This document shows positions 1-64,000 of a stretch of 64,000 nucleotides of DNA, in pieces. A program made the position numbers and the translations under genes. The stretch is from Bacillus sp. ISL-41 (lineage in GTDB: Bacteria; Bacillota; Bacilli; Bacillales; Cytobacillaceae), in contig NZ_JAGGQP010000029.1 of assembly GCF_018613235.1 (NCBI RefSeq), positions 1 to 64,000 on the forward strand. The letters are read 5' to 3'. How positions within the stretch are numbered: position 1 is the stretch's first letter; every line of letters begins with the position of its first letter. The notes beneath the pieces are model-generated. The model was not told where the DNA came from, did not search any database, and saw only the letters and a list, made by a program, of their open reading frames with translations.

Positions 1-74
1 AGGAGTCTTCGCGCCTTCCACTACAATCAACGAGTGTAAAACTATAACATCAAGCTCTAATAGAGCCCTACTCT

Positions 75-1250
75 TTATAAAAGTTCAAATACTCCAGCTG
101 CGCCCATTCCGCCGCCGATACACATCGTAACGACACCGAATTGTTCATTTCTGCGTTTCATTTCATGGATTACTGTTAAAGTCAGCTTCGCACCAGTTGT
201 TCCCAGTGGGTGGCCCAAGGCGATCGCTCCGCCGTTCACGTTGACTTTATCTTCATCAAGGCCCAACTCGCGGATGACCTGGATTGATTGTGAAGCAAAT
301 GCTTCGTTCAGTTCGAATACACCGATGTCGGAAACCTGCAGTCCGGCAAGCTTCAATGCTTTAGGAATCGCTACCACGGGACCGATTCCCATGATTTCAG
401 GCGGTACTCCGCCAAGCGCGAATGACCTGAATTTAGCAAGAGGCTTCAATCCAAGAGATTCAGCCTTTTCGCGATCCATGACCATGACTGCCGCTGCTCC
501 GTCACTAGTCTGTGAGGAGTTTCCTGCAGTTACTGTGCCTTTAATATTGAAGGCCGGGCGCAATTTCGCAAGTGTTTCCATGTTCGTATCAGGACGTACA
601 CCTTCATCCTGTTTGAATTGGATGGTCTTTTCAACAAGCTTATTGTCTTTTCCTACTGTACGGAGGGTTACATCGACAGGAACAATCTCATCCTCGAATT
701 TGCCTTCCTGGATTGCCTTTGCCGCACGCTGATGGCTTCTTACTGCAAAAGCATCCTGATCTTCACGGGAAATGCCATACTTCTTGGCTACTTCCTCAGC
801 TGTATGGCCCATTCCCATATAGTACTGCGGGGCGCTTTCAGCCAATTTTGAATTCGGGCGGACGACATGGCCCATCATTGGAACAAGGCTCATTGATTCC
901 GCACCACCAGCGATAATGGTGTCTGCATGCCCAAGCATGATTCTCTCTGATGCATTCGCAATCGCCTGCAGTCCTGAAGAACAATAACGATTGATTGTGA
1001 TCGCCGGCACTTCATGTGACAGACCGGCAAGTGCGCCGATATTACGCGCCATATTCAAGCCCTGCTCTGCTTCTGGCATTGCACAGCCGATGATTAGATC
1101 ATCAATGTTCCCTTCATAATTGCCTGCTCTTTTTAGAGTTTCTCTTACTACAAGAGCTCCAAGATCGTCAGGCCGGACATTAGCAAGAGTTCCTTTTTTT
1201 GCTTTTCCGACCGGTGTCCGGGCTCCGGCTACGATTACCGCTTCTCTCAT
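75..1250 (-). CDS. fadA: Acetyl-CoA C-acyltransferase (3-ketoacyl-CoA thiolase) FadA
   Basis: This 391-residue thiolase would cleave 3-ketoacyl-CoA with CoA in the last step of cytoplasmic fatty-acid beta-oxidation. The nucleophile lies in [11 protein letters not shown] (Cys90). The second catalytic pair is His347 in [11 protein letters not shown] and Cys377 in [11 protein letters not shown]. It has the full family length. It lies 62 bases downstream of fadN on the same strand, as in the fadNAE operon of B. subtilis, and is presumably cotranscribed under the FadR operator upstream of fadN. The acyl-CoA dehydrogenase fadE would be expected just left of the window. The 74 bases beyond the stop contain only a small GCTCTA/TAGAGC inverted repeat. 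Confidence 0.96.
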
Positions 1251-1312
1251 CTCATTCCCTCTCTTTCCTTGGATGTTGTTAAAATATATTTCACTGTGAA
1301 ACTATCAATCTA

Positions 1313-3694
<2,382 letters not shown>

Positions 3695-3722
3695 CAAATT
3701 TGTCTCCCCCTTTGACTCTTTT

Positions 3723-3740
3723 TGAATGAATACTCATTCA
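3723..3740 (-). promoter_or_regulatory. FadR operator (TetR-family fatty-acid regulator of Bacillus)
   Basis: TGAATGAATACTCATTCA is a perfect 7-bp inverted repeat with a 4-base spacer. It matches the known Bacillus FadR site TGAATGAnTAnTCATTCA. It sits about 30 bases upstream of the fadN start, so it should repress fadN-fadA until long-chain acyl-CoA is present. The role is inferred from motif and position. Confidence 0.9.
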
Positions 3741-3934
3741 TTTTTGCACCAAAAAAAATATGCATATAAATGAGCTCTGTTAATTACTACTATAAAATAT
3801 TTAAAAAATTTCCGCAATAATAAGGTGCGGAAAAAAGAAAATTTTTTGAATCTTTAATCCCCATGCTTATTTCTCCTCACTTGGGCACTCTATAAAGGCA
3901 GTACTTTTATCTTTGAAAACACGGAGGTATGAAC

Positions 3935-4066
3935 ATGGCTAGATTGAAAAAGGATCCATCCAAAGCTGGCGTCAGCGCTGCCAGTGTAAAAGGAGATGCC
4001 GGCCCGTCTATGGGTAAAGGCGGAGAAAGAAAGCAGAACAGCCAGAACAGCCAATATAAAAAGTAG
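3935..4066 (+). CDS. yuzL: YuzL family small protein
   Basis: The 43-residue product starts MARLKKDPSKAGVSAASVKG and ends in a Gln/Asn/Lys-rich tail. It resembles B. subtilis YuzL, which also lies next to the fad/yusM genes. An excellent site, GGAGGT, precedes the ATG by 7 bases. The product is basic and hydrophilic with no membrane segment. Its function is unknown, though it looks like the small basic proteins common in spore formers. It is convergent with fadM and shares a bidirectional terminator with it. Confidence 0.8.
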   Translation: MARLKKDPSKAGVSAASVKGDAGPSMGKGGERKQNSQNSQYKK

Positions 4067-4091
4067 TCAAATCGGCTAGATCTAAATAAAA

Positions 4092-4115
4092 CAGGCTGAC
4101 AAATTTGTCAGCCTG
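4092..4115. terminator. Bidirectional terminator between yuzL and fadM
   Basis: A perfect 9-bp stem CAGGCTGAC / GTCAGCCTG encloses the loop AAATTT. It lies between two convergent genes, 25 bases after the yuzL stop and 7 bases beyond the fadM stop. An A/T-rich flank is present on the left side. Confidence 0.8.
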
Positions 4116-4122
4116 CTGATCA

Positions 4123-5040
4123 TTATTTCTTTAACATTCCTTTTAAAACAAATGCAACGTTTGCCGGACGCTCAGCAAGACGGCGCATGAAGTAACCGTA
4201 CCAGTCTGTTCCGAATGGAACGTAAACGCGCATTGTATAGCCTTCTTCGGCAAGCTGAAGCTGCCTTTCCGGCATGATTCCAAACAGCATCTGGAATTCG
4301 AACTGGCTTTTCGGAATATTGTTTGCCTTCGCGAATTCCTTCGTGAAGTTGATGATATTGTCATCATGTGAAGCAACAGCAGTATAGTTGCCGTTCAACA
4401 GGTGCATCTTGATGATTTTCTTGAAATTTTCATCGACATCCTTCTTCTCAGGGAAAGCCACTTCCGGTGACTCTTTGTAAGCTCCCTTTACAAGGCGGAG
4501 GTTTGGAGAATATTGATTCAGGTCCTCAATATCTTTTTCAGTTCTGTATAAATAAGCCTGGATGACCGTACCGATGTTGTCGTATTCGGATTTCAGCTGT
4601 TTGAAAATATCCAGAGTCCTCTGGCAGCGCTCGTAGTCCTCCATGTCAATCGTCACAAATACATTATTCTCTTTGGCGGTATCCATGATCCGGCGCATAT
4701 TATTCATGACAACTTTCTCAGAAATATCAAAACCGAGTGAAGTCATCTTGACACTCATTTGGGCATTTAATTTTTCGCGGCCAATTGCTTTTATCATTGC
4801 AATCGAGCTTTCGGCTCTCTCATTCGCTTCTCTTTCATTGTCGACAAATTCGCCAAGAAAATCGACAGTTGCCGCAAGGTTCTTCCTGTTCAGCTCTTTA
4901 ATGACTTCCACCGACTGCTCGACCGTTTCGCCGGAAACGAAACGTTTTGCCCCTAGACGAAGGCCGTATTTCTTGGCCATCTTCGTAAAAAATTTATTTT
5001 TCGATAGAAAAAGAAAGAAGTTCCTCATTAATTGTTCCAT
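4123..5040 (-). CDS. fadM: Proline dehydrogenase FadM (YusM)
   Basis: This 305-residue FAD-dependent enzyme of the PutA/PRODH TIM-barrel family oxidises proline to pyrroline-5-carboxylate. Visible family signatures are RLVKGAYKES in the centre and the C-terminal block RVYVPFGTDWYGYFMRRLAERP, in which the two arginines bind the proline carboxylate. The start at 5040 follows AGGGGAGG by 7 bases. The order fadN, yuzL, proline dehydrogenase and yusN-like gene is the same as in B. subtilis. Electrons presumably go to the membrane quinone pool. Confidence 0.92.
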   Translation of the reverse strand: MEQLMRNFFLFLSKNKFFTKMAKKYGLRLGAKRFVSGETVEQSVEVIKELNRKNLAATVDFLGEFVDNEREANERAESSIAMIKAIGREKLNAQMSVKMTSLGFDISEKVVMNNMRRIMDTAKENNVFVTIDMEDYERCQRTLDIFKQLKSEYDNIGTVIQAYLYRTEKDIEDLNQYSPNLRLVKGAYKESPEVAFPEKKDVDENFKKIIKMHLLNGNYTAVASHDDNIINFTKEFAKANNIPKSQFEFQMLFGIMPERQLQLAEEGYTMRVYVPFGTDWYGYFMRRLAERPANVAFVLKGMLKK

Positions 5041-5257
5041 AGCTTTTCCTCCCCTTAATGAAAACGATTACAATACCCTTTAAAAAAATTGCTTCATCTA
5101 TATCTATTTTGCAAAATTATTTTATCACTTTTTATTAGCTTTGAATATTACTTTCGTAGGAAAATGTTCTTTTTTGACGAATCTTGTCCTGCATACTTTA
5201 TTTCGGCCCGGGAACGATAATATCCGTAGGAATGAACATAAAACAGGAGGTTCTAAT

Positions 5258-5542
5258 ATGCAGCAGCAAAACATGAATTTTCAAGGCCAACAGCAAGGGA
5301 TCATGCAGACGCCGCCGTCGGTTGTATCCACCAAAGATTCTTTATACTTAACAGATATGCTTTCATGGAATTTACTTGCGATGAAAAAAGCACATTTCTT
5401 TGCCCAACAGTGCCAGGACCAGGAGCTGAAAATGGAAATCGAAAAGTGCGGCCAAATGCACCAGAGACACTACCAGAAAATCCTTACACACTTGAACAGC
5501 CCGCAAAACCAGGCATATTCGCAAACGCCAGGAATGCAATAA
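5258..5542 (+). CDS. Spore coat protein, CotF family (YusN-like)
   Basis: This 94-residue protein has a Gln-rich N-terminus followed by a helical segment, TKDSLYLTDMLSWNLLAMKK, typical of CotF-like coat proteins. The ATG at 5258 follows AGGAGG with 7 bases between; an upstream in-frame start at 5141 has no comparable site. The location after fadM matches B. subtilis yusN. It is followed 26 bases later by a second CotF-like gene, so the pair is probably one sporulation operon. It probably acts as a structural protein on the forespore coat. The homology is recognised from sequence pattern only. Confidence 0.82.
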   Translation: MQQQNMNFQGQQQGIMQTPPSVVSTKDSLYLTDMLSWNLLAMKKAHFFAQQCQDQELKMEIEKCGQMHQRHYQKILTHLNSPQNQAYSQTPGMQ

Positions 5543-5568
5543 TCGAACTAGACAGGAGGAAAAAGCGG

Positions 5569-5916
5569 ATGAACCAGAACCAGAATCAGCAAAAAATCCA
5601 GAATCCAGAAACTCAGGTCCAGAAGACACCGCAGATGAATGACCGTGATTTCATCAATGACGTTTTAACGACTGAAAAATACATGACTCAAGGTTATGAT
5701 ACTGCTCTTAATGAATTAAGCCACGACCAACTTTATCAGGATGTTCTCGCGATTTATACTGAAACAGCCAATGCCCAGCGCGACCTTTATAACCTGATGT
5801 TTAAGAAAGGCTGGTATGGTGTGGAAGCGGCAGACGCGCAAAAACTTCAGCAGTCACACCAGCAATTCCAGGGGTACTCAAATCAATTTCCTTATGGCGG
5901 ACAGCAGCTTCAATAA
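5569..5916 (+). CDS. Spore coat protein, CotF family
   Basis: The product has 115 residues with Gln/Asn-rich ends and a central ferritin-like helical block, NDRDFINDVLTTEKYMTQGY followed by LSHDQLYQDVLAIY, that is characteristic of CotF. The start at 5569 follows AGGAGG by 9 bases. It is a second member of the family directly after the 94-residue one, probably by ancient duplication. A terminator follows directly. Confidence 0.82.
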   Translation: MNQNQNQQKIQNPETQVQKTPQMNDRDFINDVLTTEKYMTQGYDTALNELSHDQLYQDVLAIYTETANAQRDLYNLMFKKGWYGVEAADAQKLQQSHQQFQGYSNQFPYGGQQLQ

Positions 5917-5935
5917 TGGAAGCTGTCATTATGAA

Positions 5936-5966
5936 GAATCGGGCTTGCTCTCCCGGTTCTTTTTTT
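5936..5966 (+). terminator. Rho-independent terminator after the CotF-like pair
   Basis: The stem GAATCGGG / CCCGGTTC (8 bp with one G-U pair) has an 8-base loop and is followed by seven T residues. It starts 20 bases after the stop codon. Confidence 0.85.
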
Positions 5967-5967
5967 G

Positions 5968-6383
5968 ACGGACACTTTGCTGCGAATTCCTCACATTTCT
6001 GTCCGATAGAGCTCTTCTAACGGACACTTTTCTGCGAATTCCTCATGGTTTTGTCCGATAGAGCCCTTCTAAAGGACACTTTTCTGCGAATTCCTCACAT
6101 TTTTGTCCGATAGAGCTCTTCTAACGGACACTTTTCTGCGAATTCCTCATGGTCCTGTCCAATAGAGCTCTTCTAACGGACACTTTTCTGCGAATTCCTC
6201 ATATTTTTGTCCGATAGAGTCCTTCTAACGGACACATTTCCTCGAATTCCTCACATTTTTGTCCGATAGAGCTCTTCTAACGGACACTTTGCTGCGAATT
6301 CCTCATGGTTTTGTCCGATAGAGCCCTTCTAAAGGACACTTTTCCGGGAATTTCTCATGGTTTTATCCGATAGAGTCTATTTT
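5968..6383. repeat. Tandem array of eight 52-nt palindrome-plus-spacer repeats
   Basis: Eight units start at 5968, 6020, 6072, 6124, 6176, 6228, 6280 and 6332, a strict 52-base period. Each unit contains a 27-nt imperfect palindrome that opens TGTCCGATAGA and closes TCTAACGGACA (for example 6000-6026), then a 25-nt spacer around GCGAATTCCTCA. Spacers alternate partly between CACATTT and CATGGTT forms, suggesting growth by dimer duplication. The array begins and ends with half palindromes. It lies between convergent genes. The remaining bases to 6538 show no gene. Confidence 0.93.
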
Positions 6384-6538
6384 TTTGCAAGCGAACTTTT
6401 TTCCTCCTTTCCCAATCTTTTGTTGCATGTTCCTACTTTTAGTGGTGGCTCTTCCCTTCCTTTTCTAGCTCTTTTCACTAATGATGTTTTGTTAAAACTT
6501 CGTTTGCACATCTTTTCACATTCACCGACAAAATAGCC

Positions 6539-6569
6539 GCAAAAAAAACCACCTCGCTAAGAGATGGTT
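6539..6569 (-). terminator. Terminator of the siderophore uptake operon
   Basis: On the minus strand AACCATCTC / GAGGTGGTT form a 9-bp stem with the loop TTAGC, followed by eight T residues. It begins 5 bases after the yusU stop. Confidence 0.85.
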
Positions 6570-6574
6570 CTTCG

Positions 6575-6817
6575 TTATTTCTGGCGTTTTTGCTCATTCA
6601 GTTCTTTGACTTCTGCTATAACGTTCTTGATCTGTTCCTTGGCATCCGGATATTCTGTATTCCAGTGCTTTGCCAGCGGAGGCATCGACTTGGCGATATG
6701 GCTGTACAATATCCATGTTTTTACCTTCTCGATATTTTCAGCCGAGCCTTCACCGACCAAAAGTTCTGTATATTTTTCCAGCAATCCATCGATTTGTTCT
6801 GTAAAATTTTTATCCAT
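6575..6817 (-). CDS. yusU: DUF2573 family protein (YusU-like)
   Basis: The 80-residue product starts MDKNFTEQIDGLLEKYTELL and contains IEKVKTWILYSHIAKSMPPL. It resembles B. subtilis YusU, a DUF2573 protein of unknown function that lies beside the siderophore ATPase gene yusV there as well. The ATG at 6817 is preceded by GGGAG 7 bases upstream; a longer reading frame to 6904 overlaps the previous gene and lacks a good site. It is the last gene of the Fur-controlled operon. Confidence 0.8.
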   Translation of the reverse strand: MDKNFTEQIDGLLEKYTELLVGEGSAENIEKVKTWILYSHIAKSMPPLAKHWNTEYPDAKEQIKNVIAEVKELNEQKRQK

Positions 6818-6834
6818 TTGAACACTCCCTTGTT

Positions 6835-7596
6835 TTAAGATCCGCATGTCCGTGGACAGGTTTTGCAGTAACTGCCTTTTTCCTTTAGCAGATAGCTGTA
6901 ACAACAGGTTTTTCGTATCCTGATATAAGAATCTGCCTCTTCCTGATAAACTGGTTCACTGTAATACCTGGCGATTGGGTTGTTGTTATAGCGTCCGAAC
7001 AACTTTCCGGGGGCCGACTTAATCAGAAAGGAAAAGTCATCTTCTGCCCTCATCATCACCTCGTGATCCTCGATCTGGCTTAAAATCTTTTCATAAAGCC
7101 AAAAAATATAGACTGCGACATTTTCCCATAGTATCAATTTTGAGATTTTAGCAGATTTTGAGATGGCATCCATGACAGGAAACAGATTATCCACAAACAA
7201 ATGCCTGACTGCTTCCTTCCTCCACTCTTCCCGTTGCCCATAAGGACACACGTCTGTGCTTTTGTTTTTCAAATAAAACCCAGGCAGCCAAAGACCATCC
7301 TTTATGGCATCTGCCAGAATAATATTTTCCGGTGAAACATCCAGCCTTTTGTTAAAAGCCGTCATGGAGTACAGATACAGGACGGCAAGAAAGGCATGCC
7401 GTTTCATGAAAACGGATGCCGCCGTTTTAGCATCCGGAGCCTTCAGCCCTTCATTGAACCTTTCCAGATAAAAGCCCATTTCCGATTCATCCGTAAGCGG
7501 CCTGAAATCGATCTGGACATCCTTTTCAGGCTCGGAAACGACAAAACGGTAGTTGGCGAGAATCCCTATTTCAGCTGCTGTCAGTTCCGCCTTCAT
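6835..7596 (-). CDS. FhuF-like siderophore-iron reductase
   Basis: The product has 253 residues. Its C-terminus has the Cys-Cys, then Cys-x2-Cys arrangement (CCYSYLL...YCKTCPRTCGS) that binds a [2Fe-2S] cluster in FhuF proteins, here with 11 residues between the pairs rather than 10. Such proteins release iron from ferric siderophores in the cytoplasm by reduction. The gene overlaps the ATPase gene by 4 bases, so they are translationally coupled. This position in a siderophore transport operon fits the role. The N-terminal part is not well conserved and gives no further clue. Confidence 0.82.
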   Translation of the reverse strand: MKAELTAAEIGILANYRFVVSEPEKDVQIDFRPLTDESEMGFYLERFNEGLKAPDAKTAASVFMKRHAFLAVLYLYSMTAFNKRLDVSPENIILADAIKDGLWLPGFYLKNKSTDVCPYGQREEWRKEAVRHLFVDNLFPVMDAISKSAKISKLILWENVAVYIFWLYEKILSQIEDHEVMMRAEDDFSFLIKSAPGKLFGRYNNNPIARYYSEPVYQEEADSYIRIRKTCCYSYLLKEKGSYCKTCPRTCGS

Positions 7597-8414
7597 ACGG
7601 GAGCTCCCACTTTGTCCCTGATGATGCGGCGGCCTTTGCCATGTGGAATGCAGAGCGGCGTGCCGAACAACGGATCGATGGTCACTTCACAATCCATTCC
7701 AAAAACATGCTTCACAAGCCCGCAGTTAATGACAATTTCCGGTTTTCCCTGGTCAAAAATCTTCTGGTCCTTGATCGCGACGATATTATGCGCGTATCGG
7801 CAGGCAAGATTCAGGTCATGCAGTACCATGACAATCGTTCTTCCCTCGTTTTCATTCAATTCAAAAAGAAGATCAAGGATCTCGATTTGATGAGTCATAT
7901 CCAAATAGGTTGTCGGTTCATCGAGCAGGATGATATCCGTATCCTGCGCAAGTGTCATCGCTATCCAGGCACGCTGACGCTGTCCCCCGGACAAAGAATC
8001 GACTGTGCGGTCCTTCAGATGGTCAATCCCTGTTGCCTTCAAAGCGTTTTCCACACTTCTTTCATCCTCCTCCGACCATTGCTTCAGCCAGGTCTGGTAA
8101 GGATATCTTCCCTGTTTTACCAGCTGCATGACCGTCAAGCCTTCCGGTGCTAAGGGGGACTGGGGCAAGATCGCCATTTTACGGGCGACTTCCTTCGTTG
8201 ATAGCTTGGAGATCGCCTCGCCTTCCAGAAGAATCGCTCCTGCCTGCGGCTTTAGCAGCCTGGCGATTGAACGGAGCAAAGTCGATTTTCCGCAGCCATT
8301 TCCTCCGATAAAAACGGTAATTTCTCCTTTCGGAATTTCTATGTCCAATTCATTTATGATAATGGAATCTCCATAGGAAAGCGTCAGTTTCTCCGTTTCA
8401 ATTGCCTGGTTCAT
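7593..8414 (-). CDS. yusV: Ferric-siderophore ABC transporter ATP-binding protein (YusV-like)
   Basis: The product has 273 residues. It carries Walker A GGNGCGKST, signature LSGGQRQR, Walker B DIILLDEP and the switch His in VLHDLN. This is the FecE/FhuC group that powers iron-siderophore import. In B. subtilis the homologue YusV serves several importers (FeuABC, YfiYZ-YfhA). Here it lies directly after the two permease genes, so it probably serves this importer. It overlaps the FhuF-like gene by 4 bases. Confidence 0.92.
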   Translation of the reverse strand: MNQAIETEKLTLSYGDSIIINELDIEIPKGEITVFIGGNGCGKSTLLRSIARLLKPQAGAILLEGEAISKLSTKEVARKMAILPQSPLAPEGLTVMQLVKQGRYPYQTWLKQWSEEDERSVENALKATGIDHLKDRTVDSLSGGQRQRAWIAMTLAQDTDIILLDEPTTYLDMTHQIEILDLLFELNENEGRTIVMVLHDLNLACRYAHNIVAIKDQKIFDQGKPEIVINCGLVKHVFGMDCEVTIDPLFGTPLCIPHGKGRRIIRDKVGAPV

Positions 8415-8437
8415 GTCGATTCCCCTTTCTGTCAGGT

Positions 8438-9493
8438 TTAAGAATTTCTAGTTTTATATAGCAGGTAAATAAAATAAGGTGCGCCGATTCCGGCGGTGAA
8501 AACGCCCGCAGGGACCTCCAATGGCGAAAACATTGTACGCCCGATCAAATCAGCCAGCATGACCAAGATCCCGCCAATTATCGCTGATACTGGCAAAAGT
8601 GCCCCGAATGCTGAGCCGACAAGCCTTCTCGCCATATGCGGAGCCATCAGGCCAACGAAACCGATTCCTCCTGCAAAAGCGACCGAACTGGCAATCAATG
8701 CCGTGCTGACAAGCAGCAGTACAAATCGCTGCCTCTGGACATGACCTCCAACACCTGTGGCTATATCTTCCCCAAGCTCCTGAACATTGACATTCCTTGC
8801 AAAAATAAATGCAATCAATAGCATGATGACTGTCCAAGGAACAAGCACGGCGACATTACTCCAGGTGGATCCATAGACCGTTCCCGTAATCCAGATATTC
8901 GCCTGGCTTGCGCGATAAATCGGGCCCATGATCATCATCAATGTGGTCAATGCCTGCATCATCGCGGATATCCCGATGCCAATCAATACAAGGCGCACAG
9001 GCGATACACCATTTTTCCAGGAGAGAAAATAAACAAGGAAAGCTACAATGGAGGCACCCGCAAAAGCTGCTACCGGCATCCATTCTATGCTCACCGTCAG
9101 TGCATTATTATCTCCGCTGAAAATTGCCAGGAATCCGACAACTGCCACTGCTGCGCCACCAGTGATCCCGAGGATATCAGGTGAAGCAAGCGGGTTCCTG
9201 ATCATCCCCTGCAGGATTCCACCGGCTACGGCCAAACTGATGCCAACCATCAGGGCGACGATGATTCTCGGCAAGCGGAAGGATTGCACGACCAGTCTCT
9301 CCATATCGCTTCCGCCGCCAAAAAATACCGCAATTACACTCAATGGGCTTATCGCCATATCGCCCAGGCCCGTGCTGATGACAAATACGGCTATTGCCAC
9401 CAACAGCATTCCCAAAAAAATTCCTGCTGCCTTTTTATCTATCAAGAAAGATACTTTATCCTTAAAAATCCTTAGACTTCTATACTGGCTCAT
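8438..9493 (-). CDS. Iron-siderophore ABC transporter permease (FecCD family)
   Basis: This 351-residue membrane protein of the BtuC/FecCD family has about ten hydrophobic segments. Family blocks such as RLPRIIVALMVGISLAVAG, GMIRNPLASPDILG and FVGLMAPHMARRLVG are visible. The start at 9493 (MSQYRSLRIF) overlaps the stop of the preceding permease gene as ATGA; a longer reading to 9658 would run 165 bases into that gene and is rejected. It forms the membrane channel with its partner. Confidence 0.93.
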   Translation of the reverse strand: MSQYRSLRIFKDKVSFLIDKKAAGIFLGMLLVAIAVFVISTGLGDMAISPLSVIAVFFGGGSDMERLVVQSFRLPRIIVALMVGISLAVAGGILQGMIRNPLASPDILGITGGAAVAVVGFLAIFSGDNNALTVSIEWMPVAAFAGASIVAFLVYFLSWKNGVSPVRLVLIGIGISAMMQALTTLMMIMGPIYRASQANIWITGTVYGSTWSNVAVLVPWTVIMLLIAFIFARNVNVQELGEDIATGVGGHVQRQRFVLLLVSTALIASSVAFAGGIGFVGLMAPHMARRLVGSAFGALLPVSAIIGGILVMLADLIGRTMFSPLEVPAGVFTAGIGAPYFIYLLYKTRNS

Positions 9494-10494
9494 TTTCCGT
9501 TGAACCCCTTTCTCGCTATATAAATGAAAAATGGAGTTCCAATCATCGCTGTCATGACGCCGACAGGGATTTCCTGAGGCATCAGCACGTATCGGGCAGC
9601 GATATCCGCTGCTAATAAAAGCATTCCTCCAAAAATTGCTGAGAAAGGTATCACCCAACGGTGGTCGATGCCGACTACCGCCCTAGTCAAATGTGGAATG
9701 ACAATCCCGATAAACCCAATTGGTCCGGCTACAGCCACGGCTCCGCCAGATAAAAGGACAATGATGATGCCTGCACCGAGCTTTACAAAGCCAGTATTCA
9801 AACCGAGACCTTTCGCAACATCTTCCCCCATGGACAGCACGTTCATTTTCGAAGAAATTAAAATTGCTGCCAGCCAGCCAAAACCTAAATACGGAAGAAC
9901 ACTGACAAGCGTTTCCAGCTTACGCCCCTGTACTGAGCCAGCAAGCCAGTAGAGTACCTGCTCAAGAGCCGCCTCATCAAGAACAAGAAGCCCCTGGGTG
10001 AAGGAGGAAAACATTGCTGTCATCGCTGCGCCAGCAAGTGTCAGTTTCATCGGTGTCAATCCTTCACGTCCGGCAGAGCCGATCACATAGACACTGACTG
10101 CTGCCACGGCTGCACCCAGGAAGGAAATCCAGGCAAAGGCCTGGAGGCTGCCGACTGAAAAAATAGTCACAGCCACGACTACTGCAAATCCGGCTCCGGC
10201 ATTCACACCAAAAATCCCAGGTGAAGCGAGCGGATTTTTCGTTAACGTCTGCATCAGAACACCGGCAATCGCCAGGCTCGCACCGACAGCAGCCGCAATC
10301 AGCGCCCGCGGAAGCCGGACGGATTGAATGATAATATGTTCATTGGAACCATCATAATCGGTGAACGCATTGAAAGCTGTTCCCCATGATGTATCGGTAT
10401 AACCGTAAACAATACTTGCACATATTAAAAATAAGATAAAGATGATGGCCGCTACTAGACCGATCCATCTTTGGCCATTGGATTTCAGAAGCAT
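9490..10494 (-). CDS. Iron-siderophore ABC transporter permease (FecCD family)
   Basis: This is the second FecCD permease, 334 residues, with the same blocks: VRLPRALIAAAVGASLAIAG, LTKNPLASPGIFG and GFIGIVIPHLTRAVVG. It is the first gene of the minus-strand uptake operon and heterodimerises with the downstream permease. The upstream intergenic region contains two Fur boxes and separates it from the divergent binding-protein gene, so both directions should be induced by iron starvation. Confidence 0.93.
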   Translation of the reverse strand: MLLKSNGQRWIGLVAAIIFILFLICASIVYGYTDTSWGTAFNAFTDYDGSNEHIIIQSVRLPRALIAAAVGASLAIAGVLMQTLTKNPLASPGIFGVNAGAGFAVVVAVTIFSVGSLQAFAWISFLGAAVAAVSVYVIGSAGREGLTPMKLTLAGAAMTAMFSSFTQGLLVLDEAALEQVLYWLAGSVQGRKLETLVSVLPYLGFGWLAAILISSKMNVLSMGEDVAKGLGLNTGFVKLGAGIIIVLLSGGAVAVAGPIGFIGIVIPHLTRAVVGIDHRWVIPFSAIFGGMLLLAADIAARYVLMPQEIPVGVMTAMIGTPFFIYIARKGFNGK

Positions 10495-10666
10495 GCTGGT
10501 TACCTTTCTTTCTGCCGGGAATACTGTTATCTATTCTTTCTTCTCAATAGCATTGATCACAGCTAATAAAAGTATTTTAAAAAGTTGCTTATGTTGTTAA
10601 TTTAACTTTACGTGAAAAGAAGTTCCTTTTCACCAGTTTGGCTGACAAGTTCACAAAATCGTCAAT

Positions 10667-10685
10667 GATTATGAAAATCATTATC
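10667..10685. promoter_or_regulatory. Fur box 1
   Basis: The minus strand reads GATAATGATTTTCATAATC, which matches the 19-bp Fur consensus GATAATGATTATCATTATC at 17 of 19 positions. It abuts the -35 element of the forward promoter in the divergent siderophore region and can also control the leftward operon. Confidence 0.88.
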
Positions 10686-10693
10686 AATTAGTG

Positions 10694-10723
10694 TTGACAT
10701 CTTACTCTATTGCATTTTATCAT
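10694..10723 (+). promoter_or_regulatory. Sigma-A promoter of the siderophore-binding protein gene
   Basis: The -35 TTGACA at 10694-10699 and the -10 TATCAT at 10718-10723 are separated by 18 bases. The promoter lies between the two Fur boxes and about 55 bases upstream of the start codon. Confidence 0.7.
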
Positions 10724-10738
10724 AAGGATGCAGTAATT

Positions 10739-10757
10739 GAAAACGATTATCAATAAC
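10739..10757. promoter_or_regulatory. Fur box 2
   Basis: GAAAACGATTATCAATAAC matches the Fur 19-mer at 15 of 19 positions. It lies just downstream of the predicted -10 element and would block transcription of the binding-protein gene when iron is present. Confidence 0.7.
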
Positions 10758-10776
10758 ATTCTAGGAGGAACTACAT

Positions 10777-11739
10777 ATGAAAGTTTCAAAACATTTACTG
10801 GCTCTTATAAGCATCTTCACCGTCCTGCTTTTGGCAGCATGCGGCAGCAACGAAGATGATGCAAAGAATACAGCAGAAGCACCAAAGGAAAAGGAAGAAG
10901 GATACACAGTTGAACATGCAATGGGTGAGACCACCCTGGAAAAGACTCCAGAAAAGGTTGTCATCCTGACAAATGAAGGTACAGAAGCACTTCTTGCCCT
11001 TGGAGTCACTCCAGTCGGAGCCGTTCAATCATGGACAGGCGACCCTTGGTACGACCATATTGCTGAGGATATGAAAGATGTGAAAGTAGTTGGTGTTGAA
11101 AGCCAGGTTAATGTAGAAGCCATCGCTGCGCTTCAGCCAGACCTGATCATTGGCAATAAAATGCGCCAGGAAGATATTTATGAACAGCTTAAAGCAATCG
11201 CACCTACTGTTTTCGCAGAGGACCTTCGCGGAAATTGGAAGAACAACTTCGAACTTTACGCAAAAGCTGTAAACAAAGAAGAAAAAGGCAAAGAAGTCCT
11301 TGCTGCATATGACCAGCGTATCGAAGACCTGAAAGAAAAGCTTGGAGATAAGTTAGATACAAAAGTATCGATGGTCCGCTTCATGGCAGGCGATGTACGT
11401 ATTTACCACAAAGATTCATTCTCAGGCGTTATCCTTGAACAGATTGGCCTTGCTCGTCCAGAAAGCCAGGATAAGGAAGACTTTGCTGAAAAAGGTGTAA
11501 CTAAGGAAAGAATTCCGGCTATGGACGGAGATATCCTCTTCTACTTCACATATGATGAAGGCGACGGCAAAGCAACCGAAGTCGAAAAGGAATGGATTGA
11601 AGACCCGTTATTCCAAAACCTTGAGGTAGCGAAAAAAGGTGAAGTTCACAAAGTGGATGATGCCATCTGGAATACAGCTGGCGGCGTCATGGCAGCCAAC
11701 CTGATGCTTGATGATCTTGAAAAACATATGTTGAAATAG
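10777..11739 (+). CDS. Iron-siderophore ABC transporter substrate-binding lipoprotein (YfiY-like)
   Basis: The 320-residue precursor has a lipoprotein signal ending LLLAAC (lipidated Cys22). The mature protein is a class III binding fold with NVEAIAALQPDLIIG and an N-terminal half beginning VILTNEGTEALLALGV, as in YfiY and FeuA-type proteins. The start follows AGGAGG by 9 bases. The gene is divergent from its permease genes and shares their Fur-controlled region. Its TAG stop is formed by the first G of a small inserted element that begins at 11739. Confidence 0.93.
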   Translation: MKVSKHLLALISIFTVLLLAACGSNEDDAKNTAEAPKEKEEGYTVEHAMGETTLEKTPEKVVILTNEGTEALLALGVTPVGAVQSWTGDPWYDHIAEDMKDVKVVGVESQVNVEAIAALQPDLIIGNKMRQEDIYEQLKAIAPTVFAEDLRGNWKNNFELYAKAVNKEEKGKEVLAAYDQRIEDLKEKLGDKLDTKVSMVRFMAGDVRIYHKDSFSGVILEQIGLARPESQDKEDFAEKGVTKERIPAMDGDILFYFTYDEGDGKATEVEKEWIEDPLFQNLEVAKKGEVHKVDDAIWNTAGGVMAANLMLDDLEKHMLK

Positions 11740-11812
11740 GCTATTTTCTCAAACTTTGTTGCTTTTGATTACAAAATAGGATTGAATGACAACAATATTT
11801 ACGAAAGCAGTT
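11739..11812. mobile_element. Small MITE-like element, internally deleted copy (74 bp)
   Basis: The first 52 bases (starting GGCTATTTTCTCAAACTTTG) and the last 22 bases (ending ACGAAAGCAGTT) match the two ends of a 183-bp element at 51272-51454; the middle is missing. It is flanked by TTGAAATA and TTTAAATA, an 8-bp target duplication with one difference. It sits within the stop codon of the upstream gene. Confidence 0.8.
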
Positions 11813-11877
11813 TTTAAATAAAATCCCCCCAAGATTTTATTTAACTAATCCCCTTCCCCATATATATAACAGGAAAG

Positions 11878-11906
11878 CCCGCAGAATCTTGCGGGTTTTT
11901 CTTTTT
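11878..11906 (+). terminator. Rho-independent terminator downstream of the siderophore-binding gene
   Basis: The stem CCCGCA / TGCGGG has the loop GAATCT and is followed by a T-rich run. It lies beyond the inserted 74-bp element, so it is probably the original terminator of that gene. Confidence 0.85.
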
Positions 11907-12009
11907 GTCCCTTCCCACTTCACGTACAAATCAAATCAAGAAAACAATCTTCATAATCCTCCCATTTCCGGAAAGAATAAGTGTAAATCCAGATTGGCGG
12001 AGATTAACA

Positions 12010-13554
12010 ATGAGACATCCATTCAAGAAAAAACTGATGCAAGAAATCGAGAAGGAAGCTGCACGACAAGATACCGAAGGACAAGAGCCAGAGCAATATC
12101 TAAATGAGCACGAATGGGAAAAAGCGCTTTTAAAGTCACATGATTTTAAAAAGACTTTTTATGTGAATCAAAAATCAGAAAAAAAATTCTGCTTCTCTTT
12201 TATGTCAACTTTAGTAGATGAAAGCATCCTTCAGAACAATGCCCTCCCCTATCTGCTGGAAGGCGAATTAACGGAAATCGAGGATGTTAAAAGCCTGATC
12301 CCCATTGCTGATGTCCAGGTTTCAGATAAAAATGAGGATATTGAGACTAAATTGTTTAATGGATACGTCCTTTTAACTCTGGAGGGTGAAGAAAAATATT
12401 TTGCCTTTATTGCTGCCCAAAAAGAGGTTGTCCGAACAGTCGCGCAGCCCGAGGTAGAGTTCAGTGTAATCGGACCAAAGGAATCTTTCGTTGAGTCCCT
12501 GGACCATAATCTCAATATGATTCGCAAAAGGGTCCCAGTGAAAGAGCTCGTCATTGAAAATTACACGGTAGGCTCCCTTTCCAAATCGGGTGTGGCGATC
12601 CTCTATATTGATGGGATTACAAACAAAGATAACGTCAATACTGTAGTTCAGCGGGTCAGAGATATCGAGTTTGATGAAATCACCGATAGCTCCTATATCG
12701 TCCAGCTGATTTCAGATAACCAGAACTCTCCTTTTCCGCAGCTGCTTGATACCGAAAGGCCGGACAGGATTGCGGCAATACTTGCAGAAGGTAAAGTTGC
12801 CATCCTTGTAGATGGTTCGCCGCACGCATTGATCGGACCAACGACCCTGGTTGAATTTTTCGGGTCTTTCGAAGACTATTTCCTGAATTATTTATTGTCT
12901 TCTTTTTTCCGGCTGATCCGTCTATTCGCCGTTGCGTTCTCGATCCTGATCACACCGATTTATGTAGCAGCCCTTTCCTATCATTATGAATTGATCCCGA
13001 AGGACCTGCTAAGTACATTGATTACGTCAAGAAGGGAGATTCCACTTCCTCCTATCCTTGAAGCGTTGTTCCTTGAGTTGACGATCGAGCTATTGCGTGA
13101 GGCCGGGGCCCGCCTGCCAACCAAGGTCGGCCAGACGATCGGTATCGTAGGCGGAATCGTAATCGGGACTGCTTCTGTTGAAGCAGGTCTGACGAGTAAT
13201 GTCCTGCTGATCATTGTCGCACTGGCAGCGCTGGCATCTTTCACTACACCTGTGTACCGGATGGGCAATACAATCAGGCTGCTGCGGTTCCCGTTCCTGT
13301 TCTTCGCTGAACTTTGGGGAATGCTGGGAATCGTCGTTTCCTTTTCGTTCCTCCTGGCCCACCTGCTTCGCCTTACATCATTGGGCAGGCCTTTCCTGGA
13401 ACCTTTGTATCCTCCTAGGGTGAAGGATTTCAAAGATGCAATCATTCGATTGCCTTTTACCATGCAGTATAATCGGCCACAATATTTAAGAACAGAAAAT
13501 CCAGTCCGTTTTAGTGAAAAAAAGGCAAAGCAAAAAAAGGACATCGATGAGTGA
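12010..13554 (+). CDS. Spore germinant receptor A subunit (GerA/GerKA family)
   Basis: The product has 514 residues. It has a soluble N-terminal domain (residues 1 to about 280) and a C-terminal membrane domain with several segments from about residue 295, including the family block GASVEAGLTSN-like GTASVEAGLTSNVLLI. The start at 12010 follows GGAG by 9 bases; an in-frame extension to 11905 lacks a ribosome binding site. It is the first gene of a three-gene operon in the usual A-B-C order. Such receptors sit in the spore inner membrane and respond to nutrients. The specific germinant cannot be told. Confidence 0.93.
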   Translation: MRHPFKKKLMQEIEKEAARQDTEGQEPEQYLNEHEWEKALLKSHDFKKTFYVNQKSEKKFCFSFMSTLVDESILQNNALPYLLEGELTEIEDVKSLIPIADVQVSDKNEDIETKLFNGYVLLTLEGEEKYFAFIAAQKEVVRTVAQPEVEFSVIGPKESFVESLDHNLNMIRKRVPVKELVIENYTVGSLSKSGVAILYIDGITNKDNVNTVVQRVRDIEFDEITDSSYIVQLISDNQNSPFPQLLDTERPDRIAAILAEGKVAILVDGSPHALIGPTTLVEFFGSFEDYFLNYLLSSFFRLIRLFAVAFSILITPIYVAALSYHYELIPKDLLSTLITSRREIPLPPILEALFLELTIELLREAGARLPTKVGQTIGIVGGIVIGTASVEAGLTSNVLLIIVALAALASFTTPVYRMGNTIRLLRFPFLFFAELWGMLGIVVSFSFLLAHLLRLTSLGRPFLEPLYPPRVKDFKDAIIRLPFTMQYNRPQYLRTENPVRFSEKKAKQKKDIDE

Positions 13555-13576
13555 GCATTGGAGGTTTTGAAATAGC

Positions 13577-14665
13577 ATGCAGCAGCCAATACCTGAAAGA
13601 TTGCAAGTATCACCATTTCTCGTTCTCTACTTAATCATGTCCATGCAGATCGGCATCGGGGTTCTTGGCTATCAGCGCATCATCGCGAAGAATGCAGGTT
13701 ATGATGCATGGATTTCAGTTCTTGCTGCTGGCTTAAGCATTCATGTCATCGTTTGGATGATCTATAAAATTTGCGGTACAGTTGAAGGAGATATTGTAGC
13801 AGCCCATGCCTTTGTTTTTGGCAAAAAGATCGGCATTCTCCTAAATATGGTCTTCATTGTCTACCTGCTGATTTTTGCACTGGCTGTCTTAAGGACTTAT
13901 CTAGAAGTCGTTCAGGTATGGATGTTCCCTGAAATCAGCCCTTTTTGGTACAGCCTAGTCTTTTTGATTCTCTCAGTTTATATCGTTTTTGGCGGTTTTC
14001 GAACCGTAACCGGTATAGCTTTTTTCTGCATCGTCCTTCCGAGCTATCTGCTGCTGACGTTTGGCTTTGCACTCAGCTATGCTGAATTCAGGAATCTGCT
14101 GCCGATACTCGATCATTCTTTAAAAGACATGGCGTTAAGTGCGTTCAATATGTCCCTTACGTATATCGGGTTTGAAATACCGCTATTTTTCTATCCATTT
14201 ATCAAGGATGCACCTAAATCACAAAAATGGGCCCATCTAGGTGTTTTCTTAACCACCATTATCTATACAGTAATGGCGATTATAACTTTTACTTATTTTT
14301 CAGAAGCACAGCTGGCCAAATCCATCTGGGCAACACTTGAAATGTGGAAAATTGTCAGCATGCCCTTTGTTGAACGATTTGAATATATCGGCATTGCGAA
14401 CTGGAATTTGATTATCCTTCCGAATATCTGTATTGCACTTTGGGGTGCCAGCATGATTTTAAAAAGATCTTTTAAGCTGCGGCAAAAAAAAGGAGTGATT
14501 GCCCTCGCACTCATTTGCTTGATCGCCATACCTTTTTTGGATACAAGGGCTAAAATAAACTTGCTGAATGACTGGGTCGCACGAATTGGATTCAGTGTAA
14601 CCTTCATCTATGTCCCTTTTTTATTTATCGCAACATTGATTGCCAAGAAGGTGAAAAATAAATGA
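13577..14665 (+). CDS. Spore germinant receptor B subunit (GerAB/GerKB, APC-like permease)
   Basis: The product has 362 residues and about ten membrane segments, belonging to the amino-acid/polyamine/organocation-type spore germination family. It begins PFLVLYLIMSMQIGIGVLGY, a typical first helix of GerAB proteins. It probably carries the nutrient-binding site. It lies 22 bases after the A subunit gene and its TGA overlaps the next ATG (ATGA), showing translational coupling. Confidence 0.93.
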   Translation: MQQPIPERLQVSPFLVLYLIMSMQIGIGVLGYQRIIAKNAGYDAWISVLAAGLSIHVIVWMIYKICGTVEGDIVAAHAFVFGKKIGILLNMVFIVYLLIFALAVLRTYLEVVQVWMFPEISPFWYSLVFLILSVYIVFGGFRTVTGIAFFCIVLPSYLLLTFGFALSYAEFRNLLPILDHSLKDMALSAFNMSLTYIGFEIPLFFYPFIKDAPKSQKWAHLGVFLTTIIYTVMAIITFTYFSEAQLAKSIWATLEMWKIVSMPFVERFEYIGIANWNLIILPNICIALWGASMILKRSFKLRQKKGVIALALICLIAIPFLDTRAKINLLNDWVARIGFSVTFIYVPFLFIATLIAKKVKNK

Positions 14666-15726
14666 TGAAAAGGATTTTGGTCGTACTTTCGTTTTTTTCC
14701 CTTTTGCTTACAGGATGTGTCGAAAAGGAAATTATTGATGACGTTAATATCGAAATGGGCGTGGGTTATGACCAGAAAGATGATGAAATTGAGGGCACGA
14801 TCATGGTCCCTATTTTCAATCCCGATAAGAAAATTGGGAATTTCACCTTTTCCGCAACAGCTTCGAGCAACAGGGATTTATTTCAGGAGATTCAGCGAAG
14901 GTCAGCACAGCCCATCGTAACAGGCTCCCTGGAAATTGCCATCTTTGGTGAAGAAATTGCTAAAAAAGGAATCAGGGATTTCATCGATGCTTTTGAACGC
15001 GATCCAAGCATCGGTGCCAGGGTATATTTTGCCGTCGCAGATGACAAGGCAAAAGAAATTTTAACTGGAACATATGGAAATAGAGGAAATGCCATTCATT
15101 TATCACAGTTAATAAAACACAATACTGAAACTCGTAATTTGCCGGTTACGAACATGCATCTCTATTTGTTTGAACTATATCAGGAGGGAAAAGATCCCTA
15201 TCTCCCTATCCTGAAAAAAGAGGAGCCTGAAGTAATTGATATTACGGGAATTGCATTATTCAAGGATGACAAAATGGTGAGTGAATTGCCTTCCGATAAA
15301 ATGTTCTTCTTTAAGCTTCTTACTGATAAATTCAGCGAAGGCTCATTTAAACTGGAAGTGGATGACAAGGATGTCGCAGTTAAAGATTTGGATTCAAAGA
15401 ATAAGTTCAAACTAAGGAAACGGAAACCCTATGTTATAGATTTAGAAATCGAGATTAATGGACTTATTCGTGAGTATACTGGAACAATTGTGACACCTGA
15501 AGTGATCAAGAAGATTGAAAAAGAATTCGAGGACCAAGTCAATAAAGAAGCCACCGCAATGATACAGGACTTTCAGGAAATGGGAATAGATCCAGTCGGA
15601 TTTGGCCAGTTTATTAAAACCAAAACAAGAGGCTTCGATTTTAAAAGATGGGAAGATGAATATAAGAATTTAACAGTGAATGTTAAAACCGATGTGATCA
15701 TAACTGAGGTAGGGATAGTTGAGTAA
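14662..15726 (+). CDS. Spore germinant receptor C subunit lipoprotein (GerAC/GerKC)
   Basis: The 354-residue Ger(x)C-type lipoprotein has a signal ending LLLTGC (Cys19 from the first ATG). Two adjacent ATG codons at 14662 and 14665 are possible starts. The mature protein has the three-domain GerAC fold, with sequence such as DEIEGTIMVPIFNP near the start. It is the last gene of the operon and is followed immediately by a terminator shared with rodA. Confidence 0.93.
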   Translation: MMKRILVVLSFFSLLLTGCVEKEIIDDVNIEMGVGYDQKDDEIEGTIMVPIFNPDKKIGNFTFSATASSNRDLFQEIQRRSAQPIVTGSLEIAIFGEEIAKKGIRDFIDAFERDPSIGARVYFAVADDKAKEILTGTYGNRGNAIHLSQLIKHNTETRNLPVTNMHLYLFELYQEGKDPYLPILKKEEPEVIDITGIALFKDDKMVSELPSDKMFFFKLLTDKFSEGSFKLEVDDKDVAVKDLDSKNKFKLRKRKPYVIDLEIEINGLIREYTGTIVTPEVIKKIEKEFEDQVNKEATAMIQDFQEMGIDPVGFGQFIKTKTRGFDFKRWEDEYKNLTVNVKTDVIITEVGIVE

Positions 15727-15730
15727 GTGA

Positions 15731-15757
15731 AAGAGGGTGTCAATGTGGCACCCTCTT
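15731..15757. terminator. Bidirectional terminator between gerC-like gene and rodA
   Basis: A 9-bp perfect stem AAGAGGGTG / CACCCTCTT has a loop of 9 bases. A TTGTTTT run follows on the plus strand. It lies 5 bases after the gerC-like stop and 6 bases beyond the rodA stop. Confidence 0.88.
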
Positions 15758-15762
15758 TTGTT

Positions 15763-16938
15763 TTATGCAGTAGTTGAGAACATGTATTTCTTATAATGGT
15801 ACCGTATCGAGAAAATCAAGCTTACCGCGAGCATATTGCCCATTAACGAGCTGCCGCCGTAGCTGATGAATGGCAAAGGGATACCCGTGATTGGCAGAAG
15901 GCCTATCGTCATGCCGATATTCTGGAATACGTGGAAAGTGATCATGCTGATGACGCCGACACAGATGTAAGTATAGAAATCGTTTTTTGTTTCCATGCCA
16001 ATCTTGGTAATTTGATAGATGAGCAGGAAAAACAAGCTTACGATGATACTTGCTCCAACGAAGCCGAATTCCTCCCCGATGATGCTGAATATGAAGTCAG
16101 TATGGCTCTCAGGCAGATACACTTCCCTTGTGCCATAGCCCTTGCCCACTGTTTCACCTGAACCGATGGCCAGCAGCGACCTCGTCAGCTGAAACCCGGT
16201 CGTGCTCTGGTAATTATAAGGGTCAAGCCAGGAATAGATCCGGCCAAATTGATATTCCTTTACACCAAGATATTTTTCGAGAATTTCAGGCTTCCAGATC
16301 ACAAAATAAAATATGATTGAAATGAGTGTCAGACCTGTCCCAAAAATAGGCACAAGCAGCTTCCAGGTGATACCCGAGATAAAAATCATCCCAAGCATGA
16401 TGGCAATATAAACAAGCGATGTACCAAGGTCAGGCTGCTGCATGACGAGCAAGAGCGGCACCATCGTGACAATACCGATTTTAATCAAAAGCCAGAAGTC
16501 CGTTTGCATCGATTTCAGCCGATATTTCTGATGGTGGTCGACAATCACCCGAGCAAGTGCCAGGATGATGAACACCTTCACCAGCTCGGAAGGCTGAAGG
16601 GTACCCATTGCCGGCACTCTGTACCAGCTTTTCGCCCCATTGATGACAGGAGCGATGGATGACGGTGCAACGATCAGCCCTGCCAGAAGGACCAGACCAA
16701 AACCATACGCATACCAGCTCAATTTTTGCAGCTGATCGGAGTCAAGAGTGATGACCGCGGTAATAATGCCTGCACCTATTATGTACCAGATGATTTGCTT
16801 GATCAAAAAGTTTTCAGAGCCATACTGCCCCGTCGTCTGGGCACTGTAAATGGCAACGCAGCTTGACAAAAATAATAAGATCAATATCGTAACCAGCCCA
16901 TAGTCGAGCCGGGAATTCGTTTTAGGATTCGAAGTCAT
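15763..16938 (-). CDS. rodA: Rod-shape determining SEDS glycosyltransferase RodA
   Basis: This 391-residue SEDS-family peptidoglycan polymerase has about ten membrane helices and acts with class B PBPs in side-wall growth. Signatures are PSELVKVFIILALARVI, the large extracytoplasmic loop with KEYQFGRIYSWLDP, HTDFIFSIIGEEFGFVG, and GIPLPFISYGGSS near the end. These match RodA rather than FtsW or SpoVE in layout, but separation from other SEDS members is by pattern only. The start at 16938 has a GGGG site 9 bases upstream; a 43-residue longer frame is less likely. Confidence 0.88.
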   Translation of the reverse strand: MTSNPKTNSRLDYGLVTILILLFLSSCVAIYSAQTTGQYGSENFLIKQIIWYIIGAGIITAVITLDSDQLQKLSWYAYGFGLVLLAGLIVAPSSIAPVINGAKSWYRVPAMGTLQPSELVKVFIILALARVIVDHHQKYRLKSMQTDFWLLIKIGIVTMVPLLLVMQQPDLGTSLVYIAIMLGMIFISGITWKLLVPIFGTGLTLISIIFYFVIWKPEILEKYLGVKEYQFGRIYSWLDPYNYQSTTGFQLTRSLLAIGSGETVGKGYGTREVYLPESHTDFIFSIIGEEFGFVGASIIVSLFFLLIYQITKIGMETKNDFYTYICVGVISMITFHVFQNIGMTIGLLPITGIPLPFISYGGSSLMGNMLAVSLIFSIRYHYKKYMFSTTA

Positions 16939-17210
16939 TTTTATACCCCTTTTATATGAAGGCAGATTCCATCTGACATTTGAGTAAGCTTTTATTAAGG
17001 CATAGAATTGAGCCAAAAATGAAGAACTGTTCAATACTTCATTATATTTTTTTCGACAATAAATCACAACTTCTGACTATGAAATGGTTAATATTACATA
17101 TCAAAATATCTTTATTCAGGCAATTCGGCGGAGGGAAATGGATGAGGTTTCCTTTTGATTTTTTGCAGTTTTATTTTTCTTATTCTTTTTTGATAAAGGA
17201 AATAGAATGA

Positions 17211-17460
17211 CGGACAGTTTCTTTGATTATTCCGGGGGTTGTGTCCGTTATGGCCTTGATGATGGACATTTTTTCTATTTTTTCTGGGATTTTTGTCCGT
17301 CATTACCTTGATGATGGACATTTTTTCCGGGTTTTCCCGAATTTTTGTCCGTCATTACCTTGATGATGGACATTTTTTCCGGGTTTTCCCGAATTTTTGT
17401 CCGTCATTACCTTGATGATGGACATTTTTTCCGGGTTTTCCCGAATTTCTGTCCGTCATG
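17211..17460. repeat. Second array of 52-nt palindrome-plus-spacer repeats
   Basis: TGTCC starts occur at 17242, 17294, 17346, 17398 and 17450, an exact 52-base period. Each 27-nt core opens TGTCCGTCAT and closes ATGATGGACA, a 10-bp stem with one G-U pair when read on the plus strand. Spacers are 25 nt and T-rich, with CCGGGTTTTCCCG in the three rightmost. The array opens with a half core (CGGACA, 17211) and ends with a half core (17450-17460). The design equals the array at 5968 but with a different sequence. It lies in the region between rodA and uppP, partly as the uppP leader. Confidence 0.93.
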
Positions 17461-17549
17461 TAGGCTGCTGTAAATTTTACGTGCATAGAGATGGGACATG
17501 TTTCATAGCTTTGTAAGGGACAAAGTCTTTGAAAAAGTGGGGATTCTGT

Positions 17550-18332
17550 ATGCTATCAAAAATTGAAGCTTTCATCCTTGGGATTATCCAGGGGCTGACT
17601 GAGTTTTTGCCGATCAGCAGTACCGGGCACCTTTATCTTGGCAGAAATTTGTTCGGCCTTGAGGAGGCCGGCCTGCTGCTCGATACGATGCTTCATGTAG
17701 GTACGCTGTTGGCAGTGTTTGTGTTTTATAGATATGAGTTTATCAAGATTTTGAAAAATCCCTTTGGAAAGCTGACCTTCCTCCTTGTTGTCGGCACGCT
17801 GCCGGCTGTCGTGGTCGGATTGCTGTTTGAGGATTACTTTGATGAGATATCAAAAACCGGCGTGACGATTGGCTGGGAATTCCTGATTACCGGGACATTG
17901 ATGTGGTTCGCCGACTCAATCAAAAATGGACGCAAAAAAATGGACGATATCAGCTATACAGATGCGCTGGTGATTGGCAGCTTCCAGGCAGCGGCGATTT
18001 TTCCGGCGATTTCCCGTTCCGGATTAACGATTGTCGCGGCTCTTTGGCGTAAGCTCGACCGCGAGACAGCAGCCTATTTCTCTTTCCTGCTTTCAACTCC
18101 CGCAATTCTGGGAGCGATTGTCCTGCAGGGAAAAGATCTTTTCAACGGCGGAAGTGAGACGATTTCAATCCAGGCATTGTTGATTGGAATCATTTCAGCA
18201 GCGATTTTCGGTTATATTGCGGTAAAATGGATGATTGGCTATTTGAAAAACCATTCTTTGAAACCTTTTGCGATTTATGTGTGGGTCATGGGGCTTGTTG
18301 TTCTGTATTTTCAGTATGCAGGGCAGTTCTAA
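17550..18332 (+). CDS. uppP: Undecaprenyl-diphosphatase UppP (BacA)
   Basis: This 260-residue membrane enzyme dephosphorylates undecaprenyl diphosphate for reuse in cell-wall synthesis and confers bacitracin tolerance. The two catalytic blocks are visible: LTEFLPISSTGHLYL near residues 19-33 and FPAISRSGLTI in the middle. About eight hydrophobic segments are present. The ATG at 17550 has GTGGGG 7 bases upstream; a TTG at 17529 is an alternative. The 52-nt repeat array lies in its leader. Confidence 0.93.
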   Translation: MLSKIEAFILGIIQGLTEFLPISSTGHLYLGRNLFGLEEAGLLLDTMLHVGTLLAVFVFYRYEFIKILKNPFGKLTFLLVVGTLPAVVVGLLFEDYFDEISKTGVTIGWEFLITGTLMWFADSIKNGRKKMDDISYTDALVIGSFQAAAIFPAISRSGLTIVAALWRKLDRETAAYFSFLLSTPAILGAIVLQGKDLFNGGSETISIQALLIGIISAAIFGYIAVKWMIGYLKNHSLKPFAIYVWVMGLVVLYFQYAGQF

Positions 18333-18340
18333 AACTTTTT

Positions 18341-18420
18341 ATAGCGGAAATTTTATAGCGAGTTTTTATTTTTTATAGCGATTTTCTCTGTTTTATAGCG
18401 AAAATCCCATTTTTATAGCG
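18341..18420. repeat. Short intergenic repeats with the core TTTTATAGCG
   Basis: Five ATAGCG copies occur at 18341, 18355, 18375, 18395 and 18415; the last four are exactly 20 bases apart. Each is preceded by TTTT and most are followed by A. The array lies between convergent uppP and the HesB-like gene, 8 bases after the uppP stop. Confidence 0.8.
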
Positions 18421-18460
18421 AACTGGAAATTCCCTTGGATTTTTTCCAGTCCAGTTCACA

Positions 18461-18495
18461 AAAATGCACACCAGCGTAAAAATGGTGTGCATTTT
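18461..18495. terminator. Bidirectional terminator between uppP and the HesB-like gene
   Basis: A perfect 13-bp stem AAAATGCACACCA / TGGTGTGCATTTT has a loop of 9 bases. It lies 8 bases beyond the stop of the minus-strand gene. Confidence 0.88.
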
Positions 18496-18503
18496 GCATT
18501 TTA

Positions 18504-18779
18504 TCAGCAGCCGCCGTCTCCGCCCATCAGGACAAGACCTTCACGATACTCGTCATATTCAAGTGCCATACCTTGAGTATAGTCGACGATATTGGATTCG
18601 ATTGCGACTTGGATTTCGTTGATTACTGTTACATGATCATCTTCTTCCGGCTCCTCCAGAGCCAGACCAATCTGCGGGCCTCCTCAGCCAAAGCCGCCGA
18701 AGTATACGCGAATACCTTCTGCGTTGCGCTCAGCGAGGATCTCTTTTAAAATGTCGCGCGCTTTATCTGAAATCTGCAT
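18504..18779 (-). CDS. HesB/IscA-like selenoprotein (in-frame UGA read as Sec32)
   Basis: Read through one in-frame TGA at 18684-18686, the frame gives 91 residues: MQISDKARDILKEILAERN, then GIRVYFGGFG-U-GGPQIGLALEE, and the C-terminus GGDGGC. UGA falls where HesB/IscA-type proteins have their first conserved Cys (GFGCGGP), and homologous HesB-like selenoproteins are known in bacteria. Coding character is the same on both sides of the UGA, with no frameshift. A hairpin that can serve as a SECIS follows. The ATG at 18779 is preceded by AAAGGGAG. A role in Fe-S or redox chemistry is inferred. Without Sec insertion, only a 31-residue peptide would be made. Confidence 0.85.
18647..18665 (-). promoter_or_regulatory. 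Candidate bacterial SECIS hairpin of the HesB-like gene
   Basis: On the minus strand CUGGCUC / GAGCCGG form a 7-bp stem with the loop UGGAG. It starts 18 bases after the UGA, so the apical loop is about 25 bases away, within the 16-37 base range known for bacterial SECIS elements. The hairpin is inside the coding sequence. Confidence 0.55.
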
Positions 18780-18987
18780 TCTCCCTTTTCCTTTCTTCAT
18801 CAAATCTGTCTAGTGCTTAGTTTACCATGGTATCAATAATAAATACACAATACTGCCCGGAGTATTTTGTGAAGGTTATATTTGGAAAAAACAAACTCCT
18901 CCGTCTTAAATTGTGAACAACATGTGATTAGAACACGACAAAACTAAACGAAACTTAACAAAACTAAACAAAAAGTATACCCATCTA

Positions 18988-19009
18988 CTAAATATTCTAT
19001 TATATTTAG
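18988..19009. promoter_or_regulatory. Palindromic operator candidate upstream of the tungstate gene cluster
   Basis: CTAAATAT-N6-ATATTTAG is a perfect 8-bp inverted repeat, 26 bases upstream of the TTG start of the HTH regulator gene. Just left of it are repeated AAACTAAAC motifs (18942-18970). The position suggests autoregulation of the regulator-tupABC unit. The remaining bases from 18780 show no gene. Confidence 0.5.
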
Positions 19010-19035
19010 TTTAGGTTGAAAAGGAGGGAAACCAT

Positions 19036-19950
19036 TTGCAAATCTACACTCCAGATGAAATCGCTTCCATGCTGAAAATCTCCAAGCATACTGTCTATGA
19101 GATGATTAAGCGTGGGGATCTTGCAGCCTTTAAAGTAGGCAATAAAATGCGTATCGAAGAAAGTGAGTTTGAGAGATATAAAACCAGTATGTCAGCAAAT
19201 CCAGCCAAAGCCCAGGAATCAAAGTCCCTTCATTCATTGCAGCTCGCAGGCAGCCATGATTTCCTTGTCGAACAGCTGGTAAAGTACATAGCGTCTGAAG
19301 GAACAGGACTTTCTGTCACTCCCTCCTACATCGGCAGTCTGGAAGGATTGATGATGCTTTACAGGGGCAGTGCCGACATCGCTGCGGTCCACTTGCTCGA
19401 CCCGGCATCACAGCAATACAATCTTCCCTTCATCCGCCAGCTTTTTGTCCATGAGCCGATCACGGTGATGAGGCTTGCTTCCCGGGACCAGGGCTTGATT
19501 GTCGCAAAAGGAAATCCAAAGAACATCACCGGTGTCAAAGACCTGGCAAGGGTTGATGTCACAATCATCAATCGGCAAAAAGGAGCCGGAACCCGCTTCC
19601 TGCTAGATTCATTCCTGGCCAGTGAAAAACTTGAGCCAGCCGCAGTCAAGGGGTATGAAAATGAAGAATGGACGCACCTTGGCGCGGCGGCCCATATCAG
19701 CAGAGGAACTGCAGATGCTGCCTTCGGAATCAGATGCGCAGCAAGCCAGCTTGGACTAGATTTCATCCCGCTCACGAAGGAACAGTTTGATCTTGTATTC
19801 CGCTGGACTCCCGAAAACAAAGATGCTCTCAAACATTTGATTGACCTGATCCAGCTCACCAATTTCAAGGACAGCATCGCGGACCTTGATGGCTATGATG
19901 CTGAGGAGTTCGGAAAAATCATCTATGGAAACCATTTATCGGAGGCATAA
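19036..19950 (+). CDS. Excisionase-type HTH fused to a substrate-binding-like domain; probable tungstate regulator
   Basis: The product has 304 residues. Residues 1-50 are a MerR/excisionase-type helix-turn-helix (YTPDEIASMLKISKHTVYEM, then RGDLAAFKVGNKMRIEESEF). Residues 65-300 resemble a periplasmic binding-protein fold of the PBP_like type (LQLAGSHDFLVEQLV; GTADAAFGIRCAASQLGLDF). It therefore looks like a one-component sensor of a small ligand. It directly precedes tupABC with 4 bases between its stop and the tupA start, which suggests the ligand is tungstate or molybdate. Start is TTG at 19036, 7 bases after AAGGAGGG. Confidence 0.8.
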   Translation: MQIYTPDEIASMLKISKHTVYEMIKRGDLAAFKVGNKMRIEESEFERYKTSMSANPAKAQESKSLHSLQLAGSHDFLVEQLVKYIASEGTGLSVTPSYIGSLEGLMMLYRGSADIAAVHLLDPASQQYNLPFIRQLFVHEPITVMRLASRDQGLIVAKGNPKNITGVKDLARVDVTIINRQKGAGTRFLLDSFLASEKLEPAAVKGYENEEWTHLGAAAHISRGTADAAFGIRCAASQLGLDFIPLTKEQFDLVFRWTPENKDALKHLIDLIQLTNFKDSIADLDGYDAEEFGKIIYGNHLSEA

Positions 19951-19954
19951 AACA

Positions 19955-20815
19955 ATGAAACTGAAAAAATTATTTTCTATCTTACTTGTTCTTATGTTAG
20001 CTCTTGTAACCGGATGTTCAGATTCTGATTCTACTGCCAATGACCCAGAAAAGACTCCAAAAGTAGAAACAACGGATTTAATTCTTGCTACTACAACCAG
20101 CACCCAGGACAGCGGGCTGCTTGATGTGTTACTGCCTGAATTCGAAAAAGAAAACAACTACAATGTAAAAACAATTGCGGTCGGTACTGGCCAGGCACTT
20201 GAAATGGGAACGCGCGGCGAAGCGGATGTTCTGCTTGTCCACGCTCCTGCAGCTGAAGAGGAATTAGTGAAAAGCGGCGATGCAATCAACCGCCAAAAGG
20301 TCATGTACAATGATTTCATCCTTGTCGGCCCTGCTGAAGACCCAGCGAAAATAAAAGGTTCACCTGTTCCTGAGGCATTGTCGAAGATCACCGAATCAAA
20401 AGCTTCCTTTGTATCCCGGAGTGATGATTCCGGAACACATAAAAAAGAACTAGAGCTTTGGAAGAAATCCTCTCTTGACCCAAAATCCTTAGGCGATGCC
20501 TATATTGAGACTGGCCAAGGCATGGGTGCAACACTTAATATTGCCTCTGAGAAGACTGGCTATACCCTTACAGATCGCGCGACATTCCTGGCGCAAAAGA
20601 AAAACATGCCTGATACGCTAATTCTGGTAGAAGGCGATGAGAGCCTGCTGAACATTTATCACGTTATGCAGGTCAACGATGACAAGCATGAAAAAGTAAA
20701 TGCAGAAGGTGCGAAGGCATTCGTGGAATTCATGACTGCCGATGATACAAAGAACATCATCAAGGATTTCGGCGTGGATGAGTACGATGAGCCTCTCTTC
20801 TTCTTGTTCGAATAA
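19955..20815 (+). CDS. tupA: Tungstate ABC transporter substrate-binding lipoprotein TupA
   Basis: The 286-residue precursor has a lipoprotein signal ending LALVTGC (Cys21). The mature part has the TupA signature LATTTSTQDSGLLDVLLPEF, then GTGQALEMGTRGEADVLLVH and SRSDDSGTHKKE, which separate TupA from the molybdate protein ModA. It binds tungstate outside the membrane for TupBC. The tungsten enzyme AOR about 14 kb downstream gives the metal a use. The start follows GGAGG by 10 bases. Confidence 0.92.
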   Translation: MKLKKLFSILLVLMLALVTGCSDSDSTANDPEKTPKVETTDLILATTTSTQDSGLLDVLLPEFEKENNYNVKTIAVGTGQALEMGTRGEADVLLVHAPAAEEELVKSGDAINRQKVMYNDFILVGPAEDPAKIKGSPVPEALSKITESKASFVSRSDDSGTHKKELELWKKSSLDPKSLGDAYIETGQGMGATLNIASEKTGYTLTDRATFLAQKKNMPDTLILVEGDESLLNIYHVMQVNDDKHEKVNAEGAKAFVEFMTADDTKNIIKDFGVDEYDEPLFFLFE

Positions 20816-20869
20816 GATCACTGGTAATGTATAATCGTATTATGCAGAAAATTTAGAAGGAAAGCCTGA

Positions 20870-21574
20870 TTGCGCATGGAACTTTTAATAGAAGGATTAA
20901 AAAAAGCTATAGAGATGATTCTGTCGGGCGATCCGGAGATTCTTGAAATTACCTTGCTGACATTGAGGGTGTCAATTACTGCCGTACTTGTGAGCACATT
21001 GATCGGCATTCCAACAGGGATGTTCCTCGGTCTCGCCCGTTTTCCAGGAAGACGGTTCATCCTTGCCATCATCAATATTGGCATGGGCCTCCCTCCGGTC
21101 GTCGCCGGCCTGTGGATCACCCTTTTCCTGTGGCGATCAGGCCCGCTTGGCGATTGGTCCTGGCTTTATACGCCAACAGCGATCATTCTCGCGCAGATCC
21201 TGGTTTCATTGCCAATTGTCACCGCGCTGACAAGCACGGCCTTTCAGCAGATCAATCCGAAGTTGATCTTACAGGTGAAAGCACTTGGAGCGACGAAAAT
21301 CCAGCTTTATTGGATCTTAATGAAAGAGGTAAAGCTGGCGATTCTTGCAGCCATCATCGCCGGGTTCGGCCGGGTCATTGCCGAAGTAGGAGCTGCGATG
21401 ATGGTAGGCGGCAATATCAGCGGCGAGACGCGAATCCTTACGACCTCAATTGTCATGGAAGTTTCGAAAGGCAATTTTGATATTGCCCTGGCACTCTCAT
21501 TCATCCTGATGACGCTGGCGTTCATCATTACATTCAGTTTGACTTATTTACAGCAAAGGAAGCGGAGCCTATGA
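20870..21574 (+). CDS. tupB: Tungstate ABC transporter permease TupB
   Basis: The 234-residue MetI-like permease has about five membrane segments and the EAA loop KALGATKIQLYWILMKE. TTG at 20870 has AGAAGG 9-10 bases upstream and is preferred by spacing; ATG at 20876 would give a product 2 residues shorter. Its stop overlaps the tupC start (ATGA), so the two are coupled. Confidence 0.9.
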   Translation: MRMELLIEGLKKAIEMILSGDPEILEITLLTLRVSITAVLVSTLIGIPTGMFLGLARFPGRRFILAIINIGMGLPPVVAGLWITLFLWRSGPLGDWSWLYTPTAIILAQILVSLPIVTALTSTAFQQINPKLILQVKALGATKIQLYWILMKEVKLAILAAIIAGFGRVIAEVGAAMMVGGNISGETRILTTSIVMEVSKGNFDIALALSFILMTLAFIITFSLTYLQQRKRSL

Positions 21575-22302
21575 CCCCACTGATTACTGTGAAAAATTTA
21601 GAAGTGAGAGCCGGGAAGAAAACCCTGCTCTCCATCCGCCATTTTGAGCTTCAAGAGGGGGAAGTCCTTGGGGTCATGGGACCGAATGGCGCAGGAAAAA
21701 GCACGTTCATCAAAGCGTTATCGATGCTTGAAAAACCTGCCCATGGTTCGATTTTTTTAAAAGGCCGCGATATCACGGTTGACCTGACACTGGAGGCGCG
21801 GAGAAAATTCGCTGTCGCGATGCAGCAGCCTCTCCTTCTTGATACGACTGTTTTCCAGAACATCGCGGTAGGACTGAAACTGCGCAGCCTTCCCCGCCAG
21901 GAAGTGAAAAACAAAGTTGCATACTGGCTCGATAAATTCCACATCAGCCATCTTGCCAAAAAACAGGCTGCCCATCTGTCTGGCGGTGAGGCCCAGCGTG
22001 TCAATCTGGCACGAGCGATGGTGCTGGAGCCTGAGGTCCTGTTTTTGGATGAACCATTCTCAGCACTGGACTTCCCCACAAAAATCCAGTTATTGAAGGA
22101 TATCAAGTCGATCATCCAGCAGACGAAAACAACGACCGTTTTTGTCAGCCATGACCTTATGGAGTTGAAATACCTGGCCGGAACGCTGGCGATCCTGATG
22201 GATGGCGAGTTGAAGCAGACCGGTCCGACAGAAGAAGTGCTGTCATCCCCCAACACATCGACTTCCACTTTTATAAATGATTGGAAAAGCCTTATCAATT
22301 AG
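21571..22302 (+). CDS. tupC: Tungstate ABC transporter ATP-binding protein TupC
   Basis: The product has 243 residues. Walker A is GPNGAGKST, the signature is LSGGEAQRVNLARA, and Walker B is VLFLDEPFSALD. It energises tungstate import with TupAB. It is the last gene of the operon, followed by a strong terminator. No Mop/TOBE metal-sensing extension is present at the C-terminus, consistent with sensing by the upstream HTH-PBP protein. Confidence 0.92.
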   Translation: MTPLITVKNLEVRAGKKTLLSIRHFELQEGEVLGVMGPNGAGKSTFIKALSMLEKPAHGSIFLKGRDITVDLTLEARRKFAVAMQQPLLLDTTVFQNIAVGLKLRSLPRQEVKNKVAYWLDKFHISHLAKKQAAHLSGGEAQRVNLARAMVLEPEVLFLDEPFSALDFPTKIQLLKDIKSIIQQTKTTTVFVSHDLMELKYLAGTLAILMDGELKQTGPTEEVLSSPNTSTSTFINDWKSLIN

Positions 22303-22311
22303 ATTGTTTCA

Positions 22312-22343
22312 AGCATGGCCGCGGAAAGCCATGCTGTTTTTTT
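22312..22343 (+). terminator. Terminator of the tup operon
   Basis: The perfect stem AGCATGGC / GCCATGCT has the loop CGCGGAAA and is followed by G and seven T residues. Confidence 0.92.
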
Positions 22344-22443
22344 GTTTTATGGAAATCAGAAAAGTCTATTATCCTTAGCTATAAAAATCCGGATATAGTA
22401 TGATTCAATGCAAGCATAATTTTTACATAAAGGAGTGTATATA

Positions 22444-23196
22444 ATGAAATATGCAATCATCACAGGTGCTTCAAGAGGGCTCGGAGCTTCTGCAGCACAG
22501 AAAATGGTGTCTGAGGGAATTCATGTGATTACCGTGTCCCGGAGTGAGAACAAATCATTAAAGCAGGCTGCAGAACAATCCGGGGCGGGATTTACCCATC
22601 ACAGCTGCGACCTTAGCTCCGAGGACCAGGTCTTAAGTGTATTCGCCACAATTGCAGATGATGTTTTTAAAAAGGCGGAAGCAGTTTATGTGATTAATAA
22701 CGCTGGAATCATCGAACCGATTGACGTTGCAGGAGAGCTCGATGCGTCTTTGGTGCAGAAAAATATCCAGGTCAATCTGACAGCACCAATTCTGATCAGT
22801 AATTTGTTTTTACAAAAAGCAAAGGAAGCCAACAGAAAGGTAGTGATCGCGAATGTGACATCCGGCGCTGCTGAGAGGCCAATCCAGGGGTGGAGCATTT
22901 ATTGCAGCACGAAAGCCGCTGTCAATATGTTCACAATGACCGCAGGCCTTGAGCTCAAGAACAGCGAGAGCAGCAGCAAGGTCATTGCCTTCAGCCCAGG
23001 TCTGATGGATACCGATATGCAGATAACGATCCGCTCTTCTTCTAAAGAATCATTCGCCGATGTCGATACCTTCAGGAATTATAAAGAAAGCGGCAGTCTG
23101 CGCAGCCCGGATACTGTTGCCGAAGCACTTGTGAACCTTGTATTAGCCAATGACCTCGAAAACGGAAGAATTTATAAAGTGAATGATTTGCTTTAG
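22444..23196 (+). CDS. Short-chain dehydrogenase/reductase (benzil reductase YueD-like)
   Basis: The product has 250 residues. The NADP-binding motif TGASRGLG is at residues 8-15, then NNAG in the fourth strand region. The catalytic Ser-Tyr-Lys lie in TSGAAERPIQGWSIYCSTKA. It resembles the (S)-benzoin-forming benzil reductase group (YueD). The natural substrate is unknown. The ATG at 22444 lies 8 bases after AGGAG; a GTG at 22435 overlaps that site and is rejected. The gene is monocistronic and shares a terminator with the next, convergent gene. Confidence 0.85.
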   Translation: MKYAIITGASRGLGASAAQKMVSEGIHVITVSRSENKSLKQAAEQSGAGFTHHSCDLSSEDQVLSVFATIADDVFKKAEAVYVINNAGIIEPIDVAGELDASLVQKNIQVNLTAPILISNLFLQKAKEANRKVVIANVTSGAAERPIQGWSIYCSTKAAVNMFTMTAGLELKNSESSSKVIAFSPGLMDTDMQITIRSSSKESFADVDTFRNYKESGSLRSPDTVAEALVNLVLANDLENGRIYKVNDLL

Positions 23197-23245
23197 TATT
23201 TAGCGCAAGTCCGCGTGGACAGTGGATATAGAAGCAGGAAGCCAA

Positions 23246-23274
23246 AAAGCGAAGGAGCACTGCTTCTTCGCTTT
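23246..23274. terminator. Bidirectional terminator between the SDR and STM3941-like genes
   Basis: The perfect stem AAAGCGAAG / CTTCGCTTT has an 11-base loop. It lies between convergent genes, 7 bases beyond the stop of the minus-strand gene. Confidence 0.75.
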
Positions 23275-23280
23275 CTTCAT

Positions 23281-23832
23281 TCACATATTCGTTTCCTTCG
23301 CCTGAAGTTGCTCTTCTCCATTAGATTCAATGAAAAAGGGAATATTCATTTCAAGCAAAAGGTCCAGCAGTTCCTGTTTTTTCTTAATATTGCTTAACCC
23401 GATATTGAAAGCGGGGAATCCTGTCCTGACATTCAATCTCGCCAGACGCTGTCCGCCTCTTGGCATCGAGTCAATGTACTTAGCTTCATCATTTAAGATG
23501 ATGCCCAAAGTGGCATTATTATGTACCTCGTATGGCAGAATCCCTTCGATATCCTCCCATGGAATAAAACCAGGACCTGCTTTGCCTCGCAATGTCAGTC
23601 CTTTATCACTGATCGTCACATTCGCTTCTTTTCCAAAGAATGTTTTCCCTAAAAATAACAGGCTCCATCCCAGTATGATGTTCAGCGCACCAAATAGGAG
23701 CATCCCCATGCCATTCCCTTCCGGCTCGGACAGCATACTTATAAACCCGATGAAAGAACCAATGGTCATAAGGCAAATAACAGCAAAGAGAAATGCAATT
23801 CTTATCTTTGAAAAGTGAAAATCCCTCTCCAT
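23281..23832 (-). CDS. STM3941-like membrane protein of unknown function
   Basis: The product has 183 residues. Two hydrophobic segments lie near residues 10-30 and 40-62, followed by a soluble domain that starts NVTISDKGLTLRGKAGPGF and includes IPWEDIEGI, a PH-like pattern seen in STM3941-type proteins. The ATG at 23832 follows GGAGGGG by 5 bases; a longer frame to 23883 adds no domain. The function is unknown. It stands alone between convergent and divergent neighbours. Confidence 0.75.
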   Translation of the reverse strand: MERDFHFSKIRIAFLFAVICLMTIGSFIGFISMLSEPEGNGMGMLLFGALNIILGWSLLFLGKTFFGKEANVTISDKGLTLRGKAGPGFIPWEDIEGILPYEVHNNATLGIILNDEAKYIDSMPRGGQRLARLNVRTGFPAFNIGLSNIKKKQELLDLLLEMNIPFFIESNGEEQLQAKETNM

Positions 23833-23983
23833 GTTTCCCCTCCTCCATAATATACACTTGGATAAATTACCCATTAAACACAAACGTAAACCAATTTATT
23901 CCATATATTAATCATTTATTCTGCTCTGTTTTTGGATACTTTTTTAGTATGATGGGGTAAGATTGATAATGGGAGTGGCGTAA

Positions 23984-25333
23984 ATGGATCGGATTTCTTT
24001 TAAAATCGGGGCTGTTTTTTTCATAACGATACTGCTGGTCGAAGGTATCTTATTCTACTACCTTCATTCTTCTATCATCCATTCAAGGATTGACGAGGAG
24101 CTGGCTTCCCTGCAAACGCGCGGAAATAATCATCGTGATATCCTGGAAACTTCCTATAGCCTGGAAACCATCCACCATATTACGATCATGGAATCAAAGA
24201 CGGATACCCATGTCATTATCACTGATCGAACAGGCGCAATTGTTTCTTCTTCAGTCCCGACCGATAACTCCATACAGGATATCATTAAAGAAACCCCTTC
24301 GGATGTACCGCGGACTGGCTTGATTTTAGAGGATGACTGGCAGGACAGGCAATATATAGCGTCAGTCAGTCCCCTGGAGAACAATGGTGCTGTTTATATG
24401 TTCAAGAACACCCAGCGCGTCCAGAGCCTGATTGCCAAGCTGAATAAACACTTCTGGCTTGCCGGTATCCTTCTGCTGACCTCAATGGCTGTGATTACCC
24501 TTTTTCTTTCAAGGTTCATCACCAAGCCAGTCATTAGGATGAATGAAGCGACTTCTAAAATTCGCCAGGGCGACTATTCCGTTACACTGCCCCGCCGTGG
24601 AAACGATGAATTGGGAGAGCTTTCAGAGTCGATTCAGGTACTGGCTGATGACCTGAGCCACATGAAAAGGCAGCGCAATGAGTTCCTCGCGAGCATTTCC
24701 CATGAATTGCGGACCCCTCTCACCTATATAAAAGGCTATGCGGACATAGCGGGCAAAGCAGGGACAGCAACAGAGGACAGAAGTCATTACCTGCAAATTA
24801 TCCATGAAGAAGCAACGAAGCTTTCTGGTCTGATCAAAGGGTTATTTGACCTCGCCAAAATGGACGAAAACACTTTTACCATCCAAAAAGAACGTGTTGA
24901 GCTTTGTGAATTCATGCGTGGAATACACACAAGGCTGGCACCATCTTTTAACGAAAAAAATATCGCGCTTAATTTTGACTGTCCTGGGGAAGTCTATATC
25001 GAGGCCGACCCTACCCGCTTTGAACAAATCATCATTAATCTGCTTGATAATGCAAGAAAGTATTCTGATGAAGGTACTGCGACTTCAGTGCAGGTTCTTA
25101 AAAAGAATGGCGCAGTTCATATCATCGTGAAGGATGAGGGAAAAGGAATTCCTAATGAAGACCTGGCCTGGGTTTTTGACCGGTTTTACCGTGTCGACAA
25201 ATCACGGTCAAGTGCTTTAGGAGGTTCAGGGCTAGGGCTTGCAATCGTAAAAGAGCTCGTGGAAGCGCATGGCGGAAAAATCATTCTCAGCAGCGAGCTT
25301 GGCAAAGGCACAACTTTCGAAATCATTATCTGA
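23984..25333 (+). CDS. Sensor histidine kinase, orphan
   Basis: The product has 449 residues. A membrane helix at about 8-28, an extracytoplasmic sensor to about 145, and a second helix at about 152-175 are followed by a HAMP linker. HisKA has the phosphoacceptor in SISHELRTPLTYIKGY. HATPase_c has NLLDNARKYS, DEGKGIP and GGSGLGLAIV. It is a complete class I kinase. No response regulator gene is adjacent on either side, so its partner must be elsewhere. The signal is unknown. Confidence 0.92.
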   Translation: MDRISFKIGAVFFITILLVEGILFYYLHSSIIHSRIDEELASLQTRGNNHRDILETSYSLETIHHITIMESKTDTHVIITDRTGAIVSSSVPTDNSIQDIIKETPSDVPRTGLILEDDWQDRQYIASVSPLENNGAVYMFKNTQRVQSLIAKLNKHFWLAGILLLTSMAVITLFLSRFITKPVIRMNEATSKIRQGDYSVTLPRRGNDELGELSESIQVLADDLSHMKRQRNEFLASISHELRTPLTYIKGYADIAGKAGTATEDRSHYLQIIHEEATKLSGLIKGLFDLAKMDENTFTIQKERVELCEFMRGIHTRLAPSFNEKNIALNFDCPGEVYIEADPTRFEQIIINLLDNARKYSDEGTATSVQVLKKNGAVHIIVKDEGKGIPNEDLAWVFDRFYRVDKSRSSALGGSGLGLAIVKELVEAHGGKIILSSELGKGTTFEIII

Positions 25334-25384
25334 TTGGTTTTAAAATCCTGAAACATGGAATACATAACTAGAGGGGTGATGTCA

Positions 25385-25687
25385 TTGAAACAAGTTAATT
25401 CGTTGGTGGAAATTGTTGAAGCTGTAAAGAAAGACAGCAATGGCAATAGAGTTTTGCTCAATCAGCACGAAACCTCACGCTCCGCCGTCACTTTGGGTGA
25501 CGAAGACACAGAATCCGGCACGAGGCTCCATGTGAAAGCAGTCCTTGACAACACGCTCTACTACTCAGAAGTATTTACCGATGACACACTGTATGAGGAA
25601 GCAAACGAACTGATACAGGAACTGAAAAGTCTCGCACAGGTTGAGTTGGTGGACGAGGAAGAGATTGACCGCATAATTGAAAAGTGA
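25385..25687 (+). CDS. Conserved hypothetical protein, about 100 residues
   Basis: The product is acidic and soluble, with VNSLVEIVEAVKKDSNGNRV at the start and an ending rich in Glu and Asp (VELVDEEEIDRIIEK). I do not recognise it. TTG at 25385 lies 8 bases after GAGGGG; ATG at 25379 is only 2 bases from that site. It follows the kinase gene by 51 bases on the same strand and may be cotranscribed. Confidence 0.6.
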   Translation: MKQVNSLVEIVEAVKKDSNGNRVLLNQHETSRSAVTLGDEDTESGTRLHVKAVLDNTLYYSEVFTDDTLYEEANELIQELKSLAQVELVDEEEIDRIIEK

Positions 25688-25813
25688 GTGATCATGGGCA
25701 GCTGTTTGCAGGCTGCCTTTTTATTATGCCTAATCTCGGTTAAAAAGTTTTTACATATTGCCCCCCTTTTACCGGGAAAACTAAAGTTGTACTCACTATA
25801 AGGAGGGCTTGTA

Positions 25814-25969
25814 ATGACTAAAAAGTTCAATAAGGGCAGCAGAAACCAAAATTCTCCCAAGCTTGGGAACCAGATGGCCGAGTTTTCCGGCGAATTGGCA
25901 AGCGGTGACAACAGCAAGGGAAACAAACACAATAAAGATCAGAGCGACAAGACTGATCGTCACCATTAG
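25814..25969 (+). CDS. Small hydrophilic protein, 51 residues
   Basis: The product begins MTKKFNKGSRNQNSPKLGNQ, continues MAEFSGELAS and ends in a Lys/Asp/His-rich tail. It has no membrane segment or Cys. AGGAGGG precedes the ATG by 6 bases and a perfect terminator follows the stop by 12 bases. Composition resembles small spore proteins, but I do not recognise the family. Confidence 0.7.
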   Translation: MTKKFNKGSRNQNSPKLGNQMAEFSGELASGDNSKGNKHNKDQSDKTDRHH

Positions 25970-25981
25970 TGTGACCATGGA

Positions 25982-26009
25982 AAAAGCCGGCAAACAAATG
26001 CCGGCTTTT
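25982..26009. terminator. Bidirectional terminator
   Basis: A perfect 11-bp stem AAAAGCCGGCA / TGCCGGCTTTT has a 6-base loop. It serves the 51-residue gene on the plus strand and the 63-residue gene on the minus strand, whose stop overlaps its edge. Confidence 0.9.
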
Positions 26010-26199
26010 AGTCCATATCTGTCAGGATGGCTGTCTGGTTATTCAGGTTAGCAGGATCGACTCCGTTGCTTTCATTTTCATCGTAAAAGGCCTCCTGAAG
26101 CTTCATGTTCGCTTCCGCCGTTTCCACTTGTTCTTGTTCAGAAACCGGATTTACAGGCTTTGCTTTTGGATCAATATTTACATATTTGTCCTTTTCCAT
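26008..26199 (-). CDS. Small acidic hypothetical protein, 63 residues
   Basis: The product begins MEKDKYVNIDPKAKPVNPVS and is rich in Glu, Asp and Asn with no membrane segment. AGGAGGG lies 7 bases before the ATG, a strong initiation site. I do not recognise a function. It is followed by a bidirectional terminator and is a separate unit from its neighbours. Confidence 0.7.
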   Translation of the reverse strand: MEKDKYVNIDPKAKPVNPVSEQEQVETAEANMKLQEAFYDENESNGVDPANLNNQTAILTDMD

Positions 26200-26283
26200 G
26201 GTGTATCCCTCCTGATGTTAGTATCAGCCTTGGACTTTACTTTTACCCGGATAATGGCTGATGCGAACTTGAAAAATCAGGAA

Positions 26284-27207
26284 TTATCTGCGGACAGAGG
26301 CTGCCATCCGGACATAAGTATGCCGTTTGCCGCGTACGACAATGGAATAGGCCATGATGTTCTCAGGTAAAGCGATGCCCGCTGCCCCGGCGTCCCCGAT
26401 ATGGTAGAGATCGGCTCCGGCCATCTTGCTGTTCAGGGCGATTTGTTTGATTGTTTGCTCATCCGCCCCCTCCTGGCTTGTACCTGTCGTCAGGATTGCG
26501 AGAGCTCCTTTTTGGTGGACAAGCTCCACTAGCTTAGCCGTCTTTTCAACCGTAAAACCTGGTACTGTACCTGGCGAAGGAATCAGGATTATGTCAGCAC
26601 CTGCTTCGACAAACCTGTGCAAGGTTTCTTCCGTCATCATTGTGCTTCCCGTCTCACCAGCCACCCCTGCACCATGCATCTTTCCCGCAATGATCAAACC
26701 ATCTGGGCCGAAAGCTGCCCTGGCTTTCTCAATCGCCTTCGTGATTTCGGCATTCGTCACACCTGTTTTGGGATTGCCTGTCAGGCAGACGAAATCAAAG
26801 CCAAGCTCCTTTGCTCTTTTGAGAGAAGCATCGGTAGCAATCCTTCCTTCAGGCAGCTGCTGAAGCGCCTCAAGTGTGTCCGCCTCGAGGTCAACCGGTT
26901 CAAGGTTCAAGCCAACAGGACGGCCAACCAGCTTCTTTAATTGCGCGACCACTTCCGACGGTTCTGCTTCTGGCAGGCTTTCCATCGAAGGGTTCATCAC
27001 ATCGAAGAAATTTAGCAGGATCAGATCAGCTCCGAATGCCGCCGCCAGTTCCGCATTCGTCACGGCAGGGTAAAGCGGCGAGAATGCCCCGATTACCTCA
27101 GCTAAAATCGTCCGTCCCTCTGAAGCAATGATTGCCTTTTTCAAATCCTGTCCAGTTATTTGTTCAAAATCTGATGCCGTGCAGTCCAGCAGACGTTTCA
27201 CGATCAT
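26284..27207 (-). CDS. TIM-barrel-like protein of the PTS-associated DUF7916 type
   Basis: The product has 307 residues. Alternating beta and alpha segments (GLNLEPVDLEADT, GFDFVCLTGNPKTGVTN, DGLIIAGKMHGAG, GADIILIPSPGTVPGF) suggest a TIM barrel of the PEP-mutase or aldolase kind. Related uncharacterised proteins are often found beside PTS permeases, as here with nagE upstream. The reaction is unknown. GTG at 27201 lies 8 bases after GGAGGG, better spaced than the ATG at 27207. A terminator separates it from nagE, so it may be expressed by read-through or its own promoter. Confidence 0.65.
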   Translation of the reverse strand: MIVKRLLDCTASDFEQITGQDLKKAIIASEGRTILAEVIGAFSPLYPAVTNAELAAAFGADLILLNFFDVMNPSMESLPEAEPSEVVAQLKKLVGRPVGLNLEPVDLEADTLEALQQLPEGRIATDASLKRAKELGFDFVCLTGNPKTGVTNAEITKAIEKARAAFGPDGLIIAGKMHGAGVAGETGSTMMTEETLHRFVEAGADIILIPSPGTVPGFTVEKTAKLVELVHQKGALAILTTGTSQEGADEQTIKQIALNSKMAGADLYHIGDAGAAGIALPENIMAYSIVVRGKRHTYVRMAASVRR

Positions 27208-27265
27208 ATCCCTCCATTTTATGTATAGGTTCTAGTTCACCAATTTCTCTATTTAGATAGCTTGT

Positions 27266-27300
27266 AAAAAAAGACCTGGCGGTGAAGTACCGCCAAGTCT
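27266..27300 (-). terminator. Terminator after nagE
   Basis: The stem AGACTTGGCGGT / ACCGCCAGGTCT on the minus strand (12 bp with one mismatch) has the loop ACTTC and is followed by seven T residues. It starts 7 bases after the nagE stop. Confidence 0.85.
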
Positions 27301-27307
27301 CTCTATA

Positions 27308-28684
27308 TTATTTCCGCTTCATCTCATTGGCCAAAAACTCTACATCGGTTCCAACAATGACTTGAAGGTCTGTTTTATTCAGTTTCAAAACGCCTTTGGC
27401 GCCCAGGCGCTTGAGCTCTGCTTCATTTACTTTTGTCATATCGTCGACTTTTAAACGCAAACGGGTTACACAATTATCCAGATCCTTGATATTGCCTTTG
27501 CCGCCTAATGCTGCAAGATAATGGTCTGCAAGCTCTGCGTAATTGCCTTTTGAAGCACCGCTGTCTGTGAACTCTCCTTCAACCTCGTCTTCTCGTCCTG
27601 GAGTCTTGAGGTCAAGCTTGATGATCAGGAAGTAGAAAATCACGAAATACAGAACTGCATAAACGAGGCCGACACCAAGCAGCAGCAATGGCTTTTGCGC
27701 GATTCCGTAGTTCAGCACATAGTCGATCGCACCGGCTGAGAATCCGAATCCATGGTGGATATCCAGCATGTAGGTGATGGACATGGACAAACCAGTTAAT
27801 ACAGCGTGAATTCCATAAAGGACAGGAGACAGGAACATGAACAAGAATTCAATAGGCTCCGTAATTCCTGTCAGGAAGGATGTGAAGGCCAATCCGATTA
27901 GCGCTCCGGCAGTAGCCTTTTTGCGCTCCTTTTTCGCCGCGGCAATCATCGCGAATGCTGCAGCTGGAAGTCCGAACATCATAACTGGGAAGAACCCGTT
28001 CATGAAGATACCAGCATCAGGGTCACCTGCGAAGAAACGGTTCAGGTCACCTTTTACAATTTCCCCTGCCGCATTCGTGAATTCACCAAACTCAAACCAG
28101 ACAAGTGTGTTCAGAACATGGTGAAGACCCATTGGAATCAACAAACGGTTCAAGAAACCGAATACGCCTACTCCAACTGCACCCGCGCCAACAATCCATT
28201 CACCGACATTGTTGATGCCTTCCTGAATTGGTGGCCAAACATAGCCAAAAATACCGGCTAAAACGATCATCAGTAATGAAGTGATGATTGGAACGAAACG
28301 TTTACCGCCGAAGAAGCCGAGCCAGTCCGGCAGTTTAATATCGTGAAAACGGTTGTATAGCAAGCCGGCAATGACCCCGGATAAAATCCCGCCAAGCACA
28401 GCCATATTGATTTCTTCATTGACAGCACCTGCACCCTTTGTCAAAACAAAGTAGCCAATCGCACCAGCGAGACCGGCTGCACCGTGCCCATCCTTCGAAA
28501 TACCAACTGCCACACCAATCGCGAATAATAATGCAAGGTTGGCAAAAATCGCGTCACCTGCCGCAGAAATAAAAGCAATATCCAATAAGTCCGGCTGCCC
28601 AAGACGCAGCAATAATGCAGCTGCAGGTAAAACAGCGATGGGAAGCATCAACGCCTTCCCGATCCTTTGTAAGAATCCTAGCAT
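27308..28684 (-). CDS. nagE: PTS N-acetylglucosamine-type transporter subunit EIICB
   Basis: The product has 458 residues. Residues 1 to about 370 are the EIIC membrane channel of the glucose/GlcNAc family (LLRLGQPDLLDIAF and GITEPIEFLFMFLSP). About residues 385-458 are EIIB with the phosphorylated Cys in DNCVTRLRLKV. There is no EIIA domain, so phosphate must come from an EIIA elsewhere. The substrate is inferred from family pattern. The ATG at 28684 follows AGAGGTG by 6 bases. A cre-like palindrome lies in the leader. Confidence 0.87.
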   Translation of the reverse strand: MLGFLQRIGKALMLPIAVLPAAALLLRLGQPDLLDIAFISAAGDAIFANLALLFAIGVAVGISKDGHGAAGLAGAIGYFVLTKGAGAVNEEINMAVLGGILSGVIAGLLYNRFHDIKLPDWLGFFGGKRFVPIITSLLMIVLAGIFGYVWPPIQEGINNVGEWIVGAGAVGVGVFGFLNRLLIPMGLHHVLNTLVWFEFGEFTNAAGEIVKGDLNRFFAGDPDAGIFMNGFFPVMMFGLPAAAFAMIAAAKKERKKATAGALIGLAFTSFLTGITEPIEFLFMFLSPVLYGIHAVLTGLSMSITYMLDIHHGFGFSAGAIDYVLNYGIAQKPLLLLGVGLVYAVLYFVIFYFLIIKLDLKTPGREDEVEGEFTDSGASKGNYAELADHYLAALGGKGNIKDLDNCVTRLRLKVDDMTKVNEAELKRLGAKGVLKLNKTDLQVIVGTDVEFLANEMKRK

Positions 28685-28708
28685 CTTCAACACCTCTTCC
28701 GTCAAAAT

Positions 28709-28722
28709 TGTAAGTGCTTACA
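28709..28722. promoter_or_regulatory. cre-like palindrome upstream of nagE
   Basis: TGTAAGTGCTTACA has 6-bp perfect arms, close to the CcpA cre pattern TGWAANCGNTNWCA. It lies 25 bases before the nagE start. A sugar-specific repressor site is an alternative. The rest of 28723-28978 shows no gene. Confidence 0.5.
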
Positions 28723-28978
28723 TTTATACGTAGCCTTGTAGAAATTTGTAAACACATCCCCAGTTTAACACTTCGACTCCCTAAAGAATACCCCAAAAAA
28801 AGACTATTTTTAATGATGCCTTCCGGAATGATGAGTTCTCCTTTCTTCAGTTCGTCACCCTTGAAACTGGACAGGGCTGATACTAATAGCTTATTCGCTT
28901 ATTTTTATAAAATTCCACGGTGCACCAGAGAGCTATTCACAAACAAAAAACCCGCATTTCTTCAAGTTCATCCCAATC

Positions 28979-30184
28979 TCACAAGGCATTTGCCTTTGTA
29001 TTTCGTGAGCAGCGATCCAGCCGTGAATACCGGACTATTCCCATAACGGCTCCGGCAATCTCCACTACCTCGCCATTGTTCATAACAGGCATGAGCGAGA
29101 TCGCATACGTATTTCCGCCGATTTCGATTTCAAAGACAATCTTCTCATTATTTTTCCAGACACAGTCATAGTATCGTTCAATTCTTCCCGCTTTTTCGGG
29201 CAGGAATTCACCAAGGGTCTTGTCATTGATATCATTCGGGCTGAAGCCTAGGTCATCCAGCAGCCCGCCGCCGACAATGTGGTGGATGAAATCATTTCCC
29301 TGCTTTGACAGTTTAAAAATGATCCCATAGTGTCTATGGATCATTTCCTCGGTTTCCCTCCATAACTTTTCGGGAGGGTCCTTCAGAAAGCTGTCGTCCG
29401 CAATCGCCGAAAAGTAAAAACCTCTCATGATGAAAAAGTAGCCAATCGCCTTGTATAAATGTCCAGTAAAATTATCGATATCATAAACGCTCTGGTAGAT
29501 GGTGAACACGAGCTCAGATAAGAAAAGAAACGTGAATGCAAGCGCTACGTACAGATGCTGGCCGTTCTTGCCTTCGTTATAAAAGTAAAGCGATATGACA
29601 ATAGAAATGAAATGAAGGAAACTTACACCGTATTCTATGAGGTTTTTCAAGATGGTTGTCCCTTTGCCTTCAATGACGAGCAGCGGAAGGCTTTGTTCAT
29701 ACTTGAAAATCGCGAACATGAGGACACCTATAACCCCTGTACAAATTGCCAGGCAGATACGCCTTGGATCCAGTTGCAGCTTACGTTCGGGCAACATGAG
29801 AACAAGCACCATCATCAATGCTTCAATGCTTCGTGCCGATACCCAGAACCAAGTCGCCTTCGCAATCGAGCTTTCGGTTATGAAAAAGGGCATCCCTTTG
29901 AATGTGAGTGTGTGCAATAAGTCGAGCATTCCGACTATGAAAAATAAAAAGCTCAGCATCAGGATTTTCCGGGATTTCGAAAGACCGAAAACTTTCCAGC
30001 CGTATGAAAAGATCGAAAAGGAAACAGCAATACTGAAAAATTCCAAAATCGTATGGATGGCAAGATAATTTTCTGGATTCAAATAGGACGAAAGGTCGGC
30101 ATGATAGAGATGGATCAGCATCAAAAGCATGACCGCAGCTACAATATAAACGAGAAACCTTCCCTCCGACATGCTCTTCTCCAT
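28979..30184 (-). CDS. MASE3-domain membrane sensor with a C-terminal PAS-like domain, no output domain
   Basis: The product has 401 residues. Seven or eight hydrophobic segments in residues 1 to about 235 match the MASE3 sensory domain (HTILEFFSIAVSFSIFSYGW, ARSIEALMMV). A PAS-like domain follows, with DLGFSPNDINDKTLGEFLPE. It then ends with a short unrelated tail, where histidine kinases or GGDEF proteins would carry a catalytic domain. It may be a naturally short sensor or the remnant of a longer protein. GTG at 30193 is an alternative start. Confidence 0.75.
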   Translation of the reverse strand: MEKSMSEGRFLVYIVAAVMLLMLIHLYHADLSSYLNPENYLAIHTILEFFSIAVSFSIFSYGWKVFGLSKSRKILMLSFLFFIVGMLDLLHTLTFKGMPFFITESSIAKATWFWVSARSIEALMMVLVLMLPERKLQLDPRRICLAICTGVIGVLMFAIFKYEQSLPLLVIEGKGTTILKNLIEYGVSFLHFISIVISLYFYNEGKNGQHLYVALAFTFLFLSELVFTIYQSVYDIDNFTGHLYKAIGYFFIMRGFYFSAIADDSFLKDPPEKLWRETEEMIHRHYGIIFKLSKQGNDFIHHIVGGGLLDDLGFSPNDINDKTLGEFLPEKAGRIERYYDCVWKNNEKIVFEIEIGGNTYAISLMPVMNNGEVVEIAGAVMGIVRYSRLDRCSRNTKANAL

Positions 30185-30276
30185 TTTGCTCACCTGCTTA
30201 GGGAGGATATAATTACCTTTATTATAAGCACCATCCGCGCCCCCTGCTTAGCGTACATATAGCCGTTTTGTGAATA

Positions 30277-30304
30277 TTGACAATTCCGGTCAAATACATA
30301 TAAG
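30277..30304 (+). promoter_or_regulatory. Sigma-A promoter of the YeiH-like gene
   Basis: TTGACA at 30277-30282 and TATAAG at 30299-30304 are 16 bases apart, about 65 bases upstream of the start codon. Confidence 0.5.
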
Positions 30305-30369
30305 GGTTTTGCTATTTTTCTTTTATTCGGTAAAGTGGTAGTTGAATAGATTTGAAGGACGTGTAAATC

Positions 30370-31389
30370 ATGAAAATGAAAGAACTTTTGCCCCGTTTTA
30401 GCTTGCCAGTCTTCAAAGGCATAGCCTTAACCCTGGCTCTGGCATTGGCAGCCCGCTTGATCGCTGGCCTTCCATTCTTTGCGATCCTGGGCCAGCTTGT
30501 CATTGCCATCATGCTCGGAATGGTCTGGCGGGCGTCTGTCGGAGTGAACAGCGGCCTGTTGGAAGGTGCCTCATATTCCAGCAAAAAGCTGCTTCGCCTC
30601 GGAATCATTTTGCTTGGATTCAGGCTGAATCTCTATGATATTTACAATGCCGGAACGACGGTATTTTTCATCGCATTCGCGAACCTTACCTTCGCTTTAA
30701 TCGCTGTTTATGGATTAAGCCGGCTCTTTAAGGTCGAAAAAAGGCTTGGCATCCTGACTGCCTGCGGGACTGCGATTTGCGGAGCGGCGGCTGTCGTTGC
30801 GATCGCTCCAGTCATCAAGGCAAATGAAAAAGAAACGGCTGTCGGTGCAGCCAATGTTGCTGTGCTCGGAACGATTTTTACCATTCTTTATACCTTGATC
30901 TTCTCCTATCTCGACTTGAATGCGCTCGATTATGGTGTTTTTGCGGGAGGCACCTTGCACGAAATCGCCCATGTCGTTGCCGCTGCTGACCCTGCCGGCC
31001 AGGCAGCACTCGACCTCGCCATTATCGTAAAATTGACCAGGGTTGCGCTGCTTGTTCCAGTTGCTATATTGATAGGATTCCTTCTGCAGCGAAAAGAAAG
31101 CGGTGAAGCTGGTAAAAAAATGACGCTGGCTAACCTCCCGATCCCCTGGTTTATCCTTGGATTCCTTGCGGTGAGTGCGTTCAATACCACAGGAGTGGTC
31201 AGTGATGGCGCCGCGTCTGCTATCGTCAGCCTCGCCTATTTGCTCATCGGCATGGCCATGGCTGGACTCGGTTTGAATGTTGACTTTAAATCTTTCCGGC
31301 AGATGGGTGGAAAGGCATTGTCAGCAGGACTTGCTGGGTCAGTGCTGCTATCGTTGTTTGGGTATTTACTGGTCGTCTTTTTACTATAA
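30370..31389 (+). CDS. YeiH/UPF0324 family putative sulfate exporter
   Basis: This 339-residue integral membrane protein has about ten segments. Family blocks include GLLEGASYSSKKLLRLGIIL, LTACGTAICGAAAVVAIAPV and GTLHEIAHVVAAADPAG. Members are annotated as sulfate exporters but are poorly characterised. A small membrane-protein gene follows 15 bases later and is probably cotranscribed. Confidence 0.87.
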   Translation: MKMKELLPRFSLPVFKGIALTLALALAARLIAGLPFFAILGQLVIAIMLGMVWRASVGVNSGLLEGASYSSKKLLRLGIILLGFRLNLYDIYNAGTTVFFIAFANLTFALIAVYGLSRLFKVEKRLGILTACGTAICGAAAVVAIAPVIKANEKETAVGAANVAVLGTIFTILYTLIFSYLDLNALDYGVFAGGTLHEIAHVVAAADPAGQAALDLAIIVKLTRVALLVPVAILIGFLLQRKESGEAGKKMTLANLPIPWFILGFLAVSAFNTTGVVSDGAASAIVSLAYLLIGMAMAGLGLNVDFKSFRQMGGKALSAGLAGSVLLSLFGYLLVVFLL

Positions 31390-31404
31390 AGGAGCATGAA
31401 TATT

Positions 31405-31578
31405 ATGCAAAAATCATTGTGGCTAATAGCCGTGCTGGGTTCACTTATCCTATTTGTTTTCCTTAAGTCAATTTGGAGCAGCCTGAGTTATTCAGTCCTG
31501 CTAGCCTTATTGTCGGGCAGTTTCCTGATCAATTTCTTGATTTCATTTAAAAATACGAAAAAGCAGCCAAAACCCTGA
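31405..31578 (+). CDS. Small two-helix membrane protein, 57 residues
   Basis: MQKSLWLIAVLGSLILFVFL forms one hydrophobic segment, and SVLLALLSGSFLINFLISF a second. A basic tail, KNTKKQPKP, follows. The ATG at 31405 lies 10 bases after GGAG; the ATG at 31396 overlaps that site. It lies directly downstream of the YeiH-like gene. The function is unknown. Confidence 0.6.
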   Translation: MQKSLWLIAVLGSLILFVFLKSIWSSLSYSVLLALLSGSFLINFLISFKNTKKQPKP

Positions 31579-31595
31579 TGTGGTTGGCTGCTTTT
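31559..31595. terminator. Terminator after the yeiH-like unit
   Basis: A 10-bp stem AAGCAGCCAA / TTGGCTGCTT has a 13-base loop that contains the stop codon of the small membrane-protein gene. A and T runs flank it on both sides. Confidence 0.8.
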
Positions 31596-31709
31596 CCATT
31601 ATGCAGAGCATTTCAAACGATAACGAGAAATTATCTTTCAGTACGAACAGAACTCTTTAAATACGTTAGCAAAAAGAAAAAAGCGGGGTAAATCCTCCGC
31701 TTAATCCTA

Positions 31710-33077
31710 TTAATCTATAAATATCTTCCCGGGATTGAGGATTCCGTTCGGATCGAGGGTTTTCTTGATCGACTTCATGACATCATAGGCAGCGCCATGC
31801 TCTAATCGCTGATATTTTGCTTTCCCCAGGCCGACACCATGTTCTCCCGTACAGGTGCCTCCCCGCTTCAGTGCATAGTGGACGATTTCCTGATTGATCC
31901 GTTCGCCTTCTTTTACTTCAACAGGGTTTTCCTTGTCCATTAGCAGCAGAACGTGATAGTTGCCGTCACCGACATGGCCGACGATCGAACCTTCAATCGC
32001 AGAAGCATCGATCAATTCACGGGTATGGAGAATCGCCCCGGTCAATTCAGAAACCGGAACACTGACATCCGTCAGCATGATGCTTTTCTTGCCGGCTGTA
32101 TGTTTGTAGGCGTAAAGCAGATTGTGCCTTGCTTCCCAAAGCTGGTTGCGCGCTTTGGAATCTGCCTCGAATTGGAAGTTCGAGCATCCGTGGTCCTGCA
32201 AAATTTCAGTGGCAAACTCAACATCCTGTGCCAGTCCTGCCTCGTTTCCGTGGAATTCCATGAACAGCGTCGTGCTTTCTTCATAATCTGTTTCCATGAA
32301 CTCATTCACTTTTTTTACCGACTCTGCATCGACAAACTCAATCCGTGCCACAGGTATACCACCTGCTAAAATGCCAACCACGGCATCGACTGCATTTTTT
32401 ACAGAAGGAAATACTGCCCGCCCCGCAGTAATCGCCTCTGGGATGCCATATACTTTCAGCGTAAGTTCAGTGATGACTCCAAGCGTTCCTTCCGAGCCGA
32501 CAAACATGCCGTTTAAATGTATTCCTGAAGATGATTTGGCTGCAAGGCTCCCTGTATGGATGATGTCACCGTTCGCAAGCACAACCTCAAGGTCCCGAAC
32601 CTGGTCACGCATGATACCGTAACGGACAGAGGTCGTGCCGCTCGCATTCGTTGCCGCCATCCCGCCAAGCGTCGCATCAGCTCCGGGGTCCACGGTAAAA
32701 AACAAGCCATACTTTTTCAATTCTTTATTCAGGACCGACCTCGTGACCCCAGGCTGGACTTTGACGAGAAAGTCACTTTCCTTCACATCGACGATGGCGT
32801 TCATCTGTGAAAGGTCAAGAGAAATTCCGCCATTCACCGGGATGACATGTCCTTCTAGGCTCGTTCCCAATCCGAAAGCCACGACAGGAATCTTCCGCTC
32901 GTTCGCGAATTTGAGCACCTTGCTGACATCCTCTTTATCCTGCGGGAAAACAACGACATCCGGCAGGCGCGGTTCGTGATATGATTCATCCCGGCCATGA
33001 AGCTCCAAAACCGTTTCATTCACCGTTACAAGGTCCTCACCTATGACTTTCTTCAACTCATCTATGTAGCCTGCCAT
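31710..33077 (-). CDS. FAD-linked oxidase, GlcD/D-lactate dehydrogenase type
   Basis: The product has 455 residues. The PCMH-type FAD-binding domain is at about residues 35-215, with VVAFGLGTSLEGHVIPVNGG and PGADATLGGMAATNASGTTS. The C-terminal FAD-oxidase domain has GNYHVLLLMD and GTCTGEHGVGLGKAKY with its conserved His. Such enzymes oxidise D-2-hydroxy acids such as lactate or glycolate and pass electrons to the respiratory chain. The exact substrate is not determined. It precedes the ThiF-like gene's far end by 69 bases and may share its transcript. Confidence 0.88.
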   Translation of the reverse strand: MAGYIDELKKVIGEDLVTVNETVLELHGRDESYHEPRLPDVVVFPQDKEDVSKVLKFANERKIPVVAFGLGTSLEGHVIPVNGGISLDLSQMNAIVDVKESDFLVKVQPGVTRSVLNKELKKYGLFFTVDPGADATLGGMAATNASGTTSVRYGIMRDQVRDLEVVLANGDIIHTGSLAAKSSSGIHLNGMFVGSEGTLGVITELTLKVYGIPEAITAGRAVFPSVKNAVDAVVGILAGGIPVARIEFVDAESVKKVNEFMETDYEESTTLFMEFHGNEAGLAQDVEFATEILQDHGCSNFQFEADSKARNQLWEARHNLLYAYKHTAGKKSIMLTDVSVPVSELTGAILHTRELIDASAIEGSIVGHVGDGNYHVLLLMDKENPVEVKEGERINQEIVHYALKRGGTCTGEHGVGLGKAKYQRLEHGAAYDVMKSIKKTLDPNGILNPGKIFID

Positions 33078-33146
33078 TTCAATCTCCCCTTTTAAAAAAG
33101 TTATGAATATGGGAATCCCGCATATCAGAAACTTGCTTTTAACTGG

Positions 33147-34175
33147 TTACGAACCCAGGTATCGAGCATAATAGGATTTTGCTTTTACCGTATCATTCGT
33201 TCCATGGATGAGGACCCTTCCGTCCTGGAAAATGACCATGGTAATTTTCTCGTCCGGCATGAAGCGGAGCAAAAATGGATTGCCTTTGACCTCTCCATTA
33301 TTTTTCAGGGTGCTGGCCAGTTTCTCCAGATCCTGTTTCGTTTTTTGCCGCGGATTGATCTGGATGGTGTTCCGGCCGCATAAGGATGCATAGTTAATTT
33401 GCTGGTCTGATGAACGATCTAGAAATTCGTAATTGTGGTGGACACATGCCGGGCATTCTGGATTGCGCCCCTGGCTGACGTCCATTTGCAAATAGGAGTT
33501 GTACCAGATATCCATCTGTTCAAGATTCGGATTTGACTCTGCCCCCACGAGCAGCTTGAGTGCCTCGACTGCTTCGAAGGATCCGATAATATCCGTAATC
33601 GGCGAAAGCACACCGATGCTGTCGCATGTCTCTCCCAGTCCAGTTGGAACAGATGGGAACAAACATCTATAGCAAGGAGTTTCACCTGGTTTGATGGCGG
33701 CGAACATCCCACGTGAACTGACAGCGCCTCCGTACACCCACGGAATGCCATGTTTGACGGCAACATCATTGATGAGATAGCGGGCCATGAAGTTATCGGT
33801 CCCATCGACAATCACATCAAAGCCTGCAAGCAGATCCTCTGCATTGTCGAGCGTCAAATCTGCGATGATCGGCTCTACTTTAATCGCAGAATTAATCTTT
33901 TTCAGCTTTTTTTCAGCGGCGATGACCTTCGGCAGGTTGTCGCGCGCATCATCCTCATCATAAAGAGTCTGGCGCTGGAGGTTCGAAAGCTCCACCAGGT
34001 CACGGTCGATGATGCGGACATGCCCGACACCTGATCGGACCAGATGATTCGAAATCACCGTACCCAGCGCGCCCATGCCGACGATGACAGCTGAGCTCTT
34101 CAATAGTTTCTCCTGGCCATCCCTTCCAATTGGCTTGAATAAAATCTGCCGTGAATAACGCTCCATTTCTATCAT
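33147..34175 (-). CDS. ThiF/MoeB-family adenylyltransferase (sulfur-carrier activating)
   Basis: The product has 342 residues. The nucleotide-binding loop is GMGALGTVISNHLV, followed by DRDLVELSNLQRQTLYDEDD and TDNFMARYLIND. The zinc Cys pairs CYRC and CPAC are present. It adenylates the C-terminal Gly-Gly of a MoaD/ThiS carrier. An extra C-terminal region, PFLLRFMPDEKITMVIFQDG with RVLIHGTNDTVKAKSYY, is typical of MoeB/ThiF-like proteins. It is divergent from the AOR gene, and a MoaD-like gene lies beyond AOR, so the likely role is tungstopterin synthesis. Confidence 0.88.
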   Translation of the reverse strand: MIEMERYSRQILFKPIGRDGQEKLLKSSAVIVGMGALGTVISNHLVRSGVGHVRIIDRDLVELSNLQRQTLYDEDDARDNLPKVIAAEKKLKKINSAIKVEPIIADLTLDNAEDLLAGFDVIVDGTDNFMARYLINDVAVKHGIPWVYGGAVSSRGMFAAIKPGETPCYRCLFPSVPTGLGETCDSIGVLSPITDIIGSFEAVEALKLLVGAESNPNLEQMDIWYNSYLQMDVSQGRNPECPACVHHNYEFLDRSSDQQINYASLCGRNTIQINPRQKTKQDLEKLASTLKNNGEVKGNPFLLRFMPDEKITMVIFQDGRVLIHGTNDTVKAKSYYARYLGS

Positions 34176-34320
34176 GCATATCCCCTCATTTCTATTTCAT
34201 TATATCTTTAAATAAAGCTTTTTTTTAGGCTGAATTTTCACTATACTTAAGATTAAGAGGAAAATAGACCTCTTGTATTATTTTTTATCCATACTAAATG
34301 AAAGAGGTGGATTAGTTAAG

Positions 34321-36162
34321 ATGATTTTTGGGGGATTTAAAAACAAAGAAGTAGTAGTTGACCTGTCAAATGGCACTGTCGATTACAGAGGCATCAATGA
34401 AGACGACGTGAAAAAGTATGTCGGCGGCCGCGGTCTTGGGGTTAAGTATGTTCTTGACAACGGGCCTGAAGTAGAGCCTTTGTCAGAAGAAAACATCCTG
34501 TGCATCATGACGGGGCCTGTAACAGGTTCACGTTCATCAATGAGCGGACGTCTTGCAGTGGTAACGAAGTCTCCATTGACAGGAACGGTTACTGACTCGC
34601 ACATGGGCGGATGGACAGCAGCTCGTTTGAAGTGGGCTGGCATCGACAACGTTATTTTCAAAGGCAAAAGTGACAAGCCAGTGTACCTTTATATCGAAGA
34701 CGGTAAGGCAGAGATCCGCGATGCTTCTCAATTGTGGGGATTGAGCACGCGCGCGACTGTACAGTCTTTGAAGGATGCACATGGCGAAGAAAACTTAAGC
34801 GTCATGACAATTGGCCAGGCTGGCGAAAACGGCGTACGTTTTGCCGGTTTCATGAACGAGCATGACCGTGCTGCAGGACGCGGCGGTACTGGTGCGGTTG
34901 CAGGCTACAAGAAGCTGAAAGCAATCGTCATCAAAGCTGCACAAAAAGGCAATATGCCTGAACCTGCACAGAAAGATGATTACAATCAGGCCAACAAGAA
35001 AGCGGTTAAAGCGATTCTTGAAGGCGGCCTGACGGCTCCTAACAAGGGCGGCTTATCCGTATACGGAACAAACGTCCTTACTAACTTGATCAATGAAGTG
35101 GGAGCGCTTCCAACGCGCAACTCTCAATTGACACACTGGGATGAAGCTGAAAAGCACTCAGGCGAGTGGGTAAACGAGCACATTCTCGTTGCCAACAACA
35201 CATGCCACGCTTGCCCGGTTGGATGTAAGATTGAGGTTGAAGTCAAGGAAGGCAAATATAAGACTCGCGTAGAAAGCTTTGAGTTCGAATCTGCATGGGC
35301 ACTTGGTGCGAACAGCGGATTGAGCGACTCAGAAGCGATCGCATACTTAATCGACATCTGTAACGAATACGGTATGGATACTATCGAGCTTGGCCACGCT
35401 ATCTCTGTCACAATGGAAGCCTATGAAAAAGGCATCGTTGAGGAGAAGCTTGACTGGGGCGACGCAGACGGCATGATTGAAATCGCTCGCAAAATTGCGT
35501 TCCGTGAAGGGTTCGGCGGCATCCTTGCTGAAGGTCCTGCACGTGCAACTGCTGCATGGGGCGTTCCTGAACTGTCGATGTCAGTTAAAGGCCAGTCTAT
35601 CCCGGCTTATGATCCACGCGGAATCCAGGGTATCGGCCTTGGCTATGCGACAAGTAACCGTGGTGCCTGCCACCTTCGCGGCTACACAATCGCATCTGAA
35701 ATTGCCGGCATTCCTGAGCCAACAGACCGTACTGTAGCAGAAGGCAAAGCTGAGCTTCTGAATGTATTCCAGAACCTGCTTTCATTCTCTGACTCTATGA
35801 ATATCTGTAAGTTCTCTTCCTTCTCTGAAAACGCAGAGCATTATGCTGAGCAATACAGCACAATGACTGGCATTCCGATGACAGCTGATGATGTCATGCT
35901 TGCAGGGGAAAGAATTTACAACCTTGAGCGTTACTACAACAACCTAGCTGGCTTCAACAAGCGTGAGGATGACTTCCTGCCAAAACGTTTCACGGAAGAA
36001 GGCGCTTCTGGAAACAGTGAAGGACTTGTTTCTCGCATGGATATCATGCTTGAAGACTACTATAATGTCCGCGGCTGGAAAGATGGCGTTGTTACTGAAG
36101 AAAAACTTCGCGAACTTGGCATCATCGGCGAAGAAACAGCACCAGCTACTGAAGAAGTTTAA
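34321..36162 (+). CDS. Aldehyde:ferredoxin oxidoreductase, tungsten-dependent
   Basis: The product has 613 residues and oxidises aldehydes to acids with ferredoxin, using a tungsten bis-pyranopterin and a [4Fe-4S] cluster. Cluster ligands are C295, C298 and C302 in CHACPVGC and C496 in NICKF, closely matching the spacing of the Pyrococcus enzyme (288, 291, 295, 494). The N-terminal block GGRGLGVKYVLDN and GPVTGSRSSMSGR belong to the pterin-binding domain. The ATG at 34321 is preceded by AAAGAGGTGG about 13 bases upstream. Together with TupABC and the carrier and activating genes it forms a tungsten pathway. Confidence 0.93.
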   Translation: MIFGGFKNKEVVVDLSNGTVDYRGINEDDVKKYVGGRGLGVKYVLDNGPEVEPLSEENILCIMTGPVTGSRSSMSGRLAVVTKSPLTGTVTDSHMGGWTAARLKWAGIDNVIFKGKSDKPVYLYIEDGKAEIRDASQLWGLSTRATVQSLKDAHGEENLSVMTIGQAGENGVRFAGFMNEHDRAAGRGGTGAVAGYKKLKAIVIKAAQKGNMPEPAQKDDYNQANKKAVKAILEGGLTAPNKGGLSVYGTNVLTNLINEVGALPTRNSQLTHWDEAEKHSGEWVNEHILVANNTCHACPVGCKIEVEVKEGKYKTRVESFEFESAWALGANSGLSDSEAIAYLIDICNEYGMDTIELGHAISVTMEAYEKGIVEEKLDWGDADGMIEIARKIAFREGFGGILAEGPARATAAWGVPELSMSVKGQSIPAYDPRGIQGIGLGYATSNRGACHLRGYTIASEIAGIPEPTDRTVAEGKAELLNVFQNLLSFSDSMNICKFSSFSENAEHYAEQYSTMTGIPMTADDVMLAGERIYNLERYYNNLAGFNKREDDFLPKRFTEEGASGNSEGLVSRMDIMLEDYYNVRGWKDGVVTEEKLRELGIIGEETAPATEEV

Positions 36163-36173
36163 TATTTTGAGGA

Positions 36174-36203
36174 AACCAGGTGATTTCTCGCCTGGTTTTT
36201 TGT
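36174..36203 (+). terminator. Terminator of the AOR gene
   Basis: The stem AACCAGG / CCTGGTT has a 10-base loop and is followed by a T-rich run. It starts 12 bases after the stop. Confidence 0.88.
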
Positions 36204-36247
36204 TTTGACGTAATTAAATGAGGCAAATAGTAGCGGATGAAGCAACT

Positions 36248-36361
36248 TGGTCGAATTAATTGGAAATGTGGTCGAATTATTTTAAAATCCGCCAAAAAAA
36301 CTTGAAATGTGGTCGAATTATCGTGAAATCCGCCAAATAAATCGGAAATGTGGTCGAATTC
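36248..36361. repeat. Intergenic repeat array with 41-nt period (TGGTCGAATT)
   Basis: TGGTCGAATT occurs at 36248, 36269, 36310 and 36351; the last three are exactly 41 bases apart. Two full units contain TGGTCGAATT followed by AAATCCGCCA, an imperfect inverted repeat of 26 nt, and a 15-nt A-rich spacer ending GAAATG. The array is between convergent AOR and the 90-residue gene. Other bases to 36473 show no gene. Confidence 0.85.
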
Positions 36362-36473
36362 ATCTAAAGTGCACTCCTCCAAGATGTAGAACCCTTGCCT
36401 TTTGCGTAATCCACATTCAAGATAGGTGATTTTAACCGGGAAATTAGAGTTTTCACGTAAATTTCCACTCAAA

Positions 36474-36506
36474 ATAAAAAGGCTCCGGCAATAAACTGCC
36501 GAAACC
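36474..36506 (-). terminator. Terminator of the moaD-like unit
   Basis: On the minus strand GGTTTCGGCA pairs with TGCCGGAGCC (10 bp with two G-U pairs), followed by TTTTTAT. It begins 4 bases after the stop of the 90-residue gene. Confidence 0.85.
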
Positions 36507-36510
36507 TTCG

Positions 36511-36783
36511 TTACCCGCCAACCCGGGTTGTTTTATAACGGTAATTTTTAATCAGCTGTTCGAGCTCATCCATGGTTTCCGCCTCAAAGCGGATATGTAC
36601 AGCATTGACGATGAATGTTTTTGTAAAAGCAAGCTCATCCTCGCTTAAGATTTCTGCTCTCCATCCTTCCGCCTCATACACAAACGGGAAGGAGTCGGTC
36701 ACGAGCCTGCCGCCCAGCTCTTCAAAATACATTCCAAGGTGATCCCTGTTGATTCCGCGGAATTCTAGTATTCTATCAACCAT
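36511..36783 (-). CDS. Small protein resembling the MoaD-related C-terminal domain (DUF1952-like)
   Basis: The product has 90 residues, from MVDRILEFRGINRDHLGMYF to YRYKTTRVGG. It ends in Gly-Gly, though a carrier role is not certain. In other organisms a similar domain is found fused to, or beside, MoaD-type carriers. Here it begins 1 base after the MoaD-like stop, so the two are coupled. ATG at 36783 is the likely start; the in-frame TTG at 36798 overlaps the upstream gene. The assignment rests on pattern and context only. Confidence 0.6.
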   Translation of the reverse strand: MVDRILEFRGINRDHLGMYFEELGGRLVTDSFPFVYEAEGWRAEILSEDELAFTKTFIVNAVHIRFEAETMDELEQLIKNYRYKTTRVGG

Positions 36784-36784
36784 A

Positions 36785-37057
36785 TCAGCCACCGGCAACC
36801 GGAGGAAACAGCGCGAACTGGTCGCTTTCTTTTACATACGTTTGAAGGTCCTGGTCATGGACGATGTTTCGGCCATTGATGTAGACATGCACAAATGGCT
36901 TGAGCGTCTTTTCTTCTGTAAAAATCTCTTCGTGCAAATCCGGGAACATTTCGCACATTTTATCAAGCACGTCCATTACCCGGTCTCCATCAGGCTTCAC
37001 TTCGACTGTCACGCCTCCGCAAATCTCCCTGAGATTAGCAAATACCTTAACCTGCAT
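36785..37057 (-). CDS. moaD: MoaD/ThiS-family sulfur carrier
   Basis: The 90-residue ubiquitin-like protein starts MQVKVFANLREICGG and ends FALFPPVAGG. The terminal Gly-Gly is the site of adenylation and thiocarboxylation. The length is within the MoaD range. As it sits between AOR and its LysR neighbour, it probably supplies sulfur for the pterin dithiolene of the tungsten cofactor. The divergent ThiF/MoeB-like protein at 33147 is the natural activating partner. Confidence 0.85.
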   Translation of the reverse strand: MQVKVFANLREICGGVTVEVKPDGDRVMDVLDKMCEMFPDLHEEIFTEEKTLKPFVHVYINGRNIVHDQDLQTYVKESDQFALFPPVAGG

Positions 37058-37145
37058 CCTAAACGCCCCTTTCTCCTTACCTTAATAATAAATTGAAAAA
37101 TGAAAAATGTCATTAGCTCTTTCAGCAGGGACTCTTCACTCTCAA

Positions 37146-38033
37146 TTACGATTTTTGATTCACTATTTCTGAGAACTTGCTGATCATCGGAGTGTTTTCA
37201 GCATCTGCAAGGGTCACGAGATAAAATTCCCGTTCGTATGGTTCGAAAGTATCGTCGATTTTAATGCGGCCAGCTTTTTCTGCAGGCATAGCCGCCAGCC
37301 TGGAAATAAAGCTGATGCCCAGCCCTGCTTCAACCGCTGCGATGACAGATTCCGTACTACCGATCGATACGGCAACTTTCAAATCTTCAATCGACAGACC
37401 TTTTTCTGCTAAGTAACGTTCCATCATTTTGCGAGTGCCTGACCCTTCTTCACGGAGGACAAAATCATATTGTTGAATTTGTAGAAAATCTGCTGATTCC
37501 GTTTGGACTAATGGGTGGCCTTCTGGCGTAACTAAAACCAGCGAGTCCGTGGCAACCGTGGTGCTTTTTACCAATCGGGATTCGACCTTCATCCCGATGA
37601 TCGCAGCATCAATCTGATGGTTCTGCAGTTTTTCAAGTATTTTTTTCGAATCGCCGATTTCGATTTTGACATCCACCTTCGGAAAAAGGCTGCGGAACCT
37701 TTTAACCCAGCCGGGAAGCAAATAGGTTCCTGGTATCGTGCTCGCACCAATTGTCAGTGTGCCTGTCAAGGTTCCCTGGAATTCTCCGAGTTCGCCCTCC
37801 AGCATCCTCCACCGCTTGGCAATGTCCTTTGCCGCTGTATACACAAGCATACCTGCAGGAGTCGGCCTGACTCCTGCCGCTCCTCTATCAAGCAGTTCAA
37901 ATCCCAGCTCATCTTCCAGGCTTTTGATTTTCAGGCTGACAGATGGCTGTGAGCTCTTAAGCGCGGCCGCTGCTTCAGAAAAACTATTCTTTTCGACAAC
38001 CATTATGAATGCCTCTAGCTTTTTTAAATTCAT
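37146..38033 (-). CDS. LysR-family transcriptional regulator
   Basis: The product has 295 residues. The winged HTH at residues 1-60 includes MNLKKLEAFIMVVEKNSFSE and SSQPSVSLKIKSLEDELG. A substrate-binding effector domain follows from about residue 90 (LTGTLTIGASTIPGTYLLPG). It is close in style to CysL/YtlI-type regulators and to LysR proteins described near selenium-metabolism genes. It precedes moaD on the same strand by 88 bases and is a candidate regulator of the AOR cofactor genes. The effector is unknown. Confidence 0.85.
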   Translation of the reverse strand: MNLKKLEAFIMVVEKNSFSEAAAALKSSQPSVSLKIKSLEDELGFELLDRGAAGVRPTPAGMLVYTAAKDIAKRWRMLEGELGEFQGTLTGTLTIGASTIPGTYLLPGWVKRFRSLFPKVDVKIEIGDSKKILEKLQNHQIDAAIIGMKVESRLVKSTTVATDSLVLVTPEGHPLVQTESADFLQIQQYDFVLREEGSGTRKMMERYLAEKGLSIEDLKVAVSIGSTESVIAAVEAGLGISFISRLAAMPAEKAGRIKIDDTFEPYEREFYLVTLADAENTPMISKFSEIVNQKS

Positions 38034-38189
38034 ACTATTTACTCCATCTGCTGTTCGACTTTTTATTTATTCATTTTAATATATTTAGGGCCTGTATTGG
38101 GCAAGATATTTATTATCCTGAATTTTACTGTTAAAATAGTATTGACATAATATTATCTGAATATTAATATAGTTCTTGTAAATATATTT

Positions 38190-38460
38190 TACAATAATAA
38201 AAATCGATGACGAGAACACGTCCTTTATCGAACCTGATCCCCAGAGAGCCGGTGATTTGCTGCAAGCCGGTGTTCAGATTATAGAGGAACATCATCTCTG
38301 AGATGCAAAGCCGAACCTGATTCCAGTAAGCTTTGCCGGTTGGTCCGCCGTTAAATGGAACACGTATGGTGGTACGTTGATGAGAGCCGCATGTTTGTGC
38401 GGAATCAGGGTGGTAACGCGAGAACAACTCGTCCCTATTATTGGGGGCGAGTTTTTTGTT
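38190..38460 (+). promoter_or_regulatory. T-box riboswitch upstream of brnQ
   Basis: The leader contains a stem I region (GATGACGAGAACACGTCC and the distal AGAGAGCCGG ... CTGCAAGCCGG), the antiterminator T-box AGGGTGGTAACGCG at 38407-38420, and a terminator stem AACTCGTCCC / GGGGGCGAGTT followed by a T run. UGGU in the T-box fits tRNAs ending ACCA. The specifier may be AUC (Ile) in GAACATCATCTCTGAG, not proven. It should allow brnQ expression when the branched-chain tRNA is uncharged. Confidence 0.9.
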
Positions 38461-38535
38461 TTTTATTGTATAACATTCCGTTCCGAATTTCCTATACTCT
38501 CAGTGCCAAAACATTATATTAGGAGGAGAAAAAGG

Positions 38536-39867
38536 ATGGGAAGCTTAAGGGGTAGAGAAACACTAACAATCGGTCTGATGTTATTTGCATTATTTTTTGG
38601 AGCAGGGAACCTGATTTTCCCGCCGTTCTTGGGACAGGAAGCAGGAGCGAATTTTTGGCCAGCGATGCTTGGTTTTGTTGTAACCGGAGTTGGACTGCCA
38701 TTATTGACTGTTGTTGTCATCTCGATGGCTAAGGATGGTATAAAAGAAATCGGCTCTAAGGTACACCCAGTTTTTGCAATCGTTTTCAGCGCTGCAGTGT
38801 ATTTGTCAATCGGGCCCTTCTTCGGCATTCCAAGGAGCGCCAATGTCGCTTTTGAAATGTCCGTTAAGCCGTTCCTTGGGGAATCCGGAGTGAATTCTCC
38901 AGTACTTTGGCTGTTTACACTAGTCTTTTTCGCACTCGTTTACTGGGTTACGTTAAATCCTTCAAAAATGGTCGAACGAATTGGAAGCATCCTGACGCCT
39001 GTTTTGCTTGCAGCGATCGTCCTGCTCGTGATTGGCAGCTTTTTTAAGCTGGAAGGTTCGTTTGGACAGGTATCTGAAAAATACACATCAGCTCCATTTG
39101 CTACGGGATTCCTGGAAGGGTACCTGACGATGGATACCATTGCTGCGTTGGCCTTCGGTATCATTGTGGTTGGGGCTATCCAGCAGAAAAAAGCACTGGA
39201 ACGCAAGCAGGTTGTAAGGGAAACATTGAAGGCTGGCGTCATCGCTGGCATTGGATTAGCTTTTGTATATGTTACAGTCGGCCTTCTAGGTGCAAAAATG
39301 GCCTCAGTTGGTGAATACGAAAATGGCGGTGCCATTTTAACAGAATCGGCAAAGCTGATGTTCGGGGCGCCGGGGATGCTGCTGCTCGGTTTGATCGTAA
39401 CGCTTGCCTGCTTCACAACGGCAGTTGGCCTTGTAGCTGCGACAAGCCAATTTTTCGCCAAAATGATGCCAAAGGTTCCATATAAAACTTACACACTCGT
39501 TGTGACAGTGATCAGCTTATTGATCGCGAATCTTGGCCTCAACCAGATCATTTCGATTTCGGTACCAGTGTTGATCGTTCTTTATCCGATCACTATCGTC
39601 CTTGTCATCCTCTCTTTCCTTGACCGTTTCTTCAAGGGAGCACGCGGAGTCTATGTGGGAGCTGTATGTGCAACAGCACTTGTGAGTGTAGTTGACGGTT
39701 TGAAGACATTCGGTGTTGAGTCAGAGGCACTTGGATCACTTCTAAAATCATTGCCGCTATATGCGGAGGGACTGGGCTGGCTGCTGCCAGCACTTGTTGG
39801 TGCACTTGCCGGCTGGGCCTTTGACAGGCTGGTGCCATCAAATGAGTTAAAGACAGCTTCAGAATAA
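38536..39867 (+). CDS. brnQ: Branched-chain amino acid transport system II carrier protein BrnQ
   Basis: The 443-residue membrane permease has about twelve segments and imports Leu, Ile and Val with a cation. The family N-terminus TLTIGLMLFALFFGAGNLIF and PPFLGQEAGANFWPAMLGF are present, as is SIGPFFGIPRSANVAFEM. The ATG at 38536 follows AGGAGG by 9 bases. A longer frame starting at 38377 overlaps the T-box and is not real. Regulation by the upstream T-box fits the amino-acid substrate. Confidence 0.95.
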   Translation: MGSLRGRETLTIGLMLFALFFGAGNLIFPPFLGQEAGANFWPAMLGFVVTGVGLPLLTVVVISMAKDGIKEIGSKVHPVFAIVFSAAVYLSIGPFFGIPRSANVAFEMSVKPFLGESGVNSPVLWLFTLVFFALVYWVTLNPSKMVERIGSILTPVLLAAIVLLVIGSFFKLEGSFGQVSEKYTSAPFATGFLEGYLTMDTIAALAFGIIVVGAIQQKKALERKQVVRETLKAGVIAGIGLAFVYVTVGLLGAKMASVGEYENGGAILTESAKLMFGAPGMLLLGLIVTLACFTTAVGLVAATSQFFAKMMPKVPYKTYTLVVTVISLLIANLGLNQIISISVPVLIVLYPITIVLVILSFLDRFFKGARGVYVGAVCATALVSVVDGLKTFGVESEALGSLLKSLPLYAEGLGWLLPALVGALAGWAFDRLVPSNELKTASE

Positions 39868-39876
39868 TAGGCATGA

Positions 39877-39909
39877 AATGGACCGGGCGTGAAGAATGCC
39901 CGGTCCATT
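39877..39909. terminator. Bidirectional terminator between brnQ and the acetyltransferase
   Basis: A perfect 12-bp stem AATGGACCGGGC / GCCCGGTCCATT has a 9-base loop, between convergent genes. Confidence 0.92.
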
Positions 39910-39914
39910 ATTAT

Positions 39915-40457
39915 TTATATAGAGATAGCTTCCCACTCCGACCTTAGGATTCCCATATTGATTCGGTCGTAAATTTTGCCATCACGATGGACCCCTTGCC
40001 TCACCCTGCCTTCGATTTGAAAACCGGCTTTCTGGTAGGCACGGATTCCCCGCTCATTATATTCAATGACATCCAGGCCGACACGGTTCAGGTTCAGTTC
40101 ATGAAAGGCATAGCGAAGAATGAGCTTCAGCGCTTCGGAACCATATCCTTTACCACGGTCATTGGCGTTGCCGATGCCCATTGCGAGCATCCCTGCCCTG
40201 TTATTCCATTCGATGCTGTGGATGACGATAAATCCAATCAGCCTGTCATCCTCGATCGTCCTTAAGCGGAAGTAAAAGCTGTTCGAACCAGGATCACCCT
40301 CACCTTCAAAATGCTCAACCGGGCGTGGTATCGCAATATCGGTGTCAACATTCCTCAGGTACTCAGGGTCTTCATCCCAGGAAGCGATGATTTCTGTATC
40401 CCCTTCCCTTTTAGCTGTAAGCTTTAGCATTTGTCCGCGAAAAAGATTCTTTGTCAT
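39915..40457 (-). CDS. GNAT-family N-acetyltransferase (RimJ/RimL type)
   Basis: The product has 180 residues. The acetyl-CoA loop is in NDRGKGYGSEALKLIL, followed by LNLNRVGLDVIEYNERGIRA and YQKAGF, the typical final motifs of the RimJ/RimL/SpeG group. The acceptor is unknown. The ATG at 40457 follows AGGAG with an 8-10 base gap. The gene is monocistronic. Confidence 0.87.
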   Translation of the reverse strand: MTKNLFRGQMLKLTAKREGDTEIIASWDEDPEYLRNVDTDIAIPRPVEHFEGEGDPGSNSFYFRLRTIEDDRLIGFIVIHSIEWNNRAGMLAMGIGNANDRGKGYGSEALKLILRYAFHELNLNRVGLDVIEYNERGIRAYQKAGFQIEGRVRQGVHRDGKIYDRINMGILRSEWEAISI

Positions 40458-40671
40458 TATTTTTTTCTCCTATTCTAGTATTAATTTCACCTCTGCATCT
40501 GAAAAAACCAAGTTATATATACGCAATATACTATCCCCTTTAAGTTTGATATTTCCATCTTATGGTTTCCGGACGCTTAAGGCAATAAAAATTATTGTAA
40601 GTTTTAGGTTCGATGTATAAAGGTATAATCCAAACAAAATCTAAATGATGAAAAGTGAACAGGAGGCTGCT

Positions 40672-41304
40672 ATGACACTAAATATCAAAATCTACTCTGA
40701 TTACGTTTGACCATTCTGTTTTTTGGCGGAGTTTCCGCTAATGGAAGCTATAAAGGGGAAAGATGTTGAACTAGAATGGATGCCTTTTGAATTGAGGCCT
40801 TATCCGAACAAAACACTGAAGCCTGAAGAACACTATCTGCAAAGCACCTGGAAGCAATCCGTCTACCCAATGGCTGAGCGGATGGGCATCGACATTGTCC
40901 TTCCGGATGTGTCTCCCCAGCCATATACGCATTTGGCATTCGAGGGCTATCAGTATGCGAAGGAGAAAGGGAAAGGAAATAAGTATAACGACCACATGCT
41001 CAGGGCTTTTTTCCAAAGGGGGCTGGATATTGGGGATGTCAAAGTATTGACGATGCTTGCGGAAGAGATCGGCCTGGATGAAATGGAGTATCGTGAAGCA
41101 CTGGAAACTAGGAAATATAAAGAGGCACATCAGAAGGCTCTTCACCATGCGTATAATGAGGTTGATATAACCGCTGTCCCTACATTTATCATTGGTGACA
41201 GGGTCGTTCCGGGAATGAGGTCGAAAGAAGCACTGGAACAAATTATAGAATCAGAAATGGGAGATTCAGGTGATGGTTTAGCATGCGGTGTGGATGGATG
41301 TTAA
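40672..41304 (+). CDS. DsbA/FrnE-family oxidoreductase, selenoprotein (UPFC active site)
   Basis: The frame has one in-frame TGA at 40708-40710. Read as Sec13 it gives 210 residues starting MTLNIKIYSDYV-U-PFCFLAEF. The FrnE/DsbA thioredoxin-fold motif CPxC becomes Sec-Pro-Phe-Cys. The rest is typical of FrnE-like proteins (LEWMPFELRPYP, AVPTFIIGDRVVPGM with its cis-Pro). The C-terminus ends CGVDGC. AGGAGG lies 5 bases before the ATG, which itself is only 12 codons before the UGA. A SECIS-like hairpin follows. Starting after the UGA would remove strand 1 and the active site. Confidence 0.88.
40723..40741 (+). promoter_or_regulatory. Candidate bacterial SECIS hairpin of the FrnE-like gene
   Basis: TTGGCGG / CCGCTAA form a 7-bp stem (one G-U pair) with the loop AGTTT. 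It begins 12 bases after the UGA, which places the loop about 20 bases downstream. An outer CCATT / AATGG pairing starts directly after the UGA. Loop position and the G-U-containing loop fit the bacterial SECIS rule. Confidence 0.65.
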
Positions 41305-41313
41305 AGCTAAAAA

Positions 41314-41344
41314 GGGCAGCCACAATGTGTGGACTGCCTCTTTT
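41314..41344 (+). terminator. Terminator after the FrnE-like gene
   Basis: GGCAG-C-CACA pairs with TGTG-GA-CTGCC around the loop ATG, followed by TCTTTT. It starts 9 bases after the stop. Confidence 0.8.
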
Positions 41345-41367
41345 CATGTGTGTGCTATTTTTAAAAA

Positions 41368-44300
41368 TTAACCCCTTTTAAACGGCCACCAGTTTGCTTC
41401 ACCGAAGTTCTTCACCAGTACAGGGATGAACAAAGGCAGCATGATGAATGCGTATAAGAACAATCCAACAAGTAGGATTGATGCGATTTGCAGCAGGGAC
41501 ATCATTCCTGATGGCATCATCGCTGCGAATGTACCGCCGAGGATGACAGCCGCAGAAATAATGACTGTTCCCATCTTTTTCATCGACAGCAGCATAGCTT
41601 CAGAGATTGACAGATTCTTATATTCATTGAAACGGTCCATCAAGAAGATACTGTAGTCGACTCCAAGGGCAACAAGGATGACAAAGGCAAAGAACGGTAC
41701 TGCCCAGCTGATGCCTGAGTATCCAAGGATATCAACATAGATGACCTCGTTGACAGCCATTGCCGTATAATAGGTTAAAATCAGTGAGCCGATAATGTAG
41801 ATTGGCATGATGATCGAGCGGAACAGGAACACCAGGATAATCCCGATTCCCAGCAGCATCAAGATGACCGTCCGTGAGTAATCCTGGCCGGACATCATAT
41901 CAAGGTCAGCGTTCGTGCTCGTGATGCCGCCAATTGCCATATCAGCGTTCTCTAGCTTTGTCCCTTTCGTCGCACGCTCAACTGCTTCCTCAATTTCAGC
42001 AACCTGAGCCATCGCTTCATTCGAGTAAGGATTTGCTTCGAAAATAACGTCCAGCGTCATGACTTTGCGGTCGTTTGACATATAAACATCAAACACCTTG
42101 GTGAATTCTTCACTTTCGAGTACATCAGCTGGCAAATAGAAGCCATTGGAATCAGAGTCAGCAAGGCCATCCAGATATTCCTGCGCAGAACCAAGACCTT
42201 CGGATACCTGGTTCAAGCCGTCCGTGCTCTGGCTGAGACCATCTGTAAGCTGGTCCAGCTGGCCTCCAAGACCGCCAAATCCTGCCAACAGCTGCTGCTG
42301 TCCAGCGTTGATTCCAGTCAGACCATTCGTCAACCTAGGGAAGTTATCAATAATCTGTCCCTGGCCTTCAGCGAGCTGATCCAATCCTGACTGCTGCTCC
42401 TCGATTCCATCGATGAGCTGCTGGAGACCTGGTCCGAAGTTTGCCTGCTGTGCCAGAGCATCGGCAAAGGCTTGATTTGCTTTTGCCATGCCACCTGTAA
42501 GCTGGGAGAGGCCGTCATTCAGCTGACTCAGTCCAGCAGATGATTGGGCTAATTGATTCTGCATATCTAAGAGATTAGTTTTAAGGGTTTTATATGTGTC
42601 ATCATCTGCCCCGTATTCACTTTCAATGTGACTGAATAATTCGAGCTGTTTCTGTGATATACCTGCAGATAGTCCAGCAAGACCATCACCAATTCCTTTG
42701 TAACCAGCTTCAAGCTCTGCCAGACCTGTCTGCGCCTCAACATAGTTCCTCTGAAGCTCATTATATCCAGCGAGCAGTTCCTCGGCTCCCGCCTTAGCTT
42801 CTGCTAAGCCGGCCTGAATCTGGTCAGAGCCAGCAGATCCCTTGCGGATGCCGTTTTCGATTTTTGCCAGGTTGGTCTGGATCTCGCCAAGACCTGACTT
42901 AATTTCGGTCGTTCCATTGATTAACTGGTTGATTCCATCAGCAGCACCATCCAGTTCCGGAGCTGATTTGGACAGTTCAGATTCTGCTTCCTGAAGTCCT
43001 TCGCTGATTTTCTCAAGGCCTTCTTTTCCTTCTCCAAGTCCAGAACCGAGTGTTTCAGCCTGCTTGGACACGAAGAAATCTTGTATTGGTTCGCCGGTTG
43101 GTCTAGTCACGGAGCGAACTGTGTCAACGAGGTCGACCTTTTCCAATTCAGTGCTGATTCTCTCGGCCAGCTCGATGTATTCTGCTGAATCCATTCTTTC
43201 ATCATTTTTCAAAATGACTTGGGTTGGCATGGATTCACCAGGTCCGAAGCTGTCGGCGATTGCGTTGAAGGCCTTGATTGAGTTTACATCCCCGCTGATT
43301 TCATCCAGTGAGTTATAGCTCAATTCCCCATCGTAGGAAAACAGGAATGGCACGCATACTGCCGCTACAATCAACAGGCTGAGGAATGGACGAGCCAATG
43401 AGAAGCTGCCGACTGTTCCCCATAGCTTGCTTTCACCATGTTCAGCGCTCTGTTTTGAAGGCCAGAAAATCTTTTGTCCTAATACCGCCATAAAAAATGG
43501 GACAATAGTGAATAATCCGAGCAAAAGCATTGCGACACCAATCGCTACGGCTGCAGCAGACTGATATAAAATAAATTGGGAGAATCCTATAGCGGCGAAT
43601 CCGATCATGACCGCTACACCGCTGAAAAAGACTGTACGTCCCGCGTTCTTGTATGTTGCGACAATCGCAGCCGGGACGCTTTCATTAAGCGTCATCTCTT
43701 CCTTAAAGCGGCTGAGCAGCAAAATACAGTAATCCGTTCCAATCCCAAATAAGACGGCAACAAGGAAAATCTGCGTATAGTTCGAAAGCGGGAAATCGAA
43801 TTGATCAACGAGCATCGCTACGATCGATTGCGAAACCAGATACGCCATACCTACTGTCAACAATGGAATGACAGGAGCGACGACAGACCTGAATACCAGC
43901 AAAAGCACCACGAGGATAAAGACCACTGTGATTCCTTCTGTCTTTTTCAAACCTTCTTCAGAGCTTGTCATCAAGTCTTCATTGATCAGCCACTGACTTG
44001 TGTAATAGTGGTCGACTTTGATATCTTCAATTGTTTCATAAAGCAGCTTGCTTACTTCAGAAGGCTCACGGTCATTCCAGCTGATCGTAACCGATGTCAG
44101 GATTGACTTGCCATCATCTGAGACAAGCTGTTCTTTAAGGCTCTCTTCATTGAAATGTGTCAGGATATCGGTGATCCCGATTTCTTCGCTGTGATTTTCA
44201 AGTGCGCGGATTGCTTTCTCCGCTTCCTTGATCTCATCCTGAGTCAATTTCTTTTCACTATGGAAAACAAGTGCGACCTGGGTATCATCCCCTCCGCCTT

Positions 44301-44481
44301 CTTGTTTCCTTACGTCGTCCATGATTTTTCCGGCCAGCGTCGATGAATATTCGTCTGGCACGGTAATCTGGCCTTTTTCCCGGACAAGTTCCGCCATATT
44401 CGGCGCAGCCATGAAAAGGCCTGCAGCCACAAAAATCCACGCAATAATGACAAACCATTTCTGCTTAATAATGAATTTCAC
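41368..44481 (-). CDS. MMPL/RND-family exporter (YdgH-like)
   Basis: The product has 1037 residues. There are two blocks of about six membrane helices (residues 8-375 and from about 845 to the end). The large extracytoplasmic region between them, about residues 480-770, is a long helical repeat region rich in Gly, Leu, Gln and Ser (LAGLSAGISQ, LAEGQGQIIDN). GIGTDYCILLLSRFKEE and ALGVDYSIFLMDRFNEYKN are the two proton-relay motifs. It resembles B. subtilis YdgH, whose MarR-type neighbour YdgG also precedes it. The substrate, a lipid or toxic compound, is unknown. Confidence 0.9.
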   Translation of the reverse strand: MKFIIKQKWFVIIAWIFVAAGLFMAAPNMAELVREKGQITVPDEYSSTLAGKIMDDVRKQEGGGDDTQVALVFHSEKKLTQDEIKEAEKAIRALENHSEEIGITDILTHFNEESLKEQLVSDDGKSILTSVTISWNDREPSEVSKLLYETIEDIKVDHYYTSQWLINEDLMTSSEEGLKKTEGITVVFILVVLLLVFRSVVAPVIPLLTVGMAYLVSQSIVAMLVDQFDFPLSNYTQIFLVAVLFGIGTDYCILLLSRFKEEMTLNESVPAAIVATYKNAGRTVFFSGVAVMIGFAAIGFSQFILYQSAAAVAIGVAMLLLGLFTIVPFFMAVLGQKIFWPSKQSAEHGESKLWGTVGSFSLARPFLSLLIVAAVCVPFLFSYDGELSYNSLDEISGDVNSIKAFNAIADSFGPGESMPTQVILKNDERMDSAEYIELAERISTELEKVDLVDTVRSVTRPTGEPIQDFFVSKQAETLGSGLGEGKEGLEKISEGLQEAESELSKSAPELDGAADGINQLINGTTEIKSGLGEIQTNLAKIENGIRKGSAGSDQIQAGLAEAKAGAEELLAGYNELQRNYVEAQTGLAELEAGYKGIGDGLAGLSAGISQKQLELFSHIESEYGADDDTYKTLKTNLLDMQNQLAQSSAGLSQLNDGLSQLTGGMAKANQAFADALAQQANFGPGLQQLIDGIEEQQSGLDQLAEGQGQIIDNFPRLTNGLTGINAGQQQLLAGFGGLGGQLDQLTDGLSQSTDGLNQVSEGLGSAQEYLDGLADSDSNGFYLPADVLESEEFTKVFDVYMSNDRKVMTLDVIFEANPYSNEAMAQVAEIEEAVERATKGTKLENADMAIGGITSTNADLDMMSGQDYSRTVILMLLGIGIILVFLFRSIIMPIYIIGSLILTYYTAMAVNEVIYVDILGYSGISWAVPFFAFVILVALGVDYSIFLMDRFNEYKNLSISEAMLLSMKKMGTVIISAAVILGGTFAAMMPSGMMSLLQIASILLVGLFLYAFIMLPLFIPVLVKNFGEANWWPFKRG

Positions 44482-44482
44482 G

Positions 44483-44938
44483 TTATTCCACCCTGCTCTT
44501 TCTTTCTGTTAAAATGTCATTCAACTTGTCGTAAGTCTTTAAAAACTGAACGATTTCATCCTGATCGAATTTTTCAATAAAGGATCCTACTAGAGCCTGA
44601 ATCCTTTCCTCTGCCTTCTGGAATAATTCATTTCCTTTTTCAGTCAGAGACAGGTAGACTACGCGTCTGTCATTTTCATCCCGCTCCCGCTGGATCAGCC
44701 CTTTTTCCCACAGCCGGGTAATGATCGCCGTGATTGCACTCTTTTTGACATCGAAAACCTCAGCCAGCTCGGAGGACGTACAAGTGTCAACCTTATTGAT
44801 ATACCGCAGTGTATAGTGCTGGTCATTCGTCAGGTCAGAACTTATTTCTTCCTTGATGAGTCCCTCGGCAATTTTATTGACCGAAAAAGAAACATGGATA
44901 TAATGGTCAACTAAATCCTTGATTGATTTATCACACAT
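44483..44938 (-). CDS. MarR-family transcriptional regulator (YdgG-like)
   Basis: The product has 151 residues and a winged-helix MarR fold: TCTSSELAEVFDVKKSAITA is the recognition helix region, and RERDENDRRVVYLSLTEKG is the wing. It ends 1 base before the MMPL exporter start, so the two form a tight operon. It probably represses its own operon through a repeated site just upstream. Confidence 0.88.
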   Translation of the reverse strand: MCDKSIKDLVDHYIHVSFSVNKIAEGLIKEEISSDLTNDQHYTLRYINKVDTCTSSELAEVFDVKKSAITAIITRLWEKGLIQRERDENDRRVVYLSLTEKGNELFQKAEERIQALVGSFIEKFDQDEIVQFLKTYDKLNDILTERKSRVE

Positions 44939-44973
44939 ATTTATCTATTCACCTCGCTAAATAACTATTCTAT

Positions 44974-44999
44974 CGTTTAACTGTTCAACTGTTTAACTA
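44974..44999. promoter_or_regulatory. Candidate MarR operator upstream of the exporter operon
   Basis: Three closely spaced motifs, GTTTAACT, GTTCAACT and GTTTAACT, repeat every 8-9 bases about 40 bases upstream of the MarR gene. A further AACTATTAACC follows. They probably overlap the promoter. Assignment is from repeat structure and position. Confidence 0.5.
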
Positions 45000-45044
45000 T
45001 TAACCTTTTTAACTTTAATCCTAATCACTTCCTATGTCAATAAG

Positions 45045-45079
45045 AAAACAAAAAGACTGCCCAGGTTTATCAGGCAGTC
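45045..45079 (-). terminator. Terminator of cwlJ
   Basis: A perfect 7-bp stem GACTGCC / GGCAGTC has an 11-base loop and a T-rich run on the minus strand. It starts 8 bases after the cwlJ stop. Confidence 0.85.
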
Positions 45080-45086
45080 CAGCTAT

Positions 45087-45515
45087 TTAAAAGGTATTAT
45101 AAATATTCGCACACTCTTCACCTGTTGGTTCATAAAAACAGTGAAGTTTAAATCGCCCGACATGCGGCTGATTGTACCATGTCGGCGGACAATCCCCTGA
45201 AGGACGGAAATACCACAGGCTGAATTTAGAAGGCCAAAGCCTCTCTCCTTTAAGTACACGCCTCGCAAGTCTTTTTTCGGACTCTCTTGCCCGCTGGTAA
45301 AAATAACCCTTTTGTGTTGCTTCAAAAGCATGTTCCTGGTAAATCATCTGCGGAACGGTCCTTAACCCCTTAAAATCGGAACAATTCGCACGTATCCGGT
45401 TGATCCCTACATTTCCCACCATCAGCATTCCCTGCTGGCCTTCTCCCTCTGCCTCTGCCCTTAACAATCGGGCCAACAGATCGACATCAGCCTCCGTATG
45501 CTTCACTACTGCCAT
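45087..45515 (-). CDS. cwlJ: Spore cortex-lytic cell wall hydrolase CwlJ
   Basis: The 142-residue Hydrolase_2 (SleB/CwlJ catalytic) protein has no signal peptide, as usual for CwlJ, which is deposited in the spore coat from the mother cell. The family start LLARLLRAEAEGEGQQGMLM includes the catalytic Glu region. VGNVGINRIRANC and WPSKFSLWYFRP are typical. It breaks down cortex peptidoglycan when calcium-dipicolinate is released. The gerQ partner seen in other bacilli is not adjacent here. Confidence 0.92.
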   Translation of the reverse strand: MAVVKHTEADVDLLARLLRAEAEGEGQQGMLMVGNVGINRIRANCSDFKGLRTVPQMIYQEHAFEATQKGYFYQRARESEKRLARRVLKGERLWPSKFSLWYFRPSGDCPPTWYNQPHVGRFKLHCFYEPTGEECANIYNTF

Positions 45516-45772
45516 GGCATAACCTCCACCATCGGATTCTCAATACATAGTTGAATAACCCTCCTGTTTCCGGGCTTCACTCCTTCACTTCTAATCCTAT
45601 TATTCAAAAGCTTGGGCTATACAGGTTTCTTGATAAATTGGAGGGCAGACTCGAGAAACCTCTTGGATGAAACTGGATAAAAAGCAGAAATATTCTTGTT
45701 TTCTTAAACACAGCCTGGGTAAATTCATAATACCTTTATAAAGGGAATCCAGCATTCGAGGAGGTAATGAAC

Positions 45773-46039
45773 ATGGCAAAGAATAATGACAACAGAATGG
45801 AACGTGAAGATTATTTCAAGGACCGCGCTGGAACCAATGATGCAAGATTCCACGCTGTACCCCATGATGAAGAAGGCTGGGCTGTCAAAAGAGAAGGACA
45901 GGATGACCCGGAACTTACGACTGATTCAAGATCCGAAGCTGTGAGCGAAGCTAAGCGAATGGCGGAAGAAGCCGGCACGATGGCCTACATTCATGATGAA
46001 GATGGGAAGATTGAGGATCAGTACAATTATAGCAACTAA
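45773..46039 (+). CDS. DUF2188-like small protein
   Basis: The 88-residue hydrophilic protein has a pattern typical of DUF2188: RFHAVPHDEEGWAVKREGQ, then EAVSEAKRMAEEAGTMAYIH and DGKIEDQYNY. ATG at 45773 lies 8 bases after GGAGG; the ATG at 45767 is too close. The gene is monocistronic. The function is unknown. Confidence 0.75.
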   Translation: MAKNNDNRMEREDYFKDRAGTNDARFHAVPHDEEGWAVKREGQDDPELTTDSRSEAVSEAKRMAEEAGTMAYIHDEDGKIEDQYNYSN

Positions 46040-46090
46040 TAGTGGCGGAGCTTTTAGCTAATAGCTGATAGCTGTTTCCGTCAAAAAAAT

Positions 46091-46124
46091 AAAGCCTTGC
46101 AGATTGAGATTGCTGCAAGGCTTT
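46091..46124. terminator. Bidirectional terminator
   Basis: A perfect 12-bp stem AAAGCCTTGCAG / CTGCAAGGCTTT has a 10-base loop, between convergent genes. Confidence 0.92.
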
Positions 46125-46130
46125 AGTCTA

Positions 46131-46694
46131 TTAAGCTTTTAAAACATCGTGATCGACATAACGCTCGCCGTTCAGCTCACTGATGACGTTGATGGCAACC
46201 TTCGCGCCATCGCCAGCTGTGATGATCGTGTGCATGCTGACGCCTGCGCAAGTGCCTGCAGCCCATACGCCTTCAACATTTGTTTTTCCAGCAGCATCGA
46301 CATCGAAAATAGTCTTGATTCTTGGCTCAGTGCCATCTTTTGTGGCAAGGCCTGATGCTTCAGCTACATCCGTCATCATGCCTGACGCGATGATGACATG
46401 CTTTGCTTCATACTCGCCGTTTTCAGTTACGACTTTAACGCTGCTGTCTGTTATGCTGACAGAAGCCACTGTCGTTTCAACGAACTCAGCACCAAATTTT
46501 TTCGCTTGCTTGATTCCAGTTTCTACTAAGTCAGGACCTGCGATTTCTGGAGCACCATAGTGGTTCTCCATCCAGGCACGTTTCGTTACGCTTTTATTGT
46601 TGTCCAGCACGATTGTTTTCTTGCCAGCCTTCGCTGCGAAAATCGCTGCGCTCCCCCCTGCAGGGCCTGCTCCGATAATTGCTACATCATACAT
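46131..46694 (-). CDS. Short FAD-dependent pyridine nucleotide oxidoreductase
   Basis: The product has 187 residues. The FAD Rossmann motif DVAIIGAGPAGGSAAIFAAK opens the protein, and GVWAAGTCAGVSMHTIITAG with KVAINVI is the FAD-binding end motif of thioredoxin-reductase-like flavoproteins. It lacks the NADPH domain and the CxxC redox pair of thioredoxin reductase, so it is a one-domain relative, not a broken gene, as both ends are intact. The substrate is unknown. Confidence 0.82.
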   Translation of the reverse strand: MYDVAIIGAGPAGGSAAIFAAKAGKKTIVLDNNKSVTKRAWMENHYGAPEIAGPDLVETGIKQAKKFGAEFVETTVASVSITDSSVKVVTENGEYEAKHVIIASGMMTDVAEASGLATKDGTEPRIKTIFDVDAAGKTNVEGVWAAGTCAGVSMHTIITAGDGAKVAINVISELNGERYVDHDVLKA

Positions 46695-46781
46695 AGGAAA
46701 ATTCCTCCTTTTCTTTATTTCAATATAATCATAACAGATATCCTTCTATATGCGAAAGTTTTAAAACTAGGAGTTTTATCA

Positions 46782-46809
46782 CAAAAAAACTCACCTAAAA
46801 AGATGAGTT
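46782..46809 (-). terminator. Terminator of the orphan permease gene
   Basis: On the minus strand AACTCA / TGAGTT form a 6-bp stem with a 10-base loop, followed by seven T residues. The first arm includes the stop codon. Confidence 0.7.
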
Positions 46810-47722
46810 ATTCCAGCTTAATTCGCGGGTCCACCACACCATAAAGGATATCGGCGATCATATTCCCCATGATCATGATGGTGGAGAACATCATCGTCAG
46901 ATTCATCACCATCGCGTGATCCCGCATGTTAATCGACTTGATGAACAGCTGGCCGATTCCTGGATACGTAAAAATTGTTTCAACAATGATTGCACCATTC
47001 ACGATGTTCACTAAATCAATCCCTAGAAAGGTGACGATAGGAATCAGGGAATTTTTTAAAATATGGACATTGTAGATCCTCTTTTCCGAAAGCCCAATGG
47101 ATTTTGCCGTTCTGACATATTCCTTTCGGCTGTTTTCCACGATATCATCCCTCAGAAATTGTGTGTATGTAGCTGTCCCGACAATCCCCAATACAGCAGC
47201 CGGCAATATGAGATGATGAACCCTGTCAAGCCAGTATTCCCAGGTCCCTTCAGGTACAGTGATATCGACTGAGCCATTGGAGGGAAACCAGTTCAGCTCA
47301 AACGAGAAGAAATAGATCGAATAAACGGAAACAACAATCAACGGCAGAGAAAGCCCAGTGTAATTCAATCCGCTAATCAGCCTGTCCCCTAGTGTATGAG
47401 GGTTCCGGCCAGCGTACCTCCCCATGAAAAAAGACAGCACATAGGTGATCAGCAAGGAGGCGATTCCCAGAACAAGGGTATTGGTCATTTTTTCCCGAAG
47501 AATCAGCGAAACCGGCACACGATAATACGACGACATTCCCAGATCCCCTGTCAGAAAGCTGGCAATCCACCTCTTATATTCCAACCATAGAATCGCAAGG
47601 TCATAATCAGTCCCCATCACCCTCGGCATCATCATAAACAAAAAGAAGACAACCATGGAGGTCAGCAGCAAACTAGGAATGGCGATGATGATTCTTTTAA
47701 AGGAAAAGATCAATACTTTCAT
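46808..47722 (-). CDS. ABC transporter permease, OppB/DppB type, without partner genes
   Basis: The product has 304 residues and about six membrane segments. It has the OppB-type EAA loop EYVRTAKSIGLSEKRIYNVH, and ends YGVVDPRIKLE, as in peptide permeases. Compared with typical OppB, the segment around the usual PGDP motif after helix 1 is shortened (MMMPRVMGTDYDLAILWLEY). No second permease, ATPase or binding protein is adjacent. It could be a relic of an oligopeptide operon or work with distant subunits. The ATG at 47722 is preferred over an upstream ATG at 47737. Confidence 0.82.
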   Translation of the reverse strand: MKVLIFSFKRIIIAIPSLLLTSMVVFFLFMMMPRVMGTDYDLAILWLEYKRWIASFLTGDLGMSSYYRVPVSLILREKMTNTLVLGIASLLITYVLSFFMGRYAGRNPHTLGDRLISGLNYTGLSLPLIVVSVYSIYFFSFELNWFPSNGSVDITVPEGTWEYWLDRVHHLILPAAVLGIVGTATYTQFLRDDIVENSRKEYVRTAKSIGLSEKRIYNVHILKNSLIPIVTFLGIDLVNIVNGAIIVETIFTYPGIGQLFIKSINMRDHAMVMNLTMMFSTIMIMGNMIADILYGVVDPRIKLE

Positions 47723-47899
47723 GGTAAACCCTCTCAAACATCAGCTGTTTTTGATCATAAAGAATTTGGAGCAGGGCTTCACCTGCTGGCTGCTCCAGAT
47801 TCCTATATCATTACCTTTATTTTACTGATGAAATACATATTTTCATATAGTAAATGTTCTTTGGGCTAACTTATGAAAATATAATCCCTGCATAAAAAT

Positions 47900-47936
47900 A
47901 GTCGGCCAGTTTGCCTGGCAGGCTATGACCGACATG
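47900..47936 (-). terminator. Terminator after the DUF2935 gene
   Basis: GTCGG-N-CA pairs with TG-N-CCGAC, and an inner GCCT / AGGC hairpin lies in the loop. It begins 4 bases after the gene's stop; the minus-strand tail is TATTTTTATG. Confidence 0.65.
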
Positions 47937-47939
47937 CTA

Positions 47940-48371
47940 TTAAGGTGCCTGTTGATATAGCAGCGCCTGGGCAATCCCGACAAAATATTCTGATTCCCGG
48001 ATGATATGGTCCAGTACCACTTTGGCGGTTGGGTTATTTTTCACCGCTTCGCTTTCAGTTTTAATTTCCTCGCATAATTTGATAAAATCAAGACTTTGCT
48101 CCAAATAATAGGAGGTCAGCTTCAACACATGCTGATGAAGCTGGGCAGGTATGTAATTGGCAGACCTCGTCACCGTCTCGATGAACCTTAAAACTTGATG
48201 GCGGGTCTCCCCCAATACCTTTTCCCATTCCTTCAGTGCATTCACATATTCCTGTTCCAAGTCAGGAGTCAACTCCCTGATTACAACAGTATGCTCCTCC
48301 TCCTGATGCTTCCAGAACTCAGCTTCATCCAATATCCGCAAGGGCATCTGCTGGCCGTAATAAAACTGCAT
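47940..48371 (-). CDS. DUF2935-like four-helix protein
   Basis: The product has 143 residues. It contains EAEFWKHQEEEHTVVIRELT near residues 16-35 and RESEYFVGIAQALLYQQ near the end, with repeated Glu and His residues in helices like the metal-binding DUF2935 family. An excellent GAGGAGGG site precedes the ATG. It is divergent from the YwaF-like gene. The function is unknown. Confidence 0.78.
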   Translation of the reverse strand: MQFYYGQQMPLRILDEAEFWKHQEEEHTVVIRELTPDLEQEYVNALKEWEKVLGETRHQVLRFIETVTRSANYIPAQLHQHVLKLTSYYLEQSLDFIKLCEEIKTESEAVKNNPTAKVVLDHIIRESEYFVGIAQALLYQQAP

Positions 48372-48503
48372 GTTCTCACCCTCCTCAAACTGTAATCGTA
48401 TGAAATGTATGTTTTTCTAACCATATATATGCCAGCTGAGAATATGTTAAAGTAAGAGTGTGATTTGGAAAAAATGAACTATCAAACGATTGGAGGAGGG
48501 CTT

Positions 48504-49226
48504 ATGAGGGAACTTTTTGAGCCAGGTACAGAAAATGTCTTTCAGCTATTTTCCAGTGTTCACCTGTCTACACTTGCGGCTTTCCTGCTTATGGTCATCC
48601 TGCTATTCTTGTTTCGTAAACCGTTGAGAAATCCTCGGATCAATTCTATTGCACGGGTTGGATTATTTCTCGTACTGATTATTTCTGAAATCAGCCTGCA
48701 GGCATGGCTTTGGTGGAGCGGCCATTGGAGCTACCAATATTCACTCCCCCTTCATCTGAGCAGTATTTCACTCATCCTATCCGCCATTTTACTTTTAACT
48801 AAAAGTTATAGATTATTTGAATTCACCTATTTCGTCGGGGTCGGCAGCGCGCTCCAGGCAATGATCACGCCGGACATCAGCCTGTATACCTTCCCACACT
48901 ACCGCTATGTCCATTTCTTCATCTCACATGGCGGAACGGTGATTGCCAACCTGTTCATGGTATTTGTCGCAGGATACAGGCCGACCGGGAAATCCATCTG
49001 GAAAGCATTTATCTGGCTGAACGTCTATACTCTGATCGTCTTCATCGTCAATTTCCTGATTGAAGGAAACTATATGTACATCTCCGAAAAACCAGTCAAT
49101 CCATCGCTGATTGACTATCTCGGACCATGGCCATGGTATATTTTTTCGCTGGAAGCCATTGCGCTTGTTACTTTCTTTATACTGTATTTGCCGTTCTGGG
49201 TAAATGGAAAGAAAGCAAAGCCATAA
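48504..49226 (+). CDS. TIGR02206-family integral membrane protein (YwaF-like)
   Basis: The 240-residue membrane protein has about seven hydrophobic segments. Recognisable family blocks are LWWSGHWSYQYSLPLHLSSI, TPDISLYTFPHYRYVHFFIS and NYMYISEKPVNPSLIDYLGP with WPWYI. GGAGGAGGG directly precedes the ATG at 48504. The function is not known. Confidence 0.82.
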   Translation: MRELFEPGTENVFQLFSSVHLSTLAAFLLMVILLFLFRKPLRNPRINSIARVGLFLVLIISEISLQAWLWWSGHWSYQYSLPLHLSSISLILSAILLLTKSYRLFEFTYFVGVGSALQAMITPDISLYTFPHYRYVHFFISHGGTVIANLFMVFVAGYRPTGKSIWKAFIWLNVYTLIVFIVNFLIEGNYMYISEKPVNPSLIDYLGPWPWYIFSLEAIALVTFFILYLPFWVNGKKAKP

Positions 49227-49350
49227 AGATGAAAATGGCGTGAAAACGGACATTAGTTGTAGCACACCATTTTTTGCATTAAAGTACACTTTTTAAAAGA
49301 TATTAAATTAATTCTGTCCTAGAAGAAGGTCTGATAGTAGAACCAGACCT

Positions 49351-50106
49351 TTATCTTTCAACCTCAAAGTTAAACAAGTTGGCAAGTCTTACTAACTCCT
49401 CAGAATCACCCTGCTTTTTATTCAACAACCCCTGATTAGTCATATAGTATACATAATTTTTGGTAACGATATATAACGCAGCTGATCCATATTCTGTTGT
49501 AGGTTCATGTAAAAATGCCCTTTGACCTGAAACATTTATTTCCGTGACTTTTGTTCCGTAGAGGGGATGTTCGGGAAAGAAATACTTACTCATTTCTTCA
49601 ACTGATCCCGTTTCATTCTTTGTATAATGTACGGAAATAAACCTTCCTTCTGAAGTCGGGTAAAAGGCCTGTGTAAATATTTCTTCTTTACTTCCTATAT
49701 TTTCAACAGATACTGCAAGAAGTGGTTCTCCTGAGATTGTATTAATCTCCTTGTAGGCATCCATTGGATAAACGACATATTCCATCCCTTTTTCGGTTAA
49801 AACCGGTGTCTCTTTCCCGTTGATCACTTCCATTGTATACAGCTTTTCTTCTTTTGATAGCATTCCTGAGACAAATGAATCTTCATTCCCCAATTGAATA
49901 ATAAGCAAAAAAAGAAAAGAAAAAGTGATACTTATAGATGATATGTACCCGAAAATTTTGAAAGCTCGAGATTTAACCTTTTCCTTATAAATTTGCCTCT
50001 CCAGTTTTCTCCTGACTAAATCGGCTTGCTCCTGACTCCATTCCAAATCATATTCTACTTTCTGAAGAGCACGATTATAAGTGTTCAATTCACTTTGTAT
50101 GTTCAT
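49351..50106 (-). CDS. Membrane anti-sigma-like protein, partner of the ECF sigma factor
   Basis: The product has 251 residues. The N-terminal part to residue 50 is cytoplasmic and charged; one hydrophobic segment lies at about 50-72 (IFGYISSISITFSFLFLLII). The rest is extracytoplasmic with a DUF4367-like pattern (EFTQAFYPTSEGRFISVHYT-like IFTQAFYPTSEGRFISVHYT). It overlaps the sigma factor gene by 17 bases. This organisation is that of an ECF sigma factor with its membrane anti-sigma. A classical zinc anti-sigma motif is not seen. A hairpin AAGGTCT / AGACCTT follows the stop. Confidence 0.72.
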   Translation of the reverse strand: MNIQSELNTYNRALQKVEYDLEWSQEQADLVRRKLERQIYKEKVKSRAFKIFGYISSISITFSFLFLLIIQLGNEDSFVSGMLSKEEKLYTMEVINGKETPVLTEKGMEYVVYPMDAYKEINTISGEPLLAVSVENIGSKEEIFTQAFYPTSEGRFISVHYTKNETGSVEEMSKYFFPEHPLYGTKVTEINVSGQRAFLHEPTTEYGSAALYIVTKNYVYYMTNQGLLNKKQGDSEELVRLANLFNFEVER

Positions 50107-50617
50107 TTAACCCCGACTCCTTGCTTAATCTTTTTTCCAAAGCTAACATCCCACGATGCAAAGTGGACTTAACTTTACTTTCCGAACAATTCAATATTTC
50201 AGCTGTTTCGCTAATTGAAAAACCCTTGATCTTTCTAAGGATGATAACTTCCCGGTGAGATTGTTTAAGTGCACTTAATGCTTCGTGAATTTCCTTTGAA
50301 CTTTCTTTAAGCTGGACTACATTTTCTGGCAATAGTTTAATGTCAATTTGAGGTTGGAATAACTCTTTAAAAAAGCGAATTGGCTTTTGTTTTCTCATGT
50401 GGTCAACAGTCACATTATGAGCGATACTGAACAACCATGTTTTTTCGCTAGAATTCCCTTTGAAAGTATGATGATATTTATAGGCCTTAAAAAATGTTTC
50501 CTGAGTTAAATCCTCAGCTTGTTGATAGTCTTTTGTAAGCATAAAAATAAATTTAAAGATTGTTTGATGATACAGATTGTACCACTCATGAATATCCTCT
50601 TCCCTGTAGTCAGCCAT
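50090..50617 (-). CDS. ECF-type RNA polymerase sigma factor
   Basis: The product has 175 residues. Region 2 is FKFIFMLTKDYQQAEDLTQE with TFFKAYKYHHTF and ends AHNVTVDHMRKQ. Region 4 is LKQSHREVIILRKIKGFSIS, followed by ETAEILNCSESKVKSTLHRG. There is no region 3, as expected for an ECF factor. The coupled downstream gene encodes its likely membrane anti-sigma. A possible self-activated promoter lies upstream. The inducing stress is unknown. Confidence 0.9.
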   Translation of the reverse strand: MADYREEDIHEWYNLYHQTIFKFIFMLTKDYQQAEDLTQETFFKAYKYHHTFKGNSSEKTWLFSIAHNVTVDHMRKQKPIRFFKELFQPQIDIKLLPENVVQLKESSKEIHEALSALKQSHREVIILRKIKGFSISETAEILNCSESKVKSTLHRGMLALEKRLSKESGLNEHTK

Positions 50618-50652
50618 CTAAATTGTCTCCTTGTTAATTTTCTTAATTCTTA

Positions 50653-50678
50653 GACGTGCAGTAGCGAAAAAAGTTTTG
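50653..50678 (-). promoter_or_regulatory. Possible ECF-type autoregulatory promoter
   Basis: On the minus strand CAAAAC (-35, compare TGAAAC) is followed after exactly 16 bases by CGTC (-10), the layout of Bacillus ECF promoters. It lies 36 bases upstream of the sigma factor start. Confidence 0.4.
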
Positions 50679-50864
50679 GTTTTGGTTTCATATTTTTATT
50701 TATAGTTATATCGGCTAATTAATCTTAAAAAAGAGCTAATTATAGCAAGTTCTTCATTGGGGTGATTATACTCTAAAACTTTTAAAATACATTTGTGTTC
50801 ACTGTGATTCAAGAAAATTATATACTATTAATAGAATATTTGTTCTTATTCGGAGGGTAGTTAA

Positions 50865-51272
50865 ATGGAAATTTGGGAAGCGAGTTATATTGCAGGTGTA
50901 ATTGACGGGGAAGGAAGTATAACGTTAACAAGAATGCATGAAAATGAACATCGTCGTCCAGTACTTACAATTGCTTCAACGGATAAAGAACTTTTAATCT
51001 ATATTCAGTCTTTGACTGGAGGAATCATTACTAATAAAAGGAATTATAAACCTGGCACACATAAGGATTCATTTACATTAAGCATAAAAAGTAAATTTGA
51101 AGTACTGGCGACTCTTCAACGTATACATCCATATTTAAGAATTGAAAGAAAAAGACGCAGAGCGTTGTGGATTCTTGAGAGATATGATTTAGTTACTCCA
51201 CGCAACGGCAAATATAGACCGGAAATGTTAAAAGCTAAAATAGAATTTGAAGACTTTTTCTTTAAGATTTAG
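50865..51272 (+). CDS. Free-standing LAGLIDADG-like endonuclease
   Basis: The product has 135 residues. It starts MEIWEASYIAGVIDGEGSIT, where YIAGVIDGEGS is a LAGLIDADG motif with its catalytic acid, and has later blocks FTLSIKSKFEVLATLQRIHP and ALWILERYDLVTPRNGKYRP. One motif suggests action as a dimer. No intron or intein is visible around it, so it stands alone. The TAG stop is completed by the first base of the inserted MITE at 51272. The gene is A+T-rich compared with the region to the left. Confidence 0.75.
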   Translation: MEIWEASYIAGVIDGEGSITLTRMHENEHRRPVLTIASTDKELLIYIQSLTGGIITNKRNYKPGTHKDSFTLSIKSKFEVLATLQRIHPYLRIERKRRRALWILERYDLVTPRNGKYRPEMLKAKIEFEDFFFKI

Positions 51273-51454
51273 GCTCTATTCTCAAACTTTGTTGCTATTG
51301 AATACAAAATAGGATTGAATGACTTATGTTTCTTCGCAAAGTTGACTCTTTTTATGAGAAAAGAGCATGCAAACTTAATACCGAACTGCAAAAGGGCTTT
51401 ATATTACGTTAAAATCGGATTTCGATTTTAACAACAATCTTTACGAAAACAGCC
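51272..51454. mobile_element. MITE-like element (183 bp) with imperfect terminal inverted repeats
   Basis: The left end GGCTCTATTCTCAAACTTTG is an imperfect inverted copy of the right end, which reads GGCTGTTTTCGTAAAGATTG on the minus strand. Flanks AAGATTTA (51264-51271) and AATATTTA (51455-51462) form an 8-bp target duplication with one difference. It has no gene. The same ends occur in the 74-bp copy at 11739. GGCT ends with 8-bp duplications recall ISL3-family elements, but the mobilising transposase is not in the window. Confidence 0.82.
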
Positions 51455-51500
51455 AATATTTAATAATTTTAATTAAAGAAAACCTCTAATACAATAGAAA

Positions 51501-51540
51501 AAGCATAAGCCTGCCATATGGCAAACTTATGCTTATTTTT
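51501..51540. terminator. Strong palindromic hairpin left of the transposition genes
   Basis: AAGCATAAG / CTTATGCTT (9 bp) enclose the perfect palindrome TGCCATATGGCA, with a CC/AA mismatch between. Five T residues follow on the plus strand. It can be a terminator; AAGCATAAG recurs at 51575 and, inverted, at 51704, so transposase binding is another option. No gene is seen in 51541-51775. Confidence 0.6.
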
Positions 51541-51775
51541 CATGTGACGTAAACCATATCTTTTCCAATAAATAAAGCATAAGGTTTCCACGCTTAGAGC
51601 CACTTAACTTTATGGCACTTTTCATCAGGTTCCCCGTGCTTTTTCATTATTTTCTTTCCGATTGAATTCAATTAAAAGATCCCTATTCATTTTTTTAGGA
51701 ATGCTTATGCTTTATTTTTTTGTTCTAGGAAATTTTATGGTTTATTAAAAGATGTCATTATTTGTAGTGCCTAAT

Positions 51776-53287
51776 CTACAAACTGTATCCCAATTGCAGA
51801 ATCAATTTCTCCCAATATTCACGATACACAGGATTTCTAAATACCGCAGGTTGCTTTAAAGATCTTTGTACTAACTTTCTATATGGAAATACCCCTTGTT
51901 GATGAAGATCCAATATCACATCTTTGATTTCGTCTTTAATTCTCTTAGTCCTTTCGATTTTGCTCTGATCTTTATATTTTTTATACCTAAACACAATTTT
52001 ATTACAAAGATTGGGGTAATATCTTTTAACTGTACTATGTGGGAAGCCATATTTTTTAATAAACTCAGATAAACTTAGGGGAATTTCTTGTGATAATTCT
52101 AATAGGAGCTTTTCTTCTATTTCAGCTAGAGTTTCATCCCAACAAGCTTTGTTATAATTTTTATATCTTTGGCTGACTTGTCCACATAAATCCGGAAACT
52201 GATCTCTAGCTGAATTTAGACTAAATCCTTTTTCATAAGCTATTTGCTTCAAACTCTTTGGTATACGCGAAGAAATTTCATTCCTCAAATGATATTCTGT
52301 CTCTTGCTTAGAAATATATTGATTTTTCCTACTGTTGTTGCTATCATCTAATTTTATTTTCTCTAGTCGAATATCATCATATATCAAATTATATATGGTG
52401 CTATTTATTTTCCAACCTATTTTTAATAAGCTTTCTGGCGAAGGGATATGTCTATTGCTAAGCCAACACGATAAGGTTGAAATACTAACGTTTAAAAACT
52501 TTGCAAAATTTGTGTTATTAAACTTTAAAGCAGTCATAATTTTGTATAATGATATACCGATAGACTCTTTTGTAGGTAAAACGTTTACTGAGGACGATTT
52601 TTCAATTAATTGTTTATAGCTGTCAATAATAAATTTTTCTTCATTAGTTACAGAATCGATTATTTTTCCTTCAAATTTATTACCTAAACTAGTTAAACAA
52701 TACTGACACTGACCAACGATAAAGTTACCATGGATATAAGGCAACATTTTATTGCAGTTGGGACATTTTTCCTGTAATTCAACAATGTGTTTATCACACA
52801 TGGTTATATCTGATATATACCATATAAGAGGTTCATATAAATCTTTGTTTTCATCTTCCCATTCTTTTAAACAAACAGGACACCATTTTCTATATTTACC
52901 GACAACATTTTTCGAAAAAATACCTGTCCAACTGCTCATAGTTAATTGTTGAAGATCACTACGAGATGTCAATCGTTCAAATACATCAACATATTCGGAA
53001 CTTACACGACTATTTCCATTTATATATTGAGCTGTATCCCCAAAAATCCCCTGTGATAAGTTATTTTTCAAATACATTTTATTTGTAGTTTGAGCGAATA
53101 CCCCTTTAATAAGAGAACTGATTGTTACATTATGTTTTAATGCTAGCCTAGAAATATAGCTAGTTAAACTTTCAACATAAGGAGTACCGATACCAATTGG
53201 TTCTAAGTTATATAAAGCACTTCTGGAAAAAAATAAACTGTTAAGTTTATTCTCATTTTCTATTATCCTATCAAATAAATAATTCAA
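51776..53287 (-). CDS. TniQ/TnsD-family target-selection protein 1
   Basis: The product has 503 residues. The TniQ domain starts ALYNLEPIGIGTPYVESLTS. Zinc-binding pairs follow: CPVC at about 137, then MCDKH, CPNC and CQYC. A HTH-like segment is NVSISTLSCWLSNRHIPSPE. The C-terminal half has repeated KYGFPHSTVKRYYPNLCNKI-type motifs seen in TnsD proteins. It probably recognises a DNA target and brings TnsC to it. It lies 94 bases downstream of tnsC on the same strand and is a paralogue of the protein at 57364. Confidence 0.85.
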   Translation of the reverse strand: MNYLFDRIIENENKLNSLFFSRSALYNLEPIGIGTPYVESLTSYISRLALKHNVTISSLIKGVFAQTTNKMYLKNNLSQGIFGDTAQYINGNSRVSSEYVDVFERLTSRSDLQQLTMSSWTGIFSKNVVGKYRKWCPVCLKEWEDENKDLYEPLIWYISDITMCDKHIVELQEKCPNCNKMLPYIHGNFIVGQCQYCLTSLGNKFEGKIIDSVTNEEKFIIDSYKQLIEKSSSVNVLPTKESIGISLYKIMTALKFNNTNFAKFLNVSISTLSCWLSNRHIPSPESLLKIGWKINSTIYNLIYDDIRLEKIKLDDSNNSRKNQYISKQETEYHLRNEISSRIPKSLKQIAYEKGFSLNSARDQFPDLCGQVSQRYKNYNKACWDETLAEIEEKLLLELSQEIPLSLSEFIKKYGFPHSTVKRYYPNLCNKIVFRYKKYKDQSKIERTKRIKDEIKDVILDLHQQGVFPYRKLVQRSLKQPAVFRNPVYREYWEKLILQLGYSL

Positions 53288-53381
53288 GATTTAACCCCCT
53301 GATTTTTCTAATTGCTTTTAAAAAGAAAAAAATAATTGAGTGGACTAGATATTTTCCACTCAATTATTTTTTAATAATCCT

Positions 53382-54539
53382 TTATTGCCCTACAACATCC
53401 CTTTCAGGACTTCTATTTCCGGGAAGGGGATTTCTTTTTTGTTTTGTAGTTTTTTCTGCCCTTTCTTCTTTTTTCTCAGTACCTAAAAGAGACTTTAACT
53501 GAACTCTATCTTCTTCTTTTTCAATAAAGATTGATTCTCCAATTAATGCTTCCTCAGCTAATGTAAGCAATTTTTGAGTTTGTAATGCATTCTTTTTCAA
53601 ATTATAAATCGAGATGGTTTTCTCATCATTTTCAATGGCATATGACAGGCATCTTTGTAGCCAATCTTTTAAGATTCCAGCACATCCCACACAGTTTTCA
53701 TAAATAAATTCTTCATGTTCAGTGAGATTAGGCTCTTCATGGACAGGTAATAATTTCTGAAAAGTTACTAATACACTTCTAAACATTTTCTTATCTTGTT
53801 TATTCCTATAGTCGTATCTTGGAAAGTGAACTTCTTTTACCCTTCTTGACAGCTGGCCGTCAAGATTTATTACAGCATTTAAGGCATATGTTCCAAATAA
53901 TACTATTTTGGTGTTAGCCATATTAGCAAGTGACTTCAATGAATTAAATTGTCTTGTTATAGCAACACCTGTACCGATATCAACACTTCTTCCATTTTCA
54001 ATCTTGAAAAAATGTTGAGCCTCATCAATTAATAAAGCATTTGTTTTTCTATAATATAGAGCGTTCTCCAGCGATCTCCTTAGTTCGGGTGCTGTTTCAC
54101 TTTTCCTTGTACTTATTCTATCCTTCGGAACTTGGTTGAAGAACTTTTGATAATCGACCTTATGATCAATCAAAGGCTCATTAAGTCCTGTAAGAACCCT
54201 GTAATAAAAGTCCTTCCAATTAAATTTACCTAGATCCGGATTTGGAAGTTCAATTCCCGTAATAGGGATAATACTTTTATCAGCTTCCATTTGTTCTGCC
54301 ATATCTAGATAAACCGAATGTAGAGTTCTTTCAAATAATCTCGATTTACCAACCCCAGATGGTCCCACAATCAATATGACGTTGCAGTCCCCTGTATATA
54401 TTTCTTTTTTTAATTCTTTTAAAACTAATCCCATCTTTGGGTGTGCTACAGTATAGTTTTTAAAGAATTCTACACGTTCTTCCTTTGTTTTTTCCAAAAG
54501 CTCTTCAGGGAATGCTCTTTCATGGTTACCGTTTTTCAT
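53382..54539 (-). CDS. TnsC/TniB-type AAA+ ATPase
   Basis: The product has 385 residues. Walker A is VGPSGVGKSRL (about residues 58-68), and Walker B with sensor is NALLIDEAQHF (Asp172, Glu173). The AAA+ switch region resembles TnsC/TniB, which bridges target selectors and transposase and decides when insertion occurs. Its start overlaps the last base of the TnsAB stop, so the two are coupled. The C-terminal tail is Lys-, Arg- and Glu-rich. Confidence 0.88.
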   Translation of the reverse strand: MKNGNHERAFPEELLEKTKEERVEFFKNYTVAHPKMGLVLKELKKEIYTGDCNVILIVGPSGVGKSRLFERTLHSVYLDMAEQMEADKSIIPITGIELPNPDLGKFNWKDFYYRVLTGLNEPLIDHKVDYQKFFNQVPKDRISTRKSETAPELRRSLENALYYRKTNALLIDEAQHFFKIENGRSVDIGTGVAITRQFNSLKSLANMANTKIVLFGTYALNAVINLDGQLSRRVKEVHFPRYDYRNKQDKKMFRSVLVTFQKLLPVHEEPNLTEHEEFIYENCVGCAGILKDWLQRCLSYAIENDEKTISIYNLKKNALQTQKLLTLAEEALIGESIFIEKEEDRVQLKSLLGTEKKEERAEKTTKQKRNPLPGNRSPERDVVGQ

Positions 54540-57202
54540 TATATTAACTCCCCATAAATTTCTATTTCATCATCATCATTATCATCTTCCGATTCTTCTA
54601 AGATGATATTAGTAACATTTTTTGTGGCTTCATGATCAACAATCGTTAGATTCGGTTTAGTTTCAATCGGTTTGTACTTTTCCAAAGCAAGCATTTCTTC
54701 CATATTTTCTGATTCTAAAATAAATCCAGCAATCATCTTTGCTGTGATTATTCCATTAGTTGATCGAAGTTTCTTCTTTTGTCTAAGTTCTTCGGCTATT
54801 ATTTTTAGTTGTTTTTCCGTCTTTCCATTGAAGAGTGAATATTCTTCGGACAGGCATTTCTCCCAAATATTATTTATCAATGCATATGCTACACCGATAT
54901 TAAACGGATCGTACCTAACTTCTACTTCAGAATTTTCGACTTTTGGATCTCTAAATTTTGCAGACCAGTAATATGAATAAGTTAATTTTATTCCTTTCCC
55001 CGGATGAACCTTTCTAGTTTTTCCTGATACTGATGGTAGGGTCATTAAAATAAAGGTTTCATCATAAGGAATATACGTATTAGGACGGTTACCAGTTAAT
55101 TCCAACGATTCTCTAAAGGCTTCTTTTGGAGTTTGATTCAACGATTCATTTTCTAAATTGTCATAAACCTCATTAATCCATCCTTCAAGTCTTTCATACA
55201 AACTTTCCATTGTCCAAACAGCATGATTTTTTGGATTCACTGTTTTGGTAACTTGACGAACATTTTTCATAATTTGTGTATTACCCTTTAAATTATGAAA
55301 GAATAGCTTATTCGCCACACCAAATAAACGCTCAACCACATTACCGAACCTTGCCTTTGCTGCTGGTCTCTCTTTCTTATGGACCCCATATGAAGCAAGT
55401 AGGGATTCAAAATAAATACTTCTAAATTCCTTACCACCATCAACCACTATATAATTTGGCAGTCGGTTATATTTTTTTACGCATTCTCTCAGCACCATCA
55501 TACATGACCTATAAGATGGGGGTTCGAAGGTTAGATAAAAGGCAAGAATTCTTCTTGAATAAGCATCAACCATAAGAGTACACCACGGCTTTATAATTTC
55601 GTTATTATGAGCTACTAACTTAATATCCACTACAGTATGGTCAATATGGGCAGTTTCAAAGATTCGTTCCCCATGCCTTGGGGTAGTAAGTTCCAATTCC
55701 CAATAAAATTCTTCATGTTTATACGCAGCCCGGCTTCCTTCCCTATTAAAGGTCAATTCATATATACTACGATTTTTTATTGCTTTACAAAACGTTGGGT
55801 ATGAAGGGGGATCAATATTTTTCTCTTCACATTTAACAACTAATTCACGATAAACAGCTTTTGCTGTCTTTAATTTATTCGTTGCATAACTGCCATCAAT
55901 CATCTCTACCATTAACTCTAAGGTTTCAGATTTAATTCTTGCTTTCCGATTTCCTCTCTTCTTTGTATACGGCAATAAACCAAGATATCCGTTACCGTGT
56001 AATAATTCTGCATCTCTATATTTTTTGACCCAGTTCCTAACAGTTCTATCAGTTACATTATCAAATTCAATTTTTTCTCCGTTTAGATACTTTACTACAG
56101 GCTCGTATCTTGCATTTGCAGTGCTTAAATCAGATTCAGTTGCTTGGGATATTATTTTATAAATACTACTATTAGTTTCACTTTCAACAAATATACCTTT
56201 GATGTAACCATCTGAAATATAGCCTTCAAATATATGAATTGGTAAGGTAATTTGGTTGCGATTATCATCCGAATATAAAAAAATCTCTTTATTTCTTTGG
56301 TCATAATTTAGAATGGTCCATGGGCTTTCACCCCATAAAATCCTTTTACCACTTTCCAATTCAATCTTATTTATTTTGCGATCTTGCTTTTTTGATTGGG
56401 CTACAATCGTAAATCCTTTGCTTTGCTCTTTATTCAAAAAAACCTTTACGCTTTCCGGCTGAGTAATTACTGAATTGTACAGATCTATATAGATAAAATT
56501 TTTAGCAATTAAGGCATATATATCATCTGTTGAATATTGACCTTCTGCATATTGAATAAGTTCCATTAATGTCAAACCAGGTGTTGCTGATATAACATCC
56601 TTTATACGGGATATTTCCTGACTCGCTAAAGCATATTCTTTTACAATGTAGTCTTCCAAAAAAGTGAGATTCCGCTGGAGATTCCAATTAATATCCGCTG
56701 ATGAACGGACTAAGAATTCTAGATTTAGTTGTTTTGCATAACTTATTCCTGGAGCAAACATCCAATGCCCGTCTTCTCTAAAATATCTATCGGGTCTTTC
56801 TTGTGACAACTTAATTAATTTTTCTTCTGTTTTCCATTCAACCCAATAGGCTCTTTTTTTTTCAATTACAAAATAGTCTGGAGTGTAAAGATAAGCTGCT
56901 TTCCTGTCTTTTCCATTTTTACTTTGAAAGTAAATTAATTTCAATGAAGGTGGTTGGTCATAATATTCTAGTACATCATCATTAAACTCCATCATATATA
57001 CTGCTGGAAGTTCAACTTTGTGGCTTTCAAACTGTATAGTCAATCCCATTTTTCTACTACTATACTTTCCCGCTACATTATACTTCCCGCCTCCAACTCT
57101 TCTTGACGGCGGTGAATTCCTAATAAGTTGTATTTCTTTTTTTGCTTCTTCTGTTAAATTAAGTTGTACTGCCCACTGTTCAAATTCTTCTGGACTCATC
57201 AT
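54539..57202 (-). CDS. TnsA-TnsB fusion transposase (Tn7-like)
   Basis: The product has 887 residues. Residues 55-130 match a TnsA endonuclease: Glu64 in ELPAVYMMEF, then QPPSL, Asp109 in TPDYF and Glu122/Lys124 in YWVEWK. A HTH lies near 380-480. The rve/DDE domain has Asp521 in AHIDHT, Asp588 in VVDGGKEF and Glu624 in NVVERLFG. It therefore combines 5-prime cleavage (TnsA) and 3-prime cleavage and joining (TnsB), which predicts cut-and-paste movement. It is followed by tnsC with a 1-base overlap and preceded by two 51-nt direct repeats. Confidence 0.9.
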   Translation of the reverse strand: MMSPEEFEQWAVQLNLTEEAKKEIQLIRNSPPSRRVGGGKYNVAGKYSSRKMGLTIQFESHKVELPAVYMMEFNDDVLEYYDQPPSLKLIYFQSKNGKDRKAAYLYTPDYFVIEKKRAYWVEWKTEEKLIKLSQERPDRYFREDGHWMFAPGISYAKQLNLEFLVRSSADINWNLQRNLTFLEDYIVKEYALASQEISRIKDVISATPGLTLMELIQYAEGQYSTDDIYALIAKNFIYIDLYNSVITQPESVKVFLNKEQSKGFTIVAQSKKQDRKINKIELESGKRILWGESPWTILNYDQRNKEIFLYSDDNRNQITLPIHIFEGYISDGYIKGIFVESETNSSIYKIISQATESDLSTANARYEPVVKYLNGEKIEFDNVTDRTVRNWVKKYRDAELLHGNGYLGLLPYTKKRGNRKARIKSETLELMVEMIDGSYATNKLKTAKAVYRELVVKCEEKNIDPPSYPTFCKAIKNRSIYELTFNREGSRAAYKHEEFYWELELTTPRHGERIFETAHIDHTVVDIKLVAHNNEIIKPWCTLMVDAYSRRILAFYLTFEPPSYRSCMMVLRECVKKYNRLPNYIVVDGGKEFRSIYFESLLASYGVHKKERPAAKARFGNVVERLFGVANKLFFHNLKGNTQIMKNVRQVTKTVNPKNHAVWTMESLYERLEGWINEVYDNLENESLNQTPKEAFRESLELTGNRPNTYIPYDETFILMTLPSVSGKTRKVHPGKGIKLTYSYYWSAKFRDPKVENSEVEVRYDPFNIGVAYALINNIWEKCLSEEYSLFNGKTEKQLKIIAEELRQKKKLRSTNGIITAKMIAGFILESENMEEMLALEKYKPIETKPNLTIVDHEATKNVTNIILEESEDDNDDDEIEIYGELI

Positions 57203-57235
57203 TATAAGTATCCTCCTTATCTGAAGTTAGAAATA

Positions 57236-57360
57236 AAAGTATGGAAAATTTCCTCTTGCGTCTGCTCTTTTTCGAAAATTCCCTCCAATTATTTTTCACA
57301 ATGAATATTAAAGTATGGAAAATTTTCTCTTGTGTTTTTTCTTTTCCGAAAATATCCTCC
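57236..57360. repeat. Two 51-nt direct repeats upstream of tnsAB
   Basis: Copies at 57236-57286 and 57310-57360 are 74 bases apart. Both begin AAAGTATGGAAAATTT and end with CGAAAAT and CCTCC. Each contains a GGAAAATTT-type short palindrome. They fill the gap between the second TniQ gene and tnsAB. They may be operators for an element-encoded regulator or TnsB-binding sites. Confidence 0.85.
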
Positions 57361-57363
57361 TAT

Positions 57364-58692
57364 TCATTCTTCAAATCCGTTCTTAGTTAATAAGGTTTTC
57401 CAATAGTCTTGAAGTACTCTTTCTTTTAACAATCCACTTTTATTTATCACTTGTTCCATTTTCCTGCGACTTGGATAAACCCCATCAGTTAATAATGTAT
57501 TGAAGGCGATATTAATTTCTGTTTTTAACAAATCAATTCTTTGACTTGACTTTTCTTTTATAAAATCACTATATCTTTGAGAAATCTGTTTACAGTATTC
57601 ATTAAAATTTCTGTATAAAACTCTTCTATCATGACCGACAATTTCTGCAGATTTTGACATTGAAATCGGAACTTCATTCGTTAATATCTCAACCAATTTG
57701 CTTTCTACTATGGAATAATCCATTGGTTTACGTATTATTTTCTTTGTATTTGTGGCAAGCGAGTCATTAATTTGAAATATCCTAACACCCAATGAATCAT
57801 ATTCGAATAGCAAATCTAAAATTTTTATGTTTAATTTAAAGCAAATTGTCAACAGACTTTCTAATGGTGGTTTATTTACTCCATTTATCCAATATCGCAA
57901 AGTAGTTTTGGGAACATTTAAAAATTTCGAAAAGCGTGTTAAATTCCCCGAAAAACTATTCTCCTTGATTGAAGATAAACTATCTGCTAATCCACAAGTA
58001 TAGTTACCATTTAAGATTTCTAATTTATTCAAAGTCATTAAATCCTCAATATTCTTTAGAAAGAATTTTTGCAATTCCAATTCAACATCACTTATTTCAC
58101 TTAATTGTGAGTTATCTAGTGGAGCAAAACAGTTAGAACAAAACCCCGTTATACTTTCTCTGCGCAATATATCCACCTTTTTATTACAAGCAGAACATTC
58201 ACTTTCCAGTAAACATTTATGTTCAATACAAACAGTTACAGGTTGAATATGCCAAATAAGAGGATAATGTAAAACTTCCCGTGTCCTTTTCCATTTACTA
58301 ATACACTTTGGACACCACGAAAGAGATTCTTTTAAAAGATTTCTAACTGGAATAAATTCCTTCAAGTTAAATAAGGTTAGGTTCACTAAGTCATTTCTTC
58401 CAGTTAGGGTTTCCATCACTTTAACTAAATCGTACGAATTCTCCAAAAACCCATTTATCGTCTTAGCTCCCTCGTATAATCGATTTCCTCCATACAAACT
58501 ACTCCTTGTCAGGTACCCTTTTTTCAGTTGTGGAATAATTAATTTATTGAACAAATTCCCTAGAGTAATGTTATGTTCGTATGCTGTTCGCATCAAATAA
58601 CTGGTAAAGCTTTCTACACTTTTAGTACCAATGCCTATAGGTTCTATATTGTATAAAGCAGTACTTCCACTTCCTGTTTTTTTATTCTCCAC
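57364..58692 (-). CDS. TniQ/TnsD-family target-selection protein 2
   Basis: With GTG at 58692 the product has 442 residues; an ATG at 58749 would add 19. The GTG is preceded by GAAGGGGAAGG and fits the paralogue, whose conserved part also starts ALYNIEPIGIGTKSVESFTS. Zinc pairs are CPKC, CIEH, CSAC and CSNC. A HTH-like segment is VPKTTLRYWINGVNKPPLES. Two TniQ proteins in one element recall Tn7-like elements with separate target pathways. It is the first gene of the transposition operon. Confidence 0.83.
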   Translation of the reverse strand: MENKKTGSGSTALYNIEPIGIGTKSVESFTSYLMRTAYEHNITLGNLFNKLIIPQLKKGYLTRSSLYGGNRLYEGAKTINGFLENSYDLVKVMETLTGRNDLVNLTLFNLKEFIPVRNLLKESLSWCPKCISKWKRTREVLHYPLIWHIQPVTVCIEHKCLLESECSACNKKVDILRRESITGFCSNCFAPLDNSQLSEISDVELELQKFFLKNIEDLMTLNKLEILNGNYTCGLADSLSSIKENSFSGNLTRFSKFLNVPKTTLRYWINGVNKPPLESLLTICFKLNIKILDLLFEYDSLGVRIFQINDSLATNTKKIIRKPMDYSIVESKLVEILTNEVPISMSKSAEIVGHDRRVLYRNFNEYCKQISQRYSDFIKEKSSQRIDLLKTEINIAFNTLLTDGVYPSRRKMEQVINKSGLLKERVLQDYWKTLLTKNGFEE

Positions 58693-58760
58693 ATAAACCT
58701 TCCCCTTCTTTTTTAGATATATTTCCATAAACACAAAATTTTTATCCATACTTTTCCAAA

Positions 58761-58778
58761 ATTCACGCTAGCGTGAAT
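58761..58778. promoter_or_regulatory. Perfect 18-bp palindrome upstream of the TniQ2-TnsABC-TniQ1 genes
   Basis: ATTCACGCTAGCGTGAAT is a perfect palindrome, 68 bases before the GTG start of TniQ2. It probably is an operator, or a binding site for an element protein. No repressor gene is adjacent except the ribbon-helix-helix-like gene to the right. Confidence 0.5.
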
Positions 58779-58802
58779 TCTATAATGCTTTTGGCCAAAC
58801 AA

Positions 58803-58848
58803 AAAAGCCTTATAACATTAGAAATCATTCTAGTGTTTTAAGGCTTTT
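58803..58848. terminator. Long 21-bp hairpin between TniQ2 and the RHH-like gene
   Basis: AAAAGCCTTATAACATTAGA pairs over 21 bp with its downstream complement (one mismatch, one G-U pair) around the loop ATCA; arms are 58803-58823 and 58828-58848. A and T runs flank it. It may terminate transcription from the RHH/MFS side, or belong to the transposon end. No gene is seen in 58779-59030. Confidence 0.7.
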
Positions 58849-59030
58849 ACGGTCTAATAAGAAAAATGTAATTGGTTATTTCAAAAATAAGCATTTTCAG
58901 AATCAGGCAAATTGTTAAGAAACACATTTTCTTCTTGTTTTTGGCAACGTTTAGGTTTGTTTAATTAGGTGTGGAAAAAAAAATCAATTAAAAACAATCG
59001 CTATCAAAGGCAAAAGAAGAGGAAACCGTG

Positions 59031-59351
59031 TTAATCAAAGAATGGAATTTTTCCTTTTATTCTCAATCTAATCTCTTCGATCTCTTTCAGCAATTTGGTT
59101 GAGGACTCTTTAGCCAGATTAAAATCTTCATCTGTTGCTGTCCCCTCCCTAATACGATCTAACCAGTTATCTATATCACCAATTAAACTTTCTTGTTTCA
59201 TCTTACTGCTTTCTATCTCTTCACTATTATACTTTTCATATGCTGCCAGAATTAATAATTTTTCTATATGGGTGTTAGTCACACTGCTTATCCAAGCTAA
59301 CATTTCATACAGTGATTCATTCAATTCAACAGTGACTTTGCGATGACTCAT
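59031..59351 (-). CDS. Ribbon-helix-helix-like small DNA-binding protein
   Basis: The product has 106 residues. The N-terminus MSHRKVTVELNESLYEMLAW resembles the beta strand and first helix of ribbon-helix-helix proteins. The C-terminus is a charged helix or coiled coil (KESSTKLLKEIEEIRLRIKG). AAGGAGGAGG is present before the ATG. It is the last gene before the transposition module and may regulate either flank. The function is inferred. Confidence 0.6.
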   Translation of the reverse strand: MSHRKVTVELNESLYEMLAWISSVTNTHIEKLLILAAYEKYNSEEIESSKMKQESLIGDIDNWLDRIREGTATDEDFNLAKESSTKLLKEIEEIRLRIKGKIPFFD

Positions 59352-59423
59352 AACCTCCTCCTTTCCAGGCTACTTTCCCCTCTCCCAAGTATAAAAGGTT
59401 ATTAATACTTTTATTCAATAAAT

Positions 59424-60659
59424 TTAAGAAGACTGATGTATCAAATTCTTTATGGAACTTACATTTCTTGAAAATAACCATACAACCGCAAGAAAGAAAC
59501 ACACCACTCCTGAAAACCCAAATAAATTAGTTAGCCCTATTTTTTGTTCTAGTGAATAACCAATAATCGGACCAAGTGCAGCACCCAAGTCTACGATTAA
59601 TGTAAAAGAGGTCATGATAAATACTTTATTTATTACTCTTGATGAATAATCTGTGATAATAGCATCCATAATTGTAGTTAAAACGGAAGCAATTAAAAGA
59701 TGAACAAGTAAAATTGGCATCCAAACGAGTAGCGGAACATTTTTTGGAATAATGAAATACAGCAAGGCTGCACATACCAGGAAGAAGGATAAAATTCGAT
59801 TTTTTTGATTAGTTTTATCAAGCGCGGTTCCAATCTTCATTACAATGATTGGTGCGAGTCCCCACCTTAATGCCTGAATTAAGCCGGCCAGTGTTGCTGC
59901 ACCTACAATTATTCCGAGTAGATTTATTCTATCAGTGTATTTAATCTCAATGATATGACTTAATGTTGCGGTTATCATCCCGTCTAGTAACATAACCAAT
60001 AGGAATGCTGTTCCCAGGATCATAATAAGCCTACTATTTAGGAATGAATTAAAGTTTGTTAGAAGGGATAGCTTTTTCTCTGAAGCCTCATTGGTTTGAA
60101 TAGTTCTGGGTATGTACTTAAATATGATAGGTATGCTTAAAAGTGCTGAGGTTCCTATTATGATACTTATTGCCTTAATCCCAAATAAATCCGCAAAAAA
60201 ACCACCAATCAGCATCCCAACTAGACTTCCTAGACGATAAAGGCCGTTATAGGTACCAACGTAATTTCCACGATTACTGTCAGTAGCGAGTTGTAAAATT
60301 AATAAAAAGGCACCTAGTTTAAAAAGTGACCATGCCAATCCCCATATAGAACGCAGTATCACCCAAACAGTAAAATCCTGAGCAAACCCGTAACACACAG
60401 TCGTAATCCCACTTAATATTACAGCTAAAAGTATACCTGTTCGAAAGTTTATCCTCTTGTACATATAACCTATTAATGGGTTCAATGGCAGCCTTACAAA
60501 GCGGTTAACCGATAGGAGAATGCCAACTTGAACTAAGGAAGTTAAACCAGCTTCTTTCCAGTGTGTCGGCAAAACAATATAAAGCATTGCATCCCCAGCT
60601 AAAAAAATAGCTGTTATTAAAGAAATGGCAATAATCGTGTGTTTATTATTAAATTCCAT
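59424..60659 (-). CDS. Major facilitator superfamily transporter
   Basis: The product has 411 residues and about twelve hydrophobic segments. NRFVRLPLNPLIGYMYKRIN is the loop 2-3 motif region, and LYRLGSLVGMLIGGFFADLF is typical of drug/proton antiporters. It lies downstream of the Cys-tailed flavoprotein gene in a cluster resembling organoarsenical resistance, so export of an arsenic compound is possible. A terminator between the two genes implies read-through or a separate promoter. The substrate is not determined. Confidence 0.8.
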   Translation of the reverse strand: MEFNNKHTIIAISLITAIFLAGDAMLYIVLPTHWKEAGLTSLVQVGILLSVNRFVRLPLNPLIGYMYKRINFRTGILLAVILSGITTVCYGFAQDFTVWVILRSIWGLAWSLFKLGAFLLILQLATDSNRGNYVGTYNGLYRLGSLVGMLIGGFFADLFGIKAISIIIGTSALLSIPIIFKYIPRTIQTNEASEKKLSLLTNFNSFLNSRLIMILGTAFLLVMLLDGMITATLSHIIEIKYTDRINLLGIIVGAATLAGLIQALRWGLAPIIVMKIGTALDKTNQKNRILSFFLVCAALLYFIIPKNVPLLVWMPILLVHLLIASVLTTIMDAIITDYSSRVINKVFIMTSFTLIVDLGAALGPIIGYSLEQKIGLTNLFGFSGVVCFFLAVVWLFSRNVSSIKNLIHQSS

Positions 60660-60674
60660 TTTCCACCTCTATTT

Positions 60675-60708
60675 AAAAAAGACCAGTCTAAAATTGAAGA
60701 CTGGTCTT
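60675..60708 (-). terminator. Terminator after the Cys-tailed flavoprotein gene
   Basis: A perfect 11-bp stem AAGACCAGTCT / AGACTGGTCTT has an 8-base loop and is followed by a T run on the minus strand. It starts 6 bases after the stop at 60715. Confidence 0.88.
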
Positions 60709-60714
60709 CAGGAA

Positions 60715-62085
60715 TCAGCAGCAAGAATTCTTTTTGATTTCAAACACCACAGGCTGCGGCCCACTGCAACATGAAGATGCTGCCGACTTTTCAGAATTGG
60801 TTTCTGAATCACAGCAACTTGAAGAAAAATCCGTCTTACATACTCCTGTTTCAGGCAACTCTAAATGTACTTCTTTAGCTCCCTTATAATCTCCTGTTAA
60901 GTAAGCTACAATTGATCTCACTTGTTCATATCCAGTGGCAAGCAAGAAGGTTGGAGCACGACCGTAACTTTTCATTCCTACAATATAAAAATCTTTTTCG
61001 GGTTGCCTTAACTCCGCTTCTCCATGGGGCCTCACAGTCCCACAACTGTGAATATTAGGATCAATTAGTGGCGCAAGGGCTTCTACACTCTCAACAGATG
61101 AATCTAGACTTAGCCTAATTTCATTCAGGAAACTAGTATCTGGCCTGAATCCTGTACTTACCACAATCTCATCAATCATACCAAATGTGGTTTCTTTTCC
61201 ATTCAATTCACCCGATACGCTTATCTTCCCATCCGCATTGTTTACTTCATGAATATAAAAAGTAGTTATAACCTCTACTTGTTTCGTATCAACCAGCTTT
61301 TGTATCCGTGTACCTAGTTCACCCCGGGCTTGTAACCCATCATTTTCCTGACCTCCATAGGCTTCCCTTACATGTTTTTTTCGAAGAACCCAGTAAATGA
61401 TTGTGTTAGGGTGCTTTTCTTTTAAAACTGCAAGGTCGAGGAGAGCGTTAATAGCCGAGTGGCCGCTGCCAACCACCATTACAGTTTTGTTCTTGTATCG
61501 TTCTTCTACCTCTTGAAAATTTGGAATTCCATAATAGATTCTTTCATTCAACTTTCTTTCAGAACTGGTCCAGATTCCATTAGAAAGTATCGGATTAGGA
61601 TTTTCCCAGGTACCCGATGCATCCATTATTGCTTTTGCTTCAAAAACCTTTGTTACCCCATTAATTTCTACATACAATTGAAAAGGTACATTGTCTCTAG
61701 ATTCTGTTTTAAGTTTGTCACGACCTTTTTTAGCAACACCGACCACTTTTGCATTTAAAAAGATGTGCTCTTTCAATATTGGCAAATTACTAAGCGGTAA
61801 AAGATAGTTTTCTACAATCTCACGCCCCGTTGGTAAATCAGCATCATCGGTTGAAACCCATCCAGCTTCTTTTAGTAATTTCTTGGCTTCTTTATCAACG
61901 TTATATTCCCATGGTGAGAACATTCTCACATGTCCCCATTTCAACATACTTGAAGCAATTGTGTTTCCTGCTTCAAACAGTACAAACTTTTCGCCATTAT
62001 TAACGAGATGAGCAGCAGCTGCAAGCCCCACTGGACCTCCCCCTATGATTGCAACAGGAAGAGTTTCTTTTCGATTTGAATTCAA
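60715..62085 (-). CDS. FAD/NAD(P)-binding oxidoreductase with Cys-rich tail
   Basis: The product has 456 residues. The first dinucleotide motif is VAIIGGGPVGLAAAAHLVNN; a second, VMVVGSGHSAINALLDLAVL, is typical of flavin monooxygenase-like proteins. The last 45 residues carry four Cys pairs or singles (VCKTDF, SSCCDSE, SSCCSGP, NSCC), resembling soft-metal or arsenic-binding tails. It is in an operon-like series with an ArsN-like acetyltransferase. Start is TTG at 62085, 9 bases after GGGGG. The reaction is unknown; arsenic oxidation is a hypothesis. Confidence 0.78.
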   Translation of the reverse strand: MNSNRKETLPVAIIGGGPVGLAAAAHLVNNGEKFVLFEAGNTIASSMLKWGHVRMFSPWEYNVDKEAKKLLKEAGWVSTDDADLPTGREIVENYLLPLSNLPILKEHIFLNAKVVGVAKKGRDKLKTESRDNVPFQLYVEINGVTKVFEAKAIMDASGTWENPNPILSNGIWTSSERKLNERIYYGIPNFQEVEERYKNKTVMVVGSGHSAINALLDLAVLKEKHPNTIIYWVLRKKHVREAYGGQENDGLQARGELGTRIQKLVDTKQVEVITTFYIHEVNNADGKISVSGELNGKETTFGMIDEIVVSTGFRPDTSFLNEIRLSLDSSVESVEALAPLIDPNIHSCGTVRPHGEAELRQPEKDFYIVGMKSYGRAPTFLLATGYEQVRSIVAYLTGDYKGAKEVHLELPETGVCKTDFSSSCCDSETNSEKSAASSCCSGPQPVVFEIKKNSCC

Positions 62086-62097
62086 AGTATTTACCCC

Positions 62098-62595
62098 CTA
62101 ATATATTAATTTTTCCATCGCAATTACATCGACGAATTTTCCATCTAGCATACCTTGGTTCTGAAATACACCTACTTCTCGATATCCTTTTTTTCTATAT
62201 AGACCTTGCCCTAATTCGTTAAAAGCAAAAGTGAAAAGAACAATTTTATGAAAGCCATATTCTTTGGCCACTGATTCAATAAAAGTAATCAATTTGCAGC
62301 CTATCCCTTTGCCTCTATATTCTCTTTTGATGTAAACCGAAAGGTCAGCTACACCTTTGTAGGCCTCCCGGTTATTGTATTGATTTAAGCTAGCCCAGCC
62401 AATTACCTTCCCATCAAATTCAGCCACAATAACTTTATATCTGTCAGTATGTTTATTCAGCCACTCTATCATGTAAACTTGATCTTTTGCTGTAGTCTCC
62501 AATGTAGCGATACGGTCAGATATTCCTTCGTTATAGATGGTTAAGATCTCATCTACATCTTCTGGATTAGCTACTCGAATAACGGTTTCATTCAA
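62098..62595 (-). CDS. GNAT acetyltransferase, ArsN1-like (arsinothricin/phosphinothricin type)
   Basis: The product has 165 residues from TTG at 62595, which lies 8 bases after AGGGGG; an ATG at 62628 overlaps the MarR gene and lacks a site. IRVANPEDVDEILTIYNEGI followed by DRIATLET is the PAT/ArsN signature. The acetyl-CoA loop is REYRGKGIGCKLI. Such enzymes acetylate the amino group of phosphinothricin or arsinothricin. Its place beside ArsO-like and Cys-tailed flavoproteins favours the arsenical. Confidence 0.8.
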   Translation of the reverse strand: MNETVIRVANPEDVDEILTIYNEGISDRIATLETTAKDQVYMIEWLNKHTDRYKVIVAEFDGKVIGWASLNQYNNREAYKGVADLSVYIKREYRGKGIGCKLITFIESVAKEYGFHKIVLFTFAFNELGQGLYRKKGYREVGVFQNQGMLDGKFVDVIAMEKLIY

Positions 62596-62611
62596 CTGTA
62601 ATTCCCCCTGT

Positions 62612-63064
62612 TTAACAACTGCCACCATCTTTATTTGTACCGCAAAATACAGGTGAGCTTGTCATCACTTTCGCAACTAGATGAATAGCTCTTTGGACAG
62701 TTTCTCGCTCAAAGTCAGTCATTTGGTTAAAGATAGCTTCTAGATATTCATTAACCTGCCGATCAATTTCTTCTGCGACTTTTTCTCCCTTTTTAGTTAA
62801 AGCCAGAATACTGGACCTTTTATCTTCCTTCGATGGCAACTTTTTAACCAATTCCATTTTTACAAGTGTTTGAATCTGCCTGCTGAAAGTCGTAATATCA
62901 ATACCTAGTAAATCTGCTACCTTCTGTATAGAGGGATTATCATTGACACTGATCTCATAAAGAATGTGGCTTTGAGCAGCATTCACATCCACTCCGTCAA
63001 CAGAACAACAGGTTTTATTTAATAAACCAAAACTTCGAGTTATTTCTTGAAAGGATCTTCTCAT
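62612..63064 (-). CDS. MarR-family regulator with paired cysteines
   Basis: The product has 150 residues and a winged-helix MarR fold: NPSIQKVADLLGIDITTFSR is the recognition region, LPSKEDKRSSILALTKKG the wing. Cys residues are unusual: CC in NKTCCSVDG near residue 20 and C near the end in SSPVFCGTNKDGGSC. They could bind As(III) or another soft metal and release DNA. It follows the ArsO-like gene by 13 bases. AAGGAGC lies 8 bases before the ATG. Confidence 0.85.
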   Translation of the reverse strand: MRRSFQEITRSFGLLNKTCCSVDGVDVNAAQSHILYEISVNDNPSIQKVADLLGIDITTFSRQIQTLVKMELVKKLPSKEDKRSSILALTKKGEKVAEEIDRQVNEYLEAIFNQMTDFERETVQRAIHLVAKVMTSSPVFCGTNKDGGSC

Positions 63065-63077
63065 CGTTTAATGCTCC

Positions 63078-64000
63078 TTAAATGTTCACAAAATTATTTT
63101 TCTTCGCCATTACCGAAGGAATAATAGAAAATGCGGTCTTCCTTAACCCCAGAATAAATCTAAATGTTGGTCCATGACTATGTGAAGATAATGGGCCCGC
63201 AAAATATAAACCTGACAAACTTGATTCGAAGGATTCGTTTAATTTAGGGAACTGAGAATAGCCATCTTCACGATCAATAATAGATAATAACTCCTCATCA
63301 AAAAATGGAACTTTATCTAAATCGATACGGAAGCCAGTTGCTGCAATAATATGATCCACAATTTTCTCGGTCCCATCTGATAGGACAATCCTGACCTCAT
63401 CTTCATTTATCAGTTCAATTTGTTCAATCGAAACCCCTGTATTTTGAGGAACAATCCCTTCAACATATGGTTTTAAAAAGTGGGCAACACTTCCTGGAGA
63501 TTGTCCCCAACCCTGTTTTTTTTCTTCAATTGGAAGTTGATAAAAGACATCTCCAACGTCTCTAAGTGCAATTTCATTTTCTCTACTGCCTGCGTAGTTA
63601 GGAGCTTCCTTGCGATATACCAATTCAACATTCGCCCCCTCTCTATGCAATAACCCAGCAGCCTCCCATGCGCTTTGACCGCTACCTAAAACAACTACTC
63701 TCTTACCCTTGAAATGAGAAAAGCTCGTGTAGCCTGATGTATGGGATACCAATTGAGACGGTAACTGTTTCAGGAAATCAGGAAGATACTTATAATGTTC
63801 CACACCTGTTGCTACTACAACATTCTTTGCCTTGTATTGTTCACCAGTTTCACTAGTTACTTCGTAGTACCCTTCCTGGTTTTCTACTTTGATGATCTTA
63901 TTAGGAGTAAATTCAATACCTGATTTCTGTGCAAACCAGTTTGCATACTGAACAAAAATGGGCCTTGGAAGTGGTGTAACGAGTTCAATATCAGTTTCCA
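63078..64000 (-). CDS. Flavin-dependent monooxygenase, ArsO-like (5-prime part outside window)
   Basis: The frame is open to the end of the window (307 codons seen), so the N-terminus with the first FAD motif is missing. Visible parts are NVVVATGVEHYKYLPDFLKQ, then GKRVVVLGSGQSAWEAAGLL (NADPH-binding) and IIAATGFRIDLDKVPFFDEE. They match flavin-containing monooxygenase-like proteins found in ars operons as ArsO. It probably heads the cluster MarR, ArsN-like, flavoprotein, MFS. The GTG at 63803 is internal, not the start. Confidence 0.8.
   Translation of the reverse strand, partial: ETDIELVTPLPRPIFVQYANWFAQKSGIEFTPNKIIKVENQEGYYEVTSETGEQYKAKNVVVATGVEHYKYLPDFLKQLPSQLVSHTSGYTSFSHFKGKRVVVLGSGQSAWEAAGLLHREGANVELVYRKEAPNYAGSRENEIALRDVGDVFYQLPIEEKKQGWGQSPGSVAHFLKPYVEGIVPQNTGVSIEQIELINEDEVRIVLSDGTEKIVDHIIAATGFRIDLDKVPFFDEELLSIIDREDGYSQFPKLNESFESSLSGLYFAGPLSSHSHGPTFRFILGLRKTAFSIIPSVMAKKNNFVNI

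Follow-up and report, generated by a model that had tools for sequence, protein, structure and literature searches.

The window, that is, the whole stretch of 64,000 nucleotides of Bacillus sp. ISL-41 DNA that was analysed, carries a gene for a FrnE/DsbA-type thiol oxidoreductase in which an in-frame TGA occupies the position of the first active-site cysteine and is very probably read as selenocysteine (Sec). The features that bear on this gene, and a second gene of the same kind in the window, are as follows.

40661..40666, + strand: ribosome-binding site AGGAGG (sequence; motif before the starts of orthologues)
40672..41304, + strand: FrnE/DsbA-type thiol oxidoreductase gene, UGA (predicted Sec) as codon 13, active site UPFC, 210 residues (reading frame, PF01323, orthologues)
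40708..40710, + strand: in-frame TGA, predicted to be read as selenocysteine, at the first active-site Cys position (96 orthologues)
40723..40741, + strand: putative bacterial SECIS-type hairpin UUGGCGG-AGUUU-CCGCUAA with loop AGUUU (codon fixation, reshuffling energy)
40725..40739, + strand: conserved hairpin core GGCGGAGTTTCCGCT (relatives)
41284..41301, + strand: C-terminal CXXXXC motif CGVDGC, residues 205-210 (translation; motif in relatives)
37146..38033, - strand: LysR-type regulator of an NCBI selenium metabolism-associated family (NF040786, 313.2 bits, cut-off 250)
18504..18779, - strand: second predicted selenoprotein gene, HesB/IscA-like, UGA at 18686-18684 in the context GFG-U-GGPQ (open frame, NCBIfam, genus conservation)

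With the TGA translated as a residue, positions 40672-41304 (+) encode MTLNIKIYSDYV-U-PFC..., a protein of 210 residues that ends at a TAA and has no second inner stop. The TGA is codon 13, preceded by 12 codons, the first of them an ATG five bases downstream of the AGGAGG, and 194 residues follow UPFC. The original prediction of a FrnE/DsbA-like gene with UGA replacing the first active-site Cys, with AGGAGG ahead of an ATG 12 codons from the UGA and a 194-residue remainder after TGA-Pro-Phe-Cys, is thus borne out by the complete frame and its translation, and by relatives that read CPFC. With C substituted for U, residues 5-192 match the DSBA family PF01323 (99.7 bits, cut-off 25.6), and among solved structures its nearest kin in sequence are 5cnw and related entries, named FrnE protein (E 7.5e-16). 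A CXXC-type active site follows the first strand, as UPFC in the window protein and as CPFC or CPYC in the Cys orthologues. The window protein has CGVDGC at its very end, an instance of the CXXXXC that many FrnE proteins carry at the C-terminus; a single regular expression matches this motif in 18 of the 27 UGA-form relatives and in 36 of the 69 with Cys. A search of NCBIfam with the frnE product returned no family above its cut-off; for the Rcas_1661 family (seleno)lipoprotein NF041057 the product reaches 26 bits, below the cut-off of 190. A consensus scan found no + strand promoter and no terminator, and a plasmid search gave 174 records with a best identity of 70.6%.

The relatives show how codon 13 is used in this family. 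Loci L021-L150 (n = 130) were compared after setting aside 20 paralogue rows (L031-L050), and the remaining 110 loci (34 TGA, 76 Cys) represent 96 distinct orthologues as judged by unlike DNA around the site. The comparison of homologues for C or U at this site, suggested with the original prediction, gave TGA in 27 of the 96, TGT or TGC in 69, and no other codon. A search of 21 genomes of the genus found a frnE orthologue in ten (75-100% identity, the genome's own copy counted); a TGA that arose by chance is excluded, because all ten keep it at codon 13. Among named records, the best 80 of 94 loci comprise 15 with TGA and 65 with TGT or TGC, some of them from genomes that the genus and family searches also cover. 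The closest of these are Mesobacillus selenatarsenatis SF-1 and M. subterraneus, the first four including two other names; M. selenatarsenatis belongs to the same genus group as the window genome, since selA has identical coordinates in its genome and in G008 of the group. Orthologues with Sec or Cys reach identities of up to 78%, which suits them well to the question of what a FrnE enzyme gains from selenium. The family search (193 genomes, threshold E 1e-30) found 38 places in 37 genomes, 22 with one TGA, 15 without and one with a TAA, and in all 22 the TGA is frnE codon 13.

Several independent switches between Sec and Cys were considered, since a quick tree of the 96 sequences needs at least four changes, yet a single UGA-form clade is not rejected (p-AU 0.40), and the proposal was dropped. 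In one genome (G029) the same frnE family is represented by both forms, Cys and UGA (L058, L151). Litchfieldia salsa has two UGA-form frnE copies, one of which (L115) carries an extra TGA for a conserved Trp at +23 and Asn instead of Asp ahead of the active site, and is perhaps a decaying copy.

It could be argued that frnE is a broken gene carrying a chance nonsense mutation, or that translation starts after the UGA and the first active-site residue is dispensed with. A list of stop-bound open reading frames does show the gene only as a frame of 193 aa at 40723-41304, started from TTG, so that automatic annotation could misread it, and in one family genome (G049) a frnE-like stretch is interrupted by a TAA, with an active site that could not be aligned, so that decay of frnE may occur. 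Against both versions stands, in the first place, the TGA itself, which 27 distinct genes have at exactly the same codon. The part upstream of the UGA is evidently translated, because in the 27 distinct UGA forms pairwise differences at the three codon positions of codons -10 to -1 (0.195, 0.090, 0.523) resemble those of the downstream codons (0.200, 0.110, 0.511). A Shine-Dalgarno motif by a permissive pattern precedes the upstream start in 25 of the 27. In the stretch from the UGA to codon +23, no single column offers a possible start in more than nine of the 27 UGA forms: TTG in nine, every other start before Met +24 in no more than five. Met +24 itself is found in all 27 UGA forms and in 57 of the 69 Cys forms; a protein begun at this Met would lack the first strand as well as the entire active site. 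The original prediction had named close homologues that begin after the UGA as a counter-observation; the coding-like upstream codons and the Shine-Dalgarno pattern speak against such a late start and leave the prediction standing. As discussed below, the codons under the hairpin stem are fixed in the TGA forms and unfixed in the Cys forms, and we consider a pseudogene or a late start highly improbable. The gene is real and easily missed, as a stop-bound gene finder shortens it.

The hairpin at 40723-40741 starts 12 bases 3' of the UGA, and its stem GCGG-AGNNN-CCGC lies over the codons Ala+6, Glu+7 and Pro+9. In all 27 UGA forms these are GCG, GAG and CCG, with no synonymous change, and the three occur together in two of the 69 Cys forms; the codon between GAG and CCG varies in the UGA forms, encoding Phe, Ala or Val. 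From codon +18 onward the same genes use GCG for 56 of 339 Ala, GAG for 205 of 565 Glu and CCG for 91 of 280 Pro. Over 22 nt the hairpin folds with a mean energy of -8.7 kcal/mol compared to -2.6 (sd 0.5) in 200 synonymous reshufflings, for which codon weights were pooled from UGA and Cys forms, and none of the 200 was as low. Given the 27 UGA forms, RNAalifold recovers the stem; given the 69 Cys forms, it finds no structure. Its covariation term (0.63) gives no support for the stem, because the stem hardly varies. The inner five pairs are each kept in 26 or 27 of the 27 UGA forms. The 7-bp hairpin with an AGUUU loop 12 bases after the UGA is present as originally described, and its outer pairing, which had been counted in its favour, proved unconserved, the two outer pairs being formed in 18 and 13 of 27. 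Taken alone, the window hairpin does not stand out: its 57-nt fold has z = -1.0 and is equalled or bettered by 32 of 200 shuffles. An Rfam scan of the window reported no SECIS family at gathering score and a T-box as its sole result. A pattern of site plus hairpin, derived from frnE and its kin, occurs once in the window and in none of 100 shuffles. The near-fixed GCGGAG-NNN-CCGC stem offers a simple element for studies of SelB recognition in Bacillaceae.

The genome from which the window comes (4.6 Mb, 57 contigs) contains the Sec machinery, an absence of which had been named as evidence against the original prediction: selA, selB, selD and tRNA-Sec are all found. Scored alongside 14 control genomes, the model for selB passes its cut-off on contig C57 with 359.6 bits (two of the 14 controls also pass), that for selA gives 563.1 bits on C48 (one control), that for selD, which adjoins selA and itself carries one in-frame TGA, 394.1 bits (two controls), and that for tRNA-Sec 67.4 bits on C12 (five controls). 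ARAGORN likewise calls a tRNA-SeC with anticodon tca (UCA) in this genome. Association with selA was examined for 50 of the 80 named loci, in the genomes that carry them: 14 with the UGA form (L118, the fifteenth UGA locus, is on the same contig as L115) and 36 with the Cys form, hand-picked for spread from the 65. All 14 UGA-form genomes have selA compared to 16 of the 36 Cys-form genomes (Fisher p = 0.0002, kinship not corrected). The 16 indicate that possession of the Sec machinery does not require Sec at the frnE site. All 22 TGA places of the family search lie in selA genomes, but selA is present in 172 of the 193 genomes overall, so that the association tests little inside the family.

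Near-cognate tRNAs read through UGA in Bacillus, and one might suppose that the codon is passed by general read-through with Trp or Cys, or under a changed code, with no part played by SelB and the hairpin. The genome has a complete Sec system, however, and the replaced residue is the first redox Cys in all 27 UGA forms, as it is in 19 of the 20 loci read for the paralogue described below; TGA stands in place of a Trp codon in one of the 27 forms (L115, from another genus), and only the UGA forms have the fixed stem. Decoding of this kind is therefore very hard to credit. No reading was found other than SelB-dependent Sec insertion at UGA 13 that explains the site, the hairpin and the machinery at once, and this one is very probably correct; with sel genes in the genome and homologues that do not start after the UGA, the original interpretation of the codon as selenocysteine is supported.

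Other UGA genes occur in the same genome. The original prediction spoke of two UGA codons at redox Cys sites within the window; the second, whose place had not been given, is identified here as the UGA of the HesB-like gene (18686-18684, - strand). Two motif scans of the window for a second UGA yielded no convincing site, and the HesB-like gene surfaced by reading the open frames in gene gaps. A hairpin CUGGCUC-UGGAG-GAGCCGG lies 18 bases 3' of its UGA (fold alone z -0.6 vs shuffled sequence), and its product scores best in NCBIfam with TIGR01911 (62.6 bits, just below the cut-off of 66.35), then with NF038090 (47.3, cut-off 85). The TGA is kept in 20 of 21 genus genomes, and the genome with no match (G010) is 66% complete. 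A further HesB-like frame lies just beyond the window on the same contig (C23:65892-66164) with a TGA at the same site, and another, C37:9578-9805, has one TGA in its frame. A FrnE paralogue (L048, G000:C33:134873-135553) is approximately 30% identical to the window protein and shares with it the UGA-Pro-Phe-Cys, a hairpin after the UGA and a C-terminal CX4C, the last read in near-identical genus orthologues of L048; its hairpin, GCGUC-UGGAU-GACGC, differs in sequence from that of the window gene. The paralogue has a match in 21 of 21 genus genomes, and of the 20 loci read 19 have DFAUPFC and one (L043, in G012) CPFC. The L043 Cys protein is identical to L048 at 111 of 234 positions and may be another paralogue. 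The G008 copy has one TGA according to the search. In the window genome the HesB-like gene, selD and the FrnE paralogue each allow a hairpin to be drawn 3' of the UGA. With frnE, the redox selenoproteins predicted for these Bacillaceae extend beyond SelD. Two other candidates in the window for a Sec near the end of the chain were rejected, a frame that looks MoaD-like by eye (36776-37081, - strand) and the oxidoreductase at 60715-62085 (-): in both, the TGA occupies the place expected of an ordinary stop.

Taken together, the window gene very probably specifies a FrnE-type oxidoreductase with Sec13 inserted by SelB and the hairpin, and with a CX4C pair that probably helps regenerate the active site. 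The products of selA, selD and the tRNA-Sec gene would make Sec-tRNA, which SelB would bring to the ribosome while binding the hairpin, whose start lies 12-14 bases 3' of the UGA, and UGA 13 would be read as Sec, not as a stop. In the sequence Sec13-Pro-Phe-Cys16, Sec13 would form the mixed bond with the substrate and Cys16 would resolve it. The C-terminal Cys205-X4-Cys210 pair probably aids regeneration of the active site, a role that has also been suggested for the motif in Deinococcus FrnE. No leader is visible in the sequence, and the protein is probably cytoplasmic. Its most likely function is that of a cytoplasmic FrnE-type disulfide reductase, with Sec as the attacking residue.

As to known systems, we take COG2761 to be the FrnE group. 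DsbA-like UXXC selenoproteins of COG2761 were described from the Sargasso Sea in 2005 with nine sequences, and a figure legend places a SECIS after the UGA for AACY01178397 (PMC1088965). In 2006 DsbA-like selenoproteins were given a first-column count of 4, and Bacillales three selenoproteins of three families (PMC1794560); by 2016, 45 DsbA-like selenoproteins were reported in 41 organisms and HesB-like ones in 86 (PMC5029168), and reviews of 2022 and 2026 list PF01323 with UxxC (PMC9312934, PMC13188914). This kind of protein has thus been known since 2005. The window gene resembles the Sargasso Sea sequences in its UXXC with Sec first, in COG2761 and in a hairpin of SECIS type after the UGA; those sequences are marine and metagenomic (PMC1088965), whereas the window gene belongs to the Bacillaceae. 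Its product has a C-terminal CX4C. According to a review, FrnE of Deinococcus is a proposed cytoplasmic disulfide reductase whose C-terminal CXXXXC regenerates the active site; the D. radiodurans protein (DR_0659) is of the same DsbA-type subfamily, with CP(W/F)C at 22-25 and CXXXXC at 239-244, but has Cys where the window protein is predicted to have Sec, and is longer, its motif ending at 244 compared to 210 (PMC8945050). The present analysis adds a Bacillaceae branch whose recoding hairpin is near-invariant and whose close relatives carry either Sec or Cys at a single site. In the open-access literature, which was partly covered, no mention of FrnE as a Bacillaceae selenoprotein was found, which does not establish its absence in print; nor did the literature covered yield a description of a selenenylsulfide relay with CX4C for FrnE. 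A distinct Sec-FrnE branch of the Bacillaceae, with a near-invariant SECIS, Sec/Cys swaps among close relatives, possibly two paralogues per genome and a relay between Sec13 and CX4C through a selenenylsulfide, is conceivable and somewhat short of an even chance.

The surroundings of frnE in the window were also compared. The LysR-type regulator is tied to frnE by position only. A conserved frnE operon was considered and rejected, as none of five window neighbours tested was found beside the UGA form in ten loci of other genera (flanks of approximately 3 kb); in genus loci with enough flank, frnE is near brnQ and an MMPL transporter gene, and in some near a GNAT gene. A T-box leader (RF00230, 38198-38439, + strand, 127.6 bits) lies ahead of brnQ, which encodes a branched-chain amino acid transporter. 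The region 33147-37081 contains an aldehyde ferredoxin oxidoreductase gene, with a MoeB/ThiF-like gene nearby and the MoaD-like frame recognized by eye. Further along, at 51776-58749 (-), Tn7-like transposition genes encode two TniQ proteins, a TniB-like AAA protein and an 887-aa protein in which a TnsA-like nuclease domain is joined to an integrase core.
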